DNA from: an uncultured beta proteobacterium
GTDB taxonomy: Bacteria > Pseudomonadota > Gammaproteobacteria > Burkholderiales > Burkholderiaceae_C
Direction: 5' to 3'
NCBI GenBank assembly: GCA_903897925.1
Contig: CAIUDG010000080.1
Coordinates: forward strand, 62,001-126,000
DNA length: 64,000 bases
In this document: positions 1 to 64,000 of the stretch, piece by piece
Layout: the number at the start of each line of letters is the position of its first letter
How positions within the stretch are numbered: position 1 is the first letter of the stretch
Translations under genes and position numbers: made by a program
The notes under the pieces: generated by a model
The model's database searches: none
Told to the model about the DNA's origin: nothing
Seen by the model: only the letters and a program-made list of their open reading frames with translations

Positions 1-1571
1 ATTTGCAAAACCTGCGCCATCCGATTCGCTTGATCGCCACCTTGGACGACAGCGCATCTTCGGCTGAAATGCGTGCATTGCTGCAGGACATCGCCAGCCT
101 GTCGGACCTTGTGCTGTTCGACGACAGCGGTGCCGATGCGCGCAAGCCATCCTTTGTGATTGCCCGCGACGGTGAGCAGCACGGCGTGCGCTTTGCGGCG
201 ATTCCGCTGGGCCATGAGTTCACCTCGCTGGTGCTGGCGCTGCTGTGGACCGGTGGCCACCCGCCCAAGGTCGAGCCCGAGGTGCTGGAGCAGATCCGGG
301 GGCTCGAAGGCGAGATGCGCTTTGAGGTGTACATGTCCTTGAGCTGCCACAACTGCCCGGACGTGGTGCAGGCCGCCACCCTGATGGCCATCTACAACCC
401 CAAAGTGCAGACAGTGGTGATTGACGGCGCCATGTACCAGCAGGAAGTCGATGCGCGCCAGGTGATGGCCGTGCCGATGGTGTTCATGAACGACCAGCTG
501 TTCGGCTCTGGCCGCATGGGCCTGGAAGAAATCGTGGCCAAGCTGGACACCCATTCGGCGGCGCGCGAGGCCGCCAAGCTCAGCGCCAAGGCAGCGTATG
601 ACGTATTGATCGTCGGCGGTGGCCCGGCCGGTGCCGCCGCTGCGGTGTATGCCGCACGCAAGGGCATTCGGGTGGGGGTTGCGGCCGAGCGCTTTGGCGG
701 TCAGGTCAACGACACCATGGCGATTGAAAACTATATTTCGGTGCTGGAGACCGATGGCCCGAAATTCGCCGCCGCGCTGGAGGCCCAGGTGCGCCATTAC
801 GCGGTGGACATCATGAATCTGCAACAGGCCACGCAGGTGATTCCAGCGGCCCAGCCGGGCGGACTGATTGGCGTGCAAATGGCCAATGGTGCTTTGCTGC
901 AGGCGCGCAGCGTGATTCTTTCCACCGGCGCGCGCTGGCGCAATGTCAATGTGCCGGGCGAAGCCGAGTACAAGAACAAGGGCGTGGCCTATTGCCCGCA
1001 TTGCGATGGCCCGCTGTTCAAGGGCAAGCGCGTGGCGGTGATCGGTGGCGGCAACTCCGGGGTGGAAGCCGCGATTGACCTGGCCGGCGTGGTGCAGCAT
1101 GTGACGCTGGTCGAATTCGCCGACGCCCTGAAGGCCGACGCGGTGCTGGTCAACAAGCTCAAGAGCCTGCCCAATGTCGAGATCCATGTGAATGCGCAGA
1201 CCACGGAAATTACCGGCGACGGCCACAAGGTCAATGGCTTGCGCTACAAAGACCGCGCCAGCCAGCAGGAACATCTGGTGGCGCTGGAAGGCGTGTTTGT
1301 GCAGATTGGCCTGGTGCCCAATACCGAGTTCCTGAAGGGCACGCTGGAACTCAGCCGGTTCGGCGAAATTGTTGTTGATGCCAAATGCCACACCAGCCTG
1401 CCAGGCGTGTTTGCTGCCGGCGATGTGACCACGGTGCCGTACAAGCAGATCGTGATTGCCGCGGGCGAGGGCGCCAAGGCCGCCTTGAGTGCGTTTGACT
1501 ACCTGATTCGCCAGCCGCTGCCAGCGCCGGTTGTAGCGGCAGCGCCGCAGTTGAGCGAAGCCGTCGCCTAG
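1..1571 (+). CDS. ahpF: Alkyl hydroperoxide reductase subunit F (5'-truncated by window edge)
   Basis: NAD(P)H-dependent flavoprotein disulfide reductase that re-reduces the peroxiredoxin AhpC in the cytoplasm during peroxide detoxification. The N-terminal thioredoxin-fold domain carries a CHNC redox pair (codons 345-356). It is followed by an FAD-binding GGGPAG motif, a second redox pair CPHC (codons 993-1004), an NAD-binding VIGGGNSG motif, and a C-terminal FAD signature ending near [10 protein letters not shown]. The reading frame is open at the left edge, and the first visible residues correspond to about residue 15-20 of typical AhpF, so the true start lies outside. The TTG at position 3 is probably an internal codon. 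ahpC is expected just upstream (inference). The C-terminus has a short Ala/Pro-rich tail beyond the usual end. Confidence 0.95.
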
Positions 1572-1673
1572 CCAGGGGTGCTCCCCGCCAGCGGCCAGAT
1601 TCCGTAGCGCTGGTCGCTTGGCGTGAGGGGGTCTGGCGATTCGGCCGATAATGGCCGGCTTGAAGGAGAAGGT

Positions 1674-1898
1674 ATGCCGATTTACGAATACGCTTGCAAA
1701 GACTGCGCGCAGCAGTTCGAGGCCCTGGTGCGCTCGGACAGCACGCCCGAATGCCCCAATTGCCATTCCAGCCAGCTGGAAAAACTGCTGTCGGTGTTTG
1801 CCACTACGGCCTCTTCGGCCTCGGCGGCCCCGGTCATGGCTGGGCCCTGTGGTTCCTGTGGCCATCCGGACGGACCGGGCGCGTGCGGCTTCCACTAG
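1674..1898 (+). CDS. FmdB-family zinc-ribbon protein
   Basis: Small 74-residue protein of the FmdB/putative regulatory protein family (zinc ribbon). It starts MPIYEYAC and has two CxxC pairs: CKDC near residues 8-11 and CPNC near 29-32. A C-terminal Cys/Gly-rich tail (CGSCGH) adds more potential metal ligands. The ATG at 1674 was chosen because a strong AAGGAGA ribosome site (about 1663-1669) precedes it and because family members begin MPIYEY. Its molecular role is unknown in general. It stands about 100 bp after ahpF and about 50 bp before a pseudouridine synthase gene, all in the same direction. Confidence 0.9.
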   Translation: MPIYEYACKDCAQQFEALVRSDSTPECPNCHSSQLEKLLSVFATTASSASAAPVMAGPCGSCGHPDGPGACGFH

Positions 1899-1951
1899 GG
1901 CGCAGCGGCCTGCCAATGTTTGAATGAGGCCGCGCCGCGAAACCACCCACT

Positions 1952-2701
1952 ATGCAATTGCAGGAAATCTTATATTCACAGGGCTTTGGCACCCGGCGCG
2001 TCTGTGCCGGTCTGGTGCAGCAGGGCCATGTGCAGGTCTATCCGGACGCCGACGCCAGCACGCCGCTGGCCTGCACCGATGCAGCGGCAGAGTTCAATGC
2101 TCCCGGTTTGCGCTTTCGCGTGCAGGGTGCCGAATGGCGCTATTTCGCACCCGCCTATGTGCTGCTGAACAAGCCGGCCGGCACCGAGTGTTCGCAAAAG
2201 CCGTCGACCTACCCGAGCATTTACACCTTGCTGCCCTCACCGCTGCGCCTGCGTCCGCAAAAAGGCGCGGTGCAGGGGGTGCAGGCGGTGGGCCGGCTGG
2301 ACCAGGACACCACCGGCATGCTGCTGCTCACCGATGACGGAAAATTCATCCACAAAATGAGTTCGCCGCGCCACCATGTGCCCAAGGTGTACCAGGTCAC
2401 TGTCAAGCACCCGCTGGATGCGCGCCAGGTCCAGCGCCTGCTCGATGGCGTGGTGCTCGACGACGACCCCAAGCCGGTGCGCGCCGCCGCCTGCCGCGCG
2501 CTCGATGAATTCCATCTGGAATTGACCCTGACCGAGGGCAAATACCACCAGGTCAAGCGCATGCTGGCAGCGGTCAGCAACCGGGTCGAAGGCCTGCACC
2601 GATCACAAATCGGTGCCCTGACATTGCCGCCCGATCTGGCCCCGGGGCAGTGGCGCTGGCTCGACGCTGCCGACCTGCAACGCATCGCCACGGTTGCCTG
2701 A
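1952..2701 (+). CDS. RsuA-family rRNA pseudouridine synthase
   Basis: Predicted pseudouridine synthase of the RsuA/RluB/E/F family, converting a specific uridine to pseudouridine in ribosomal RNA. An N-terminal S4-like region (residues about 1-60) precedes the catalytic domain. Visible motifs are LLNKPAG (71-77), GRLDQDTTG with catalytic Asp at residue 117, and the KYHQVKRM motif toward the C-terminus. The length (249 aa) and the single catalytic domain fit RsuA, the 16S U516 enzyme, better than RluB, but the exact target base is not decided by sequence alone. The stop codon lies only 2 bp before the next gene, so they are probably co-transcribed. Confidence 0.88.
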   Translation: MQLQEILYSQGFGTRRVCAGLVQQGHVQVYPDADASTPLACTDAAAEFNAPGLRFRVQGAEWRYFAPAYVLLNKPAGTECSQKPSTYPSIYTLLPSPLRLRPQKGAVQGVQAVGRLDQDTTGMLLLTDDGKFIHKMSSPRHHVPKVYQVTVKHPLDARQVQRLLDGVVLDDDPKPVRAAACRALDEFHLELTLTEGKYHQVKRMLAAVSNRVEGLHRSQIGALTLPPDLAPGQWRWLDAADLQRIATVA

Positions 2702-2703
2702 GC

Positions 2704-3531
2704 ATGGGCCTGATGCTCGACTCCCTGTGGCGTGCGCTGGCGTATTGCGGGCGCCCGCGCGTGGTGTGGTTGTCGCTGCTGCCGCTGCTGGTCGGCGTCA
2801 GCCTGACGGTGGCCTTCGGCTACCTGTTTTGGGACCTGGCGGTGGACCAGGTGCGCTGGTGGCTGGAGTCGTTTGCCTATGTCAGCCGGGTCTGGTCCTG
2901 GCTCGACGGCATGGGGGTGGGGCGCCTCAAAGGGGTACTGCCACAGCTCATCGTGGTGCTGGCAGCAACGCCCTTTTTGCTGCTGATTTCGCTGCTGGCG
3001 GTGGCCCAGCTGATGACGCCGGCGCTGGTCCGCCTGGTGGCAGAGCGGCGTTTTGGCGCCTTGCCGGCCAACCAGGGTGCCAGCTGGCTGGCCAGCGTGC
3101 TGTGGTCCCTGGGTTCGTGTGTGCTGGCCATGCTGGCCATGCTGGTGTCGGTGCCGCTGTGGGTGATTCCGCCGCTCTGGCTGGTCCTGCCGCCGATGAT
3201 TCTGGGCTGGCTGACCTACCGGGTGATGGCGTTTGACGCCCTGTCGCTGCACGCCACTGCGCAGGAGCGCAGCCTGATTTTTCGCCAGCACCGGGCGCCA
3301 CTGTTTGTGATGGGGCTGGCATGTGGCTGCCTGAGCAGCGCGCCAAGCCTGGTCTGGGCCGCCGGCAGCGGTTTCGCTCCGGCGTTTGTGCTGCTGGCAC
3401 CGTTGGCGGTCTGGACGTACACCCTGGTGTTCGCTTTTTCTTCGCTCTGGTTCATTCACTTTTGTCTGGCCGCCTTGCTGCAGCTGCGCGGCCCGGCGCC
3501 GACCCTGCCACGCGTGGCCCTGGAAAGCTAA
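2704..3531 (+). CDS. EI24-domain integral membrane protein
   Basis: 275-residue membrane protein resembling the EI24/CysZ-like family. Hydrophobic segments lie around residues 20-45, 80-105, 135-170 and 205-250, separated by short loops. CysZ transports sulfate, but many betaproteobacterial EI24 proteins have no assigned substrate, so I do not assign one. The ATG at 2704 (MGLMLDSLW) is preferred over longer upstream readings that would overlap the pseudouridine synthase gene. The start is 2 bp after the preceding stop, and the next gene starts 2 bp after this stop, indicating an operon with the RsuA-type gene and the molybdopterin-binding protein gene. Confidence 0.8.
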   Translation: MGLMLDSLWRALAYCGRPRVVWLSLLPLLVGVSLTVAFGYLFWDLAVDQVRWWLESFAYVSRVWSWLDGMGVGRLKGVLPQLIVVLAATPFLLLISLLAVAQLMTPALVRLVAERRFGALPANQGASWLASVLWSLGSCVLAMLAMLVSVPLWVIPPLWLVLPPMILGWLTYRVMAFDALSLHATAQERSLIFRQHRAPLFVMGLACGCLSSAPSLVWAAGSGFAPAFVLLAPLAVWTYTLVFAFSSLWFIHFCLAALLQLRGPAPTLPRVALES

Positions 3532-3533
3532 CT

Positions 3534-4343
3534 ATGCAATTTGGTCTCATCATCATTGGCGACGAAATCCTGTCCGGGCGGCGCGAAGACAAGCACCTGG
3601 CCAAGTCGATTGAAATTTTTGCCGCGCGTGGTCTGCAAGTGGCCTATGCCGATTACGTCGGCGATGTGCCGGCACGCATTACCGCCACCCTGGAGCGTGC
3701 CTTTGCCTCGGGCGATGTGGTGTTTTCCTTTGGCGGCATTGGGGCCACGCCGGACGACCACACGCGCCAGTGCGCAGCGGCGGCCTTGCGCCGGCCCCTG
3801 CAGCTGCATCCGCAAGCCGAAGTGCTGATCATGGAGCGCGTGCGCAAACTCGCCGAAGAGCAGGGCAAGGATTTCGATCCGGCGCGTGCCGACAACCAGC
3901 ACCGGCTCAATATGGGCGTGTTTCCCGAAGGCGCTGAAATCATCCCCAACCCCTACAACCAGATTCCGGGTTTCCGCTGCCAGGGCGCCGGTGCTGGCGC
4001 AGTGCACTTCGTGCCGGGCTTCCCGGTGATGGCCTGGCCGATGGTCGAAGCCGAGCTGGACACGCACTACCGCAGCTATTTCACCAGTGGCAGCTGGCAG
4101 GAAAATTCGGTGATTGTGTTTGGCGCCATCGAAGCCTCGCTGACGCCGCTGATGCAGCGCATCGAACAGGCCCACGCAGTGAAGGTGTTCAGCCTGCCCA
4201 GCGTGGACCATCCGGAGTACGGTCGCCACATCGAACTCGGCGTCAAAGGCAGCCCGTCCGCCGCCGAAGCCGCTTTTGCCGACATGCTGGACAGCTTGAA
4301 AAGTCTGGCCATTCCGCTCGGCCCGCTAATGGTGCGAAATTAA
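3534..4343 (+). CDS. Competence/damage-inducible CinA-N (molybdopterin-binding MoCF) domain protein
   Basis: 269-residue protein with the MoCF_biosynth/CinA N-terminal fold. It shows the opening motif IIIGDEILSG (about residues 6-15), then DVVFSFGGIGATPDDHT, which carries the glycine-rich nucleotide/cofactor-binding loop of the family. The C-terminal nicotinamide-nucleotide amidase domain of full-length CinA is absent, so this is the short stand-alone form common in proteobacteria. Its precise reaction is unknown; the fold binds molybdopterin or nucleotides in relatives. It is the last gene of the RsuA-EI24 unit, with a 2-bp gap to EI24. The downstream intergenic region belongs to glnA control. 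Confidence 0.85.
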   Translation: MQFGLIIIGDEILSGRREDKHLAKSIEIFAARGLQVAYADYVGDVPARITATLERAFASGDVVFSFGGIGATPDDHTRQCAAAALRRPLQLHPQAEVLIMERVRKLAEEQGKDFDPARADNQHRLNMGVFPEGAEIIPNPYNQIPGFRCQGAGAGAVHFVPGFPVMAWPMVEAELDTHYRSYFTSGSWQENSVIVFGAIEASLTPLMQRIEQAHAVKVFSLPSVDHPEYGRHIELGVKGSPSAAEAAFADMLDSLKSLAIPLGPLMVRN

Positions 4344-4344
4344 A

Positions 4345-4386
4345 TGCCCCAAATTGGGGATAATCCAATTCCCGATTCTGGTGCAT
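4345..4386 (+). promoter_or_regulatory. Putative NtrC (NR-I) enhancer sites upstream of glnA
   Basis: Two dyads resembling the NtrC consensus (TGCACC-N5-GGTGCA). The first, at about 4345-4361, is a near-perfect palindrome centred on CCCCAAATTGGGG. The second, about 4371-4386, reads on the minus strand as TGCACC-N5-CGGGAA and is weaker. They lie roughly 120-165 bp upstream of the sigma-54 element, a usual distance for enhancer-bound NtrC. glnG, encoding NtrC, lies 3 kb downstream. Assignment is by pattern and context only. Confidence 0.5.
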
Positions 4387-4498
4387 TTTCTCTGGGCGGC
4401 GCGCAATAATCGCGCCGCTGCCGACCCCGGGACTCAAAAAACAGGCAAATCTCAGGGCAGAATAGAGCGCTTGCTCAATGTGCTTTGAAGCCAGGTGC

Positions 4499-4514
4499 TG
4501 GCATAAAAGCTGCA
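4499..4514 (+). promoter_or_regulatory. Sigma-54 (RpoN) promoter of glnA
   Basis: The sequence TGGCATAAAAGCTGCA has GG (4500-4501) and GC (4512-4513) separated by exactly 10 bases, the invariant -24/-12 spacing of RpoN promoters. It lies about 50 bp upstream of the glnA start and downstream of the NtrC-like dyads. Nitrogen-regulated glnA transcription by NtrC and sigma-54 is established in proteobacteria. Confidence 0.8.
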
Positions 4515-4562
4515 TTGGGAATCCGGCAAACATTTTTTATAACCGTGCAACAGGAGTATTTG

Positions 4563-5978
4563 ATGGCCAAGACCGTCGCAGACGTGATGAAGATGGTGAA
4601 AGACAATGAAGTCAAGTTCGTTGACTTCCGTTTCACCGATACCCGTGGTAAAGAGCAGCACGTGACCGTGCCAATCTCGGCGTTCGACGAAGACAAGTTC
4701 ACTTCTGGACACGCGTTCGATGGTTCCTCCATCGCTGGCTGGAAGGGTATTGAAGCGTCCGACATGCAACTGATGCCCGATGCCAACACCGCCAACATCG
4801 ACCCCTTCTTCGAAGAAACCACCCTGTTCCTGCAGTGCGACGTGGTGGAACCCAGCGACGGCAAGGCCTACGACCGTGACCCACGTTCGATCGCCAAGCG
4901 CGCTGAAGCCTACCTGAAGGCCTCTGGCCTGGGCGATACCGCCTACTTCGGTCCAGAACCCGAATTCTTCATTTTTGACGGCGTGCGCTGGTCCAACGAA
5001 CCCGGCAAAGTCGGCTTCGAAATCGACGAATACGAAGCACCCTGGAACTCTGGCAAGGTGCTCGAAGGCGGCAACCGCGGCCACCGTCCCACCACCAAGG
5101 GCGGCTATTTCCCCGTGCCTCCGGTTGACAGCACGCAAGACATGCGCGCTGAAATGTCCCTGATCCTCGAATCCCTGGGCATTCCGGTCGAAGTGTTCCA
5201 CCACGAAGTGGCTGGCGCTGGCCAGAACGAAATCGGTACCAAGTTCAGCACCCTGGTGGAGCGCGCTGACTGGACCCAGAACCTGAAGTACGTGGTCTGG
5301 AACGTGGCCAACGCCTACGGCAAGACTGCTACCTTCATGCCCAAGCCCTACGCTGGCGACAACGGTTCCGGCATGCACGTGCACCAGTCGATCTGGAAAG
5401 ATGGCAAGAACCTGTTTGCTGGCGACGGCTATGCCGGTCTGTCCGATTTCGCCCTGTACTACATCGGCGGCATCATCAAGCACGCACGCGCACTGAACGC
5501 TATCACCAACCCTGGCACCAACAGCTACAAGCGCCTGGTTCCTGGCTTCGAAGCCCCGGTGAAACTGGCTTACTCGTCGCGCAACCGTTCTGCCTCGATC
5601 CGTATTCCGTTCGTGGCAAACCCCAAGGGCCGTCGTATCGAAGCCCGTTTCCCGGATCCATCGGCCAACCCCTACCTGTGCTTCTCGGCACTGATGATGG
5701 CTGGTCTGGACGGCGTGGAAAACAAGATTCACCCCGGCGAAGCCGCTACCAAGGACCTGTACCATCTGCCGCCCGAGGAAGATGCAAAGGTACCAACCGT
5801 CTGCCACAGCCTGGATCAGGCGCTGGACTACCTGGACAAGGACCGTGCGTTCCTGACCAAGGGTGGTGTGTTCAGCGACTCCATGCTCGACGCCTACATC
5901 GAACTGAAGATGGCCGAAGTGACGCGTTTCCGTATGGCACCGCACCCGGTCGAATACGACATGTACTACTCCCTGTAA
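4563..5978 (+). CDS. glnA: Glutamine synthetase type I
   Basis: ATP-dependent condensation of glutamate and ammonia to glutamine, the central step of ammonium assimilation. The product is 471 residues, the expected length of the dodecameric GSI-beta enzyme. Visible signatures include [22 protein letters not shown], the catalytic GPEPEFF and [10 protein letters not shown], and NRSASIRIP. The adenylylation loop DLYHLPPEE has its tyrosine at about residue 400, so activity is probably controlled by GlnE adenylylation. The ATG at 4563 follows an AGGAG site. Codon usage is strongly biased (few rare codons), typical of a highly expressed gene. A sigma-54 promoter precedes it and a strong terminator follows. 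Confidence 0.98.
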
Positions 5979-5996
5979 GCAGGACGGTAGATCAGC

Positions 5997-6024
5997 GAAA
6001 AGGACGGCCTCGGCCGTCCTTTTT
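5997..6024 (+). terminator. Rho-independent terminator after glnA
   Basis: Perfect GC-rich stem AGGACGGCC/GGCCGTCCT with a 2-base loop, flanked by AAAA on the left and TTTTTG on the right, starting about 18 bp after the glnA stop. It should separate glnA transcription from the DUF4124-glnL-glnG genes. Confidence 0.9.
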
Positions 6025-6155
6025 GTTTTGGAATTCGCAAGCGTAGACGAAGGCAGGCGCGGCGGGCCGGGAAAATATGGCACTATCCGCACCTTGTGTG
6101 TGACTTGGGTTGACACGGGCAGATTGGCTGCCGCCTCTGTGAAGATGGATTGGAA

Positions 6156-6650
6156 ATGAAACTTGTAAGTCTCCTGTGGCTCATGGCTGCGACCTGGGCT
6201 GGCGCGGCCCATGCCGAAGACCGCATTTACCGCTGCGGCAACGAATACACCAACGCGGTGTCCGAGGCCCAGGCGAAAAACTGCAAGCTGGTGTCGGGTG
6301 GCAATGTCACGGTCATACAGGCCGCCCGCACCAGTTCGCCCAAACCCGCGCCATCGGCGTCCTCGTCGAATGCACGGGTCGATTCGGCCGAGCAGCGGGC
6401 CAAGGATTCCGATGCCCGCATGATTCTCGAGTCCGAGCTGAAGAAGGCCGAGGCCAAACGCGCCGAATTGCTGCAGGCCTATAACAACGGTGAACCCGAC
6501 AAACTCGGTGCGGAAAGCCGCAACAACCAGAAGTACCTGGACCGGGTGGCCGATATGAAGGCGGCCATCGAACGCAACGACAGCGATATCGCCGGTATTC
6601 GCCGTGAGCTCGACCGCATGGGCGCATCCGCCCCGGCGAGCGCGCGCTAA
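6156..6650 (+). CDS. DUF4124-like exported protein with coiled coil
   Basis: 164-residue secreted protein with a cleavable signal peptide (MKLVSLLWLMAATWAGAAHA). The mature N-terminus, DRIYRCGNEYTNAVSEAQAKNC, resembles the DUF4124 type, with two cysteines that could form a disulfide. A Ser/Ala/Pro-rich linker and a long charged helix (about residues 75-160, rich in E/K/R/A) likely forming a coiled coil follow. A gene of this kind is frequently found between glnA and glnL in Burkholderiales. Its role is unknown. The start at 6156 was chosen because it begins the signal peptide. The stop is 19 bp before glnL, so the three downstream genes are probably one transcript. Confidence 0.75.
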   Translation: MKLVSLLWLMAATWAGAAHAEDRIYRCGNEYTNAVSEAQAKNCKLVSGGNVTVIQAARTSSPKPAPSASSSNARVDSAEQRAKDSDARMILESELKKAEAKRAELLQAYNNGEPDKLGAESRNNQKYLDRVADMKAAIERNDSDIAGIRRELDRMGASAPASAR

Positions 6651-6669
6651 GCGCCAGGAGCGGTCGAAA

Positions 6670-7755
6670 GTGCCTAAATCCCCCGCCCCGCATGCGCTGT
6701 CGTCGCACGCGCCCTACCAGTCCTTCGATCTGCTCGCAACACTGGTGACGGTGCTCGATCGCAAGGGCATCGTACGTTTTTCCAATGCCGCGCTGGAAGA
6801 CGTGCTGGGCATTTCCCGCCGCTCCATCCAGGGCACTGCATTTGCCGAGCTGTTCATGGAGCCGAGCCAGTTGCAGAACGCCCTGGAGGGCGTCAGTGGC
6901 AACGAATTTGACGCCTTGCGCTATGACGCCTGGCTGCGCCGCAATGGCTACGAACCGGTGCCGGTGCATGTCATCATCACGCGCACCGAGTCTGCCGATG
7001 CCATCATTGCCGAACTGGTGCCGCTGGAGCAGCAGACCCGGCAAGACCGCGAAGAGCGCCTGACCGAACAGGCCCAGACCAACAAGGAACTGATCCGCAA
7101 CCTGGCGCACGAAATCAAGAATCCGCTGGGCGGTATTCGCGGTGCGGCGCAGTTGCTGGAAATGGAAATTGACTCGCCCGAGCTCACCGAATACACCCAG
7201 GTCATCATCCATGAGGCCGATCGCCTGCAAAGCCTGGTAGACCGGCTGCTGGCGCCGCACCGGCGCCCGCACATGGTCAGTGATGTCAACATCCACGAGG
7301 TCTGCGAGCGGGTGCGCTCGCTGATTCTGGCCGAATTTCCCAAGGGTTTGCGCGTGGTGCGTGACTACGACACCTCCATTCCCGAGTTCCGCGCCGACCG
7401 CGAACAGCTGATTCAGGCGGTGCTCAACATTGCCCATAACGCCGCCCAAGCGCTTGCCGAACGCATTGCCGAAGGCGATGCCTGCCTGACTTTCAAGACG
7501 CGCGTCACGCGCCAGATCACTTTTGGCAAGCAGCGTTATCGGTTGGCATTGGAATTGCATGTGGTAGACAACGGACCTGGCGTGCCAGATTCGATCAAGG
7601 ACCGCATTTTTTACCCGCTGGTGTCGGGGCGCGAAGGTGGTTCCGGACTGGGGCTGACATTGGCGCAAACTTTTGTTCAGCAGCACCATGGCTTGATCGA
7701 GGTCGACAGCGTGCCAGGCCGTACGGATTTCAAAATATTAATTCCGTTACCGTAA
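6670..7755 (+). CDS. glnL: Nitrogen regulation sensor kinase NtrB (NR-II)
   Basis: Cytosolic histidine kinase/phosphatase that controls phosphorylation of NtrC in response to PII. An N-terminal PAS domain (residues about 20-120) precedes the HisKA region with NLAHEIKNPLGG, whose phospho-accepting His is residue 147. The HATPase part shows an N-box (AVLNIAHNAAQAL), a G1 box (VDNGPGVP) and a G2 box (GGSGLGLTLA). No membrane segment is present. I chose the GTG start at 6670 because AGGAG lies 9 bp upstream and no in-frame ATG gives a better fit. The stop overlaps an ATG of the next frame (TAATG), indicating coupling to glnG. Confidence 0.95.
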   Translation: MPKSPAPHALSSHAPYQSFDLLATLVTVLDRKGIVRFSNAALEDVLGISRRSIQGTAFAELFMEPSQLQNALEGVSGNEFDALRYDAWLRRNGYEPVPVHVIITRTESADAIIAELVPLEQQTRQDREERLTEQAQTNKELIRNLAHEIKNPLGGIRGAAQLLEMEIDSPELTEYTQVIIHEADRLQSLVDRLLAPHRRPHMVSDVNIHEVCERVRSLILAEFPKGLRVVRDYDTSIPEFRADREQLIQAVLNIAHNAAQALAERIAEGDACLTFKTRVTRQITFGKQRYRLALELHVVDNGPGVPDSIKDRIFYPLVSGREGGSGLGLTLAQTFVQQHHGLIEVDSVPGRTDFKILIPLP

Positions 7756-7781
7756 TGCCTGATACAGGGGATAAGAGACAC

Positions 7782-9338
7782 ATGAAGCCGATTTGGATCG
7801 TTGATGATGACCAGTCCATACGCTTCGTGCTTGAAAAAGCGTTGTTGCGTGAGCACCTGCCAACACGCAGTTTTTCCAACACGCGCGATGTGCTAGCCGC
7901 ACTGGCCACTGCAGCGGACGACGAAGGCCCGCAAATCCTGGTGAGCGACATTCGCATGCCGGGCGGTTCGGGCCTTGATCTGCTGGAAAAGGTGAAGGCG
8001 AAATACCCGGGGTTGCCGGTGATCATCATGACCGCCTTCTCCGACCTGGACAGCGCCGTCAGCGCGTTCCAGGGCGGTGCTTTTGAATACCTGCCCAAAC
8101 CGTTTGACCTGCCCAAGGCAGTCGAGCTGATTCGGCGCGCGGTCGAGGAAAGCCAGCGCGAAGAAGTCAATGAAGAGCGGCTCACCGAGGCGCCCGAAAT
8201 GCTTGGCCAGGCGCCGGCCATGCAGGACGTGTTCCGCGCCATCGGACGCCTGTCGCAAAGCAACGTCACGGTGCTTATCACTGGCGAGTCGGGCTCCGGC
8301 AAAGAGCTGGTGGCGCGTGCGCTGCACAAGCATTCGCCGCGCGCCAGTGGCCCGTTTGTCGCTATCAATACCGCAGCCATCCCGAAGGACCTGCTGGAAA
8401 GCGAGTTGTTCGGCCATGAACGCGGCGCTTTCACCGGCGCGCAGAACATGCGCCGGGGCCGCTTTGAGCAGGCCGATGGCGGCACCCTGTTTCTGGACGA
8501 AATCGGCGACATGCCGTTTGAGTTGCAGACGCGCCTGCTGCGCGTGCTGTCGGACGGCCATTTTTACCGGGTTGGCGGTCACAGCGCGGTGAAAACCAAT
8601 GTGCGCGTGATTGCGGCAACGCACCAGGACCTGGAGCAGCGCGTCAAGGAAGGCGTGTTCCGGGAAGACTTGTTTCACCGCCTGAACGTGATTCGCCTGC
8701 GCCTGCCGGCCTTGCGCGAGCGCCGCGAAGACGTGTCCATGCTGACGCGCCACTTCCTGCAGCAAAGCGCCAAGCAGCTCGGCGTCGAGCCCAAGCGCAT
8801 CTCCGATGCGGCGCTGGGCTGGCTGGAAACCTTTGCCTTTCCGGGCAATGTGCGACAGCTGGAAAACATTTGCCACTGGCTGACGGTCATGGCGCCAGCG
8901 CAGGTGATCGAGCCCAAGGACCTGCCCCCCGAAGTCGGCGTGGCACGGCCATTGCTGGCCGACGCGCCGGCGGAAAAAGCACTGCTGGCACCGGCCCTGG
9001 CCGAGCAGGCGGCGGTTTTGGCGCAGCCGCTGGCGTCTGCGTCTGCGCCAGCGCCTGCGCCCGCTCCGTTAGCCGTGGCTGCAGCGGCGTCGAGCGTGCT
9101 GCCGCAGGCTGGCGATGACGCGGGCTTGCCCTGGGAAGACGGTCTGGAGGCGCAAGCCCATGCCCTGCTCGAAAGCGGCTGTCTGGAGGTCTGGGACCTG
9201 TTGACGCGGCGTTTCGAGTCGCGCCTGATTCAGGCGGCGCTGCACAACACCAAGGGCCGGCGCATCGAAGCTGCGCACAAGCTGGGCATTGGTCGCAATA
9301 CCATCACGCGCAAGATTCAGGAACTCGGCCTGGAGTAG
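7782..9338 (+). CDS. glnG: Nitrogen regulation response regulator NtrC (NR-I)
   Basis: Sigma-54-dependent enhancer-binding activator of nitrogen genes. It has a receiver domain (phospho-acceptor Asp about residue 56, SDIRMPGG), an AAA+ domain with Walker A GESGSGKE (168-175) and GAFTGA sigma-54 contact loop (215-220), and a C-terminal Fis-type helix-turn-helix (NTKGRRIEAAHKLGIGRNT). A long Ala/Pro-rich linker (about residues 385-440) makes it about 50 residues longer than the E. coli protein. The start MKPIWIVDDD at 7782 matches the family start. An ATG at 7755 overlapping the glnL stop is in frame and possible. It is convergent with xthA, with only 14 bp between the stops. Confidence 0.95.
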   Translation: MKPIWIVDDDQSIRFVLEKALLREHLPTRSFSNTRDVLAALATAADDEGPQILVSDIRMPGGSGLDLLEKVKAKYPGLPVIIMTAFSDLDSAVSAFQGGAFEYLPKPFDLPKAVELIRRAVEESQREEVNEERLTEAPEMLGQAPAMQDVFRAIGRLSQSNVTVLITGESGSGKELVARALHKHSPRASGPFVAINTAAIPKDLLESELFGHERGAFTGAQNMRRGRFEQADGGTLFLDEIGDMPFELQTRLLRVLSDGHFYRVGGHSAVKTNVRVIAATHQDLEQRVKEGVFREDLFHRLNVIRLRLPALRERREDVSMLTRHFLQQSAKQLGVEPKRISDAALGWLETFAFPGNVRQLENICHWLTVMAPAQVIEPKDLPPEVGVARPLLADAPAEKALLAPALAEQAAVLAQPLASASAPAPAPAPLAVAAAASSVLPQAGDDAGLPWEDGLEAQAHALLESGCLEVWDLLTRRFESRLIQAALHNTKGRRIEAAHKLGIGRNTITRKIQELGLE

Positions 9339-9352
9339 GCAGCACCCCGGCA

Positions 9353-10117
9353 TCAGCTTATGCTGAGCAGCACCGGGGCGTGGTCGCTTGGGCGCTCGTT
9401 CTTGCGCGGTGTTTTGTCGATCAGGCACGACTGCACGCGCGGGCGCAGCGCTGCGCTGACCAGGATATGGTCAATGCGCAGGCCACGGTTGCGCCGGAAA
9501 CCGAAGTCGCGGTAGTCCCACCAGCTGTAGCTTTTGGCGGGTTGTTCGAACAGGCGGAAGCTGTCGCTCAGGCCCATGGCAATCAGGGCGCGCAGGTGGT
9601 AGCGCTCGGCTTCGGTACAGTGAATCTGCTCGTACATGCCTTGTGGGTCCCACACGTCCAGATCGTCGAAGGTGATGTTGAAGTCACCCATAAGTACCAG
9701 CTCGGGGTGCTGCACCAGCTCGGTTTTGAGCCAGTTGCGCAAGCCCTTGAGCCATTCCATCTTGTATTCAAACTTCTCGCTGCCCGGTGCCTGGCCGTTC
9801 GGGAAATAAGCCCCAATGACGCGTGTCTTGCCGATGCTGGCACTGATCACGCGTGCCATGTCGTCGTCAAAACCCGGAATATTGCGCACCACGTCGCTGG
9901 CTTCGCTGCGCGACAACAGCGCCACACCGTTGTAGGTTTTCTGCCCAAAACAGTGCGCCTGGTAGCCGGCGGCGGCAAAGGCGTCAAAGGGGAATTTGTC
10001 ATCGGTCAGCTTCAGCTCTTGCAGGGCCAGCACATCGACCGGGTTGCTGGCGAGCCAGTCCAGCACCTGGGGCAGGCGCACGCTGAGCGAGTTGACGTTC
10101 CAGGTGGCGAATTGCAT
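9353..10117 (-). CDS. xthA: Exodeoxyribonuclease III
   Basis: Base-excision-repair AP endonuclease / 3'-5' exonuclease of the EEP superfamily, 254 residues. Visible motifs are ATWNVNSL at the N-terminus, the catalytic metal-binding glutamate in LALQELKL, GAYFPNGQ, the GDFNI core with catalytic Asp/Asn, and the terminal SDHAPV. The start at 10117 (MQFATWNVNS) is the canonical family start; longer readings run into the upstream intergenic DNA. It is the last gene of the long minus-strand run, 22 bp after the DUF4337 gene. Confidence 0.95.
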   Translation of the reverse strand: MQFATWNVNSLSVRLPQVLDWLASNPVDVLALQELKLTDDKFPFDAFAAAGYQAHCFGQKTYNGVALLSRSEASDVVRNIPGFDDDMARVISASIGKTRVIGAYFPNGQAPGSEKFEYKMEWLKGLRNWLKTELVQHPELVLMGDFNITFDDLDVWDPQGMYEQIHCTEAERYHLRALIAMGLSDSFRLFEQPAKSYSWWDYRDFGFRRNRGLRIDHILVSAALRPRVQSCLIDKTPRKNERPSDHAPVLLSIS

Positions 10118-10139
10118 AGCGATTCCAGAGATCAGGGGG

Positions 10140-10739
10140 TCAGATGTGCAAGGCGGCCAGCAAGCCGATGGCGACACCGACGCCGCCGGTGCCAAACATG
10201 CCGTATTCGAGCCATTTTTTCTTGGTCAGCAAGGCAATGGCAGCCAGCGCAATCGCCACCTGCAGCACGGTGGTGGCCTGGGCCCAGCGGTGGTGCTGGT
10301 GCATTTGTTCATCGCTTTGTTCGTCCCACTCAGTGGCTGCGGCTTCGAGTTTTTCTGCCGCCAGCTTGATGTCGGCCTTTTCCTTGTCGTAGCGTTCCAC
10401 CTTGGCCTGGTAGGTGTTCTTCGCCTCGCCACTGGACAGATCGCGCGCCAGCTCGGCCAGCGACTGCTTGGTGCTCTTCGCCTGGTAGTAGTTCCACTGG
10501 TTCGAGGCCTCGGTTTTCTTGATGGCGGCGTTGTTTTTGTAGAGGCCGGCATTGGCCTGGGTGGCGCCGCCCATGTACGAGAACAGGGCGCCGACGGTAG
10601 CGATGATGGCCGTGAACATGGCGATCTGGTTGATCATGCCGCCGTTTTCATTGTTGCCGTGGCCACCATGGCCGCCCTGGGTGGCATGTTCAAGTTCGTG
10701 GTCGTGCGGGCCGTGTACGTGGAATCCGTCTTCGGACAT
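10140..10739 (-). CDS. DUF4337 domain membrane protein
   Basis: 199-residue protein of the DUF4337 type. A histidine-rich N-terminus (HVHGPHDHELEH, then GGHGGHGNN) is followed by one transmembrane helix (about residues 38-58), a long charged coiled-coil-like segment (65-145), and two C-terminal hydrophobic helices (about 150-170 and 180-198). The function of this family is unknown; the histidine cluster could bind metal but may only be compositional. It starts 3 bp after the folA stop, so it is almost certainly co-transcribed with folA. Confidence 0.8.
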   Translation of the reverse strand: MSEDGFHVHGPHDHELEHATQGGHGGHGNNENGGMINQIAMFTAIIATVGALFSYMGGATQANAGLYKNNAAIKKTEASNQWNYYQAKSTKQSLAELARDLSSGEAKNTYQAKVERYDKEKADIKLAAEKLEAAATEWDEQSDEQMHQHHRWAQATTVLQVAIALAAIALLTKKKWLEYGMFGTGGVGVAIGLLAALHI

Positions 10740-10742
10740 GGG

Positions 10743-11237
10743 TCAAACTCCTGATTTATTTTTGAGGGTGATGAATCGGTAACGCAGGCCGTTGGCTGCG
10801 AGGTGTTCTTCGCGCGCGGCTTCCTGCCAGTCCGCGTTGAAACTGGGGGCGAAGGCGTCGCCTTCCAGTTCGATGTCGATTTCGGTCACTACCGCCGAAC
10901 TGGCCAGGGGCAGGGCCAGGGCGTAGAGCTGGGCGCCGCCAATGACCCAGACGTCGGGTGCCGCGCCACACAGCTGCAGCGCCTGTTCCAGCGTGTTGGC
11001 GCGCTGTGCCCCGGCGCTCTGCCAATCGGCCTGGCGTGTCACCACCACGTTGCTGCGCCCGGGCAGCGGGCGAAAACGTGGCGGCAGCGAGTCCCAGGTT
11101 TTGCGGCCCATGATGACCGGGCAACCCAGCGTCACGCGCTTGAAGTGGGCCAGGTCTTCCGGCAACTGCCAGGGCAGCGTGTTGTCTTTGCCAATCACGC
11201 CATTGCGTGAGCGGGCAAATATCAGGTGCAGTTTCAT
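10743..11237 (-). CDS. folA: Dihydrofolate reductase
   Basis: NADPH-dependent reduction of dihydrofolate to tetrahydrofolate, 164 residues, the normal bacterial length. Signatures are the N-terminal LIFARSRNGVIGKDNTLPW, the substrate-binding PEDLAHFK, MGRKTWDSLP, and the NADPH-binding WVIGGAQLY. In most betaproteobacteria folA is next to thyA, whose reaction generates dihydrofolate. Here thyA lies upstream on the same strand but is separated by the complete pel cluster. About 104 bp with no clear gene separates folA from pelG. An own promoter there is possible, but I see no convincing -10/-35 pair. Confidence 0.96.
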   Translation of the reverse strand: MKLHLIFARSRNGVIGKDNTLPWQLPEDLAHFKRVTLGCPVIMGRKTWDSLPPRFRPLPGRSNVVVTRQADWQSAGAQRANTLEQALQLCGAAPDVWVIGGAQLYALALPLASSAVVTEIDIELEGDAFAPSFNADWQEAAREEHLAANGLRYRFITLKNKSGV

Positions 11238-11341
11238 CGTGTATCAGAGGCAGTCTTGCGGCATGTCGGCCTGAGGGCCTGGCGCGCGAAGGCTCGAGTT
11301 TAACCAGTCCCTGTGACGCCGGCGCGTCGCCACGGCGGGCG

Positions 11342-12715
11342 TTATTGCAGCATGAACGTTTCGAATTCCAGCACTTCGAGTTTGCGGTTGAGCAGCCACA
11401 GGCCGGTCAGCACGGTCAGCAGCATGGCCATGGCAAAGCCATAGCCGAACCAGTCCGCGCCAAGTGCCAGGGACAGCGCCGTGAACATCACGTTGGTGAC
11501 CGGCAACATGACCGTCAGCACCACTACCGAGCGCCGTTGGTCCAGATAGAACAGCACATTCAGGATGCCCAGCAGCACCACCTGCAGGGCGGCACCGACG
11601 ACGTCGATATAGAGCAGCGGCAGGTACAGGTCGGACATGCCCAGCATGCCCAGCAGCGAGCCGCCCAGGGCCAGTGTCACCAGCACCGCAATCGACTGGA
11701 TTTTGGCAATGTCGAACAGGCCGCGCTGCACGTAATAGACCATGTGGTTGCGCATGCGCTCGATGTAGTCCAGCGTGGCGCCGTCGCGCACCGCGTCGTA
11801 GAACTTGACGTAGTACTCGACAAAATCGGTCTCTATGCGCACCAGAAACACCGCCATGCCCGGGATCACCGACAGATAGGACAGAAAGATCGGGAAGTCG
11901 TAGATCACCGAGGAATGCAGCGGGCCGGTGACGGCCTGGCCGGTCAGCGGGTAATACCAGAACATCAGTTTGTCGACCCAGGCACCCAGGTTGAAGCCCA
12001 GGCCGGCGACCATCAGGCTGGGCAGCATGGCGCCGGGCTTCCAGATGTCAAAAGCGATGAAGCGATTCGAGTGGTAGTTGCGGTAGACCAGCCAGATCAT
12101 GCCCATCAGCAGCCCGTAGTGGCCCAGCACAAAGCCCAGCAACAGGCCTTCCAGCCCGAGTGCGCGGCGCAACAGAAAGGCCAGCAGGGTGGTGCTGGCA
12201 TAGCCCAGGAAAAAGATCAGCACAATGGCACGGTAGTGCTTCATGCCGGTCAGAAACACGGTGGCGATCCAGATCGAGGACATCACCGCCAGACCCATTA
12301 CGAACAGCAGCCGGTACAGCGGCGTCTGGTCCGGGAACAGGAAGGCGACAAACGGCACGCCAACCAGAATGCAGCCGGCAATCGTTACCAGCAGCAGGCC
12401 GTTGAAGTTGGGCAGGATGGCGTCTTCTTCCTTGCGAAAGACACAATCGGCAACGAAACGCGTAAACGACAGTTGCACGCAGCCGGTGTAGATCAGCGAG
12501 ATCAGAAACAGGTAGGTCACCGTCACCTGGAACTGCGCCACCGCCACCTTGGGCACCACCACGCCAATGCTCATGACACCGATCAGCATGATGCCGATGA
12601 TCGACAGCACCCAGGGGCCCGAGCTGATGATGCCGGCGAAGGCATAGGCTTGCAGCAAACCGATATAGGTTTGCTTCTTGAGCAGCTTGCGCAGTTCGAA
12701 GCCTATGCCTGCCAT
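11342..12715 (-). CDS. pelG: Pel polysaccharide flippase-like membrane protein PelG
   Basis: 457-residue polytopic inner-membrane protein, nearly the same length as P. aeruginosa PelG (456 aa). It begins MAGIGFELRKLL and contains about 12 hydrophobic helices, consistent with the Wzx-like MOP-superfamily fold proposed to move Pel across the inner membrane. PelG forms a complex with PelD and PelE in P. aeruginosa (established). The start at 12715 lies 13 bp inside the end of pelF, which supports translational coupling. Longer in-frame readings extend antisense-like into pelF and lack sense. It is the last pel gene; folA follows after about 104 bp. Confidence 0.93.
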   Translation of the reverse strand: MAGIGFELRKLLKKQTYIGLLQAYAFAGIISSGPWVLSIIGIMLIGVMSIGVVVPKVAVAQFQVTVTYLFLISLIYTGCVQLSFTRFVADCVFRKEEDAILPNFNGLLLVTIAGCILVGVPFVAFLFPDQTPLYRLLFVMGLAVMSSIWIATVFLTGMKHYRAIVLIFFLGYASTTLLAFLLRRALGLEGLLLGFVLGHYGLLMGMIWLVYRNYHSNRFIAFDIWKPGAMLPSLMVAGLGFNLGAWVDKLMFWYYPLTGQAVTGPLHSSVIYDFPIFLSYLSVIPGMAVFLVRIETDFVEYYVKFYDAVRDGATLDYIERMRNHMVYYVQRGLFDIAKIQSIAVLVTLALGGSLLGMLGMSDLYLPLLYIDVVGAALQVVLLGILNVLFYLDQRRSVVVLTVMLPVTNVMFTALSLALGADWFGYGFAMAMLLTVLTGLWLLNRKLEVLEFETFMLQ

Positions 12716-14232
12716 TGAAAGTTTTTGTCGTAGAGCGCCTGATAGCGGTCGAACATCATACGTTGCGAATAGTATTTTTCGACCCGGGCAATGGCGGCAT
12801 CGCGGGCTTGTGCCCAGGCCTGGGGATCGGACAGCAGCTCCAGTGCCGCCTCGGCCATGGCCTGCGGATCGGCGATGCGCACCACGCGCCCGGAGGCGCC
12901 CAGTGCGGCGTCTTCGCCGGGCAGGCCAAACACCAGCTGCCGGCATGACCCAACGTCGGTGCACAGCGTCGGGATGCCGGCGGCATAGCCCTCCAGCACC
13001 ACCAGCGGCAGTGCCTCGCTGATCGAGCTCAGCACCACCAGGCCGACCTTGGGCAGCAGTTCGGTGAGTTTCTGGAAACCCAGGAATTTCACCGATTCGC
13101 TCAAACCGAGCTGCAGCACCAGCTCTTTGCATTCGCTGGCGTATTCGGGCGCTTCATCCTCCGGGCCGGCAATCCAGGCCTGGGCCTGCGGCAGGTGGTT
13201 GACGATGATGCGCATGGCGCGGATATAGGTCTTGATGTCCTTGATCGGCACCACCCGGCCAATCAGGCACAGCACCATGGGTGTGTCCGGGGCACGCAGC
13301 GGGCGCAGCGCCTTGAACTTTTCCACGTCGATGCCATTCGGAATGTTGCTGGTGCGCTCGGCCGGCGCTCCGTCGGCCAGCTGGCGCAGGCGGTTGGCCT
13401 CATACAGTGCCACGATGTCGTTGCTGGCCTGGTAGGTGACGTAGCCCAGGTGTTCGTAAAAGCGGATCCAGAGCTGGCGGAAATAGCTCACGCGCGAGGG
13501 GTCGCGGTCGAAGATGCTGCGGTTGTCCTTGATCCAGTTGGCCTGGTACAAGTCAATCTTGCGCTCCTTCACGTAGATGCCGTGCTCGCTGAGCAGCAGC
13601 GGGCGCTGGTTGCGGTGCTTGAGCAGCACGCCCAGGGTGCCGGCATAGCCGGTGGAAATGGAATGGTAGATGCGCGCCCGTGGACAGCGCAGGGCGACTT
13701 CGCGCAGGCGCCAGAACGGCGTGTGGATGTTGCGGATGGTCCAGAAGTAGTCGACAAACGACGGGTCGGTACTGCGCTTGCGGTAGCTCTGTTTGATGAA
13801 CTCCCAGGCGTCCTTGCTGTAGAGAAACATCTCGTGGCTGATTTTGCCGTCCGGGCCGGCTTCGTCGAGCAGGCTGGCGAACATGTGGCTGCACGCCGGG
13901 TCGTGCAGATTGTGTTCAAACATCTGGTGCATGTCTTTCACCAGCGGCATGGTGCCGCGCGGCGGCTTGACTTCCAGCACCGGCGGGTTCGGCACGTCCT
14001 CGAACAGGTAGCTCACATCCAGGTGCACCAGGTTGGCCGGCAGCGGGTACCGCATCCGGCCATAGTCCTGCGGCCGGCTGCCCAGAAAGATGGCACCGAA
14101 GCGCAGCTCCGGAAAGCCACCGATGATCTGGTGGACCCAGCTGGAGACGCCACCGGAGACGAACGGAAAGGTGCCCTCGAGCAGCAGCAGGACGTCGACT
14201 TCGTCGGCGCGCGGGAGTGGGGTTTCAGACAT
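12703..14232 (-). CDS. pelF: Pel glycosyltransferase PelF (GT4)
   Basis: 509-residue cytosolic glycosyltransferase (P. aeruginosa PelF is about 507 aa), which uses UDP-GlcNAc/UDP-GalNAc-type donors to polymerise Pel. The N-terminal acceptor half begins DVLLLLEGTFPFVSGGVSSW, characteristic of PelF. The C-terminal GT-B half shows CLIGRVVPIKDI and the donor-binding E-x7-E motif in SSISEALPLVVLEGYAAGIP. The start overlaps the pelE stop by 8 bp and the end overlaps pelG by 13 bp, so pelE-F-G are tightly coupled. Confidence 0.95.
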   Translation of the reverse strand: MSETPLPRADEVDVLLLLEGTFPFVSGGVSSWVHQIIGGFPELRFGAIFLGSRPQDYGRMRYPLPANLVHLDVSYLFEDVPNPPVLEVKPPRGTMPLVKDMHQMFEHNLHDPACSHMFASLLDEAGPDGKISHEMFLYSKDAWEFIKQSYRKRSTDPSFVDYFWTIRNIHTPFWRLREVALRCPRARIYHSISTGYAGTLGVLLKHRNQRPLLLSEHGIYVKERKIDLYQANWIKDNRSIFDRDPSRVSYFRQLWIRFYEHLGYVTYQASNDIVALYEANRLRQLADGAPAERTSNIPNGIDVEKFKALRPLRAPDTPMVLCLIGRVVPIKDIKTYIRAMRIIVNHLPQAQAWIAGPEDEAPEYASECKELVLQLGLSESVKFLGFQKLTELLPKVGLVVLSSISEALPLVVLEGYAAGIPTLCTDVGSCRQLVFGLPGEDAALGASGRVVRIADPQAMAEAALELLSDPQAWAQARDAAIARVEKYYSQRMMFDRYQALYDKNFQWQA

Positions 14233-15259
14233 GGGGCAGGAATCGTCTATCGTGGTTTGGCGCGGCCAGGTCGCGGCCGGACCAGAAGTCGGCCACGGCC
14301 CGGGTCTTGGCGGCGATATTCATGCCGTCGATCTGGCCCATGTGCTGGCGTACCGTGGCAAACTCGCGCCGGTCAAATGCAATCTCGGCCAGGTAGGGCA
14401 GCACCGAAGACAGGGGCTGGCCCAGCGTCTGGGCATGTTGCAGTGCTTCCCTGGCCGCGTCGACCTGGCCCAGTGCCAGCAGAATACGGCCTTTGAGCAG
14501 GGTCAGTCCGGAATTCGGCGCCAGGCCCAGCGCCTCGGCATGCTGCACCTGTTGCAGCGCCACGTTCAGCGTGTGCTGGCGCAGCTCGCCCTGGGCCAGC
14601 GAGCCGTAGATCAGTTCCCAGTGCAGTTCTGCCAGGTGCTTGTGGCAGTTGAAGCGTTGCTCCGGGGTCAGGGCGCGCTGCAGGTTGTCGCGCTCGGTCT
14701 GGATATGGCTGGAGATTTTCTTTTCCTCGGCGTCGAGCATGCCGAAGGCGACCAGGCGCACGTCGTCGGTGCTGTCACCGAGCAGGTCTTCCAGGATCGG
14801 GTTGGCGACCCGGTTCGGCACCGACTGCAGCGTCAGCAGCGACTGCATGCGGATGGCCGCCGGCACGCCACGGTCAAGCCGGCTGCGAATCGCGCCCTGG
14901 CCGCTGCGGTTGACTTCCTTGGTCTGCACGTCGTATTGCGGTAGCTCCACCGACACCGGTGTCGCCATGCCCACGCGTTGCTGGCTTTGCTTGAGGCTGG
15001 AGCGCACCAGCAACAGCACCCCGAGCGCGCCGAACAGCGGCAGCATGAAGGCAAAGCTGAAGAACAGCAGCCAGGTCGCCAGTGGCGCACTGCGGTACTC
15101 CCGAGGCTGCAGCAGGTAGGCCAGGCTGGCCGCCAGCACACTGAGCAGCAGGTGTGCCAGCAGGGCCAGCCAGAACAGGGACAGATTGCCCGGTACCAGC
15201 AAGCTGCCGAGAAAATGGTGCGTGCTGCCAGCGCTGGCGGCGGCGTGCAGCGGGTTCAT
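14225..15259 (-). CDS. pelE: Pel inner-membrane TPR protein PelE
   Basis: 344-residue protein with two N-terminal transmembrane helices (about residues 25-50 and 60-85, separated by a short loop). These are followed by a cytoplasmic helical region with tetratricopeptide-like repeats, matching the architecture of PelE (about 329 aa in P. aeruginosa), which partners PelD and PelG. Sequence identity to known PelE is not something I can measure; position between pelD and pelF and the TM-TM-TPR layout are the main evidence. The ATG at 15259 overlaps the pelD stop as ATGA. Longer in-frame readings begin inside pelD and are rejected. Confidence 0.85.
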   Translation of the reverse strand: MNPLHAAASAGSTHHFLGSLLVPGNLSLFWLALLAHLLLSVLAASLAYLLQPREYRSAPLATWLLFFSFAFMLPLFGALGVLLLVRSSLKQSQQRVGMATPVSVELPQYDVQTKEVNRSGQGAIRSRLDRGVPAAIRMQSLLTLQSVPNRVANPILEDLLGDSTDDVRLVAFGMLDAEEKKISSHIQTERDNLQRALTPEQRFNCHKHLAELHWELIYGSLAQGELRQHTLNVALQQVQHAEALGLAPNSGLTLLKGRILLALGQVDAAREALQHAQTLGQPLSSVLPYLAEIAFDRREFATVRQHMGQIDGMNIAAKTRAVADFWSGRDLAAPNHDRRFLPHV

Positions 15260-16611
15260 TCGCGCAATGCCTCGGTCAGGGCCTGCAGCGGGTCTTCCAG
15301 GGAGAAGTCGATGGTGCGGACATAAATTTCCAGCGACGCAAAGTCGCCCTGGAAGCGGCTTTGCAGCCACTCTTCGATGCGGTGCATGAAGCCGTCCTTG
15401 GCCGACTGCGAGGCGAACGGCAGCAGCACCGCCACCACCGGTTTGCCATGCACCTGGGTTTGCCAGTACAGGTCCAGGCCACGCTTGATGCGCAGGAATT
15501 CGGCCGGAATTTCTTCGGCCAGCGGGCCATTGAAGCTCATCAGCACAATGTGGCTGTAGATGGCCACCTGGGTCTGCATGCGCAGCATGCGTGTCAGTTC
15601 TTCGGCAAACTGGGCCGGCATGGTCGGCAACACCGACTGCACCTGGCGTACGTCGGTGGCGCTGCGGGTGGTGTCGGCGAAGTAGGCCAGAATCACCGAC
15701 ATCATCTGCAGGTTTTCCACGTTGAGTGAGAAAAACGGCATCCGCGTCACCGCCAGTACCCCGATCAGCTGGTCGTTGCCGGCAATCAGCGGGGCCACGA
15801 CCAGCTGGCTGCTTTGCCGCTCCATCGCGACTTCGCGGTTGGCAATATGCGCCAGGCAGCGGTTTTCAATCACCATGCGCAGCAGTTCGTCATCGGCTTT
15901 CAGGACGGCCGGTTCGCCGACCAGATCGACGCGTTCGCCCAGAACCGTGTCCAGGCCGCTCGGGTGCAGCAGGTAGAGTGCGGCGGACTCGACGTTGACA
16001 TACTGTTCCAGCAGGTGCAGCAGGCCAGCCGAGCCTGGCAGTGCCGTGTTGGCGTTGCTGGATTCGATCACAATTGTGCGCAGCCGCACCAGCGCGTCGC
16101 GCAGCGAGCCGGGGCGTGCCAGCATTTCCTGCTCCAGGCGGTCATGCGAGAAGTTCAGCAGCAGGTGGCGCCGGGTCAGGCGCGACAGCCGTTCGGCCAT
16201 GTACAAATAGCTTTCCGACATGCGCATGTTGCGGTCGCGCCAAACGTCGCTGAACTCGCCACAGACCAGCACCAGCAGGCCGGCACCAAAGAAAAACTTG
16301 ATTGAGAAGTCGCCCGACTCCAGCCCCAGGCGCGATGCCACCACCCAGTTCAGCAGAATCGGCATGCTGCCCAATACGCCCGGCAGCACGCCATAGCGCA
16401 GCGAAATCAGTACCGGAACAAACCAGAACCAGGGAAATTGGGCGCGTGAGCCCATTGGGTCCTGCGGGTTGATCCACCAGGCAATGGCCACCGCCAGGCT
16501 GGGCAGGACCAACACTTCCAGCCATTGCGCGCGCAGGGTGATGGCTTCCGGGGCAAAACGGTCGGCCTTGAACCGGCTACCGATGGCGCCGAGCAACGCA
16601 GATAACTTCAT
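15256..16611 (-). CDS. pelD: Pel c-di-GMP receptor PelD
   Basis: 451-residue inner-membrane protein; P. aeruginosa PelD is 455 aa. Four hydrophobic helices (about 32-48, 60-80, 80-95, 105-120) precede a linker helix, a GAF domain (about 170-315) and a degenerate GGDEF-like domain. The inhibitory-site motif RGLD is present at residues 377-380, matching the RxxD site by which PelD binds c-di-GMP to activate Pel synthesis (established for P. aeruginosa). Pel production here is therefore predicted to be c-di-GMP-dependent. The ATG at 16611 is used; a TTG two codons upstream (16617) is possible, and neither has a clear ribosome site. Confidence 0.94.
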   Translation of the reverse strand: MKLSALLGAIGSRFKADRFAPEAITLRAQWLEVLVLPSLAVAIAWWINPQDPMGSRAQFPWFWFVPVLISLRYGVLPGVLGSMPILLNWVVASRLGLESGDFSIKFFFGAGLLVLVCGEFSDVWRDRNMRMSESYLYMAERLSRLTRRHLLLNFSHDRLEQEMLARPGSLRDALVRLRTIVIESSNANTALPGSAGLLHLLEQYVNVESAALYLLHPSGLDTVLGERVDLVGEPAVLKADDELLRMVIENRCLAHIANREVAMERQSSQLVVAPLIAGNDQLIGVLAVTRMPFFSLNVENLQMMSVILAYFADTTRSATDVRQVQSVLPTMPAQFAEELTRMLRMQTQVAIYSHIVLMSFNGPLAEEIPAEFLRIKRGLDLYWQTQVHGKPVVAVLLPFASQSAKDGFMHRIEEWLQSRFQGDFASLEIYVRTIDFSLEDPLQALTEALRE

Positions 16612-16650
16612 GCGCAAGGGGGGGCTGGAGTGGTGTGCAAATCCTGCGTG

Positions 16651-17181
16651 TTATTGGCCGGCGGGCATGCGCGCCAGCATTTGCGTGAGCAGGGTTTGCG
16701 CGGTGCCTGACAAGGCGTCGCGGCCCCAGCCCGATTGCGATCCGGTGACACTCCACAGCACGTTGCCGCTGGCCAGGTCGATCACCCTGAGGGTGACGCC
16801 GACCACCGGTTCACCGTCAATGCCGGCCTTGTAACGCCACTCCTGCACGCTGCCGCTCAGTCCGTAGCGAGCGCCCTGGGCCTTGGCCCAGCGCAGGGCT
16901 TCGTCGACGACTTTGCGTTCGGTGGGTTCGAACAGGCTGTCCTGCACCACGGTATTGGGATAGATCTTCAGGTCATGGATGCCCTGTGCCTGCAGCAGCG
17001 GCTCCAGCATGGCTTCGGCCGACAGCGCCGCCTGCGCGGTTTCGGTGTTGTTCACCAGCGGCAGCAGCACCCAGGACTGGGTCCGGTCCAGCGCCACGCC
17101 GGGGGTGGATTGCAGGGTGGCGGAGCAGGCGCCCAGCGCGAGTGCCGCCAGGGTTGGCAAGAGGAGACGAAAGAGTGTCAT
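16651..17181 (-). CDS. pelC: Pel outer-membrane lipoprotein PelC
   Basis: 176-residue lipoprotein: signal peptide MTLFRLLLPTLAALALGAC with a lipobox (LGAC; lipidated Cys about residue 19). The length matches PelC (172 aa), which forms a dodecameric ring at the periplasmic face of the outer membrane below the PelB porin. The body shows the alternating alpha/beta pattern of the family (for example LRVIDLASGNVLWSV). It starts 15 bp after the stop of the pelB C-terminal gene. Confidence 0.92.
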   Translation of the reverse strand: MTLFRLLLPTLAALALGACSATLQSTPGVALDRTQSWVLLPLVNNTETAQAALSAEAMLEPLLQAQGIHDLKIYPNTVVQDSLFEPTERKVVDEALRWAKAQGARYGLSGSVQEWRYKAGIDGEPVVGVTLRVIDLASGNVLWSVTGSQSGWGRDALSGTAQTLLTQMLARMPAGQ

Positions 17182-17196
17182 GGTGAAGCTGCTGTA

Positions 17197-20100
17197 TTAA
17201 AAATACCTTCGATAGCGCAGGGCCAGCGTTTGCCCCGGGGTATTTCCAACGCTGAGGTCGTTATTTTTGTGAAGCTCGAGGTACAGCCGGTCGCGCCCGA
17301 GGGCCGAGCCGGCGATGCCAATGCCAGACTCCCAGCCACTGGCGCCCTGGTCGTTCTGGCTCAGGCAGGTATCCAGAAAAGGCCGCCAGGCGGCACTGTA
17401 GGGTGCCGTTGAATCGATGCCCATCAGGTTGCTGCCCATGTCGACACAGGCGCTCAGTGTGGTGGCATTGGCCGGAATATAAAAGCTGCCCAGATCAGTC
17501 ATGGTTGTCAGTTGCCGGGTTGACGCAATCAGGCGCAGGCGCCAATCCGGGTAGTCCAGTCGTATACGGTAGTCTGCCTCGATATCCAGCGCATTGCCAC
17601 TGGCCCACAGGTCGCCTTGTGCGGAGTAGTAGTCCGATTGGCGCAGGCTGAGGTGCAGGTATTCTCGCTTGCTTAGGGCGTATCCAAGGGCTGCGTACAG
17701 ATCATTTTCGTAGCCGCCCAGGCGAATCGGCAGACTCAGGCTGGAGCTGGCCCCGAAGTCTAGCCCGAATTCGAGGTTCCAACGCGCATCCAATGCCTGT
17801 TCGCGCGCCAAATGCATGCCCCAGACCGGCTGCAGGCTGTTGCGCTGAAACACCGCCAGGGTGGTGCTCGACAGGCCGTCCACCCAGCGCAGCTGGGCCT
17901 GGGTCAGGCGTTCGGAGTCTGGTACCGGCGTCAGAAAGTCCGGCTGCTGGTAGTGCATGGTGCCGAGCTCGGAGCTCAGCTTGAGTTGCAGTTGATCACT
18001 CAGCGCGAGCCGGGTTTCTGCCTGCAGCGTCTGGATTTGCAGGGCGCCGGACTGGCGCTGGTTGTAGGACTGGCTGGCGATGTCTTCGCTGCTCCAGCCG
18101 ATTTGTACGTAGTCGGCGTAGAGCGGCAGGTGCTGCGCCATGTGCGCCATGGTGCTGTCCAGGTCTTTGCCGTGTTCCAGCGCCTGGAAGCTGCCATCCA
18201 GCGCCTGGGTGTGCCGGCCGAGCTGTTCGGCCATGTCGTAGCGGCTGTCGCTGGGCAGCTCCGGGCTGTCCTGGTCCAGCAGTTGTTGCATCGCCGTCTG
18301 GTCGTGGAATTGCAGGGCGATCTGGGCCTGCGCCCAGGCCGGTGCCTGGTTGCTGTTTTGCTGCACAAATTGTTGCCACATCCAGCTGCGCGCATTGGCG
18401 TACTGGTTGGCGCCCAGGGCCCAGCCCAGTACCAGCACGGCGCTTTCGTGGTCCAGTGGCGCCTGGGCCGGCGGCTCGACCAACTGGCGCACCAGCCGCA
18501 GCGCCGGATCGTCGGGCCGGTTCAGCAGCATCAGGCGCGCCAGTGCCAGCAGTTCGGGCGGGCGCTGCTGGTGCAGGTCGGGCGCCTGCTCGGCATAGGC
18601 GCTGTGCAGCAGCTGCCAGGCGTGGCGGCGCACCCGCTCGGCGATGCCGCTGCGGCCGTAGGCCTGCAGTGCGTCGGCGTAGTTCAGCAACAGCAGCGGG
18701 TCGCTGCGGTCCAGCGTCAATTGCTTCTGGTACCAGTACAGGGCCGCCTGTGCATGGCCCAGCAACTGATGGCCGGCCGCATAGGCGGGCCAGAATTCGG
18801 CTTGCGTTTGCGCCACTTGTGCGTGTGCCTGCAGGGCTTGCTGCAGCGGCCCCAGGCGTTGCTGGTTGATCAGGAACCAGAGTGCCGCCAGCGCCACGTC
18901 TTTGCTCTCGGGGCTGAGGCCTTGCGCGTGTTCCAGGTCGGCCCAGGCCAGCGCATTTTTCTGCTGGCGCTGGTAGTAGCTGGCGCGCAATAGCAGGAAG
19001 TTGCTGTCGCCCTCGGCCTGCGCCAGCTGGGCTTTCTGCAAGTGCTGCAAAGTGCGCTCCAGGGCGGCGTCATCGCCGGCCGCGGCCTCGGTGTAGAGCA
19101 CGCTCATCAGGTCTTCCAGGTGGCCGAATTGGTCGTAGGCCTGCAGGCCCAGGCGGATGGCTTCTTCGGGCTGCTCGGTGCGCAGCAACTGGACCAGCCG
19201 GCTCCAGTCATCGGCGTTGGCATGGGCTTGCTGGATCTGCTGGCGATAGACGCGTTCGGCGGTGGCTACGTCGTTCAGGCGCCAGGCGACTTGTCCCAGC
19301 AGGTCCCAGAAATCGGTGGCGTCGGCGGCGACGCCGGGCGCCACCCGCAGCAGCAGGTCGCGCGCCTGTTCCAGACAGTCCCAGCGGATCAGCGCAGTGG
19401 CACTTTCCAGCACCCAATCCACCGACACCGGTTGCAGCACCGCGCGTTCTACCGACAGCAGCACGGTGCGGCCGACATCGCCGGCATTTTCGGCCAGCCG
19501 GGCGGCGTTTTCGAGCAGCGCCGGGTCATGGTAGCGGCGGTATTGTTGTTCGAAAAATACCGAACCCTGGGCCGGTTCGGCGCGTTGTTCATACAGGCTC
19601 AGCACATCGTTCCATTGCTGGGCGCTGAGGTGCTCGGTGTCGGCTTTGATGGCCCAGGCTTGCAGTACCGGTGTGCTGTCGTCGAGCAGGGGCGCGAGCT
19701 GGGTCAGGGCATCCAGCGTGGCGGGGCTGTGGTCGCCCATCTGGAACAACGCGCTCCACTGCTGTGCCGCCACTTCGGGTTGCTGGGTCCAGCTGGCGAC
19801 TTGCGCCAGGCGCAGCCGCCAGTGCGCATCGCCAGGGGCTTGGCGCACCGCTTGCTGGGCGATGGCAAAGGCGCGCGCCTGGTTGCCGACTTCCAGTTCG
19901 GCCTGGTAGGCCAGCGCAAAGTCGCTCGCGTTGTAGGCGCGAAATTGGGGCGTTTGCGGCGCGTTGTCGGCGCTGCCGCTGGCGGGACCGGCCAGCGCCA
20001 GTGCGGGCGCTGCCAGGCCGGTCAGCGAAAGACAGAGCAGTGCCAGGCTGCGCCGCAGCCAGCCGCAGCCCCGTGTCAGGTGCGCGCGCGCTGCGCTCAT
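17197..20100 (-). CDS. pelB: PelB C-terminal part: periplasmic TPR scaffold plus outer-membrane beta-barrel
   Basis: 967-residue protein with its own N-terminal signal sequence (basic region then LALLCLSLTGLAAPALALA, cleavage near residue 37). Many alpha-helical TPR-like repeats span about residues 55-640. A C-terminal segment of about 300 residues rich in alternating aromatic/polar strands ends ...LALRYRRYF, a typical outer-membrane barrel terminus. This corresponds to the export porin of Pel. P. aeruginosa PelB is a single protein of about 1193 residues with an N-terminal membrane anchor; here the anchor portion is a separate gene immediately upstream, joined by an ATGA overlap (20097-20100). 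The ATG at 20100 begins the signal peptide; longer in-frame readings lack any homology pattern. Confidence 0.88.
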   Translation of the reverse strand: MSAARAHLTRGCGWLRRSLALLCLSLTGLAAPALALAGPASGSADNAPQTPQFRAYNASDFALAYQAELEVGNQARAFAIAQQAVRQAPGDAHWRLRLAQVASWTQQPEVAAQQWSALFQMGDHSPATLDALTQLAPLLDDSTPVLQAWAIKADTEHLSAQQWNDVLSLYEQRAEPAQGSVFFEQQYRRYHDPALLENAARLAENAGDVGRTVLLSVERAVLQPVSVDWVLESATALIRWDCLEQARDLLLRVAPGVAADATDFWDLLGQVAWRLNDVATAERVYRQQIQQAHANADDWSRLVQLLRTEQPEEAIRLGLQAYDQFGHLEDLMSVLYTEAAAGDDAALERTLQHLQKAQLAQAEGDSNFLLLRASYYQRQQKNALAWADLEHAQGLSPESKDVALAALWFLINQQRLGPLQQALQAHAQVAQTQAEFWPAYAAGHQLLGHAQAALYWYQKQLTLDRSDPLLLLNYADALQAYGRSGIAERVRRHAWQLLHSAYAEQAPDLHQQRPPELLALARLMLLNRPDDPALRLVRQLVEPPAQAPLDHESAVLVLGWALGANQYANARSWMWQQFVQQNSNQAPAWAQAQIALQFHDQTAMQQLLDQDSPELPSDSRYDMAEQLGRHTQALDGSFQALEHGKDLDSTMAHMAQHLPLYADYVQIGWSSEDIASQSYNQRQSGALQIQTLQAETRLALSDQLQLKLSSELGTMHYQQPDFLTPVPDSERLTQAQLRWVDGLSSTTLAVFQRNSLQPVWGMHLAREQALDARWNLEFGLDFGASSSLSLPIRLGGYENDLYAALGYALSKREYLHLSLRQSDYYSAQGDLWASGNALDIEADYRIRLDYPDWRLRLIASTRQLTTMTDLGSFYIPANATTLSACVDMGSNLMGIDSTAPYSAAWRPFLDTCLSQNDQGASGWESGIGIAGSALGRDRLYLELHKNNDLSVGNTPGQTLALRYRRYF

Positions 20101-20990
20101 GGCCGGGACTCCTGCGGATGCGCTGCCACCAAGGCCCAGGCATAGTGCGCTGCCAGATCGGGATAGCCGGCGGCTTGCGCACTGCGCACCAGGTAGCGCA
20201 AGGTTGGCGCGTCGTCTTGCAAATCGCCGATTTCGCGCTCGGCAGACTCCATGGCGCGCGCAAACAGGCTGTCGGCCAGCAAGGCATTGACGCCGAGCTG
20301 GAACCACTGGCGTGCCGACTTTTGGTCGGGCGCCATGTGGCGCGCCGCAAAGTAGCATTGCGCGGCGGTTTCGAATTCGCCAGCGGCCAGGGCGCGGGCA
20401 CCGAAATCCAGCAGCGTGCCGGCGATGTCCATGTGGCTGTCCAGACGCTGCAAGAAGTCGATGCCGAGCTTGATTTCGCCGGCGTTCAGGGCTGCGTCGG
20501 CCAACAGCCGCAGCAGGCGCGGGTCGCTCAGGGTTTCAGCGGCGGCGGCGCGCACCATGTTGCGCATGCGTAACCGGATGGCGTTGCTGCGCTCTGCGCT
20601 GTGGCTTTCCCGCAGCGCCCGTTGATAGGCTTTCAGCAATATCAGGCGCACTTCACTGCGCTGGCGTGGGTCGCGGCTTTGCGCAAATTCGCTGAGCTGG
20701 GTTTCCAGATCCTCGAGCGTGCTTTCGTCTTGCAGCGTGCGGGCGACCAGGATGGCGACGTCGGCATTGTGCGGGTCGGAGTGGTGCAGATTTTCCAGGT
20801 AGGCCCAGGTCAGGCCGTCGTAGCGCGCCTGCGCGTAGAGCTTGCCAATCAGGAACTGGGGCGAAAACAGCAGCCAGAACAAAGCCAGCACAATGCAGGC
20901 GATCAGGAACAGCTGCAGATGGGAGACCAGCTGCAGACGGGGTATTTCCCCGTCAAGTCCTGCATATCGCGTCGAGCGTGCCGGCAACAT
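20097..20990 (-). CDS. pelB: PelB N-terminal part: inner-membrane-anchored TPR protein
   Basis: 297-residue protein with one transmembrane helix near the N-terminus (about residues 24-45, LFLIACIVLALFWLLF) and a periplasmic helical region of TPR-like repeats (about 60-290). This equals the N-terminal, inner-membrane-anchored portion of P. aeruginosa PelB. Together with the following gene the total is about 1264 residues, close to unsplit PelB. The ATG at 20990 overlaps the end of pelA by 38 bp; no other in-frame ATG precedes the membrane helix. The stop overlaps the start of the barrel gene as ATGA, so this is an organised gene split, not a random frameshift: the downstream product has gained its own signal peptide. 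Confidence 0.82.
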   Translation of the reverse strand: MLPARSTRYAGLDGEIPRLQLVSHLQLFLIACIVLALFWLLFSPQFLIGKLYAQARYDGLTWAYLENLHHSDPHNADVAILVARTLQDESTLEDLETQLSEFAQSRDPRQRSEVRLILLKAYQRALRESHSAERSNAIRLRMRNMVRAAAAETLSDPRLLRLLADAALNAGEIKLGIDFLQRLDSHMDIAGTLLDFGARALAAGEFETAAQCYFAARHMAPDQKSARQWFQLGVNALLADSLFARAMESAEREIGDLQDDAPTLRYLVRSAQAAGYPDLAAHYAWALVAAHPQESRP

Positions 20991-23793
20991 GTTGGGGTAT
21001 TTCGTAGTAGCTGAGTGCGCCCTCGTGGCGCACTGGAAGGATGTCCTGGTCGGCAAAACGGATGCTGCAGTTTTCGACATGGGACAGCGTTACCTGCAGC
21101 CCGACGTAGCCTTGCAGCTGCCAGTGCTGCTGGCCGGCCGTGCTGGCGTGGTGGGCAATGGCGGCATTGGCCGAGACCAGGGTCGGGCTGTTGTCGGGTA
21201 CGGCACGGAGTTGCAGTTCGGCATTGCCGGCATCCAGGTGCAGGTAGGAATAGTCGCTGACCGCACGGTACCCGGCCAGGTGCTGGCTGGTGGCCAGATC
21301 GGGCCAGCCCAGCGATTGCGGCAGGCGCAGGGTGCGCAGCGCGCCGGCGTCGCGGATGCGCCAGCCGCTGGCGCTTCGGGCAATGCTCAGGTCCTGAAAG
21401 TCCAGCACCTTGCGCGCGTAATCGGCAATGTGCACCGGCGTGCTTTCCTGTGCCAGGGCATAGCTGAATACTTTTTCCAGCGACTTCAGTCCGGCGCGCT
21501 TGCTGGCAATGAAGGTGTGGAAATAGATGTCCATCGGTTTGAGCCGGCGTGGCGTCTCGGTGAGTTCAAAGGTTTCTATAACGCGCTCGTAACCATAAAA
21601 CGGACCTTGCCAGTTGTGCGTGTAGATGTTGTCATTCTGGTTCGGCGCGTAGACCTGGAAGCCGCCCTGGCGCTGGATGCCCAGGCCGTCGATCTGTGTC
21701 AGGGTCGGACTGGAGCGCGTTGCCACGGTGGCACCGCCGTTCAGGTTCAGCACCTGCTTGCGCACCGTCATGCCCACCGCATCGCCAATCGGCACGCAGT
21801 CCCCGGTCCAGAGAAACACTTGCACCGCTTTGCCGGGCGGCGCCAGGCGCTGCTGGATGTAGTCGATGGAGCCGGCGACTTCGCGCTGCAGGTCAAACTG
21901 GTAGCCCGGGATGCGCAGGTTGTAGCCGCCGCTGACGGTGTCAGAGCCGACCTTGTACCAGTAGAACGGGTGCGAGTAGCTGTGCGAGCCGATCGCCACA
22001 TTGGGCGCCTGGAAAATATCGCGCGCCACCTGTTCCGCCAGCGCCGACATGCTCGGGTACAGGCCGGTCGGCGAGACTTCCGCTTCAATCACGGAAATCG
22101 TCATCGGCAGGGCGTAGCGCTTGACGATGCGGTCCCGCACCACCTCGCCGGCAATTGGCGCGTTGGGCAGTTCGGCGCGGCTGATGAAGCCGTCGCCGTC
22201 CATGTGCACCATCAGCATGCGGCGTCCGGTTTCGGTGCTGACGTCGGGCACTGGCATGTCGGGCAATTGCAGTGCTGCCTGGAAGAAGGCAAACGGGTCG
22301 ATGGTCCAGCGGCTGTCGATCAGGCCGGGCAGGTTGGCCACGGCATATTTGCCGACCGCGTAGCCGCCCCAGGGCGTGATGGCGGCGGCGACTTGTTGCC
22401 GGCTGCCCTGTTGCAAGGTCAGCAGTGCGGTTCCGGCGTGCAGGTGCAGCGGGAAAAAGTCGTCCACCACCGGACGCACTACCTGCTCATAGCCCATCAT
22501 GGGGGCTTGCTGAACGATGCGTACCGGGGCCCGGGTGGCGCTGTAGTTGTCCAGCGTCAGGCCAAATTCGGGGCCGGCCAGTGTGCGCAGCAATTCGGGG
22601 GCGGGGGCGATCAGCGCCACCGGCAAATGGTCGCGCTGTTGTTTGCGCAACCAGTTTTGCAAGCGCTGCATGCCGTCGGCCGAGGGCACGGTACTGAGCC
22701 ATACGGCGGCGCCGGCGTAACGCCCGGGCAGGGTGCCCTCGGGCAAATGGTTGACGTCGACAAATTCGGGCACATAGCCGAGGTAGCTCAGCGGCATCGA
22801 CAGAATGCGCACCGGCGCCAGCAGGGTCACGGCACGCTCGTCCTGCTGGTCGCCGTGTACCACCAGAATGCGGCGTGGCATGGCCTCGATGGCGCCGATG
22901 CCGACGCTGGCCAGGTCTGCGGTGCTGACCCAGGGGATGAAGCCGAGCGCGGCAATCTGCTGCGCCGTGCTGCGCGCCAACGGCCGCTCGGACGGCGCGA
23001 CGTAGTCAATCACCACCACTGGCAGCTGCCACTGGCTGCGGACTTGCTGCAGTTGCTGCAGCAGCCACTGCCGGTCCGCTGGCGGGACAGCGGAATACTG
23101 CGCCAGGCGCGCGTCGTAACGTTGAAACAGCGACTCGGCGACGACGGCGCTGACCAGTTCGTGGGTTTGTGCCAGCAGCTCAAAGCCCCGATTGAAAATC
23201 AGCCGTGCCTGCGGGAAGCGTTGCTTGAGCAGGGTGACCACGGCCACCAGGCCCTGCTGCTGGCGCTGCTGCGCCTGCGGCGTGCTGGCGAACAGGCGGT
23301 AGGAATCCAGGGTATCGAGAAAAAAGGCGCGATAACCGCTGTCCCACAGCGGGGTGATGATCTGGCTGACAAAAAACTCCGGCCAATCGGTGGCGGACTG
23401 GTCGATCAGCCGGCTGCCCCAGGCCGGGTTGTCGCCAAGCAGCCAGGCGTTGGGAATTTTGCCGGCATAGGCGCGCGATGGCTGCACCTCACCGACCGAG
23501 ACATAGGCCGCGAGCTGGGTTTGCGCTGTGCTGTACGGGGCCGGTTGCGGCACATGGTCCGGATCGACCACCACCGTGTCAAAGGCTTTCAGTTCAGACC
23601 ACGGTGGCTGCGCGCCGTAGTAGAAGGCAAATGCCGGTGCGGCGGGCGGCTCGGCGGCTTGCAGTGGCGCTAGCGGCGCCAGCAGCACCAGCAGCAGCAC
23701 CAGGCAGCCCAGCCCGGCGTGCAGGGCGCGCTGGGCAATGCCGATAAGCCAGCCCGGCCGGGCAGCTGGCGCGAAGCGGCGTGGCTGGCGCAT
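20953..23793 (-). CDS. pelA: Pel hydrolase/deacetylase PelA
   Basis: 946-residue periplasmic enzyme; P. aeruginosa PelA is 948 aa. A signal sequence (about 1-47, LVLLLVLLAPLAPLQA) precedes the GH166 glycoside-hydrolase domain. Its AESLFQRYD motif places Glu220 at the position of the catalytic Glu218 of PelA. A middle region follows, then the CE18-like deacetylase domain with HMDGDGF (530-536) and the metal-binding SHSYSHPF (His604, His608). PelA partially deacetylates Pel and can cleave it. The ATG at 23793 gives the expected length. It starts only 23 bp after the thyA stop, so transcription of pel may depend on the upstream genes. Confidence 0.95.
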   Translation of the reverse strand: MRQPRRFAPAARPGWLIGIAQRALHAGLGCLVLLLVLLAPLAPLQAAEPPAAPAFAFYYGAQPPWSELKAFDTVVVDPDHVPQPAPYSTAQTQLAAYVSVGEVQPSRAYAGKIPNAWLLGDNPAWGSRLIDQSATDWPEFFVSQIITPLWDSGYRAFFLDTLDSYRLFASTPQAQQRQQQGLVAVVTLLKQRFPQARLIFNRGFELLAQTHELVSAVVAESLFQRYDARLAQYSAVPPADRQWLLQQLQQVRSQWQLPVVVIDYVAPSERPLARSTAQQIAALGFIPWVSTADLASVGIGAIEAMPRRILVVHGDQQDERAVTLLAPVRILSMPLSYLGYVPEFVDVNHLPEGTLPGRYAGAAVWLSTVPSADGMQRLQNWLRKQQRDHLPVALIAPAPELLRTLAGPEFGLTLDNYSATRAPVRIVQQAPMMGYEQVVRPVVDDFFPLHLHAGTALLTLQQGSRQQVAAAITPWGGYAVGKYAVANLPGLIDSRWTIDPFAFFQAALQLPDMPVPDVSTETGRRMLMVHMDGDGFISRAELPNAPIAGEVVRDRIVKRYALPMTISVIEAEVSPTGLYPSMSALAEQVARDIFQAPNVAIGSHSYSHPFYWYKVGSDTVSGGYNLRIPGYQFDLQREVAGSIDYIQQRLAPPGKAVQVFLWTGDCVPIGDAVGMTVRKQVLNLNGGATVATRSSPTLTQIDGLGIQRQGGFQVYAPNQNDNIYTHNWQGPFYGYERVIETFELTETPRRLKPMDIYFHTFIASKRAGLKSLEKVFSYALAQESTPVHIADYARKVLDFQDLSIARSASGWRIRDAGALRTLRLPQSLGWPDLATSQHLAGYRAVSDYSYLHLDAGNAELQLRAVPDNSPTLVSANAAIAHHASTAGQQHWQLQGYVGLQVTLSHVENCSIRFADQDILPVRHEGALSYYEIPQHVAGTLDAICRT

Positions 23794-23816
23794 GGTGGCG
23801 TGTCGTGCAGCCAGGG

Positions 23817-24827
23817 TCAGACCGCCATCGGTGCCGTGATGGCCGGGTGGTGCTGATAGCCTTCCAGCGAAAAATCGGCGGGTTCGGCTTTCTCCAGCCA
23901 TTCGGGTTCGTAGCGGCGCGTCTGGGCGAAGGACGGAATGCGCTCCGACAGCACCAGGCGCGGCGCCGCGAAGGGCGCGCGCTGGAGCTGCTGTTGCAGC
24001 ATCGGCACGTGGTTTTCGTAGATGTGCGCGTCGCCAATGAAATAGGTGAACCAGCGCGGCGTGTAGCCGCTCAGGCGCGCCACCAGGTGCAGCAGTGCCG
24101 CGCCTTCGGTGAGGTTGAACGGCGTGCCCAGCCCGAGGTCGTTGCTGCGGATATAGAGCACCAGCGAGATTTCATTTTTTTCCTGGTTCACCAGGAACTG
24201 GTACAGCAGGTGGCAGGGCGGCAGGGCCATTTCGTCGAGCTGGGCCCAGTTCCAGCCGTGGAACAGAATGCGCCGGCTGCCCGGGTCTTGCATCAGTGTG
24301 TCCAGGCACTGGCGCAGCTGGTCAATCGCCTTGTAGAGCAATACCTTGCCGGGCGCGCCTGATGCGCCGGGTAAAGCAGGTGAGGCGGCGTCGTCGACCA
24401 CGCCGATCTGCCGGTAGCCCTGGGCCAGGGCGCTGCGGATTTGCTCCGGGCCCTGCGCGGTCTGTGCGTCGATCAGTTTGTAGGCTGGCCAGTCGCGCCA
24501 CTGCACGCCGTACACCGGCCCCAGGTCATCCTGGCCGAGCCGGTACGGGTTGTTCAGCCACTGGGTGTTTTCATTGGCGTTCTGGTCCCAGACCTTGCAG
24601 CCGAGCGCGCGGAAGTCTTGCGCACTGCGGTATCCGCGCAGAAAGCCCAGCATTTCACCGACCGCTGACTTGAACGCCAGTTTCTTGGTGGTGACCGCCG
24701 GAAAACCCTGCTGCAGATCGAAGCGCATCATGGCGCCGGGCAGGCTGCAGGTACGGATGCCGGTGCGGTTGTTCTGCCAGCTGCCGTTGTCAAAAATGTT
24801 CTGGACGAGGTCGAGGTACTGTTGCAT
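23817..24827 (-). CDS. thyA: Thymidylate synthase
   Basis: Converts dUMP and 5,10-methylene-tetrahydrofolate to dTMP and dihydrofolate. The product is 336 residues against 264 in E. coli. Family signatures are present: [29 protein letters not shown], the active-site cysteine at residue 205 in [11 protein letters not shown], and the C-terminal AMHLY-equivalent region. The extra length lies mainly at about residues 118-165, an insert with Ala/Gly/Pro-rich sequence ([14 protein letters not shown]) between the dUMP-binding loop and the core. The start [15 protein letters not shown] at 24827 is canonical. It lies 11 bp after the FAD oxidase stop and 23 bp before pelA. Confidence 0.96.
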
Positions 24828-24838
24828 GGTGGGGGTAG

Positions 24839-26269
24839 TCAGGGGGCCGGCGGCGTCAGCAGGCGGCCCGGGTTCATCCGGTTGTGGGGGTCGAGTGCGC
24901 GCTTGATGGAATGCATCCAGTCCAGGGCCACCGGCGATTTGTGCTGCACCAGTTTTTCGCGTTTCAGGCTGCCGATGCCATGCTCGGCGGAAATCGATCC
25001 CTGGTAGCGCGCCACCGCGTCGTACACCAGCGCATTGATGGGGCCTTCCTGGTCGCGCAAAAAGGCTTCGGCGTCGGCGCCGGCCGGGGCCTGCACATTG
25101 AAGTGCAGATTGCCGTCGCCCAGGTGGCCGTAGTTGACCAGGCGCGCGCCGGCGCAGGCCTGCTCTATGGCTGCCGCAGTTTCTTCGACGAAGGCTGGAA
25201 TGCTGGACACCGGCAGCGAGATATCGTGCTTGATGTTCAGTCCTTCCTGGGCCTGCGCCAGCGGAATGCTTTCGCGCACCTGCCACAGCTGGCGCGCCTG
25301 CGCCAGGCTGGCGGCGACCACGGCGTCGACCGCGCAGCCGTCCTGCAGCGCGTGTTCCAGCAGGCGTTCGAACAGCTGGCGCGCATGGTCTTCCGATTCG
25401 TGGTCGGCGTTTTCCAGCACCACGCAATAGGCGCTGCTGCCGTCAAACGGCACTGGCAGCTGGGCAAAGTGCTTGCGCACCAGGCCGAGCGCAAACTGGC
25501 CCATGACTTCAAAACCCGTGAGGCCGGAACCGAGTTGCTGCTGCGCCAGGCCCAGCAGGCGCACCGCGGCGGCCAGCGAAGGCACGGCGGCAAAGGCGGT
25601 CAGCGTGGCCACCGGCAGCGGGTAGAGCTTCATGGTGGCAGCGGTGATCACGCCCAGTGTGCCTTCGGAGCCGATGAACAGGTGGCGCAGGTCGTAACCG
25701 GTGTTGTCCTTGCGCAGGCCGCTCAGGCCTTGCCAGACCGCGCCTTCGGCATTCACCACTTCCAGGCCCAGGCACAGTTCGCGCGCGGTGCCGTAACGCA
25801 GCACCTGGGTGCCGCCAGCGTTGGTGGCCAGATTGCCGCCAATGGTGCAACTGCCTTGCGAGGCCAGGCTCAGCGGAAACAGGTAACCGGCGTCGGCACA
25901 GGCCTGTTGCAGGCTTTGCAGCACACAGCCGGCCTCTACGGTGACGGTCAGATTGGCCGGGTCAAGCCGGCGGATCCGCTGCATGCGCTGCAGGCTGAGC
26001 ACGATTTGGGTGCCGCTGGCGTCCGGGGTCGAGCCGACCACCATGCCGGTGTTACCGCCCTGCGGCACCAGGCTGACCTGGTGTTGGGCGCAGGCTTGCA
26101 CCACCTGGGCCACTTCTTCCGTGCTGCCAGGGCGCACCACAGCAAGGGCTTTGCCGCGTTCGCGCTTGCGCCAGTCTTGTTCCCAGGCGACCAGGTCGCC
26201 TTCGGTGAGCACATGGGCGGCGCCGACGCTGGCGCGCAGCTGCTCCAGAAATGCGTGGTAGCGGCTCAT
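24839..26269 (-). CDS. FAD-linked oxidase / D-2-hydroxyacid dehydrogenase-like protein
   Basis: 476-residue flavoprotein of the FAD_binding_4 (PCMH/VAO) family with a FAD-oxidase_C domain. The FAD-binding part shows VVPGST-like [25 protein letters not shown], and [16 protein letters not shown]. The C-terminal half has the metal/substrate motif [13 protein letters not shown] and ends with the [14 protein letters not shown] and [12 protein letters not shown] signatures. Relatives oxidise D-lactate, glycolate or D-2-hydroxyglutarate; the substrate cannot be decided here. The start overlaps the stop of the preceding DUF2069 gene (ATGA) and the stop is 11 bp before thyA. Confidence 0.9.
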
Positions 26270-26718
26270 GGCGTGGCAATTTCCGGCGTGCCCGGGGCCT
26301 CGGTCGCCGCCGCCGCATCAGCAGAAGCGATCAGTTTGCCATTGCGCAGGCGCATGCGGATATGCAGGGTGCAGCTGACAAACAGCAGCAGGCAGAGCAG
26401 TGTTTCCAGCAGCGCCAGGTAGTTGCCCGGCGCGCGGTCGCTCCAGGCGCGCACCACGCCTTCAATGAAATAGAGCCAGACCATCAGGCTGAGCCAGCGG
26501 TAGGTGTACATGCGGTTTTTCAGCAGACCGGCCAGCGGCAGGCACAGCGGCAGCACCTTGAGTGCGATCCAGGAGCCGCCGGGGCGCAGCGGACTGAGCA
26601 GCAGCTCCCACAACAGGCCCAACACAATCAGGCCAAGCAGGCAGGACACGGAAAACCAGCGGCTGAGGGCAACCTGGCGGGAACTAAAATGGGGGAAGCG
26701 GGAGGGGCTGGTTTGCAT
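26266..26718 (-). CDS. DUF2069 family membrane protein
   Basis: 150-residue inner-membrane protein with four predicted helices (about 22-42, 48-62, 70-90, 97-118) and a charged/Ala-rich C-terminus. The pattern of short TM hairpins with YxxYRWLSLMVWLYFIEG matches DUF2069, whose function is unknown. The ATG at 26718 follows immediately on a divergent start region: the YihY-family gene begins 22 bp away on the other strand, so their promoters must overlap or lie inside each other's coding regions. It is the first gene of the long minus-strand run through thyA, pel and folA. Confidence 0.8.
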   Translation of the reverse strand: MQTSPSRFPHFSSRQVALSRWFSVSCLLGLIVLGLLWELLLSPLRPGGSWIALKVLPLCLPLAGLLKNRMYTYRWLSLMVWLYFIEGVVRAWSDRAPGNYLALLETLLCLLLFVSCTLHIRMRLRNGKLIASADAAAATEAPGTPEIATP

Positions 26719-26740
26719 GGCAGTGGCATCATACCGGTCT

Positions 26741-27958
26741 ATGAGACCGCTAGAAACACTGCAGACCTGGTTCGACGACGTGCGCAGCTTGCGCTGGCGC
26801 GATGCCGCGCATACCCTGCGCGAGCGCTTTCGCGAGGACCGGCTCGGCCTGACGGCCAGCAGTCTGACCTTTACCACCACCATTGCGCTGGTGCCTTTCA
26901 TCACCGTGGCGCTGGCCATATTCACCGCCTTTCCGATGTTCGCCAAGTTCCAGGACGTGCTGCAGAAGTGGCTGATCCAGAGCCTGGTGCCAGACAATAT
27001 TGCACGCCAGGTGCTGGGCTATCTGAGCCAGTTTGCCGGCAAGGCCAGCAAGCTCGGCGCCGCCGGTCTGGCGGCACTGCTGGCCAGCGCGCTGGCGCTA
27101 GTGTTCACCATTGATCGCACGCTGAACAGCATCTGGCGGGTGCGCACCAAGCGGCCGTTCGGGCAGCGCGTGCTGATTTACTGGGCTGCCATCACGCTCG
27201 GGCCGCTGGTGCTGGGCGTCAGCCTGAGTGTGACGTCCTACGTGCTGTCGGCGTCCAGCGGTCTGGTCGGCGAGTTGCCGGGCGGCCTGCGGCTGCTGCT
27301 GGATGCCTTGCAATTTTTTCTGGTGGCGGGTGGCATGGCGGCGATGTTTCGCTATGTGCCCAATACCTATGTGCGCTGGGGCCACGCCTGGATGGGCGGT
27401 TTGCTGGTTTCGACCGGCATGGAAATCGCCAAAAAGCTGCTCGGTTTTTATCTGAGCAAGGTGCCGGCCTATTCGCTGGTTTACGGCGCGTTTGCCACGG
27501 TGCCGATTTTGCTGGTCTGGATCTACATGGCCTGGGTGATTGTGTTGCTGGGTGCCACGCTGACGGCGTACGTGCCGAGTCTGCTGGGCGGTATTCCGCG
27601 CCGCCGCTCGGGCCAGGGCTGGCAGTTTTTGCTGGCGCTCGAGCTGCTGCGCGCGCTCGATACGGCGGCGCGCGGCGCCGCCAAAGGCCAGACTATGGCG
27701 CAGCTGTGCGGCGCCATGCAGACTGACACGCAGCGGGTCGAGCCGGTGCTGGAGGTGCTGGTGGCGCTGGACTGGGTCGGCCAGCTCAATGAGGCCGATG
27801 GGCAAGGCGCGGGAGCCCGCTTTGTGCTGTTGGTCGATCCGGCCAGCACGCTGCTGGATCCTCTGGTGCAGCAGTTGCTGCTGCCGCGCACGCCGGTCAG
27901 CGAACAGCTCTGGGCCAATGGCCGCTGGGCCGCGGACCGCTTGCGCGACGTGCTGTAA
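26741..27958 (+). CDS. YihY/virulence factor BrkB family membrane protein
   Basis: 405-residue protein with the YihY (ribonuclease BN-like, PF03631) pattern: an amphipathic N-terminus, LTASSLTFTTTIALVPFITV (first TM), then about five further helices up to residue 280. A cytoplasmic C-terminal winged-helix-like region of about 120 residues follows (ALELLRALDTAARGAAKGQT...). Family members are often annotated as RNase BN, but the E. coli protein has been shown not to be RNase BN, so function is unknown. The ATG at 26741 matches relatives; an in-frame ATG at 26717 would overlap the DUF2069 start. Confidence 0.88.
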   Translation: MRPLETLQTWFDDVRSLRWRDAAHTLRERFREDRLGLTASSLTFTTTIALVPFITVALAIFTAFPMFAKFQDVLQKWLIQSLVPDNIARQVLGYLSQFAGKASKLGAAGLAALLASALALVFTIDRTLNSIWRVRTKRPFGQRVLIYWAAITLGPLVLGVSLSVTSYVLSASSGLVGELPGGLRLLLDALQFFLVAGGMAAMFRYVPNTYVRWGHAWMGGLLVSTGMEIAKKLLGFYLSKVPAYSLVYGAFATVPILLVWIYMAWVIVLLGATLTAYVPSLLGGIPRRRSGQGWQFLLALELLRALDTAARGAAKGQTMAQLCGAMQTDTQRVEPVLEVLVALDWVGQLNEADGQGAGARFVLLVDPASTLLDPLVQQLLLPRTPVSEQLWANGRWAADRLRDVL

Positions 27959-28012
27959 AACGGCGGCAAGCGCAGTGCGCCCGACGGTGTGCTGCGGGCT
28001 TTGCGCAGCGGC

Positions 28013-28825
28013 TCAGGCGTCTGCGCGCAGAAAATCCAGCAGCGCCTGCAGCAGTTGCTGCGGCGTTTCCGTCATCTGGTGGTGGCCGCCGGGCAGCTGC
28101 ACCACGCGGGCCTGGGCGGCACGCGCGAGCAGACCCTGGGCGGCTTTGGGCGGCGTCATCTGGTCGCTGCTGCCAATGGCAAACAGCACCGGGCATTGCA
28201 CCGCGGCCATGGCCTGTTCGCCATTGCGGTAGCGGTCACAGGCCAGAAAGCCGGTGTGAAACAGGTTGACCTGCGGGTTGCTGGCCAGCACGCGTTTGCC
28301 CAGCGCCATCGAGGCACCATAGATCCAGGTGCCCGGGCCGAGTGCCGACGGTGGTGGCGCCAGGGTCGAGCGCGAAAACACATTCACCATGGTCAGGGCT
28401 TTCAGCGGTTCGTGCAGCGAGGCTTCCAGCAGCGCCGGACTGACGCGCATCGGAAACGCTGTTCCGACCAGCACCAGCTGGCTGACCCGCGCGCCGGCGC
28501 GCGCCGCCGTTTCGAGTGCCACCAGGGAGCCAAAGCTGTGCCCGACCAGGGCGGCTTTTTGCACGCCGGCGGCGTCCATCAGCGCGATGATGAAGTCGGC
28601 GGCGTCTTCCACGCTGGCGGGCGGCTGGCCGGCACTGCGGCAGTGGCCGGGCAGGTCGATCGCCAGCACGTTCCAGCCGTGGTGCGCCAGGTAGCGGCTT
28701 TGCAAAATCCAGACGCTGTGGTCATTCAGTACGCCGTGGATGAAGACCACGGTGGGCTTGGCGGCGTCGAATGGCGTGCCGCCGGTGTAGCAATAGGTGG
28801 CGGCGCCTTGAACGGTCAGGAACAT
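28013..28825 (-). CDS. Alpha/beta hydrolase
   Basis: 270-residue alpha/beta-hydrolase fold protein. The oxyanion motif VVFIHGVLNDHSVW (about 27-40), nucleophile elbow VGHSFGSL with Ser97, acid motif GSSDQMTPP (Asp about residue 217) and catalytic His in PGGHHQMTETP (about 248) complete the triad. No signal peptide is present, so it is cytoplasmic. The substrate is unknown. It starts 5 bp after the stop of the O-acetylhomoserine sulfhydrylase gene, forming a two-gene unit; relatives in this position could act as homoserine-ester hydrolases, but nothing in the sequence shows this. Confidence 0.88.
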   Translation of the reverse strand: MFLTVQGAATYCYTGGTPFDAAKPTVVFIHGVLNDHSVWILQSRYLAHHGWNVLAIDLPGHCRSAGQPPASVEDAADFIIALMDAAGVQKAALVGHSFGSLVALETAARAGARVSQLVLVGTAFPMRVSPALLEASLHEPLKALTMVNVFSRSTLAPPPSALGPGTWIYGASMALGKRVLASNPQVNLFHTGFLACDRYRNGEQAMAAVQCPVLFAIGSSDQMTPPKAAQGLLARAAQARVVQLPGGHHQMTETPQQLLQALLDFLRADA

Positions 28826-28830
28826 GGTGT

Positions 28831-30129
28831 TTACTCCGCGGCTTTTTGTGCCGCCTTGAGGGCGCGTTGCAGATCGTCGATCAGATCGGCCGGGTCTTCC
28901 AGTCCGATCGACAGCCGGATCGTGCCCTGGCTGATGCCGGCCTGCGCCAGCGCTGCGTTGTCCATCCGGAAGTGGGTGGTGCTGGCCGGGTGGATCACCA
29001 GGCTGCGGCAGTCGCCGACATTGGCCAGATGGCTGAATACGCGCAAGGCCTCGACAAAGGCCTGGCCCTGTTTGCGGGAGCCGCGCAGGTCGAAGCTGAA
29101 CACCGAGCCCGCGCCCTTGGGCAGCAGGCGTTGCGCCAGCGCGTGGCTGGCATGGCTTGGCAGCAGCGGATGGCCGACGCGCGCCACCAGCGGCTGAGCT
29201 GCCAGAAATTCCACCACCTGGGCGGTGTTGCGCATGTGCCGCTCCATGCGCAGCGACAGGGTTTCAATGCCTTGCAGCACCAGCCAGGCCGAGTGCGGGC
29301 TGAGGCAGGCGCCGAAGTCGCGCAGACCTTCGCGGCGCGCGCGCAGCAAGAACGCGCCGACCGTCGATTCTTCCGTGAACACCATGTCGTGAAAGCCGGG
29401 GTAGGCGGCACTGAGTTCGGGAAACTTGCCGCTGCGGTCCCAGTCGAAACTGCCGCCATCGACCACCACCCCGGCGATGACGGTGCCGTGGCCGCTGAGA
29501 AATTTGGTCGCCGAGTGGTAGACCAGATCGGCGCCCTGGCTCAGGGGTTGCACCAGCCAGGGTGAGGTCAGCGTCGAGTCCACCAGCAGCGGCACGCCGG
29601 CGGCGTGGGCGATCTCGGCCACGGCCGGCGTGTCGAGTACATCGAGCCCGGGGTTGCCGACGGTTTCACCAAACAGCAGCCGGGTGTTGGGGCGAATCGC
29701 CTGGCGCCAGGCGTCCAGGTCACCGGGCGCGACAAAGGTGGTGTCGATGCCGAAGCGGCGCAGGGTGTAGTGCAGCAGGTTGTGCGAGCCGCCATAGAGC
29801 GCGGCGGAGGCGACGATGTGGCCGCCAGCCCCCATCAGGGTGGCCACGCAGAGGTGCAGTGCGGCCTGGCCGCTGGCGCTGGAAATTGCGCCAATACCGC
29901 CTTCGAGTGCGGCCACACGCTGCTCCAGCACGGCGTTGGTCGGGTTGCTGATCCGCGAATAGACATGGCCGGCGCGTTCCTGGTTGAACAACGCGGCGGC
30001 GTGGTCGCTGGATTCGAAGACGAAGGAAGTCGTCAGATGGATTGGCACTGCGCGGGCGCCACTGCTGTCGGGTGCGGCGCCCGCGTGCAAGGCCAGCGTG
30101 TCAAATCCGGGGTCGGCGTAACCTGCCAT
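28831..30129 (-). CDS. O-acetylhomoserine aminocarboxypropyltransferase / sulfhydrylase
   Basis: PLP-dependent Cys/Met-metabolism enzyme of 432 residues. It follows the MetY subgroup in length and in its opening GFDTLALHAGAAPDSSGARAVPIH. Visible motifs are YSRISNPTNAVLEQR, the PLP-stacking tyrosine region SAALYGGSHNLL, VDSTLTSPWL, and the PLP-binding lysine at residue 209 in YHSATKFLSGHG. It likely makes homocysteine from O-acetylhomoserine and sulfide in direct sulfhydrylation. A related activity on O-succinylhomoserine (MetZ) is less likely given the roughly 430-residue length. It is divergent from the CBS-domain gene. Confidence 0.9.
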   Translation of the reverse strand: MAGYADPGFDTLALHAGAAPDSSGARAVPIHLTTSFVFESSDHAAALFNQERAGHVYSRISNPTNAVLEQRVAALEGGIGAISSASGQAALHLCVATLMGAGGHIVASAALYGGSHNLLHYTLRRFGIDTTFVAPGDLDAWRQAIRPNTRLLFGETVGNPGLDVLDTPAVAEIAHAAGVPLLVDSTLTSPWLVQPLSQGADLVYHSATKFLSGHGTVIAGVVVDGGSFDWDRSGKFPELSAAYPGFHDMVFTEESTVGAFLLRARREGLRDFGACLSPHSAWLVLQGIETLSLRMERHMRNTAQVVEFLAAQPLVARVGHPLLPSHASHALAQRLLPKGAGSVFSFDLRGSRKQGQAFVEALRVFSHLANVGDCRSLVIHPASTTHFRMDNAALAQAGISQGTIRLSIGLEDPADLIDDLQRALKAAQKAAE

Positions 30130-30232
30130 GGGTAATCTCCTGCGTTCAGCGTCTCAAATCACACGGTTGGGTGGGGATTGTGGGCTATTATTTGCGCTCC
30201 ACTATGCAATCCTGGTGTCACGAGGAAAAACT

Positions 30233-30700
30233 ATGAAAGTCAGCGACATTCTGCGCGTGAAAGGCAGCACGCTCTATACCACCAATCCCGATGAAGCCCT
30301 GAGCCAGGCGCTGGACCTGATGGCGGAAAAAGACATTGGTTCGCTGGTCGTAATGGAGCATGGTGATCTGGTTGGTATGCTGACTTTCCGGGAAGTGATC
30401 CAGACCATTGTCAGCAATGGCGGCAGCATTGGTTCGACTTCGGTGCGCCGGGCCATGGACGATGCGCCGCTTACCTGCACCATGGCCACCGACATGGACG
30501 AAGTGCGGCGCATGATGCTGGACCGCCATGCCCGCTATATGCCGGTCATGGACGGCGGCATGCTGATGGGCGTGATCAGCTTCTACGACGTGGCCCGTGC
30601 CGTGGTGGATAGCCAGAATTTTGAAAACAAGATGCTCAAGGCCTATATCCGCGATTGGCCCGAAGGCGACGAATCGACTGAACCCGGCGCCTCCATCTAG
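30233..30700 (+). CDS. CBS-pair domain protein
   Basis: 155-residue stand-alone protein with two CBS motifs (about residues 8-65 and 75-130). CBS pairs bind adenine nucleotides or related ligands as regulatory modules. Features include DIGSLVVMEHGDLVGMLTFRE in the first repeat and HARYMPVMDGGMLMGVISF in the second. The start at 30233 (MKVSDILRVKG) is supported by a GAGGAAAA ribosome site. The partner protein is unknown. It is divergent from the metY-type gene with a 103-bp intergenic region. Confidence 0.9.
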   Translation: MKVSDILRVKGSTLYTTNPDEALSQALDLMAEKDIGSLVVMEHGDLVGMLTFREVIQTIVSNGGSIGSTSVRRAMDDAPLTCTMATDMDEVRRMMLDRHARYMPVMDGGMLMGVISFYDVARAVVDSQNFENKMLKAYIRDWPEGDESTEPGASI

Positions 30701-30837
30701 GCGCTAGCGGCACCGGTTCCACCCCCGTACCGGCCGGCGCGGGGCGGGTTTCCAGGCCCCATCTGTTCCCATCTGCGCAAAGTTTGCAACAGGGCGGGGG
30801 CCGGCGCGACATAGTGACTTCCTGGAAAGGAGCCGCC

Positions 30838-32163
30838 ATGCGCGCAACCCATCACAGACTGCCCCGTGTTGTGCTTTTCATTGTTTGCTGGGCACTGGCC
30901 GCCACTGCCGGCGCGCAGGACTTTCGGGGCTATACGCTGAAAGTCAAGCTGATCGACGAAGGCCTGCTGGACCAGCTCTATGCGACAGTCATTCCGGCAT
31001 GGGAGAAGCGCACCGGTGCCAAGGTCAAAATTCTGGCCAAGAATGAAATCGTGCGCATGGTCGATGACATCAAGCACGACATGCAGCAGCGCTCGGTGGA
31101 TTTTTGTCTTGCTTCCAACCACACCAGTTTCAACGCCCAGTTCGACAACCTGTACCGCGACCTGAACGAGTTGCTGCCGGCCAGCTATCTGGTGCATTTT
31201 GATCCGCATGTGCTGAGCCTGTCCAAAGTCGACGGCAAGCTGTTGCAGCTGCCGCATTACTCCGACATCAGCCAGGTGTTCTACAACAAGGCCCTGTATG
31301 CCTCGCCGGGCAACCAGAGCGCCTACAAGGCGCGTTTTCACAAGGTGCTGGCACCGCCGCTGAGCTGGGCCGAGTATGCCCGGCAAGCGCGCTTTTTCAG
31401 CCATGCCCCGGACTTGTACGGCACCCTGTTTCCCGCGAAGAGCGAGCCGCTGACGGGGCGGTTTTACGAAATGCTGATTGCCGAGGGCGGCCAGTTGCTG
31501 GACAAGAAATGGCGGCCAGCGTTCAATTCGCCGGCCGGTTTGCGGGCACTGAATTTTTTTGTCGATCTGTACCGTGCCGGGGCGGTGCCGGAAAACGTGT
31601 CCAACATGGGCTGGAACGACCTCGGGCAGGGGTTTGCCAGCGGTCATGTGGCGCTGACGCTGGACTGGAGTGGCTGGGCGCGCTACTACAACGATCCGAA
31701 AACCTCGCGCATTGACGGGCAGGTCGGCATCTTGCGCGCGCCCAAGGGCGCAGGTGGAAAACGCACCGGCTGGTCCGGCTCGCACACCTTTTCGATCACC
31801 AAAAGCTGTGACAACCCCGCCGCAGCGGCCGACTTTCTGATGGCACTGACGAGCCTGGATGCGCAGTTGCTCGAGGCGCGCCAGGGCAAGTTGGTGGCAC
31901 GCACCGACGCGGCGGCGATTGCACTGGACGAATTCCGGCGCAGTGGTGACAGCTACATGGTGGAGGTCATGGGCACCTTTTCGGCGGCCCTGGCCGAGGA
32001 CGCGTTCACACCACCGCTGACACCGGAATGGCTGGCCCTGTCCGACGCACTCTGGCCGCAGTTGCAGAAGGCCATTTTGGGCCAGATTTCACCGCGCGCG
32101 GCGCTGCAGCAGGCGCAAATCGATGTGCAGGCACTGATGCGTGACGCCGGGCGGCTGCGTTAG
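30838..32163 (+). CDS. Periplasmic solute-binding protein, orphan, adjacent to sensor kinase
   Basis: 441-residue exported binding protein of the ABC-type sugar/iron-binding class (SBP_bac_1/8 type). The signal peptide ends near ATAGAQ (residue about 24). The body shows YDISQ-like YSDISQVFYNKALY and FASGHVALTLDWSGWARYY, typical of the hinge and ligand cleft. A strong AAAGGAG site (30826-30832) sets the ATG at 30838. No permease or ATPase gene is nearby; the next gene 61 bp downstream encodes a large hybrid kinase. A role as the ligand-sensing partner of that kinase is therefore plausible (inference), though it could also feed a distant transporter. Confidence 0.85.
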   Translation: MRATHHRLPRVVLFIVCWALAATAGAQDFRGYTLKVKLIDEGLLDQLYATVIPAWEKRTGAKVKILAKNEIVRMVDDIKHDMQQRSVDFCLASNHTSFNAQFDNLYRDLNELLPASYLVHFDPHVLSLSKVDGKLLQLPHYSDISQVFYNKALYASPGNQSAYKARFHKVLAPPLSWAEYARQARFFSHAPDLYGTLFPAKSEPLTGRFYEMLIAEGGQLLDKKWRPAFNSPAGLRALNFFVDLYRAGAVPENVSNMGWNDLGQGFASGHVALTLDWSGWARYYNDPKTSRIDGQVGILRAPKGAGGKRTGWSGSHTFSITKSCDNPAAAADFLMALTSLDAQLLEARQGKLVARTDAAAIALDEFRRSGDSYMVEVMGTFSAALAEDAFTPPLTPEWLALSDALWPQLQKAILGQISPRAALQQAQIDVQALMRDAGRLR

Positions 32164-32224
32164 GGCTGGCGCCGCGGCTCGGCGTATCGGCAAATTGGCG
32201 CGTTAAACCGAACGGGGGAACATT

Positions 32225-35200
32225 TTGTACCAATGGTTGCGTTCGATCCGGCTGTCATTTCGCATGCTGTTTGGCTTTGTCGGACTGGTGGCTATATTGG
32301 CCTTGCTGGGCTGGTGGTCGCTGCGCTCGCTGGCACAGATTGCGGTCAACGGGCCGGTGTACCAGCGCATTGTGTCGGGCTTGCAGCTCAAGGCCGACCT
32401 GCTGCCGCCGACCCTGTTTATTGTGGAATCCCACCTGGCGTGTCTGGACCTGGCGGCGACCCAGGACAGCAATGAGCAAGACCGCATCATTGCCCGCCTG
32501 TCGGTGTTGCGCAGCGAGTATTACCGGGCGCATATCTACTGGTCGGGCAAGCAGCTCGATGCGCGCATTGCCCATTTGCTGCTGGACCATTCCTACCAGT
32601 CTGCACTGCACTTTTATGAGGTCGCCTACCGGGACCTGATTCCGGCGGCACGTGCCCACCGGCTGGCTGCGGTGGCGGCGCAGATGCGGATTTTGAAACA
32701 CCATTTTGAGGAACATCGCCGTTTCGTTGATCAGGCTGCGCTGATCAGTACCGAGATGGAGCACGAGGACAAAAAGTGGAGCGCCTTGCGCATCCACGCG
32801 GTGGCGGTGGATATGGCCAGCGCGGTCGCGCTGGCGGCGCTTTTCATATTGATTCTGGGCGTTCTGGTGCACAGCACCATCGTGCGCCCGCTGCACCACG
32901 CGCTGGGCATTGCCCAGCAGATTTCGGCCGGTAATTTCGACGTTGGCGAGCCGGAGCATTTCAGTGACGAGCCGGGCCAGTTGCTGAGCGCGCTGACGAC
33001 CATGTGCGCCAGCCTGCGTGCCATGATCGCCCAGCTGGAACGTGCCAACCACATCAATGACCAGGCGATGGACGTGTCCAAGGCCGGAACCTGGACCATG
33101 GACCTGCGCGACGCCACCCTGGTGTCGTGTTTGTCCGCGCGTGCCCAGGCGATTCTGGGCGAGCCGGCGCGTGCCGACAATCGCTATGACTGGCAGTACC
33201 TGGAGGGCAACCGGGTCGCCTCGGGCGAGGTGCTGGCGGCGGCGGCACTCGAGCCGGCGCTGCTGGCGCTGCGGCACGGTCAGGCAGCGGAGCTGGACGT
33301 GGTGTATGCCTACCGGCGCCCGCTCGACGGGCAGGTGATCTGGGTCCATTCGGCGGGCCGGGTCGAATACGACGCCCAGGGCCGGCCGGCACAGGTCTAC
33401 GGCATGATCATTGACGTGACGGCCGCCAAGCGGACCGAGGCGGCCCTGCAGCGGGCGCATTTGTTGTCGCGCACGGCCTTTGAAATGGCCAAGGCCGGGG
33501 CCTGGCAGATCGATGTGCTGAACTGTCCGCAGCGGCGCCAGCTGTCGGGTGATGCGGCGCGCCTGTACGGCTTGAGCGACAGTGCCACGCAGCTGTCGGA
33601 CGCGGTCTGGCATGGGCGCACCAGCGGCGTCGATATTTTGAGTGGGCTGGCACCGCGGGCCGTGTTTGCGCAGGCGCTGCGCCAGCGCGTCGCCAGTTAC
33701 GAGGCGGTGTATGCGTTCCGGCGTCCGCTCGACGAAGTGGTGGTCTGGCTGCATGACCGCGGTTTGCTGCGCTACAACGATGCCGGCGATGCGGTGGAGA
33801 TTACCGGCGTGGTGATGGACGTGACCCAGACCCAGCACATCCAGGAGGCCCTGCGGCGCTCCAATGGCGTGCTGGAGCAGGCGCTGCACCTGGCGCGCGC
33901 CGCAACCTGGAGCAAGAACTGCTTGCAGGCGTTTGACGGCATCTGCCTGTCCGAGCGTGCCATGCGCCTGCTCGGCTTTTACCCGCGTGCCAATGGCTTG
34001 GTGGCGCTGGACGAGTGGCAGCAGCAGATCGCGCGCGCCAGCGACGCCGACAAGGCGGCCGCGGTGTTGCAACAATTGCAGGCGGTGCTGCAGGGCAGCT
34101 CGCAGCGCATCGATACCCGCTATCCGCTGGCGCGCCAGGTTGATGGCGCGGTGATGTGGATTCAGGATATTGCCGATGCGGTACTGGATGGCGAGGGCCA
34201 GCTGGTGGCGATCCATGGGGTGCTGCGCGACGTTACGCGTGAACGCCAGGCTGAAGAGGCGATTCTGGCGGCGATGGAGGAGGCCGAGGCGGCGTCACGC
34301 GCCAAAGGCGACTTCCTGGCCAACATGAGCCACGAGATTCGCACGCCGATGAACGCCATCATCGGACTCTCCGGCCTGGCCCTGAAGCACGAGATGCCGC
34401 AGCGCATCCAGGACTATTTGCTGAAAATCCGGAACAGCGGCGAGCACCTGCTGGGCATCATCAACGACATTCTGGACTTTTCCAAAATCGAGTCGGGCAA
34501 GGTCGAACTTGAGGCGATTCCGTTTGAGTTGAATTCGGTGCTGGACAAGGTGGTAAACCTGCTGGGCGACAAAGTCCAGGGCAAGGGGCTGGAGATGGTC
34601 TGCAGCATGGCGCCGGAGTTGCCCCGGGTGCTAATTGGCGACCCATTGCGCATCGGTCAAATCTTTATCAACTATGTCAGCAACGCCATCAAATTCACCG
34701 AAACCGGCGAGGTGCGCCTGGGCGTTGCGCTGGAGGAAGCCGACGCCGATTCGGTGCTGATCCGCTTTACCGTGGCGGACACCGGCATTGGCATGACCGA
34801 GGTGCAGATGGAACGCCTGTTCAAGAGCTTTGAGCAGGGCGACACCTCTATCACGCGCCAGTATGGCGGTACCGGCCTGGGGCTGGCGATTTGCAAGCGG
34901 CTGGCCATGCTGATGGGCGGCAATGTCGGCGTTGAAAGCGTGTATGGCGCGGGCTCCACGTTTTGGTTCAGTGCGCGGCTGGGCATCGGCTCGCGCGAAA
35001 AACGGGTGTCGCGGCTGGACATTGGCCTGTATGGCCGCAAGGTGCTGGTGGTGGACGACAACGCCGCGGCAGCCACGGTGCTGAGCGCCAACCTGGTGGA
35101 GCTGGGTTTCATGGTGCAGTCGGTGGGTGGCGGAGTCGCCGCGCTACAGCTGCTGCAACAGGCCGCCGCCGCCGGTACGCCATTTGATCTGTTGCTGATC

Positions 35201-36586
35201 GACTGGGTGATGCCCGGCATGGACGGCCTGGAAACGGTACGCCAGCTGCAGGCTTTGCCGCTTGCGCCCGCGCCGCTGGTGTTGCTGCTCAGTGCGCACC
35301 GGCCGGGCGAATTGCTGGCCCAGGCCGAGCAGGTGGGGGTGCGTTATGTGTTGTCCAAACCGGTGAACAGTTCCGAATTGATCGACACCCTGATGCAGAT
35401 GCTGGGCCTGGAACAGCCCGGCGCCAGGCTGCCGGATACGCCGCGGCGCAGCAGCAAGGAACTGGAATTGCAGGCCTTGGCCGGCGCGCGCATTTTGCTG
35501 GTGGAGGACAACGACATCAACCAGCAGGTGGCCTGCGAATTGTTGCGCGGGGTGGGCATGGACATTGAGGTGGCGGACAACGGTCAGCGTGCGCTGCAGA
35601 GTGTGGCGGCGAGTTTTGCGCAGCATCTGGGCTTTGACCTGGTGTTGATGGATATCCAGATGCCGGTGCTGGACGGTATCAGTGCCACGCGCTTGCTGCG
35701 CGAGACTTATAGCAGCCAGGCCTTGCCGGTGGTGGCCATGACCGCGAATGTGATGCAGGCAGACCGCGAGCGTTGCCTGGAAGCGGGCATGAATGGCTTT
35801 GTCAGCAAGCCGATCAATCCGGAAGATTTGTGGTCTGTGTTGCTGCAATGGATCAGGCCGCGCCCCGGGCTTGGCCCGGTTGCGCCAGCGTCCGTGCCGG
35901 CACTGGCGCCCCCAGCCGCCGGCACGCTGGCGCCGGCCGAGGCGAAGCAGCGCGCGCTGCAGCGGCTGGCGCCGTTGCGCCAGTGCGCTGTGCTGGACTT
36001 GGACTACGGATTGCGCCTGACTTCCAGCAACCCGCTGCTGTATTGGCAGTTGTTGCAGCGCTTTCTGGCGACCCAGGCCGACGCCAGCCAGGCCATTGCA
36101 GCGGCCCTGGAGCGCGGCGAGCGCGGCACCGCCGAGCGCCTGGCGCACACCTTGAAAGGGGTCTGCGGCACCCTGGGTGAACGCGCCGTGGCGCAGTGTG
36201 CTGACCAGCTTGAGCACCATTTGCGCTTTGGTGGCCCGGCGCCGGAGTTGCAGGCGGCGCAGGAGGCTTTGCAAACGCGCCTGTGCGCACTGGTGGCGGC
36301 GCTGCAGGCGCTGCCCGGTTTGCTGCCGCTGGCGCCGCTGGCGCCAGCGGCAGCCGCCGTGCTGGACGACGCGCAACGGGCGGCGGCGCTGCGGCTGTTG
36401 CAAAGCCTGCGCCAGCTGCTGCAGGACGACGACGCGCAGGCGCAGGCGCTGTGGCAGGCACAGTCGGAGCTGCTCTGGCCGCTGCTGCCGCAACCCGAGG
36501 CACTGACGGCCGCCATCAACGAGTTTGAATTTGCGCGCGCACTGCATTTGCTGCCACCGGACGAAGAGGCGCCGGCTCGGGGATAA
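32225..36586 (+). CDS. Hybrid sensor histidine kinase with three PAS, two receivers and Hpt
   Basis: 1453-residue membrane kinase. Order: TM1 (about 13-33), a roughly 160-residue periplasmic helical sensor, TM2 (about 194-217), HAMP (217-270), three PAS/PAC units (about 280-670), HisKA with SHEIRTPMNA (His703), HATPase (N-box, G1, GTGLGLAIC), a first receiver (Asp993, IDWVMPGMDG), a second receiver (Asp1143, MDIQMPVLDG) and a C-terminal Hpt with His1308 in AHTLKGVCG. All phospho-relay residues are intact. The start is TTG at 32225, chosen because a GGGGGAA site lies 5 bp upstream and the next in-frame ATG would remove part of TM1. It follows an orphan binding-protein gene and ends 9 bp before aroC. 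No cognate response regulator is adjacent. Confidence 0.92.
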   Translation: MYQWLRSIRLSFRMLFGFVGLVAILALLGWWSLRSLAQIAVNGPVYQRIVSGLQLKADLLPPTLFIVESHLACLDLAATQDSNEQDRIIARLSVLRSEYYRAHIYWSGKQLDARIAHLLLDHSYQSALHFYEVAYRDLIPAARAHRLAAVAAQMRILKHHFEEHRRFVDQAALISTEMEHEDKKWSALRIHAVAVDMASAVALAALFILILGVLVHSTIVRPLHHALGIAQQISAGNFDVGEPEHFSDEPGQLLSALTTMCASLRAMIAQLERANHINDQAMDVSKAGTWTMDLRDATLVSCLSARAQAILGEPARADNRYDWQYLEGNRVASGEVLAAAALEPALLALRHGQAAELDVVYAYRRPLDGQVIWVHSAGRVEYDAQGRPAQVYGMIIDVTAAKRTEAALQRAHLLSRTAFEMAKAGAWQIDVLNCPQRRQLSGDAARLYGLSDSATQLSDAVWHGRTSGVDILSGLAPRAVFAQALRQRVASYEAVYAFRRPLDEVVVWLHDRGLLRYNDAGDAVEITGVVMDVTQTQHIQEALRRSNGVLEQALHLARAATWSKNCLQAFDGICLSERAMRLLGFYPRANGLVALDEWQQQIARASDADKAAAVLQQLQAVLQGSSQRIDTRYPLARQVDGAVMWIQDIADAVLDGEGQLVAIHGVLRDVTRERQAEEAILAAMEEAEAASRAKGDFLANMSHEIRTPMNAIIGLSGLALKHEMPQRIQDYLLKIRNSGEHLLGIINDILDFSKIESGKVELEAIPFELNSVLDKVVNLLGDKVQGKGLEMVCSMAPELPRVLIGDPLRIGQIFINYVSNAIKFTETGEVRLGVALEEADADSVLIRFTVADTGIGMTEVQMERLFKSFEQGDTSITRQYGGTGLGLAICKRLAMLMGGNVGVESVYGAGSTFWFSARLGIGSREKRVSRLDIGLYGRKVLVVDDNAAAATVLSANLVELGFMVQSVGGGVAALQLLQQAAAAGTPFDLLLIDWVMPGMDGLETVRQLQALPLAPAPLVLLLSAHRPGELLAQAEQVGVRYVLSKPVNSSELIDTLMQMLGLEQPGARLPDTPRRSSKELELQALAGARILLVEDNDINQQVACELLRGVGMDIEVADNGQRALQSVAASFAQHLGFDLVLMDIQMPVLDGISATRLLRETYSSQALPVVAMTANVMQADRERCLEAGMNGFVSKPINPEDLWSVLLQWIRPRPGLGPVAPASVPALAPPAAGTLAPAEAKQRALQRLAPLRQCAVLDLDYGLRLTSSNPLLYWQLLQRFLATQADASQAIAAALERGERGTAERLAHTLKGVCGTLGERAVAQCADQLEHHLRFGGPAPELQAAQEALQTRLCALVAALQALPGLLPLAPLAPAAAAVLDDAQRAAALRLLQSLRQLLQDDDAQAQALWQAQSELLWPLLPQPEALTAAINEFEFARALHLLPPDEEAPARG

Positions 36587-36595
36587 TCGGGCCCC

Positions 36596-37690
36596 ATGAG
36601 CGGCAATACCTTTGGACATTTATTTGCAGTCACCAATTTTGGTGAATCCCACGGACCAGCGATTGGCTGTGTCATTGACGGCTGCCCGCCGGGCCTGGCC
36701 CTGAGCGAAGCCGATATCCAGAGCGATCTGGACCGGCGTCGGCCCGGCACCAGCCGCCACGTGACGCAGCGCCAGGAACCGGACGCGGTGCAGATTCTCA
36801 GCGGCGTCTACCAGGGTCTGACCACCGGCACACCGATTGCCCTGCTGATCCAGAACACCGACCAGCGCAGCAAGGACTATGGCGACATCCTGGACCGTTT
36901 CCGTCCCGGCCATGCCGACTACACCTATTTCCAGAAATACGGCCTGCGCGATCCGCGCGGCGGTGGTCGTTCGAGCGCCCGGCTGACGGCGCCGATGGTG
37001 GCCGCAGGGGCGGTGGCCAAGAAGTGGCTGAAGGAAAAATATGGCACTACGTTTCGTGGCTGCATGACGCACATTGGCGACCTGGCGATCGGCTTTGAAT
37101 CCTGGGACCACGTCGCCAGCAACCCCTTTTTCGCGCCCGTGGCCGACGTGTCGGCGCTGGAAGACTACATGGATGCGCTGCGCAAGGCCGGCGATTCCTG
37201 TGGTGCGCGCATCCGCGTCACCGCCAGTGGCATGCCGGTGGGCCTGGGCCAGCCGCTGTTTGACAAGCTTGATGCCGACATTGCCTACGCCATGATGGGT
37301 ATCAACGCAGTGAAGGGCGTCGAGATCGGCGCTGGTTTTGCCAGTGTCGCGCAGCGCGGCACGGTGCATGGCGATTCGCTGACACCGCAGGGCTTTGCCA
37401 GCAACCATGCCGGTGGCGTGCTGGGTGGCATTAGCACCGGTCAGGATCTGGAAGTGAGCATTGCCATCAAGCCAACCAGTTCCATCCTCAGTCCGCGCGA
37501 CAGCATTGACGCCCAGGGCCAAGCGATTCAGGTCGTCACCAAGGGCCGGCACGATCCCTGTGTTGGCATCCGTGCCACACCGATTGCCGAGGCCATGCTG
37601 GCGCTGGTGGTGATGGAGCATGCGCTGCAGCAGCGCGCCCAGTGTGGTGATGTGCAGACTGCGCTGGCGCCCATTGCGGGCCGTATTTAA
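36596..37690 (+). CDS. aroC: Chorismate synthase
   Basis: FMN-dependent last step of the shikimate pathway (5-enolpyruvylshikimate-3-phosphate to chorismate). The product is 364 residues with the family signatures [11 protein letters not shown] (N-terminal), [23 protein letters not shown] and [14 protein letters not shown], plus a C-terminal RHDPC motif ([18 protein letters not shown]). Length and start match the family. It starts 9 bp after the hybrid kinase stop, and a second shikimate gene, aroQ, begins 25 bp after its end. Confidence 0.97.
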
Positions 37691-37715
37691 AGCATTGAAA
37701 CGACAGTTCCTACCT

Positions 37716-38162
37716 ATGAAAACCGTATTTGTTCTGAATGGCCCCAACCTGAACCTGCTCGGCACGCGCGAGCCGGCGGTGTATGGTTCGCAAACCCTGG
37801 CCGATGTCCGGCAGTTGTGCGAACAGGCGTGTGCTACGCACGGCTTTGCGCTGGATTTTCGCCAGAGCAACCACGAAGGTGTGTTGGTCGACAGCCTGCA
37901 TGAGGCCGGAATTTTGCATGTCCAGGGCGCTCTGGCCGGCGTGATCCTGAACGCTGGCGCCTACACCCACACCAGCGTGGCCCTGCACGACGCCATCAAA
38001 GGCACCGGCATCACGCTGATCGAACTGCACATCAGCAATGTGCATGCGCGCGAAGCGTTTCGCCACCACTCCTATATTTCGCCCGCAGCCAAGGCGGTCA
38101 TGGCCGGCTTTGGCGTGCCGGGCTATGCGCTGGCGGTGGCGGCACTGGCCGGCATGCAATAA
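37716..38162 (+). CDS. aroQ: Type II 3-dehydroquinate dehydratase
   Basis: Dodecameric type II dehydroquinase, converting 3-dehydroquinate to 3-dehydroshikimate. The product is 148 residues. Visible are the opening FVLNGPNLNLLGTREP, the catalytic tyrosine at residue 23 in VYGSQTL, the QSNHEG loop, and the conserved ISNVHAREAFRHHSY with the catalytic histidine. The start MKTVFVLNGP at 37716 is canonical; a longer in-frame reading begins inside aroC. It is probably in one operon with aroC. In many Burkholderiales aroQ sits next to accB instead, so this pairing is locally distinctive. Confidence 0.96.
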   Translation: MKTVFVLNGPNLNLLGTREPAVYGSQTLADVRQLCEQACATHGFALDFRQSNHEGVLVDSLHEAGILHVQGALAGVILNAGAYTHTSVALHDAIKGTGITLIELHISNVHAREAFRHHSYISPAAKAVMAGFGVPGYALAVAALAGMQ

Positions 38163-38209
38163 GCCTGGGCGGGCGCTGTCCGGCGCGGCGGGCCAGGCTC
38201 CTGGACGCC

Positions 38210-38413
38210 TCAGTGCAGCCGGTGGATCGGGGAGTCGGTGCTGATGCCCCAGTCGCTTTTTTCCGAGGTGGCCGGGTCGCGGCCTTCTTTGGACTGTTCC
38301 TGGTCTACGTACCACAAGGCCAGGCCGGTTCCGCCGATGATGACCACGGCCACGGCGATCAATTTGAGGACGGTGACCCAGACCTTGGGTTCGTCGTCGT
38401 CCGGCTTTTTCAT
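38210..38413 (-). CDS. Small single-pass membrane protein
   Basis: 67-residue protein: charged N-terminus MKKPDDDEPK, one transmembrane helix (about residues 11-34, VWVTVLKLIAVAVVIIGGTGLALWYV) and a short polar C-terminal tail. I do not recognise a family. Its start overlaps the stop of the lysR gene by 4 bp (ATGA), which argues that it is a real, co-translated gene rather than a chance reading frame. It is convergent with aroQ, with 47 bp between stops. Confidence 0.65.
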   Translation of the reverse strand: MKKPDDDEPKVWVTVLKLIAVAVVIIGGTGLALWYVDQEQSKEGRDPATSEKSDWGISTDSPIHRLH

Positions 38414-39420
38414 GGCAACTCCTTGTCTTGCTGGATTTTTCCGGGCACCCCGGTGTGTTTTGTAGTGGCTATTTTCGTCCCATTTGCAGCCCCTGGAAGC
38501 CTTGTGTTGATCGGTGCCAGCACGCTCCAGGCTGGGGTCTGGAAGGCGGCCGCCAAAAAGTCGACCATGGCGCGCACTTTGCCCGGCAGGTATTTCCGGC
38601 TTGGGTAGACCGCCTGCACCGTGATGGCGGCACCCTGCAATTCAGGCAGCACTTCAACCAGGCGTCCCTGGCGCAGGTCTTCGCCGACCAGAAAGCCGGG
38701 CTGGTAGACCAGGCCCTGGTCGGCCAGCGCTGCGGCGCGGCAGGTGTCGCCACTGTTGGTGCGCAGCCGTGGGTGGGTCTGGATAGGGATGCTGCGGCCC
38801 TGCGTATCTTGCAGTTTCCAGGTGTCGCCGTCAGACCACCAGGCATAGGCCATGACGCTGTGCCGGGCGATGTCGGATGCGCTGTGGATGGTTTCGGCCT
38901 GGCGCAGATAGGCCGGTGAGGCGCACAGACGCATGCGGTCATGCGCCAGCGCGCGTGACACCAGCGAAGAGTCCGGCTGGGCGCTGATGCGCACCGCCAG
39001 GTCATAGCCTTCGTCGATCAGGTCAACGATGCGGTCGGTCAGGGTGATGTCGAGTTCCACTTGCGGATGCAACTTCAGAAACTCGCCCCACAGTGGCGCC
39101 AGGTGCAGATTGCCAAAGGTCAGTGGTGCGTTGATTTTCAGGCGCCCGCTGATGTGTGTGGCGCCGGCGCTGGCGGCGGCGTTGGCCTCGGCCAGGTCGG
39201 CCAGAATCTGCCGGCTGCGCTCAAAGTAGTCGGCGCCCGCGTCGGTCAGCGACAGACTGCGCGTGGTGCGGTTGAGCAAGCGGCTGCCGAGGGCGGCTTC
39301 AAGTTCCATCAGCTGGCGTGACAACACGGCTTTGGAGGTGTCCAGGCGCGCCGCCGCAGCGACGAAGCTGCCGGCCTGGACGACACTGACAAAGGCCTGC
39401 ATTTGTTTGAACTGGCTCAT
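38410..39420 (-). CDS. LysR-family transcriptional regulator
   Basis: 336-residue LysR-type regulator. The N-terminal winged helix-turn-helix reads FVSVVQAGSFVAAAARLDTSKAVLSRQL (about residues 10-37), followed by the linker helix and the type-2 periplasmic-binding-fold effector domain (about 90-300). The C-terminal 25 residues (GANGTKIATT...) extend beyond typical members of the family. It is divergent from a dioxygenase gene, the classical arrangement for a LysR regulator and its target, with a shared 112-bp intergenic region. The effector is unknown. Confidence 0.92.
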   Translation of the reverse strand: MSQFKQMQAFVSVVQAGSFVAAAARLDTSKAVLSRQLMELEAALGSRLLNRTTRSLSLTDAGADYFERSRQILADLAEANAAASAGATHISGRLKINAPLTFGNLHLAPLWGEFLKLHPQVELDITLTDRIVDLIDEGYDLAVRISAQPDSSLVSRALAHDRMRLCASPAYLRQAETIHSASDIARHSVMAYAWWSDGDTWKLQDTQGRSIPIQTHPRLRTNSGDTCRAAALADQGLVYQPGFLVGEDLRQGRLVEVLPELQGAAITVQAVYPSRKYLPGKVRAMVDFLAAAFQTPAWSVLAPINTRLPGAANGTKIATTKHTGVPGKIQQDKELP

Positions 39421-39433
39421 GGTGTGACGGTTT

Positions 39434-39454
39434 TTGTCAAAAAAAGTATGACAA
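39434..39454. promoter_or_regulatory. Inverted repeat in the lysR/dioxygenase intergenic region
   Basis: The arms TTGTCA and TGACAA form a perfect 6-bp inverted repeat around a 9-base A-rich spacer, located 13 bp upstream of the lysR start and about 80 bp upstream of the dioxygenase start. It contains a T-N11-A core as in LysR-type regulator boxes. It is a likely autoregulatory/recognition site; binding is inferred. Confidence 0.55.
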
Positions 39455-39532
39455 TGAATCCGATTTTAGTGTGTTTATCTATTTAAATGATCGTTATACA
39501 GTGGCAACATTCCTTTTGAAAGGCTGACTGCC

Positions 39533-40318
39533 ATGATGACCACCAAGCTTCCAACCCTCTTCGTTTCCCACGGTGCGCCGCTGTTTGCGGTGGAGCCGGG
39601 CAGTTCCGGCCCGGCGCTGCAGCAATGGGGCGCCGCGCTTCCAGCCGACCTGCGCGGCGTGGTGGTGCTGTCGCCGCACTGGATGGCACGCACGCCCATG
39701 GTGATGACCACGGCGGCGCCGCAGACCTGGCACGACTTCGGCGGCTTTCCGCCGGCGCTCTATACCTTGCAGTACCCGGCGCCCGGCAGTCCGGCGCTGG
39801 GCCAAGAGGTGATTGCGCTATTGCAGCAGGCCGGCATCACGGCACAGGCCGATGCCAACCGGCCGCTGGACCATGGCGCCTGGGTGCCGCTGATGCACCT
39901 GCTGCCGCGCGCCCAGGTGCCGGTGGTGCAGCTGGCCATGCCGGCCGGCTGGGACGCGCGCCGTCTGTACGCCATGGGCGCGGCGCTGCAGTCTTTGCGC
40001 GACAGCGGCGTGTTGCTGATGGGCTCGGGCAGCATGACGCACAATCTGGCCGAATTTTTTGGTGGCGAACGTGCGGTGGCGCCGTATGTGGTCGAGTTCA
40101 GCCGCTGGGTCGAGCAGCGCCTGCAGGAAGGGGACACCGAGGCCTTGCTGAATTACCGCAGCCTGGCGCCGCACGCGCACCGTGCGCACCCGACCGAAGA
40201 CCATTTCTTACCGCTGTTTTTCGCCCTCGGCGCGGCGGGTGCAGCGGCGCGGCCTGACTATCTGACGCGTGAAGTGATGTACAGCATGCTGGCGATGGAC
40301 AGCTTCGCCTTGCAATAA
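39533..40318 (+). CDS. 4,5-DOPA-extradiol-dioxygenase family protein (YgiD-like)
   Basis: 261-residue class III extradiol ring-cleavage dioxygenase of the DODA/YgiD group. Predicted metal ligands are His13 in FVSHGAP, His49 in VLSPHWM, and a later His in GSMTHNL, with DHGAWVPLMHL matching the catalytic region. Members cleave catecholic substrates such as L-DOPA; the physiological substrate here is unknown. It is divergently transcribed from the LysR regulator gene and probably controlled by it. It ends 7 bp before the convergent patatin gene. Confidence 0.9.
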   Translation: MMTTKLPTLFVSHGAPLFAVEPGSSGPALQQWGAALPADLRGVVVLSPHWMARTPMVMTTAAPQTWHDFGGFPPALYTLQYPAPGSPALGQEVIALLQQAGITAQADANRPLDHGAWVPLMHLLPRAQVPVVQLAMPAGWDARRLYAMGAALQSLRDSGVLLMGSGSMTHNLAEFFGGERAVAPYVVEFSRWVEQRLQEGDTEALLNYRSLAPHAHRAHPTEDHFLPLFFALGAAGAAARPDYLTREVMYSMLAMDSFALQ

Positions 40319-40325
40319 GCCGGCG

Positions 40326-42617
40326 TCACCACAGGCTGAAGCGGCGACCGAGCTGCAAAAACAGGTTGCGGTTGCCGTCGCTGCCGCTGGCGGCGCCCAG
40401 GTAGATGTCGCCGATGCGGCTGTCGACGGCAATGAACAGCGTGGTGCTGTGTTTGAGCACCATGTCGTCGCTGTGCAGCCAGGCATCCCCGGCTTCTGTC
40501 ACCAGCCCGACGAAGGTGGGCTGGTGCAGCACGCCGCCGGTGGACAGGCGGTACATATAGGTGGCCTGCAGGTGGACCAGGCGGTCGCCATTGAGCTGCC
40601 CCAGGTGGTAGGCCCCCATTGACTGGAAGCCGCCCAGGTAGAGCGGCGCCAGTCCGGTGGAGCGGGCGCAGCCATCGCATTCAAAAATGTGGTCGGTGCC
40701 GAGGTTGGCGCCCAGGTTCAGCACATGCGGGCCCAGGCTGCCGGCCCAGAGTCCGCTGGCGCGGTAGCTGGCGTACTGGCTGGTGCCGCTCAGGCCCTGG
40801 GCGGCGTCGACATTGAGGTAGTAGCCCTGGGTTGGGAAGGAGGCCGAGTCGAGCAGGTCAGCGGTGAGCTGGGTTTTCAGCCCGGTGAACTGCCATTGCC
40901 CGTCGTCCAGGTGGTAGTTGATATTGCTGCCACCGGCAAGCGCAAAGCTGACATCGCGCGGCGAGTCGATGCTGATGTTGGTGCGGTTGCTGACCAGTCC
41001 GACGTTGCCGCTGGCGTGCGGCGTGATGTCGTAACCCAGCAAAATGCCGACTTCCTGTTTGGTCAGGGTGGCGTTGGCCATGGTCTGCGCCTGCAGAATG
41101 TCGGGCCGGTACAGCGGCAGCGCGCTGCTGACATAGGAGCCGTACGGGCTCAGGTTCCAGTGTCCGCCCAGCGGTTGCAGCAGGCTGGCGCTGACTTCGT
41201 TTTGGGAGCCGGCACGCAGGTCCACCTGCAGTTCCAACCCGGCTTCGGTGAGCCAGGGGCGGCGCAGGCCGACGCCAACGGAAAACAGGTTGCTGCCGTC
41301 CTTTTCCGAATAGAAGCCGAGGTTGGTTTTCAGGTAGTTCGGGCCGTAGGTTTTTTCGTTGACCTCGACTTGCAGCAGATGCTCACCGGCTGGGGTCTGG
41401 GTCAGCTGGTAGCTCAGGCGTTCGAAGTTGCCGGTGGCGTAGAGTTCGGCCAGTTTCTGCTTCACCAGCGTGGCCTGAAAGCGCTGGCCGACCAGGCTTT
41501 GCAGCGCTTGTTCGATGTAAGCGGCGGGCACATTCTGGTTGCCGCGCACCTGGATTCCCGCCACCGTCACCGGTTCCGTGGGCTGGTCCACCGGTTCGGC
41601 ATCGGCCGCTGGCGCAACCCTATGGGCGGCTAAGCGCTGAAAGGCGGCGTCCTGGGCCATGACCGCTTGTTCGGCGCGCGCAGTGATGGCGGCCTGGTCG
41701 GCAAAGCTGCTGAAACCGAAACCTTTCAGGTCGGGCTGCACCAGAATGTCCTGCGGGCGCAGCAAGGCCAGATTGCGGCGTTCGTTTTGCCGGATCAGGA
41801 TTTGCAGCATCCGGTTGGTTACCTTGAGGGCGTTTTCAGCGCCCGGGGTTTCCGGCGTGTCGCTGTCGCCCAGGTAGGACGCGACGATCACTTCGGCGCC
41901 TTCCTGCAGCGCCAGCTCGATCGGCAGATTGGCCACCAGGCCGCCGTCGACATAGGTGGCGCCGTCAATTTCAATCGGCGCAAAGACGCCCGGCGCGGCC
42001 ATGCTGGCGCGCACGGCGCGGGCCAGATTGCCGCTGCGAAATGCCACCAGCTCACCGTCCTGGTAGCGTGTTGCCACGGCGCGGAACGGGATTTTCAGCT
42101 GGTCAAAATCGGCGTTCTCGGCCACCTGCGGCAGCAGCTCCTGCAGCAGCATCAGCAATTGCTGGCCATCGCTGACGCCGCGTGCAAAGGTCAGTTGTCC
42201 GTCTTTGACGCCGAGTTCCAGGTCGACCGGGTAGCGCCGTTCGTAGGCGCGGGTCTGGTTCGGCAGGTCGCTGCGCTCGATCTGGTCCAGCGCAATGCGG
42301 GCTGGGTCGGTGGTGCGGATGACGGTTTCTATGTCATCGGTGGACATGCCGCTGGCGTACAGGCTGCCGATCACCGCGCCGATGCTGGTGCCAATGATTT
42401 TGGCAATTGGCACGTGGTCGTGTTCCAGCCGGCGCAGCACCGCCAGGTGGGCAAAGCCCTTGGCGCCGCCACCGGCCAGCACCAGCGTGACACGCGGTGT
42501 GCTGGCGGCAGGCGGGTCCGCAGGGGTTTGCGCCAGCGCGCCCGGGCAGGGCAGCAGCGCCAGCCACAGCACGCCGACGGCCAAGCTGGTGCGGAGCAGG
42601 GCGCGGCGCCAGGACAT
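40326..42617 (-). CDS. Patatin-like phospholipase with POTRA and Omp85-type barrel (type Vd autotransporter)
   Basis: 763-residue outer-membrane protein. The signal peptide ends near PGALAQ (about residue 30). The patatin domain (about 41-330) has the oxyanion loop LAGGGAKG, the catalytic serine 78 in GTSIG and the dyad aspartate 224 in DGGL. A POTRA-like segment (about 350-430, VAGIQVRGNQNVPAAYIEQAL) and a 16-strand-type barrel ending ...LQLGRRFSLW follow. This is the architecture of P. aeruginosa PlpD, a phospholipase A exported by type Vd secretion. The ATG at 42617 starts the signal peptide, 20 bp after gcvP. A cleavage linker typical of released PlpD is not obvious, so the lipase may stay cell-bound (inference). 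Confidence 0.9.
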   Translation of the reverse strand: MSWRRALLRTSLAVGVLWLALLPCPGALAQTPADPPAASTPRVTLVLAGGGAKGFAHLAVLRRLEHDHVPIAKIIGTSIGAVIGSLYASGMSTDDIETVIRTTDPARIALDQIERSDLPNQTRAYERRYPVDLELGVKDGQLTFARGVSDGQQLLMLLQELLPQVAENADFDQLKIPFRAVATRYQDGELVAFRSGNLARAVRASMAAPGVFAPIEIDGATYVDGGLVANLPIELALQEGAEVIVASYLGDSDTPETPGAENALKVTNRMLQILIRQNERRNLALLRPQDILVQPDLKGFGFSSFADQAAITARAEQAVMAQDAAFQRLAAHRVAPAADAEPVDQPTEPVTVAGIQVRGNQNVPAAYIEQALQSLVGQRFQATLVKQKLAELYATGNFERLSYQLTQTPAGEHLLQVEVNEKTYGPNYLKTNLGFYSEKDGSNLFSVGVGLRRPWLTEAGLELQVDLRAGSQNEVSASLLQPLGGHWNLSPYGSYVSSALPLYRPDILQAQTMANATLTKQEVGILLGYDITPHASGNVGLVSNRTNISIDSPRDVSFALAGGSNINYHLDDGQWQFTGLKTQLTADLLDSASFPTQGYYLNVDAAQGLSGTSQYASYRASGLWAGSLGPHVLNLGANLGTDHIFECDGCARSTGLAPLYLGGFQSMGAYHLGQLNGDRLVHLQATYMYRLSTGGVLHQPTFVGLVTEAGDAWLHSDDMVLKHSTTLFIAVDSRIGDIYLGAASGSDGNRNLFLQLGRRFSLW

Positions 42618-42637
42618 GGACTGAACGTGTGTGCCGT

Positions 42638-45544
42638 TCAGCTGTCGAGTTCGGCCATCGGCACGCAACTGCAGAACAGATTGCGATCGCCGTAGACGTT
42701 GTCGACCCGGCCCACGCTGGGCCAGTATTTCACCGTGCGCAGGGTCTCTACGGGGAAGGCGGCCAGGGCGCGTGGGTAGGGCCGCGTCCATTGCGCATCG
42801 AGCAGGCTGGCAGCGGTGTGCGGGGCATGCTTGAGCGGGTTGTTGTCCTGCGGCCAGTGACCGGCTTCGACCTGGGCGATTTCGCCGCGGATGGCGATCA
42901 TGGCGTCGATGAAGCGGTCGAGTTCTTCCAGGGTTTCGCTTTCGGTCGGCTCCACCATCAGGGTGTTGGGCACCGGGAAGGACAGGGTTGGCGCATGGAA
43001 GCCGTAGTCCATCAGGCGCTTGGCCACGTCTTCGGCCATGACGCCGCAGCTTTCCTTGAAGTGGCGCAGGTCGAGGATGCACTCGTGCGCCACGTGGCCG
43101 GGCTTGCCGTCGGTGCCGGCGCTGGCGTAGAGCGTCGGGTAATGTGGCGCCAGGCGCGCGCTGACGTAGTTGGCGGCCAGAATGGCGGCTTCGGTGGCGT
43201 GCGTCAGTCCGTCCGGACCCATCATGCGGATATACATCCAGCTGATCGGCAGCACGGCGGCATTGCCCAGCGGCGCGGCGGAAATCGCGCCCACGCCCTG
43301 GCCGCTGTCACTGCCGGGCAGGAACGGCACCAGGTCTTCAACCACGCACACCGGGCCGACACCAGGGCCGCCACCGCCGTGCGGAATGCAGAAGGTCTTG
43401 TGCAGGTTCAGGTGGCTGACGTCGCCGCCGAATTCGCCGGGCGCTGCGGTGCCGACCAAAGCGTTCATGTTGGCGCCGTCGACATAGACCCGGCCGCCGT
43501 GCTGGTGCACCAGGGCGCACAGCTCGGTGACCTGGGTTTCAAACACGCCGTGCGTGCTGGGGTAGGTGATCATCACGGCGGCCAGCTGCTGGCTGTACTG
43601 TTCGCACTTGGCGCGCAGGTCGTTCATGTCGACATTGCCCTTGGCGTCGCAGGCGGTGACCACTACGCTCAGGCCGGCCATCTGGGCGCTGGCCGGATTG
43701 GTGCCGTGGGCGCTGCTCGGAATCAGGCAGATGGTGCGCTGCGTGTCGCCGCGCGCGGCATGCCAGGCCTTGATCACCAGCAGACCGGCGTATTCGCCCT
43801 GGCTACCGGCATTCGGTTGCAGGCTGATGCCGGCGTAGCCGGTGGCGGCGCAGAGCCAGTTGCGCAGCTGCTGGTCGAGCTGGGCGTAGCCCTGGCGTTG
43901 TTCGGCCGGGCAGAACGGGTGGATGTTGGCAAACTCGGGCCAGGTGATCGGAATCATCTCGCTGGTGGCGTTGAGCTTCATGGTGCAGGAGCCCAGCGGA
44001 ATCATGCTGCGGTCCAGCGCCAGGTCTTTGTCCGACAGCATGCGGATGTAGCGCAGCATGCCGGTTTCGGAGTGGTAGGTGTTGAACACCGGGTGCGTCA
44101 GGTAGGCGCTGTGGCGTTGCAGGTCGGCCGGAATCAGGGTGGCGCTGGTGTCGGCATAGTCGGCCACCTGCGGCAGGGTTTGGCCGTCGGTGGCGAACAG
44201 CGACCAGAGCAGGGCGACATCGTCACGCGTGCTGGTTTCGTCCAGCGACAGCGCCAGCGCGTCGGCACTGACCTGGCGCAGGTTGACGCGGGCGGCGTTT
44301 GCGCGCGCCAGAATCTGCGCCGTGGCGGCACCGCTGTGCACCAGCAGCGTGTCAAAGGCGCTCAGAGTGGCAGCGTCGCCAAGCGGCAAGCCCATGGCCT
44401 GCAGCCCCTGGGCCAGAATGGCGGTCAAGGTGGCGACCCGTTGCGCAATGCGCTGCAGCCCGCGCGGGCCGTGGTAGACCGCATACATGCTGGCCACCAC
44501 CGCCGGCAGGACCTGTGCGGTACAGATGTTGGAGGTGGCTTTTTCGCGGCGGATGTGTTGCTCTCGGGTTTGCAGTGCCAGGCGGTAGGCCGGGGCGCCG
44601 TGCACGTCGACACTGACGCCGACCAGGCGGCCGGGCATGGAGCGTTTGAAGTCATCGCGGCAAGCCATATAGGCGGCGTGCGGGCCACCGTTGCACAGGG
44701 GCATGCCAAAGCGCTGGGTGGTGCCGACGACAATGTCGGCCCCGAGTTCGCCGGGTGGCGTCAGCAGGGTCAGGGCCAGCAGATCGGCGGCCATGATGAC
44801 GACGCCGCCCTGGGCTTTGTAGTTGGCGATCCAGCTGCGCTCGTCGCGCACGGCGCCATTCAGGCAGGGGTATTGCAGCAGCACGGCAAAGCTGTCTTGC
44901 TGCAGCGCTTCGGCGCCCTGGACGCTGCGCACTTCGATGCCCAGCGGCGCAGCGCGGGTCTGCAGCACGGCCAGGGTTTGCGGCAGCACCTGCGCGTCGA
45001 CGCAGAACACTTTCGATTTCGATTTGCCGGCGCGCAGCGCCAGCGTCATGGCTTCGGCCGCAGCAGTGCCTTCGTCGAGCATGGAGGCGTTGGCGATGGG
45101 CATGGCGGTGAGGTCGCAGACCATGGTCTGGAAGTTCACCAGGGCTTCCATGCGGCCCTGCGAAATTTCGGCCTGGTAAGGCGTGTAGGCGGTGTACCAG
45201 GCCGGGTTTTCCAGAATGTTGCGCAGGATCACGCCGGGCGTGTGGGTGCCGTAATAGCCCTGGCCGATGAAGCTCTTGAACACCTGGTTCTGTACGGCCA
45301 TGGCTTTCAGTTCGGCCAGCGCACTGGCTTCGGTGACGGCGGGCGGAATGGCCATGGCGCTTTGGCGCGCAATGCTGGCGGGTACCACGCTGGCGATCAG
45401 GGCGCGGCGGCTGGGTTCACCAATGGCTTGCAGCATGCGTTGCTCGTCGTCGGCGGAAAAGCCGATGTGGCGGGCCAGGAATTCGCTGCTGTTTTCGAGC
45501 GCGGCCAGGGGCGTGGGCAGAGGGGTGTTCAAGGGCATCAGCAT
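42638..45544 (-). CDS. gcvP: Glycine dehydrogenase (decarboxylating), P protein
   Basis: PLP-dependent decarboxylase of the glycine cleavage system, 968 residues as the fused homodimeric form. The N-terminal half shows [17 protein letters not shown] and [16 protein letters not shown]. The C-terminal half has the PLP-binding lysine 716 in [17 protein letters not shown], and [11 protein letters not shown]. It releases CO2 from glycine and transfers the aminomethyl group to lipoylated GcvH. It is third in gcvT-H-P order behind a glycine riboswitch and starts 7 bp after gcvH; the patatin gene follows at 20 bp and may be read through. Confidence 0.98.
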
Positions 45545-45551
45545 GGTCGGC

Positions 45552-45926
45552 TCAGGCGTGCTGGGTCAGTGCGTCGTAGGCGGCGGCGTCCATCAGCTGG
45601 TCGAACTGGGTCCGGTCCTGCAGCTGGATTTTGAAGAACCAGCCAGCGCCCAGCGGGTCGCTGTTGGCCAGTGAAGGGTCGTCGCGCAGGGCGTCATTGA
45701 CGGCGGTGACTTCGGCGTCCACCGGCATGTAGACATCGGCAGCGGCCTTGACCGACTCGACCACACCGGCAACTTCGCCTTTGGCAAAGCGGGTGCCAAC
45801 GGCGGGCAGTTCAACGAATACCACGTCACCGAGGGCGTCTTGCGCGTGCACGGTGATGCCGACGGTGGCGGTGTTGTCAGCGGCCAGTTGCAGCCATTCA
45901 TGGTCAGGGGTGAATTTGATGGTCAT
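45552..45926 (-). CDS. gcvH: Glycine cleavage system H protein
   Basis: 124-residue lipoyl carrier that shuttles the aminomethyl intermediate between GcvP, GcvT and dihydrolipoyl dehydrogenase. The lipoylated lysine is residue 60 in [14 protein letters not shown]. The opening FTPDHEWL and the C-terminal WFFKIQL match the family. It lies between gcvT (57 bp gap) and gcvP (7 bp gap). Confidence 0.97.
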
Positions 45927-45983
45927 GGTGGGGTCCTTGGGGGGTGGGTTGATGGGGAGATTCGGTTGCCGGATGGGCCTGGC

Positions 45984-47150
45984 TTAACCGCGGTAGTAAC
46001 GGGTGGGTTGAAAGGGCATGGCGCTGACTTCCATGGGAACCAGCTTGCCGCGCACCAGGGCCTGGACCTGGGTGCCAATGGCGGCGAATTCCGTGCGCAC
46101 ATATGCCATGGCAATCGGCTTGTCGACGCTGGGGCCGAGCAGGCCGCTGGTGACTTCGCCGATGCGCTGGCCTTGGCTGTCTTGCAATTCGGTGTGCTCG
46201 CGCACCGGCACGCGCTGCAGGGCTACCAGGCCGACGCGTTTGCGGCCACCAGCGGCTTGCGCGCTGCCCACAGCGTCCAGTGCCGCCAGAATCTGCGCGG
46301 CACCCGGGAAGCCGCCAGCGCGTGCGCCACCGCTGCGGCGCACCTTTTGCATGGCCCACAGCAGGTTGGCCTCTACCGGCGTGGTGCTGGTGTCGATGTC
46401 ATTGCCATACAGGCACAAACCGGCCTCCAGGCGCAGCGAGTTGCGCGCGCCGAGACCGACCGGCTTGACTTCGGCTTGCGCCAGCAGGGCGCGCGCCAGC
46501 GCTTCGGCGTGGTCTTGGTGGACCGAGATTTCGAAGCCGTCTTCGCCGGTGTAGCCGCTGCGCGTAACGAAGATGTCGAATTGCTGGCTGCCGCTGTTGA
46601 AGACAAAGTCGCCACCGCGCATGAACACCATTTTTTCCACGCCCGGCGCCAGCCGCGACAGGGCATTCACCGCCAGCGGGCCTTGCAGCGCCAGCAGGGC
46701 GCGCTCGGGCAGTGGCTGCACCTGGCAGCGCTGGCCGATGCGGCTCTGGATATGGGCGATGTCGTTGACCTTGCAGGCGCCGTTGACGACGACAAACAGG
46801 TGGTCTTCGCGGCGGACAAACATCAGGTCGTCAATGATGCCGCCTGCGTCGTTGAGCAGCAGGCCGTAGCGCTGCATGCCAACCGGCAGGTCGATCACGT
46901 CGACCGGCATCAGGCTTTCAAATGCCGCAGCAGCGTCGGCACCGATGAGCTTGAGCTGGCCCATGTGCGAGACGTCGAACAGGCCGGCAGCCTGGCGTGT
47001 GTGCAGGTGCTCGGCCATCAGGCCAGCCGGGTATTGCACCGGCATGGAATAGCCGGCAAACGGCACCATGCGGGCACCGAGTTCGATGTGCAGGGCGTTC
47101 AGGGGCGTTTGCAGCAGGGCAGCGCCGGAAGTGGTGGGGGTGTCGGACAT
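45984..47150 (-). CDS. gcvT: Aminomethyltransferase, glycine cleavage T protein
   Basis: 388-residue tetrahydrofolate-dependent aminomethyltransferase. Family signatures are MVPFAGYSMPVQYPAG, LFDVSHMGQLKL, GYTGEDGFEI and the C-terminal RTEFAAIG region. It transfers the methylene group to tetrahydrofolate and releases ammonia. The ATG at 47150 (MSDTPTTSGAALLQTPL) follows a GGAGA site. Longer in-frame readings run into the riboswitch and are rejected. It is the first gene controlled by the tandem glycine riboswitch located about 70 bp upstream. Confidence 0.97.
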   Translation of the reverse strand: MSDTPTTSGAALLQTPLNALHIELGARMVPFAGYSMPVQYPAGLMAEHLHTRQAAGLFDVSHMGQLKLIGADAAAAFESLMPVDVIDLPVGMQRYGLLLNDAGGIIDDLMFVRREDHLFVVVNGACKVNDIAHIQSRIGQRCQVQPLPERALLALQGPLAVNALSRLAPGVEKMVFMRGGDFVFNSGSQQFDIFVTRSGYTGEDGFEISVHQDHAEALARALLAQAEVKPVGLGARNSLRLEAGLCLYGNDIDTSTTPVEANLLWAMQKVRRSGGARAGGFPGAAQILAALDAVGSAQAAGGRKRVGLVALQRVPVREHTELQDSQGQRIGEVTSGLLGPSVDKPIAMAYVRTEFAAIGTQVQALVRGKLVPMEVSAMPFQPTRYYRG

Positions 47151-47221
47151 GGAAGGTCTCCAGTGGAGGGCAAATGAAAACTCCACGGGGTGCCATAGCA
47201 CGTTCCGTGGTCTGCCCTCGC

Positions 47222-47440
47222 TGTCCGCTTTACCTGAGAGATTGGCCACGCTGCAGCCTGCGCCACAGCGTGATTTGCTCCTTCGGTGGACTGCATCGCA
47301 TGCAGCCTCTCTCCAGTGAGGTGTCATGGTGCGCGGTCAGACGCACCATGCTGGTCAGTCCTTTTGCCTGAGCGTTCACACCGCTGTAATCAGCCGTCCT
47401 GCGCCTTCGGCGGCCTTCTCGGGGAAGGCTCTCTCCTGAA
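47222..47440 (-). promoter_or_regulatory. Tandem glycine riboswitch of gcvTHP
   Basis: Reading the minus strand from 47440 to 47222 there are two glycine-aptamer cores. Aptamer 1 (about 47440-47356) has GGAGAGAGCC, CCGCCGAAGG and CUCAGGCAAAAGGAC. Aptamer 2 (about 47316-47222) has CUGGAGAGAGGC, CCACCGAAGGAG and CUCUCAGGUAAAGCGGAC. These are the conserved blocks of the gcvT riboswitch. The 40-nt linker contains GCACCATG repeats. In known examples glycine binding switches on expression of the glycine cleavage operon. It begins 12 bp after the ETF-QO stop codon, so its promoter must lie inside that gene. Confidence 0.95.
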
Positions 47441-47451
47441 CCCTGGCGATT

Positions 47452-49143
47452 CTACATGCTGACGTAGGTCGGTCCGCCACCGCCTTCGGGCGTGACCCAG
47501 ACAATATTTTGGCTTGGGTCCTTGATGTCGCAGGTTTTGCAGTGCACGCAGTTTTGTGCATTGATTTGCAGGCGGTCGCTCTGGTCGTCGTTCTTGACGA
47601 ATTCGTAGACCCCGGCCGGGCAGTAACGCGCCTCCGGGCCGGCAAACTTGGCCAGGTTGACGTTGACCGGCACCGAGGCGTCTTTCAATGTCAGGTGGGC
47701 TGGCTGCTGCTCTTCGTGGTTGGTGTTGCTGAGGAACACGCTGGAAAGGCGGTCAAAGGTCAGCTTGCCATCCGGCTTGGGGTAGACGATGGGCTTGCAT
47801 TCGGCCGCTGGCTTGAGGTAGGCGTGGTCGGGCTTGTTGCGGTGCAGGGTCCAGGGAATGTTGCCGCGCAGGGCGAACTGCTCAATGCCGTTCATGATGG
47901 TGGCCACGCGCAGACCCTTGCCGAACCAGGCCTTGAAGTTGCGCGACTTGTTCAGTTCGGTGAACAGCCAGCTCTTTTCAAATGCTTCCGGATAAGCGCT
48001 GAGTTCGTCGTGCTGGCGCCCGGCCTGGAGGGCATCAAAGGCTGCTTCAGCGGCTTGCATGCCGGTCTTGATGGCAGCGTGGCTGCCCTTGATGCGGCTG
48101 ACGTTGAGGAAGCCGGCGTCGCAGCCAATCAGTGCGCCACCTGGGAACACTGTCTTGGGCAGGGCCATCAGGCCGCCAGCGGTGATGGCGCGCGCGCCAT
48201 AGGACAGGCGCTTGGCGGTGATTTCGCCCTTGGCGTTTTCGAAGTAGTAGCGAATGTTCGGGTGGGTTTTCCAGCGCTGGAATTCCTCGAACGGACTCAG
48301 ATAGGGGTTGCTGTAGTTCAGACCGGTGACAAAGCCCAGGGCAATTTTGTTGTCTGCCATGTGGTACAGGAAACCGCCGCCATAGGTGTCGTTTTCCATC
48401 GGCCAGCCAGCGCTGTGCATGGCGAAGCCGGCCTGGTGGCGTGACGGGTCGATTTCCCAGAGTTCCTTGATGCCGATGCCGTAAGCCTGTGGGTCGCAGC
48501 CTGCGTCGAGCGCGAATTTGGCAATCAGCTGTTTGCCCAGGTGGCCGCGTGCGCCTTCGGCAAAGATGGTGTATTTGCCGTGCAGCTCCATGCCGATCTG
48601 GAAGCTTTCCATTGGCTCGCCGTCCTTGCCAATGCCCATGTTGCCGGTGGCTACGCCCTTGACCGAGCCGTCTTCGTTGTAGAGCACTTCGGCTGCGGCA
48701 AAGCCGGGGAAGATTTCCACGCCCATGCCTTCGGCCTGGGTGGCCAGCCATTGGGTGAGCTCGCCCAGGCTGATGATGTAGTTGCCGTGGTTTTGCACGC
48801 ATTCGGGGAGCGTGAAATTGGGCATGCGCAAGGCCGAGGTTTCGCTGAAGAACATCACGGCGTCGTCGGTGACGGGCTGGTTCAGCGGCGCGCCGAGGGC
48901 CTTCCAGTCGGGGATCAGTTCATTCAGGGCAATCGGGTCCATGATGGCGCCCGACAGAATGTGCGCGCCCGGGGCGGCACCTTTTTCCAGCACCACCACC
49001 GACACCTCATTGCCCTTGGCCGCAGCCAATTGCTTGAGTCGGATGGCAGCGGCCAGGCCACCGGGGCCGCCGCCGACGATGACGACGTCGTATTCCATCG
49101 CCTCGCGCGGGCCGTACTGGGCCAGAATTTCTTGATTGGTCAT
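47452..49143 (-). CDS. Electron transfer flavoprotein-ubiquinone oxidoreductase
   Basis: 563-residue membrane-associated FAD and 4Fe-4S protein that passes electrons from electron-transfer flavoprotein (fatty acid, amino acid and choline oxidation) to ubiquinone. The N-terminus has the FAD motif DVVIVGGGPGGLAAAIRL; the C-terminal iron-sulfur motif is CVHCKTCDIKDPSQNI, with an upstream cysteine in PEARYCPAGVY as the fourth ligand. Length is typical (about 550-560 aa). It precedes gcv on the same strand but has separate control, because the riboswitch starts after its stop. Confidence 0.96.
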   Translation of the reverse strand: MTNQEILAQYGPREAMEYDVVIVGGGPGGLAAAIRLKQLAAAKGNEVSVVVLEKGAAPGAHILSGAIMDPIALNELIPDWKALGAPLNQPVTDDAVMFFSETSALRMPNFTLPECVQNHGNYIISLGELTQWLATQAEGMGVEIFPGFAAAEVLYNEDGSVKGVATGNMGIGKDGEPMESFQIGMELHGKYTIFAEGARGHLGKQLIAKFALDAGCDPQAYGIGIKELWEIDPSRHQAGFAMHSAGWPMENDTYGGGFLYHMADNKIALGFVTGLNYSNPYLSPFEEFQRWKTHPNIRYYFENAKGEITAKRLSYGARAITAGGLMALPKTVFPGGALIGCDAGFLNVSRIKGSHAAIKTGMQAAEAAFDALQAGRQHDELSAYPEAFEKSWLFTELNKSRNFKAWFGKGLRVATIMNGIEQFALRGNIPWTLHRNKPDHAYLKPAAECKPIVYPKPDGKLTFDRLSSVFLSNTNHEEQQPAHLTLKDASVPVNVNLAKFAGPEARYCPAGVYEFVKNDDQSDRLQINAQNCVHCKTCDIKDPSQNIVWVTPEGGGGPTYVSM

Positions 49144-49242
49144 GGTGTATCTCGCTGGATAATGGCTGTGGATGGTCCCACAGCCGGGAATTTTATTCTG
49201 CTAATGCAGGCGTTTTTTTTGGACAACTGGAGAATATTACAT

Positions 49243-50025
49243 ATGGCTTACAGCATTGATCTTTCCGGTCGGGTCGCCTTCATTACCGGCGCCAGCAGTG
49301 GCTTGGGCGCGCAGTTTGCCAAAACGCTGGCGGCTGCCGGCGCGGCGGTGATTTTGGCGAGCCGCCGCATCGACAAGCTCAAGGACTTGCGCGCCACCAT
49401 TGAGGGCGCGGGTGGTGACGCCCATGTGGTGGAACTCGACGTGACCGACCAGGACTCGATCAAATCGGCGGTGGCACATGCCGAGACTGAAGTCGGCTCG
49501 ATCGACATATTGGTCAATAACTCCGGCGTCAGCACCACACAGCGGATTCAGGACGTTAGCCAGGAAGATTACGACTACATCTTCAATACCAATGTGCGCG
49601 GCGCATTTTTTGTGGCGCAAGAGGTTGGCAAACGCATGCTGGCGCGCGCCAAGGGCTCGGCACCGGGCAGTTATACCGGCGGGCGCATTGTGAATGTGGC
49701 GTCGATGGCCGGCCTGCGCGTGCTGCCGCAAATAGGCGTTTACTGCATGAGCAAAGCCGCCGTGATCCAGATGACCAAGGCGATGGCGCTGGAGTGGGGC
49801 AAGTTTGGCATTAACGTGAATGCCTTGTGCCCCGGCTATATCGACACTGAAATCAACCACCACCACTGGCAGACCGAGGCCGGCCAGAAGCTGGTGCAGA
49901 TGCTGCCGCGCAAGCGCGTCGGCCAGCCCAGCGATCTGGACGCCATGCTGGTGGCCCTGTGTTCCGATCAGAGCCATTTCATCAACGGTGCCGTGATTGC
50001 CGCAGACGACGGATTCGGCATCTAG
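49243..50025 (+). CDS. SDR-family oxidoreductase
   Basis: 260-residue classical short-chain dehydrogenase. The cofactor motif is TGASSGLG (about residues 15-22), NNSGV is the structural motif (near 93-97), the catalytic serine lies in VNVASMAG, and the active-site YxxxK is YCMSK (about 166-170). The substrate is not determined. The start at 49243 has GGAG about 10 bp upstream. It lies divergently from ETF-QO and convergently to the second SDR gene (6-bp gap), so a role in acyl-CoA or 3-hydroxyacid metabolism is plausible from neighbours but not shown. Confidence 0.9.
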   Translation: MAYSIDLSGRVAFITGASSGLGAQFAKTLAAAGAAVILASRRIDKLKDLRATIEGAGGDAHVVELDVTDQDSIKSAVAHAETEVGSIDILVNNSGVSTTQRIQDVSQEDYDYIFNTNVRGAFFVAQEVGKRMLARAKGSAPGSYTGGRIVNVASMAGLRVLPQIGVYCMSKAAVIQMTKAMALEWGKFGINVNALCPGYIDTEINHHHWQTEAGQKLVQMLPRKRVGQPSDLDAMLVALCSDQSHFINGAVIAADDGFGI

Positions 50026-50031
50026 CCTGTA

Positions 50032-50790
<759 letters not shown>

Positions 50791-50813
50791 TGTTGAGCTC
50801 CTTTTGGTTTGGT

Positions 50814-50835
50814 TTGACGTTTACGTTAACGTCAA
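50814..50835 (-). promoter_or_regulatory. LiuR-like palindromic operator upstream of the hydroxyacyl-CoA dehydrogenase gene
   Basis: A 22-bp near-perfect palindrome with outer arms TTGACGTT and AACGTCAA and inner ACGT repeats (two mismatched positions across the dyad). It resembles the ACGT-repeat sites of LiuR, the MerR-family regulator of branched-chain amino acid degradation. It lies 24 bp upstream of the SDR start and 36 bp upstream of the tRNA promoter on the other strand. Regulator identity is inferred by motif memory only. Confidence 0.6.
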
Positions 50836-50870
50836 TTATGGCGCAACTTTTACGGCAAAAACTTACGCAG

Positions 50871-50901
50871 CTGGCAAGTACGCCAAATTCGGTGCTATAA
50901 T
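50871..50901 (+). promoter_or_regulatory. Promoter of the valine tRNA gene
   Basis: A perfect -10 TATAAT (50896-50901) with a weak -35 CTGGCA (50871-50876) at 19-bp spacing. The tRNA begins 14 bp after the -10 box. Confidence 0.6.
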
Positions 50902-50915
50902 TCAAGGCTTCGATC

Positions 50916-50993
50916 TAGGCGCATAGCTCAGCTGGTTAGAGCACCACCTTGACATGGTGGGGGTCGTTGGTTCGAGTCCAATTGCGCCTACCA
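50916..50993 (+). tRNA. tRNA-Val (anticodon GAC), CCA encoded
   Basis: The acceptor stem TAGGCGC pairs with GCGCCTA, the D-arm GCTCAGCTGGTTAGAGC and T-arm GGTTCGAGTCC are canonical. The anticodon arm CCACC-TTGACAT-GGTGG carries anticodon GAC (valine codons GUC/GUU). The terminal CCA is genomically encoded (50991-50993). It is followed by a strong terminator about 13 bp downstream. Confidence 0.97.
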
Positions 50994-51005
50994 AATTTGG
51001 TAATG

Positions 51006-51041
51006 AAAAAGCACCTTGCAGAAATGCCAGGTGCTTTTTTT
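51006..51041 (+). terminator. Rho-independent terminator after tRNA-Val
   Basis: The inverted repeat AAGCACCT/AGGTGCTT with a 12-base loop is followed by seven T residues (51035-51041) and preceded by an A-run, so it could also work in the opposite direction. Confidence 0.9.
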
Positions 51042-51257
51042 CTGACTGTTTTGGCAGAAACGCCAGCTTCTCCAGGGTCCCGGCAGGGTCCCAGCAAGGG
51101 CCGCGTTAACGCTGCCGCACCAATGCTTGTGCGTGCGCATTGGTTGCATTGAACGGACATGCGTGTTCCCTGTTGGTGCCGGTCCGGCGCGCTGGTCTTC
51201 GCGCATCACATTGCGCCCGCAGGCGTTTGGTCAGGCGCGTTCTGCCTTCCCGCTGGA

Positions 51258-51410
51258 CTACCTTAGCTGCCGTTCAAAACGCGCGTCAAAGTGCTCGTGC
51301 TCATGGCCGCCGTGTCCGTCCCACCAGAGTGGCCGAATGGCGCAGCCGCTTAATACCGCCACCAACATGACCACGGCACCGACAAGACCTAGACGACGAA
51401 TAAATAACAC
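51258..51410 (-). CDS. Small histidine-rich lipoprotein
   Basis: 50-residue reading frame with a GTG start at 51410 preceded by a good AAGGAG site (6-nt spacing). The product begins VLFIRRLGLVGAVVMLVAVL, a short signal sequence followed by a lipobox LSGC (lipidated Cys23). The mature part is about 28 residues with WWDGHGGHEHEH. The four clustered histidines and two acidic residues are a possible metal site. I do not recognise the family. The lipobox, ribosome site and signal peptide together make a real gene likely, although at 50 codons automated callers could miss it. Confidence 0.6.
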   Translation of the reverse strand: MLFIRRLGLVGAVVMLVAVLSGCAIRPLWWDGHGGHEHEHFDARFERQLR

Positions 51411-51522
51411 TGTGCGCTCCTTGGTGGAATGTTTCCACCTGGCTCTTTAACGCAGGGTGCGTGCATGCGCTGACTGGCGCGGCAGGGTTTCAGGTAACGC
51501 ACTGGTAAAGCACTCACAACTG

Positions 51523-51610
51523 ACAGCTTGTAACTTGTAGTTTGCAGCTTGCAGCTTGCAGCTTGCAGCGCAGGGGAGCAGGGGAGCAGGGGAGCAGGGG
51601 AGCAGGGGCT
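51523..51610. repeat. Two adjoining short tandem repeats
   Basis: The stretch between the small lipoprotein gene and cdh (51411-51724, 314 bp) contains no gene. It has a degenerate heptad array, six full units (ACAGCTT, GTAACTT, GTAGTTT, then three GCAGCTT) plus a partial GCAGC, at 51523-51569. An octad array follows directly: CAGGGGAG x4 plus CAGGGGCT at 51571-51610. The two lie back-to-back and probably arose by slippage. The rest of the gap is GC-rich and I see no other feature except the palindrome at 51711. Confidence 0.85.
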
Positions 51611-51710
51611 CCGGCGTTGGGGTTGGCGCAGTGGCGCAGGGGGGCTGGCGGGAAGCTGGGGCGAGGATGCTGGGCGGCAGAAAATGCGCCGGCTGCAAAG
51701 CGACCGCCAA

Positions 51711-51724
51711 GCCTCCTAGGAGGC
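51711..51724. repeat. 14-bp perfect palindrome next to the cdh stop
   Basis: GCCTCCTAGGAGGC abuts the cdh stop codon (51725-51727). It could be part of a terminator or a protein-binding site, but there is no T-run after it on the minus strand. It is not a CCTAGG-N6-CCCAGTT motif copy. Confidence 0.4.
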
Positions 51725-52417
51725 CTAATTGCAGCGCCACTGGGTGAACGCAGATTCCGGGCTGGACGCGGTGACCAGCACCATGAAACCGCCTTGTGGC
51801 CGCTGACTTACCAGCACGCCGTAATCATCCAGCCCCTTTGCCGCGGCAAGTTTCGTCGCAGTCGCCCAGATGCTATCCAGGCTGCTGACGTTACTGTGCA
51901 TTTCATTTTCCAAACGCTCGCGTATATCTGGCAGCAATCGCAGCAGGTGGATGTGCAACTGGTTCTGGCTGCGCAGCAGCCTGGGGTTGACGACCAATGC
52001 AATCTGCGCGGGTTCTATCCGACGAATGGCAGCGTCCCAGGCAAATTGCCACAGGCCCTCGGGTCGTCGGGGATCTTCCACCCCGGTGACCGGATAGGTC
52101 GGCAATGCCAGGCCGTGCACGAAGCTGGAGGGGCAGCCACACATTTTGATGTCGCGAATGGCGGTGTACCGATCGTTCAGGGCCCAGACATCGGTGCTCT
52201 TTTTGCAGTCCAGTGCGGCCCCGCAGGCGGCATCGTTTCTTGGCACTCGGCACAGCGTGCAGTAGTTGGCGTGCGCCGGATCAACACAGTTGGATACGAT
52301 GTCCAGCAAAATGTCGCTGCGCTCCAGCGCATGTGCCGGGGCATATAGCGCCAGCCCCAGCCCCAGCAGCACCATAGTGCTGAGTGCAAATTGCTTTAGC
52401 CGTTTTGAAGTTGCCAT
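51725..52417 (-). CDS. cdh: CDP-diacylglycerol diphosphatase
   Basis: 230-residue exported enzyme of the Cdh family (HIT-related fold), which cleaves CDP-diacylglycerol to phosphatidate and CMP. The signal peptide ends near LYAPAHA (about residue 30). Family landmarks are CVDPAHANYCTLC, GLALPTYPVTGVEDP, WQFAWDAA, and the HIT-like NQLHIHLLRLLPD with the catalytic histidine cluster. The C-terminus ends in FTQWRCN. The ATG at 52417 begins the signal peptide; an in-frame start 40 codons upstream is rejected. Several cysteines suggest periplasmic disulfides. Confidence 0.85.
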   Translation of the reverse strand: MATSKRLKQFALSTMVLLGLGLALYAPAHALERSDILLDIVSNCVDPAHANYCTLCRVPRNDAACGAALDCKKSTDVWALNDRYTAIRDIKMCGCPSSFVHGLALPTYPVTGVEDPRRPEGLWQFAWDAAIRRIEPAQIALVVNPRLLRSQNQLHIHLLRLLPDIRERLENEMHSNVSSLDSIWATATKLAAAKGLDDYGVLVSQRPQGGFMVLVTASSPESAFTQWRCN

Positions 52418-52567
52418 AAACAGGGTTGAGCTGGTCGCGGTAGTCGCGCTAGGCGGGCAGGTCGGGCAAAGGCGCCATTGTCGGACAACTGTACCCGGCG
52501 CTGTGCCTGCGCGTGGCGGTCTGGCAGGTGTGTCCACCTGCCAGGGTCAGCGCGTAGCACGCAGCAT

Positions 52568-53812
52568 TCACTTGCCGAGCAACTTGGCGATGTGCTGCCA
52601 CATGCGCTGCAGCAGACCGGCGCGTTCCACATCGGCCTGTGCGACCAGCGTGGTTTCGCCGATGGGCTTGCCGTTCGAGGTGGCGACTACCTTGCCGATC
52701 ACCGCGCCCTTGGCGATCGGTGCCTCCAGGCCCGGAGTCAGTTCTACCGCGGTCTGCACTTGCTGGCCGCGTGGCACGGTCAGCAGCCATGGTGCGCCCA
52801 GCGTTGCAGCCACTGTGTCTGCCTTGCCATAGCTGACCTTGGCGGTGCCGACCACGGTGTTGGCTTGAATCGGGCTGACTTTCTCGAAGTTGCTGAAGCC
52901 CCAGCCTAGCAGTACCCGTGTTTCGTCAGCACGCGCCTGCGCGCTGTTGGTATTGAGGATTACGGTGATCAAGCGCATATCGCTGCGCTTGGAGGATGTC
53001 ACCAGGCAGTAGCCGGCTTCTTCGGTGTGGCCGGTCTTCAGTCCGTCCACGGTGGGATCGGTGTAGAGCAGGGCGTTGCGGTTTCCTTGTTTGATGCCGT
53101 TGTACTTGAACTCGCGTTCGGCGTAGATCGGGTAATAGTCCACGCTGTCGTGGATGATGGCGCGCGCCAGAACGGCGAGGTCACGCGCAGAGGACTTGTG
53201 GTCCGGGTCGGGCAGGCCGGTCGGGTTCGCGAAATGCGTGTGGGTCATGCCCAGGCGCTGGGCTTCGGCATTCATCAGTTTGGCAAAGCCGGCTTCGGAG
53301 CCGGCCATGTGCTCGGCAATCGCCTTGGACGCGTCGTTGCCCGACTGGATGATGATGCCGCGCAGCAGGTCAATCACGGTGGCCTGGCTATTCAGCGGCA
53401 GGTACATGCACGACTCGGTGCTGGAACCGCGGCACCAGGCATTCTCGCTGACCGAGACCAGATCGGTTTGCTTGAGTTTGCCGGAGCGCAGCGCCTGCTC
53501 GACCATGTAGCTGGTCATCATCTTGGTGAGTGACGCCGGCGGCAGGGATTCGTCAGCGTTGGCCGAGGCCAGTACCTCGCCGGAGTCGAAGTCCATCAAC
53601 AGCCAGGCCTTGGCCGGCAGCGCCGGCGGGTTGGCCGCCATTGCGGTCTGCGCGGCAAGGGCAGGCAGGGCGTTCACGGCGGCTGCAGCCTTTTTGTGCG
53701 GCGCCGGCTTGCTGGCGTGGTGTGCCGCTGCGAAGGACGCCGAGCTGGGAGCCATGGTGCCAGCAGCGATTGCAAAGAGGACGGGGAAGATAGAGAGAGT
53801 CTTGGTGTTCAT
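52568..53812 (-). CDS. dacC: D-alanyl-D-alanine carboxypeptidase (PBP5/6 type)
   Basis: 414-residue penicillin-binding protein that trims the terminal D-Ala of peptidoglycan pentapeptides. A signal peptide and a long Ala/Lys-rich N-terminal region precede the catalytic domain with SLTK (Ser94, Lys97), SGN (157-159) and KTG (259-261). A C-terminal beta-domain (about 310-395) and a terminal amphipathic helix (RMWQHIAKLLGK) for membrane association follow. The gene symbol is by similarity; dacA is an alternative name for the same group. Confidence 0.92.
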   Translation of the reverse strand: MNTKTLSIFPVLFAIAAGTMAPSSASFAAAHHASKPAPHKKAAAAVNALPALAAQTAMAANPPALPAKAWLLMDFDSGEVLASANADESLPPASLTKMMTSYMVEQALRSGKLKQTDLVSVSENAWCRGSSTESCMYLPLNSQATVIDLLRGIIIQSGNDASKAIAEHMAGSEAGFAKLMNAEAQRLGMTHTHFANPTGLPDPDHKSSARDLAVLARAIIHDSVDYYPIYAEREFKYNGIKQGNRNALLYTDPTVDGLKTGHTEEAGYCLVTSSKRSDMRLITVILNTNSAQARADETRVLLGWGFSNFEKVSPIQANTVVGTAKVSYGKADTVAATLGAPWLLTVPRGQQVQTAVELTPGLEAPIAKGAVIGKVVATSNGKPIGETTLVAQADVERAGLLQRMWQHIAKLLGK

Positions 53813-54084
53813 GGCAATTTCGGGTAGAGCGCCAATTGTCGCGTATCGGCGTCGATTTTTTATTGCGAGGTGTTGCGGCCCAGGCTGGGCAGCCTTGGCT
53901 ACCAGGCAGCTGCGGGTTTGCTTCGGACCGGGCTATTCGCGCGCCAAAGCGGTCAAATAATTGCAAGCTGCTTGCTATATGCTGCGCTTGGCAAGCCTGA
54001 GCAAGCAGCTTAAACCAAGGCGCTTTGCGGTATCTTCAGCGCCTTTGACCCAGGGCAATTACCGTTTGTTTCTGGAGGGTATCG

Positions 54085-54471
54085 TTGGCACGGTTTGCCG
54101 GATTTTCTCAGACCCGTAGTCGTTCTGAGACAAGCGCCACCTTATACGCCGCAGACGGACGGGAATATATGCATTCATCGGCTGATCAGACGACTTCCCA
54201 GGCGCCGCTCGATAGCGCCATTGCGGCGGAGTTTTTCTCCCGCTCAGCCTTGTATGCGGCTATCAACCTGGCGCACACCCTGAAACTCAAGGTGGTGGCG
54301 GAAGGGGTGGAAACTGAGGCGCAACATTACTTCCTGAATACCGTGCACCAGTGTGACCAATTCCAAGGCTACCTATTCAGTCGCCCGTTGCCGCTGGAAG
54401 CATTCGAGCAACTTCGCACCGAAGTGGCAGCAAAGCAGCGCAAGGCACAGGGTGTCAACAGCGCCATCTGA
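54085..54471 (+). pseudogene. Remnant of an EAL (c-di-GMP phosphodiesterase) domain
   Basis: A 128-codon reading frame from a TTG. Its last 75 residues look like the C-terminal end of an EAL domain: AAINLAHTLKLKVVAEGVETEAQ, then FQGYLFSRPLPLEAFE, which matches the terminal helix/strand of the family (typical GLKVVAEGVET...GYLFSRPLP). The preceding 50-55 residues (QTRSRSETSATLY...) have no EAL, DDFG or metal-binding signature, so the catalytic half is missing. It lies tail-to-tail with a pseudo-receiver gene that itself belongs to a REC-EAL type. It is probably a decayed gene, with no intact active site. Confidence 0.75.
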
Positions 54472-54491
54472 TTTTTGCGGCAGCCTTGTTT

Positions 54492-54899
54492 TTATACCTT
54501 GACTGATAACAGATTGCGGAGCTGCTCTTGTGTCAATATGTCGTTGAAGATATGAACGCAATTCAAGCGGGCAATGTCGGTGGCATCTCTGGATACGCTC
54601 AAAATATTGGTGCATGGAGTGCCCAGCAGAATCAATTGCCCTGAAAAACCAAGATTAATCAACGCAGGAATCAATTCAATAACAGGTATGTCGGTCACCT
54701 TAACGTTATAAAATAGCGCCGCTATTTTTCGGTCGCTAATAATCTTGAGTGCCAGGCTTGCACTGTCGCAAAAGACATTGTTTTTTATATCTAAAGCGTG
54801 CAGCTGCTCACTCATTGCAGCAACACGGATACTGTCGTCGTCAACAATCAATATCGTGCCCTGGTTCGTGCCCTGGTGCTGGGGTAACTGGTGCATCAT
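54492..54899 (-). CDS. Degenerate receiver-domain protein lacking the phospho-acceptor Asp
   Basis: 135-residue single-domain protein with the REC fold. The acidic pocket is kept in ILIVDDD (Asp20, Asp21), but the expected phospho-acceptor position reads LFYN (Asn65), where active receivers have a D. The conserved Lys near the end of the domain is also not evident (HIFNDILTQ). The tail motif ILLGTPCTNIL resembles the receiver of REC-EAL phosphodiesterases (ILLSGE...). It cannot be phosphorylated normally; it may act as a binding domain or be decaying. A CCTAGG-N6-CCCAGTT motif lies 51 bp upstream of its start. The start at 54899 has an alternative ATG one codon later. Confidence 0.75.
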   Translation of the reverse strand: MMHQLPQHQGTNQGTILIVDDDSIRVAAMSEQLHALDIKNNVFCDSASLALKIISDRKIAALFYNVKVTDIPVIELIPALINLGFSGQLILLGTPCTNILSVSRDATDIARLNCVHIFNDILTQEQLRNLLSVKV

Positions 54900-54950
54900 G
54901 CGGTGGCTCTAGCGACGGTGCAGTCAAGCTTACAAGTTGTCGCAAGCGCC

Positions 54951-54972
54951 GGGAACTGGGTATTGACCTAGG
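54951..54972 (-). promoter_or_regulatory. Copy C of the conserved upstream motif
   Basis: On the minus strand: CCTAGG-TCAATA-CCCAGTT then CCC. It matches the other two copies at 16-17 of 22 positions with identical spacing between the two boxes. It is located 51 bp upstream of the pseudo-receiver gene and oriented toward it. Confidence 0.65.
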
Positions 54973-55033
54973 TTGCTTGCGGGTAGACGCAGGTTTAAAG
55001 TCTGCACCAAAGGGCTGTTGGAGCCAATAGCAT

Positions 55034-55444
55034 ATGGAAAATACAGGTGCAGTGCTGAATCAGGAGCTGGATTACAACCATGAGGCGAAGCGCGCGCTTG
55101 CCCAGGCTACGCAAGCGCACAAGCAGTGGAAGACTATTTTTGAAAACTCCCTGAAACAGCAAATACCGATCGATGTGGACAGGGTTCGTCGAGACGACTG
55201 CTGTGGCCTGGGCAAATGGTTGCATACCAATGGGCAACGCTATTACGGCGCACTGCCCGAGTTCACTTTGTTGATCGAGAAACACCGCAGTTTTCACGAA
55301 GTTGCAGGCATTGTCGCCAATGTCATCAATAGCCGACAACTGCCGAATCCGGACGGCATGTTGGGGGCGGGTTCGCAGTTCGCAGTGGCGTCGACCGAAG
55401 TGATTCTTGGTATTTACGCGCTGCAGCGTGTCATAGGACGCTGA
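55034..55444 (+). CDS. CZB-domain zinc-sensing protein
   Basis: 136-residue protein with the chemoreceptor zinc-binding (CZB) domain. Predicted ligands are His29 (AHKQWK), Cys57 in the CGLGKW motif, and His84 and His88 in HRSFHEVAG. CZB domains bind zinc and act as hypochlorite/redox or zinc sensors, usually inside chemoreceptors or diguanylate cyclases. Here the domain is almost the whole protein, with a hydrophobic C-terminal part. No other domain is fused, so it would have to work with another protein. It lies divergent from the pseudo-receiver gene. Confidence 0.85.
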   Translation: MENTGAVLNQELDYNHEAKRALAQATQAHKQWKTIFENSLKQQIPIDVDRVRRDDCCGLGKWLHTNGQRYYGALPEFTLLIEKHRSFHEVAGIVANVINSRQLPNPDGMLGAGSQFAVASTEVILGIYALQRVIGR

Positions 55445-55470
55445 TTGATGGACGCGCCGGCGCTGGCGTA

Positions 55471-55492
55471 CCTAGGGAATCGCCCAGTTCAC
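55471..55492 (+). promoter_or_regulatory. Copy A of the conserved upstream motif
   Basis: CCTAGG-GAATCG-CCCAGTT then CAC, located 71 bp upstream of the orphan Hpt gene start. It differs from copy B at only 2 of 22 positions. The boxes form an imperfect dyad CTAGG/CCCAG separated by six bases, typical of a dimeric NarL/LuxR-type regulator site (inference). Confidence 0.75.
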
Positions 55493-55563
55493 TGAATACG
55501 CATCCGGTTCTAAACTTTGCGCAGGATTACCAATAATCGTGTGGTGAACTTGAGGTCAAGCTC

Positions 55564-55974
55564 ATGTCAATGCTGTCAAGCGCGGTAGTACATCGCCAAC
55601 CCTATGTGATTGATCATCTGCTGCGCTCCCTGTCTGGCAACCGGGTGGCGGCAAAGAAACTGGTGCGCATATTCTTGGATATGTACCCGGAAAAGATAGC
55701 GCTGTTTGACACGGCGCTGCAGGCGGCTGACTGGGTCACCCTGCGCCGCGTGGTGCACGACCTGCGTGGCACTTGTGCGATTGTCTCGGCTAGTTCCTGC
55801 CTGGTCTCTGCCGCCAAGCTGGAAAGCGCATTGCCAGAACATGTTTCCCCAGAACTTCTGCAGGAGTGCGCGTCTTTCAAGACCGCCCTGGCCGAGGTGG
55901 TGGCGGCACTGCAATTATTTTGGGCAGAGCCGACGGAATCTGTGCAGAGCGCTGCGGACGAAGCCAGTCCATGA
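55564..55974 (+). CDS. Stand-alone histidine phosphotransfer (Hpt) protein
   Basis: 136-residue Hpt protein. The phospho-accepting histidine is residue 65 in VVHDLRGTCAIVSA, matching the H-x-L-K/R-G-T core with Arg in place of the usual Lys. The four-helix bundle is readable (about residues 20-120). The ATG at 55564 follows a TTGAGGT site. It could relay phosphate between a hybrid kinase and a response regulator. The hybrid kinase at 57583 lacks an obvious Hpt, and the response regulator gene is convergent to this one, 17 bp away. Confidence 0.85.
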   Translation: MSMLSSAVVHRQPYVIDHLLRSLSGNRVAAKKLVRIFLDMYPEKIALFDTALQAADWVTLRRVVHDLRGTCAIVSASSCLVSAAKLESALPEHVSPELLQECASFKTALAEVVAALQLFWAEPTESVQSAADEASP

Positions 55975-55991
55975 TGCATGCACCACGGGGT

Positions 55992-56618
55992 TCAGCTAAT
56001 CAAGCCCTGCTGCATTGCGTAGCGCGTCAGTGCCGTAACATCGTTGACACCGATTCGGCCCATGATCTGGGCGCGATGGAACTCTACGGTTTTGTGACTG
56101 ATGCCCAGCGTTCGCGCCGCCTGCTTTGTCGTCTGGCCGGAGGCGACCAGACGCAATATCTCAATTTGCCTGGACGTCAGGCAGTCGGCCACGCTGCTTT
56201 CCGGCGCGGTGTTAAGCCGGTCTTTGATTTGCGGCGAAAGATAGCGCTTGCCGGCCAATACGGTGTCAAGCGCGCAACGCAACTCGTCCAACACGAAATC
56301 TTTGTGCAAATAGCCCGAAGCGCCGGCGTCCAGCGCTTGCTGGATGGTCTCTTTCCGGTCAATGGCGGAGAGTATGAGTATTTCGATTGCCGGCAGGCTG
56401 GCATGGATTTGGCGCGTAGCCTCAATGCCACTTACTTCGGGCATATGGATGTCCAGGATCGCCACTTCAGGTTGCCATCGGCGCAGCGCCTCCAGCGCGG
56501 TGCGCCCATCGGCGCACTCCGCTATCACTTCATACTGGGGCAGGGTATCTAGCAAGGCACGCATTCCTTCGCGTACCAGCAACTGATCATCTGCAAGGAT
56601 AATCCGCGTTTTTTCCAT
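55992..56618 (-). CDS. NarL/FixJ-type response regulator (LuxR HTH)
   Basis: 208-residue regulator with receiver (phospho-acceptor Asp56 in AILDIHMPEVSG; Lys about 105 in YLHKDF) and a LuxR-type helix-turn-helix (about 145-205, LTSRQIEILRLVASGQTTKQAARTLGISHKTVEFHR). All phosphorylation residues are intact. It lies convergent to the Hpt gene (17-bp gap) and divergent from the solute-binding protein/hybrid kinase pair. It is the most likely DNA-binding output of the local kinases and a candidate to bind the shared CCTAGG-N6-CCCAGTT motif (inference). Confidence 0.95.
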   Translation of the reverse strand: MEKTRIILADDQLLVREGMRALLDTLPQYEVIAECADGRTALEALRRWQPEVAILDIHMPEVSGIEATRQIHASLPAIEILILSAIDRKETIQQALDAGASGYLHKDFVLDELRCALDTVLAGKRYLSPQIKDRLNTAPESSVADCLTSRQIEILRLVASGQTTKQAARTLGISHKTVEFHRAQIMGRIGVNDVTALTRYAMQQGLIS

Positions 56619-56719
56619 CCGTTCGTTCTATATCAGCCCGATCAAGCGTGGATAGTAACCCAAACATGTTGATTCTTTGGCTGAATATTCTGGCGCGTCT
56701 GGCGGCTATAGGCCGCGCA

Positions 56720-57586
56720 ATGCGCTGGCCGCTGCTGTTCAGTGCGCTCTTGCTTGCTGCTACGCTGGCGCAGGCCAGAGATAGCATTGTCTGGGCTAGC
56801 CTGGATTTTCCTCCCTGGATGATCCTGCAAGGTGAATACCGGGGCCAGGGCGCTTGGGATCTGCTATTCAAAGAAATACAGGCGCAGCTGCCGGATTACG
56901 ACCACCAGGTGGTCGAGATGAATAACGTGCGCTATGAGCAGTTGGCCGCGGCAGGCGCCCATGTGTGCAAGGTGTACTACTTCAAAACCCCGGAACGGGA
57001 GCGCGTGCTGTTTTTCTCCACGCCGGCAACCGTCTTTCTTTCGAACCATATTGTGATGCGCCGGGACAAGGCCGCCTTGCTCGGTTTTCCCGCCAGAACT
57101 TCGCTGCAGCAGCTGTTGCAAGACGCACGTTTTGATGGCAGCTTCATCGAAGGTCGTTCGTATGGGGCGCAGAGTGACCAGGCCATACGCAGCTACCTAG
57201 GCCGCGCCCATCTGCACGCCAACATCAGCAGCAACCAAAGCCTGTTTGAATTTCTGCTGCTGGGCCGGACCGACTACATCCTTGAGTTTCCAGCGGTCCG
57301 CAACTATTTTGAACATGTGCTTTCTGTTCGCCCTGACCTGGTCAACATCGCCATCGAAGAAGCCGCCCCGTACAACCTCACCTACGTTACTTGCGCGCGC
57401 ACCCCATGGGGCGCGCAGGTGATTGCGCGTGTCAACCCGATTCTGCGCCACTACCTCGGCACTCCGGCCTACCGGGCGGCAATGCTGCGCTGGTACCAGG
57501 CAGCAGACCAAGCGCAACTGGCGCGTTATTTTCCCCTGCTGACAGCCGGTTCCGGCACAGCACCAGCGAGGCCCGCCAGACCATGA
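56720..57586 (+). CDS. Periplasmic amino-acid-binding-type (SBP_bac_3) protein
   Basis: 288-residue exported protein resembling the bacterial family-3 solute-binding fold (TIGR02285-like): IVWASLDFPPWMILQGEYRGQGAWDLLF, then SLFEFLLLGRTDYILEFP. The signal peptide MRWPLLFSALLLAATLAQA fits an ATG at 56720; ATG at 56666 and GTG at 56648 are in-frame alternatives that would lengthen the n-region. Ribosome sites are weak for all. No ABC transporter genes are nearby. Its stop overlaps the start of a hybrid kinase gene as ATGA, so it is likely the ligand-sensing partner of that kinase. Confidence 0.82.
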   Translation: MRWPLLFSALLLAATLAQARDSIVWASLDFPPWMILQGEYRGQGAWDLLFKEIQAQLPDYDHQVVEMNNVRYEQLAAAGAHVCKVYYFKTPERERVLFFSTPATVFLSNHIVMRRDKAALLGFPARTSLQQLLQDARFDGSFIEGRSYGAQSDQAIRSYLGRAHLHANISSNQSLFEFLLLGRTDYILEFPAVRNYFEHVLSVRPDLVNIAIEEAAPYNLTYVTCARTPWGAQVIARVNPILRHYLGTPAYRAAMLRWYQAADQAQLARYFPLLTAGSGTAPARPARP

Positions 57587-60075
57587 CCCTGAATTCGTTG
57601 TCGCGTCGACTGACGGTTTTTCTGCTGGCCACCATCGTCGGTGTCGCCCTGGCAACGGGCATTGGTTTTTATGTCTATACGAAGCGGCAGATTGACCAGG
57701 AACTCAAGGACAAGGCCCGGGTCACTCTGGAATATCTGGCTGGCAGTTTTTCCGAGCCCCTGTGGACGCTCAATGAAGTCATCGTCCGGCAGATTGGAAC
57801 GACGGTGGCGCAGGACCCGTCGATCAGTGCCATCGAGGTGATTGACAGTGGGCGCAACAAGCAGATTTTTTCTTACCAGCGCGCACACGATAGCGCCGAC
57901 CTGCAAATGTCCCGCCCGGTGATGCACCAGAATTTTGTAGTGGGCGAAGTGCGCATTGCGTTGAACCGCCGGCAGTTTGATGCGCGCACCCACGAACTGT
58001 TTCTGTTTCTGTTGGTGATGATTGTCATCGTCATTTTGGTCCTGGCGTCTTCGACCACGGCGCTCGTCAATTTTATTTTGCGCCATCCGTTTTCGGAGTT
58101 GACCTGGATTGTGGCCGCGTACAGCCGCGGCGACTACGCGGCTACTACCAAAATACGCTACCGCGAGTTTGAGTCCATCATGCAGCTCATTCAGGGGATG
58201 GGGCAGAAGATTGTCGACCAGCTCAGGCAACTGAAGGAGAGTAACCAGGAGCTGGAGCGCCGGGTGAGCGAACGCACCAACGCGCTTGCCGCCAGCGAGG
58301 CACACTTTCGATTGCTGGTTGAACAATCGCCGGATGGAATTTTTCTTGCCGACCGGGACGGCTGCTATTTGGACGTTAATTCGGTCGGCGCGGCGATGCT
58401 GGGCTATACCCGGCAGGAGATATTGGAGCGATCCCTTTCCGATGTGCTCAGCGCGTCAGAGCGACCACGGCTGGCACCGACCATCGGTAGCTTTGCCAAC
58501 GGCCAGGTGCTTAGTTCGGAGTGGCTATTCGTGCGCAAGGACGGGTCGAACTTCGTTGGCGAGCTGGTTGGCCGCCAGCTTCCCGATGGCCGTCTGCAGG
58601 GCATCCTGCGTGACGTGACCATCCGCAGGCAGGCGGAAAATGAAATGCTGCGCGCCAAGGAACTTGCCGAAGCGGCCAGCCGCGTCAAGTCCGACTTTAT
58701 TGCCAACATGAGCCATGAGCTGCGTACCCCCATGAACGCAATCATTGGCATGTCCCACCTGCTGCTCAACACCGACATCAACCCGCGGCAACGGGACTTC
58801 CTGCGCAAGATACAGCGCTCGTCGCAGCATTTGCTGGACCTGATCAGTGATGTGCTGGATTTTTCCAAGATCGAAGCAGGAGAAATGCGCCTGGACAGTG
58901 TGCCGTTCCAGCTGGAGCATCTGCTCGACGACGTGACGCTGCTGCATTCCGAGCAGGCCGCTGCAAAACAGTTGCAAATCGTATTGAAAGTGGAACCCGA
59001 TGTGCCGCACCAGCTGATCGGCGACTTTATAAAGCTCAAGCAGATATTGCTCAACTTGCTATCCAACGCCATCAAATTTACTCCGCACGGCGAGATCCGC
59101 CTTGGCGTGTGCCTGGTGCCAGTACCGGTCAGCGGGCTGCTGCTGCGCTTTACCGTGGCAGACAGTGGAATCGGTATCGATAAAGACCAGATTGGCCGCC
59201 TGTTCCAGAGCTTTCAGCAGGCCGACAGTTCCACCACCCGCAAATATGGCGGCACCGGACTTGGTTTGGCTATTTCCAAACGTTTGGCCGAGTTGATGGG
59301 CGGAGAAATAGGCGTTTCCAGCGAACCCGGGCATGGCAGTGCGTTCTGGTTTACGGTGCGTCTGCAGCGCGGGGCGGATACCACACCGCACGCTGTGACG
59401 GCGCCGTCTGTCGAGCCGGTGCTGGACCCGGCAGGCATGCGGGCCATCGTCGGCGCGCGTGTCCTGGTGGTGGATGACAACCCCCTGAACCAGGAACTGC
59501 TGCGCATCTTTCTTGAACAGGCCGGCCTGGCCGTGGACGTGGCTGCCAATGGTGCCATGGCGCTGCAGGCGCTGGTACAGCGCAAGGAAAACGACTATGC
59601 ACTCATTCTGATGGACATGCACATGCCAGAAATGGACGGCGCGACGGCCTGTGCTGCCATCCGCCGGGCTCCGCAGTGGGCGGCGCTGCCGATTATCGGA
59701 ATCACCGCCAATGTGGCGCCGGAGGAGCGCAGTTCGGGCCTGCGCGCGGGGATGAACGATGTGACCGACAAGCCGGTGACTCCGAATGCATTGGGTGCTA
59801 TCTTGTTGCGCTGGATCACGCCAGGTCCCGCACCGGCCGTGGCGCCATTGTTGGATGCACAAGCATTTGACCGGGTGTGCCAGACGCTGGCGAACCAGTT
59901 GTCGGGCAATGAATTGCGCGCGAAATATACGCTGTACCAGCACGCCGAACTGCTGCAGTCGGCTTCCCGTTCGGCCTTTGAGGCGCTGCGCGCGGCAGTG
60001 GAAGACATCGACTTTGAACGGGCGCAGGATGCGCTTGTCCTGCTGCGGCGCACGCAGGTCGCGGGCAGCACCTAG
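57583..60075 (+). CDS. Hybrid sensor histidine kinase with PAS and receiver
   Basis: 830-residue membrane kinase. TM1 (about 11-33), a short periplasmic loop of about 100 residues, TM2 (about 143-168), HAMP-like linker, coiled coil, PAS (about 240-355), HisKA with [16 protein letters not shown] (His378), HATPase ([11 protein letters not shown]) and a receiver with Asp678 ([10 protein letters not shown]). The C-terminal 75 residues are helical but show no Hpt histidine motif. The start overlaps the binding-protein stop (ATGA). Phosphoryl output therefore probably needs the separate Hpt and LuxR regulator encoded 2 kb upstream (inference). The stop TAG (60073-60075) lies 3 bp before motif copy B. 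Confidence 0.93.
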
Positions 60076-60078
60076 GAG

Positions 60079-60100
60079 CCTAGGCAATCACCCAGTTCAC
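60079..60100 (+). promoter_or_regulatory. Copy B of the conserved upstream motif
   Basis: CCTAGG-CAATCA-CCCAGTT then CAC, 182 bp upstream of the HD-GYP gene and immediately after the hybrid-kinase stop. It matches copy A at 20 of 22 positions. A second CCTAGG overlaps the kinase stop at 60072. Confidence 0.75.
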
Positions 60101-60282
60101 CTTGGACCGGCAAGCTCCTATGCTTGGCTCTGGTTCACGGCGCACCAATCTGTGGCTACAGGTTGGCGTGCCGTCATGGCGTATTTGCGCTGCATTGATC
60201 GGCGGGTAGACGCCGTGCTTATTTCGCTCAGGGACCCGATACACAGGGAAGCAGACAGAGATAGCGCATTGGGAGTGTGGGG

Positions 60283-61416
60283 ATGGTTCCGAACAAGGAA
60301 AAAACGGTCCTGGTGGTGGATGACACCAAAGAAAACCTGACTGTCATTGGCGAGTTGCTTGAGCCGACGTACCGTGTGCGTCTGGCCTTGTCCGGAGAGC
60401 GGGCGCTGAAAGTGGCGCAGTTGGACCCGCGCCCCGACCTGATACTGCTGGATGTGATGATGCCGGAAATGGACGGCTATGCGGTGCTGGAGCGGCTGCG
60501 GGCGATCCCGGCGACGCGGGATATTCCGGTGATTTTCGTTACCGCCATGAACGCCATGGAAGATGAGGAGCGTGGCTTGCGCCTGGGTGCGGTGGACTAT
60601 GTAACCAAGCCTATACGCCCGGCTATTCTTCTGGCCCGTGTCAACACCCATATTGAACTCAAGCAGGCGCGCGACTGGCTCGCGGACCAGAACGGCTATC
60701 TCGAAAGCGTGGTGAAACGGCGCACCTGGGAAAACGAACTGATCAAAGACATCAGTCTGAACGCACTGGCGACGCTGGCCGCGAAGCGCGACAACGAAAC
60801 CGGCAACCACCTGCAACGCACCCGCTCCTATGTAGAAGCACTGATGCTGCGCTTGTGCGATCACCCGCGTTTCCAGGCGCATCTCGGGCCGCGCCAGCGC
60901 GCCATGATTGCCAAAGCGACACCGTTGCACGATATCGGCAAGGTGGGTATTCCCGACCACATTCTGCTCAAGCCCGGTCGCCTTACGCCGACGGAATTCG
61001 AGACCATGAAATGCCACGCCCAGATCGGCTCGGACGCCCTGACGGACGCGATGCAGCGGGTGCTGGGCCGGGATGCGGAACTGCTCAAGGCAGAGCGGGA
61101 AGACTCACCGCTGGCGTTTCTGGAAGTGGCGCGGCAAATTGCTATTGGTCACCACGAACGCTGGGATGGAACGGGCTATCCGGCGGGTCTCGCAGGCGAT
61201 GCCATACCGGTTTGCGCACGGCTGATGGCCCTGGCCGATGTTTACGACGCCATGATCAGTCGCCGCCACTACAAGGGGCCGATTCCGGTAGCCGAAGTGG
61301 TGGCCACCATCGCCGCCGGAAGCGGCTCGCATTTTGACCCCGACATCGTCGATGCCTTCCTCGGCTTACAGGAGCAGTTTGCTGAAATTTCCAGTCGTTA
61401 CGACGACGCGAAATAG
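60283..61416 (+). CDS. HD-GYP response regulator (c-di-GMP phosphodiesterase, RpfG-like)
   Basis: 377-residue protein: receiver (phospho-acceptor Asp57 in LLDVMMPEMDG, Lys about residue 109) followed by an HD-GYP domain with HDIGKVGIPDHILLKPG (His216, Asp217) and HHERWDGTGYP (290-300). Such enzymes hydrolyse c-di-GMP to GMP or pGpG. It could lower c-di-GMP and thereby reduce Pel production through PelD (inference). The ATG at 60283 was chosen because GGGAG lies 7 bp upstream; a GTG at 60277 is in frame. Motif copy B precedes it. Confidence 0.95.
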   Translation: MVPNKEKTVLVVDDTKENLTVIGELLEPTYRVRLALSGERALKVAQLDPRPDLILLDVMMPEMDGYAVLERLRAIPATRDIPVIFVTAMNAMEDEERGLRLGAVDYVTKPIRPAILLARVNTHIELKQARDWLADQNGYLESVVKRRTWENELIKDISLNALATLAAKRDNETGNHLQRTRSYVEALMLRLCDHPRFQAHLGPRQRAMIAKATPLHDIGKVGIPDHILLKPGRLTPTEFETMKCHAQIGSDALTDAMQRVLGRDAELLKAEREDSPLAFLEVARQIAIGHHERWDGTGYPAGLAGDAIPVCARLMALADVYDAMISRRHYKGPIPVAEVVATIAAGSGSHFDPDIVDAFLGLQEQFAEISSRYDDAK

Positions 61417-61449
61417 CGACTGCGCAGTCGGCTCCATCGCCAAGCCTCT

Positions 61450-62580
61450 ATGAAAACTGAAATCTATTTGTCCGGTGATCAGATGCGGTCCGACGCGTTG
61501 CGCAACACCCTGGAGCGTTGGCATGCGAGTGATCCTTCGCGCATGGCCTTTGCGCTGGTTCCGGAAGCAGAACAGGCGTGCGTCAGCCTGTTGCAGAACG
61601 AATGCCTTCGTGCCGGCGTGCCACTGGCGGGGGCCGTCTTTCCTGCACTGATTCAGGAAAATCGCTTTGTCACTTCGGGTGTCTGGCTGTTAAGCCCGGC
61701 ACTCGGGAGCGGGCGCTTTCTGATCAATGATCTCGACAGCAATGCCATGCTTTGTGCGCATCGGATCGCTGCGGCGGTGCGACCACAACTCGGCGCCAGA
61801 AAAATGACGCTGTTCATGGTGTTTGACAGCATGGTGAGCCATATTTCCAGCATTCTGGATGAGCTCTATCTGGAGCTGGGCGATGCCGTCAATTACCTCG
61901 GCGTCAACGCCGGCAGTGAAAGTTTCCAGCCATTGGACTGCCTGTTCGACAACTACATGCTGGAGGGCAACGCAGTGCTGTGCCTGCTCATTCCAGAGTT
62001 TGAGGCGGCACTGGCGCACGGTTATGCGTCGCCTGAAGAAGTGGTGAGCGTTACTGCCAGTGTGGGAAACCGCATTACGCACATCGACTGGCGACCGGCC
62101 TTTGAGGTCTACCGCGAACAGATCAAGCAAATTTATGCGATTGAACTGACCCGCGAAAACTTTTACCAGTACGCAGTGCATTTTCCTTTCGGAATTGCAC
62201 TGGCCACGGGTGAGACCTTGGTCAGGATACCGGTCGGCGTCGCGCCGGATGGCGCCATCCATTGCGTTGGCGAAGTTCCGGAGTACGCCATGCTGACCCT
62301 GCTGCAGGGACCGGTGCCGGGTGCCACCGACGTGCTGGAAAAAATCGCCAGCCATCTGGCGTCTCCTGGACCGGAAGCCCTTCTACTTGGCTTCTATTGC
62401 GCCGGGCGACGCATGCACCTTGGCAACGCAGCGGAACAGGAATTGCTGCACCTGGCGCAAAGGACCGGCATGGCGATTGGCGGTGCGCTATCCCTGGGCG
62501 AAATTGGAAGTATTGAGCGCGGTGCCTATCCATATTTTCATAACGGTGCACTGGTGTGCGCCCACTGGACTGCAATATGA
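61450..62580 (+). CDS. FIST-domain sensory protein
   Basis: 376-residue cytosolic protein of the FIST (F-box and intracellular signal transduction) family. It has FIST_N (about 1-200) with GVWLLSPALGSG and FVSSMVSHI-like FDSMVSHISSILDELY, followed by FIST_C (about 210-370) with a C-terminal FHNGALVCAHWTAI. FIST proteins are proposed to sense small ligands such as amino acids and signal to kinases or diguanylate cyclases. The stop overlaps the start of the next kinase gene by ATGA (62577-62580), so it is translationally coupled to it. Confidence 0.9.
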   Translation: MKTEIYLSGDQMRSDALRNTLERWHASDPSRMAFALVPEAEQACVSLLQNECLRAGVPLAGAVFPALIQENRFVTSGVWLLSPALGSGRFLINDLDSNAMLCAHRIAAAVRPQLGARKMTLFMVFDSMVSHISSILDELYLELGDAVNYLGVNAGSESFQPLDCLFDNYMLEGNAVLCLLIPEFEAALAHGYASPEEVVSVTASVGNRITHIDWRPAFEVYREQIKQIYAIELTRENFYQYAVHFPFGIALATGETLVRIPVGVAPDGAIHCVGEVPEYAMLTLLQGPVPGATDVLEKIASHLASPGPEALLLGFYCAGRRMHLGNAAEQELLHLAQRTGMAIGGALSLGEIGSIERGAYPYFHNGALVCAHWTAI

Positions 62581-64000
62581 ACCGGGTCAGGCTGCTGACC
62601 ATGCTCTATGACCTGGCCCGGGTCATTGGCGCGCAGAGCAGTTTGCCGCCACTGCTCAAGCGCGCGCTGCAGCGGCTGATGTTTCATACCGGCTTTCCGG
62701 TGGGTGCCGTGTTGCGCCAGGTGCTCAGTGCAGAGGGCGCCGTATTGCGGCTCGATACGGTGCTGGGCGACCACCGCATGGCGGCCCGCAGTGGCAGCAC
62801 CGTGGACATGCCAGTGGCCTGGGCGCAGGGGCCGATTGCGTTGCTGCGCGGTGCGCTGGTGCAGCAAGGTGCGGGAACCCTGCTGGACGGCTATGGCGCG
62901 GCACTGCGGTTGCCGGTACCCGGCTTTGGCGCCATCGTGTTGCTTGGCAAAGCAGACCGCGCGATCGACCTGCCCATCGCCGAACTGTTTCCGCAGATTC
63001 TGGACAACCTGTCCCAAGCGATCACGCTGTGTGCCAACAACGATGACTATGCGCGGCAAATCGAGGAAGACCGCGACAGTGCGCGGCAAAAGCTGGAAAT
63101 GGAGCGCACGCGCTTGCACACCCTGGTTTCATCCATTCCCGATGTGGTCTGGCTCAAGGACCCGGACGGCGTTTACCTCTTTTGCAATCCCAAGTTCGAG
63201 AGTTTCTTTGGCAGCGCCGAAGCCGACATCATCGGCAAGACCGATTACGACTTCGTTGACCGCGAGCAGGCAGACTTCTTTCGTGAAAATGACCGCAAGG
63301 CCATGGAGCTTGGCGGACCGCGCACCAATGAAGAATGGCTGACCTTTGCCTCGAATGGGTACCGCGGACTGTTCGAGGCCACCAAGGTGCCCATGCGCGC
63401 CGGGAACGGACAGCTCATCGGTGTGCTGGGCGTGGCGCGTGACATCACCTTGCGCAAACAAATGGAAGACGAATTGCGGCAAAGCGACCAGCGTTTTCGC
63501 AGCATGTTTGAAATGTCTCCGGACCCGGTGTGGCTCATCGAGGATCAGCATTTTGTGGAATGCAATCAGGCGGCGGTGAGCATGCTGGGTTTTCGCGAGA
63601 AGTCGGAATTCCTGCACATCCATCCCGGGCAGATATCGCCGCAATACCAGCCTGACGGAGAAGCGTCTTTCAGCAAAGCCGAACGCATGATGGCAATGGC
63701 CAAGGAAAAAGGCATGCACCGTTTCGAGTGGGTGCACTTGCGCGCGGATGGCAGCACCTTTGACGCCGAAGTGACGCTGTCTGCGCTGCGCCTGCAGGAT
63801 CGCCCAATTATTTATTGCACCTGGCGCGACATCACGCAGCGCAAACAGACGGAGCGCGAGCTGAAAAGTCACCAGGAGCACCTGGAGGAGTTGGTTGCGT
63901 CACGCACCAACGAACTGCAGGCCAGCCAGCAACAGTTGGCGACGATTATTGAAAACCTGCCCGCCATCTTGTTTACCAAAGATGCGCAAGGCCGCCACCT
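62577..64000 (+). CDS. GAF/PAS multi-domain sensor protein, 3'-truncated by window edge
   Basis: The frame starts at ATG 62577 (MNRVRLLTMLYDLARVIGAQ) and is open to the end of the window, 474 codons. A GAF-like domain (about 1-150), a helical linker, a PAS/PAC unit with WLKDPDGVYLFCNPKFESFFG (about 185-300) and a second PAS (about 300-430, MFEMSPDPVWLIED) are visible. A coiled coil (SHQEHLEELVASRTNEL) and the beginning of a third PAS follow. The partner FIST gene overlaps by ATGA. The output domain (histidine kinase, or GGDEF/EAL) is outside the window. It is most likely a hybrid histidine kinase, because such FIST-kinase pairs are known, but this is not visible. Confidence 0.9.
   Translation, partial: MNRVRLLTMLYDLARVIGAQSSLPPLLKRALQRLMFHTGFPVGAVLRQVLSAEGAVLRLDTVLGDHRMAARSGSTVDMPVAWAQGPIALLRGALVQQGAGTLLDGYGAALRLPVPGFGAIVLLGKADRAIDLPIAELFPQILDNLSQAITLCANNDDYARQIEEDRDSARQKLEMERTRLHTLVSSIPDVVWLKDPDGVYLFCNPKFESFFGSAEADIIGKTDYDFVDREQADFFRENDRKAMELGGPRTNEEWLTFASNGYRGLFEATKVPMRAGNGQLIGVLGVARDITLRKQMEDELRQSDQRFRSMFEMSPDPVWLIEDQHFVECNQAAVSMLGFREKSEFLHIHPGQISPQYQPDGEASFSKAERMMAMAKEKGMHRFEWVHLRADGSTFDAEVTLSALRLQDRPIIYCTWRDITQRKQTERELKSHQEHLEELVASRTNELQASQQQLATIIENLPAILFTKDAQGRH

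Follow-up and report, generated by a model that had tools for sequence, protein, structure and literature searches.

The window, by which we mean the whole stretch of 64,000 nucleotides analysed from an uncultured beta proteobacterium, carries a group of signalling genes among which lie three copies of a dyad, CCTAGG-N6-CCCAGTT (Table 1). In the receiver-like protein, an Asn apparently occupies the usual position of the acceptor Asp. The kinase frame behind dyad C continues for 2.16 kb past the window, and the outside part (L086:2-2164) encodes PAS-HisKA-HATPase-REC-Hpt domains. Dyad A is placed divergently to the CZB gene, toward which TTGCTT-N17-TAAAGT can be read at 54973-55001 (+).

Table 1. 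Features of the locus, numbered from the first base of the window except for the fourth dyad
Feature	Position	Strand	Remarks
Receiver-like protein, probably a pseudo-receiver; predicted to be controlled from dyad A	54492-54899	-	135 aa; Response_reg E 0.034, 14.7 bits, below cut-off
-10-like TAAGCT (dyad A)	54927-54932	-	offset 40
-35-like TTCCCG, weak	54950-54955	-	overlaps end of dyad A; 17 nt before -10-like hexamer; direct reading
Dyad A (ACCTAGG-N6-CCCAGTT)	54954-54973 (13-base pattern 54954-54972)	-	exact match; matrix score 21.9
Zinc-binding CZB protein, stand-alone; dyad A may also control it	55034-55444	+	PF13682 35.3 bits
Dyad B, before hpt	55471-55489	+	exact match; equivalents conserved in family f21
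-35-like TTCACT	55488-55493	+	overlaps end of dyad B; direct reading
-10-like TAAACT (dyad B)	55511-55516	+	offset 40
Hpt phosphotransfer protein, stand-alone; predicted to be controlled from dyad B	55564-55974	+	PF01627 38.4 bits; HDLRG motif
NarL/FixJ-type response regulator (REC and LuxR HTH); proposed binder	55992-56618	-	PF00072 89.2 bits, PF00196 62.5 bits
Periplasmic-binding-like protein; possible sensor partner of next kinase	56648-57586	+	SBP_bac_3 E 0.026, below cut-off
Hybrid histidine kinase PAS-HisKA-HATPase-REC; possible phosphate source	57583-60075	+	domain search; no Hpt match
Dyad C, before HD-GYP/FIST/kinase genes	60079-60097	+	exact match; matrix score 23.5
-35-like TTCACC	60096-60101	+	overlaps end of dyad C; direct reading
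-10-like TATGCT (dyad C)	60119-60124	+	offset 40
REC-HD-GYP protein, first gene behind dyad C	60283-61416	+	PF00072, PF13487; HD and GYP residues intact
Second gene behind dyad C: protein with a FIST domain, as NosP has	61450-62580	+	PF10442 75.6 bits, PF08495 43.3 bits
Kinase frame, third gene behind dyad C	62556-64000 in window, open frame to 66164	+	1202 aa
Fourth, weaker dyad, before diguanylate cyclase gene	G000:C80:142868-142886	-	about 17 kb past window end

The preliminary description had placed the three copies at these positions and strands, in intergenic DNA, and had read CTAGG-N6-CCCAG as an imperfect inverted repeat. This holds throughout: each copy fits the 13-base pattern with zero mismatches, and the distances it gave, 51, 71 and 182 bp, agree with start codons at 54899 (-), 55564 and 60283. 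Its count of 20 identical positions out of 22 for dyads A and B has to be corrected to 16 of 22 by direct comparison; it is dyads B and C that agree at 20 of 22. A scan of the genome for the pattern, also proposed there, found the window's three copies as the sole exact matches in 4,176,924 bases (about 4.18 Mb), and the backward pattern used as a control gave 0. When up to one mismatch was allowed, the pattern gave 10 matches and the control 5; thus only the exact copies stand out, and we did not treat one-mismatch matches in this genome as sites. First-order Markov resampling, done 300 times for the 5.25-kb segment and 40 times for the whole window, never produced an exact match. Among 101 genomes, there is a single exact match in each of G012, G050 and G062, and a single backward-control match in each of G015, G026, G067 and G095; these isolated matches look like chance.

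Each dyad is accompanied by a -10-like hexamer. Neither this hexamer nor the fourth dyad appears in the preliminary description. A degenerate pattern that includes this hexamer has four zero-mismatch matches in the genome, namely dyads A, B and C and the fourth dyad, all of which fall within 26 kb of one contig around the regulator gene. A GerE/hydrolase fusion adjoins the fourth site. At all four sites the hexamer lies at a constant offset of 40 from the first base of CCTAGG. The observed score for the offset-40 hexamer was reached in 8 of 20,000 base shuffles for dyads A, B and C, and in 0 of 20,000 with the fourth site added. The hexamers are weak and a generic sigma-70 scan called none of the window's three promoters, so the identity of the promoters rests on the fixed spacing. 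Class II activator sites centre near -41 to -44. The dyads would be centred at about -43.5 from the predicted transcription start, near the class II position; going by that start, they share with class II sites the centre, the overlap with or abutment on the -35 and the fixed spacing to the -10. Several -10 hexamers have a C before TAxRCT, which may resemble a stationary-phase sigma type, a resemblance that is not part of our claim.

The regulator is of the NarL/FixJ type, with PF00072 and PF00196 both above cut-off, and D10, D11, D56 and K106 are invariant in 19 aligned regulator sequences. Its recognition helix reads SHKTVEFHR. It scores below the cut-offs of the named models that we tried: 115.8 bits against 280 for UvrY/SirA/GacA (NF007018), 170.8 against 300 for MctR (NF052445, though this is its best NCBIfam model) and 67.3 against 390 for ErdR. 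We saw no dyad directly before the regulator gene, either in this genome (up to three mismatches) or in the f21 loci (up to one mismatch). A first look at the genome yielded 136 response-regulator-like candidate stretches.

Matches to the regulator were found in 18 of 103 genomes of the same genus at E 1e-40, this one included, and the best of the others is 47% identical. Because the genus holds no close orthologue, the comparison was moved to other families. In 399 genomes of the order, the dyad lies beside the regulator in seven of the ten other carriers, as it does at all four loci found later. Five of the 399 genomes have the strict pattern, and four of these five are among the 11 regulator carriers (Fisher test, 1.6e-6, p-values here being optimistic since both the strict pattern and the family consensus were loosened once some relatives had been seen and near-duplicate loci, L032/L034 and L037/L038, were included). 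The fifth, G191, lacks the regulator at E 1e-50. In family f21, whose regulators are 56-62% identical to ours, the dyad precedes hpt in all eight genomes found; 10 of the 12 invariant columns of the eight aligned hpt upstream regions fall in the dyad, and the -10 offset is 40-41 in six of seven aligned loci. In family f22 (45-48% identical), CTAGG-N6-CCTAG palindromes flank the regulator in three of three genomes, and one palindrome precedes an HD-GYP gene and has xAGAAT at offset 40. An inverted repeat is thus conserved beside the regulator across species in every f21 and f22 carrier found, and the genes around the regulator and dyad otherwise differ between genera. A matrix built only from nine sites of relatives ranks the four sites of this genome 1 to 4 in 83 kb, with dyad C first and dyad A third.

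The dyad also tracks with the recognition helix. It is present in 12 of 13 loci whose regulators carry EF/YHR, versus none of 19 with other recognition helices; the bare core CTAGG-N6-CCYRG alone occurs in 10 of the 13 versus one of the 19 (L024). Three of the ten other carriers have no dyad (G163, G099 and G228), their regulators being 46-49% identical to ours, about as close as those of f22. Two of the three have another recognition helix; in G163 the helix is KTIEYHR, and an Hpt-like frame stands beside the regulator. G380 has a weak -10, AAAACT, and we saw no dyad ahead of its HD-GYP/FIST operon. In G519 one arm has changed to CCTAGT and a clear -10 is lacking. Of 369 genomes drawn from the class, the only carrier was our own (1/369). 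A one-protein scan of genome contigs yielded 24 loci, all of them distant relatives with 43% identity or less over short segments, and was not used further. Among the best ten plasmid relatives of the regulator listed, identity is 45% or less. One of these relatives, on an Eleftheria terrae plasmid, lies inside a BLUF/chemotaxis cluster. On an Aquabacterium olei plasmid, a relative of the HD-GYP protein is followed by a large response-regulator protein, and none of the 22 listed features of that neighbourhood is a FIST or LuxR gene.

The preliminary description had suggested a local regulon of the LuxR-type regulator at 55992-56618. The comparative evidence supports such a regulon, with this regulator as the putative binder, because its closest relatives in other families keep the dyad beside the regulator, because the dyad is absent with another helix, and because all four copies in this genome surround the regulator gene. 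We consider it probable, from sequence comparison, that the dyads are operators for the adjacent NarL/FixJ-type regulator and that it activates hpt and c-di-GMP genes. The operator consensus would be [AC]CTAGG-N6-CCYRGTT with the core CTAGG-N6-CCYRG. The site, its spacing, the phylogenetic footprint and the tracking with regulator and helix are observed here; binding by the regulator, activation rather than repression, the phosphorelay order and the signal we infer. Phosphate would pass from the nearby hybrid kinase to the stand-alone Hpt protein and on to the regulator. A phosphorylated dimer would then sit on the dyad, one half-site per subunit, overlapping or abutting the poor -35, and recruit RNA polymerase at the poor -10 by class II activation. 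The targets would be hpt, the receiver-like gene, perhaps the divergent CZB gene, the REC-HD-GYP/FIST/kinase gene set and the diguanylate cyclase. Such a circuit would increase the amount of its phosphotransfer protein and modulate the turnover of c-di-GMP.

The same regulator could instead act with the opposite sign, which we think unlikely: the dyad on the -35 would block polymerase until phosphorylation alters binding. The CCCAGTT arm does overlap the -35-like hexamer, where repressors also sit, and in f22 the regulator gene has palindromes on either side. However, poor -35 and -10 hexamers such as these are found in promoters that depend on an activator, and the distance between dyad and promoter is kept within one base, as activators require, in this genome and at all but one of the aligned f21 loci. 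In addition, the LuxR-type CrbR activates from a repeat at -52 to -36 (PMC5715377). It is more improbable that another DNA-binding protein reads the dyad and tends to control genes near the regulator. The 136 candidates and the GerE/hydrolase fusion at the fourth site offer alternatives, but the strict pattern coincides with the regulator across the 399 genomes, the dyad is absent where the recognition helix differs, and the other genes around the two vary between genera. We give very little credence to the idea that an alternative sigma factor uses the dyad as its -35 element. Its constant distance from the -10 hexamer would suit such an element, but it has two-fold symmetry, the core palindromes of f22 being perfect, which indicates a protein dimer, and its centre lies about 31 bases before the -10, farther than a -35 element. 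Chance similarity or a dispersed repeat can practically be set aside: there are only three copies in the window, but zero exact matches in 340 resamplings, the invariant columns before hpt and the top ranking of our sites by the relatives' matrix all speak against it.

We therefore favor activation by the adjacent regulator. The predicted regulon is very small, with four sites here and, in most of the relatives examined, one or two that are clear, and it offers a concrete operator with a likely binder, open to test by a few reporters. By annotation alone nothing connects the presumed phosphorelay, the transcription factor and the c-di-GMP enzymes; such a regulon would link them. If the regulator that acts downstream of Hpt controls hpt, the gain of the phosphorelay could be tuned in a simple way. 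The KTVEFHR recognition-helix signature can serve to predict the same operator in other genomes. More tentatively, and with somewhat less than even confidence, we suggest that the regulator/Hpt pair, confined in these searches to one order, has an operator code of its own, CTAGG-N6-CCYRG as recognised by the KTVEFHR helix, and gives a FIST/HD-GYP c-di-GMP circuit an arm of transcriptional feedback, through which the regulator controls how much of its own activating phosphotransfer protein is supplied, together with both a c-di-GMP-degrading and a c-di-GMP-making enzyme.

As a type, the arrangement is ordinary, and the particular site seems new: in the literature searched, partly at title or abstract level, we found no description of an operator CTAGG-N6-CCYRG. 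HnoC of Shewanella belongs to another regulator type than the NarL/FixJ-type regulator of the window. The Shewanella Hno network contains two kinases, the transcriptional regulator HnoC and c-di-GMP response regulators, one of them HD-GYP; the likeness is one of components, with kinases, a transcriptional response regulator and an HD-GYP protein in one network (PMC6335343). The genes behind dyad C match Burkholderia nosR-nosP-nosK in domain types and order (REC-HD-GYP, FIST, histidine kinase), and the FIST gene adjoins a histidine kinase gene here too. The two systems differ in that the HD-GYP residues are intact here and degenerate in Burkholderia NosR, our kinase is a hybrid with PAS, REC and Hpt domains, our FIST protein has a low score, and a further transcriptional regulator and Hpt lie alongside (PMC12570481). 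As NosR, the REC-HD-GYP protein was rejected (best model NF053512, 125.8 bits, cut-off 400). In Pseudomonas, nosP-nahK-agmR/erbR encodes a FIST protein, a hybrid kinase and a LuxR-type response regulator together, and the kinase phosphorylates the Hpt protein HptB; the likeness to the window is in gene content, and the Pseudomonas regulator is tied to alcohol oxidation (PMC12997753).

For the site itself, the GacA/UvrY box, TGTAAG-N6-CTTACA, likewise has six-base arms, a six-base gap and a NarL/FixJ-type response regulator, but the arms of our dyad are unrelated in sequence, and it is predicted to control signalling genes instead of small RNAs (PMC3171408). The motif of the pyruvate system RpuS/R, related to MctR, is an imperfect direct repeat, unlike our inverted one (PMC9100948). 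In position, CrbR (ErdR), a response regulator of the LuxR type that a hybrid kinase feeds, is close to our prediction: its ACTU motif is an imperfect inverted repeat directly before the promoter, and the core of our dyad would lie at about -51 to -36, next to its -52 to -36. The ACTU arms differ (listed sites such as TACTACCATCGTCGAAT) and CrbR controls acetate genes (PMC5715377).

The motif CCTAGG-N6-CCCAGTT has exactly three exact matches in the 4.18 Mb of the source genome. These are dyads A, B and C of the window, all intergenic, and the backward pattern scanned as a control has none. The preliminary description was right that the three share identical spacing in non-coding DNA and lie 51, 71 and 182 bp upstream of signalling genes, but it gave the agreement of 20 of 22 positions to A and B, which match at 16 of 22; the figure holds for B and C. 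When the -10 element is added to the pattern, there are four zero-mismatch sites genome-wide, all within 26 kb of the contig that holds the window (C80), and allowing one mismatch adds eight sites dispersed over other contigs. A fourth, weaker dyad lies past the window end (stretch L086), upstream of a periplasmic-binding (SBP_bac_3)-GGDEF gene.

Features around the dyads (window positions unless a locus is named; G000, source genome)
Feature	Position	Strand	Remark
Dyad A, CCTAGG-N6-CCCAGTT	54954-54972	-	Exact match, intergenic; faces receiver-like protein (weak Pfam match)
Dyad B, CCTAGG-N6-CCCAGTT	55471-55489	+	Exact match, intergenic; faces stand-alone Hpt protein
Dyad C, CCTAGG-N6-CCCAGTT	60079-60097	+	Exact match, intergenic; faces REC-HD-GYP gene, then FIST-domain gene, then kinase frame overlapping the FIST gene end
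Fourth dyad, CCTGGGGAAATACCCGGTT	G000:C80:142868-142886 = L086:16868-16886	-	GATAAT at offset 40
hpt	55564-55974	+	
Regulator, NarL/FixJ-type	55992-56618	-	
EAL domain fragment	54085-54471	+	Profile positions 189-236 only; at cluster edge
Second hybrid kinase	L086:2180-5068	+	Behind FIST-linked kinase; N-terminal hemerythrin domain, two receiver matches, Hpt
SBP_bac_3-GGDEF gene	L086:15252-16790	-	
600-aa frame	L086:16932-18734	-	Alpha/beta-hydrolase domain and LuxR-type (GerE) HTH; immediately upstream of fourth dyad

Each dyad is followed by a promoter-like element at fixed distance. Behind A, B and C, a -10-like hexamer (TAAGCT, TAAACT and TATGCT) begins at base 40 if the first C is numbered 0, and 17 bases ahead of it, overlapping the dyad end, are TTCCCG, TTCACT and TTCACC. 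The core CTAGG-N6-CCCAG spans about -51 to -36 (centre -43.5) if the hexamer is taken to occupy -12 to -7. Shuffled bases behind the dyads reached the observed score in 8 of 20,000 trials for three sites and in 0 of 20,000 for four. A generic sigma-70 scan called none of the three window promoters. On the CZB side of dyad A, TAAAGT can be read directly at 54996-55001, and the divergent CZB gene may be an additional target.

Close relatives of the regulator are missing from its own genus, where 18 of 103 genomes (own included) matched at E 1e-40 and the best other match has 47% identity. Since G+C also drops to 0.51-0.55 at 54000-56000, from 0.63 window-wide, acquisition from outside would fit. 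The EAL fragment at the cluster edge looks like what is left of a gene for a c-di-GMP phosphodiesterase. Among 399 genomes of the order, 10 others carry a relative at E 1e-50 (11 carriers with our own), and the dyad was found in seven, five from family f21 (56-62% identity) and two from f22 (47-48%). It is missing in G163 (family f14) and in G099 and G228 (f40), with regulators 46-49% identical. In f21, hpt is convergent with the regulator and preceded by the dyad (CCTAGGGTAATACCCGGTT, CCTAGGGTAATGCCGAGTT, ACTAGGGTATCACCCGGTT, CCTAGGTGATACCCCAGTT); in f22, palindromes such as ACTAGGCATCGACCTAGT flank the regulator on either side, and one, which has xAGAAT at offset 40, precedes an HD-GYP gene. 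In two f21 genomes (G380, G519) hpt lies on one side of the regulator and an HD-GYP/FIST/kinase set resembling the window's on the other; in G380 a dyad was seen ahead of hpt only, none ahead of that set. By direct reading, a degenerate second copy, CTCGGGTAACGCCCCGGTT, begins 23 bases ahead of the G380 dyad (L070:8829-8847), and a tandem operator is possible. The same genome has a second ACTAGG-N6-CCTAGT dyad (L119, G380:C2:262324-262369, minus strand), which lies some 25 bp upstream of an open frame that is 500 aa long or longer.

A later search of 297 f21 genomes gave eight carriers, G728, G781 and G519 being new, and G170 came from a search of seven genomes in the f22 genus. The dyad adjoins the regulator in all four later loci, with one mismatch to the window consensus in each of the first three and three in G170, which has two near-perfect palindromes. 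We aligned eight hpt upstream regions (own, G465, G320, G438, G380, G728, G781 and G519; G213 was omitted as its site is identical to that of G465). Mean column identity is 46%, and 10 of the 12 invariant columns fall inside the dyad, nine in the arms and one in the gap; the others are a C just behind it and an A in the -10. In G519 one arm base is altered and the -10 is not clear.

Presence of the dyad (family consensus, at most one mismatch) follows the recognition helix. Across 32 regulator loci, some of them near-duplicates, it occurs in 12 of 13 with a helix ending EFHR or EYHR and in 0 of 19 with ETHR, DTHR or an unparsed helix (one, L031); for the bare core alone, the counts are 10/13 and 1/19. 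By the family consensus, the one EFHR/EYHR locus with no dyad found is G163 (L073, 9442-10450), whose helix is KTIEYHR and whose operator may have changed together with it. An Hpt-like frame can be read next to this regulator. The strict pattern including the -10 has eight sites in 5 of 399 genomes (backward control, two sites in two), and four of the five belong to the 11 carriers (Fisher p 1.6e-6), on which the pattern was partly shaped. Because of this shaping and the near-duplicate loci, we give more weight to the four later loci and to a matrix built from nine relatives' sites and none of the window's. In 83 kb it ranks the four own sites 1-4 (23.5, 22.2, 21.9, 17.2); the backward readings of A and B come next (14.5, 14.0), and the first unrelated match scores 13.1. 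The earlier proposal of a local regulon of this LuxR-type regulator is supported by cross-genome comparison.

We suggest that a phosphorylated regulator dimer most likely occupies the dyad directly upstream of polymerase, and it is predicted to switch on weak promoters. With hpt as the conserved predicted target in f21, the circuit would exert feedback on its own phosphotransfer. For f22 and our genome, HD-GYP genes are predicted targets, and for the latter a diguanylate cyclase as well. The genes between the sites encode a CZB protein, the NarL/FixJ-type response regulator, a binding-protein-like product and a hybrid kinase with a C-terminal receiver and no Hpt match. This layout matches the needs of a kinase-Hpt-regulator phosphorelay, for which we infer the phosphate order.

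No description of a CTAGG-N6-CCCAG-type operator was found in the literature searched. The GacA/UvrY box, TGTAAG-N6-CTTACA (PMC3171408), has the same 6-N6-6 geometry, and the CrbR ACTU repeat sits at the same position, -52 to -36 (PMC5715377), but the arm sequences of both differ from ours. The regulator scores below the curated cut-off for GacA, ErdR and MctR. Downstream of dyad C the gene set is similar to nosR-nosP-nosK (PMC12570481), but we do not assign it to that system since the HD-GYP protein, at 125.8 bits, falls short of the NosR cut-off of 400. In Pseudomonas, NahK phosphorylates HptB, and nosP-nahK is also adjoined by a LuxR-type regulator gene (PMC12997753). Sequence comparison supports the dyads as the putative operator of a small local regulon, a known kind of arrangement.
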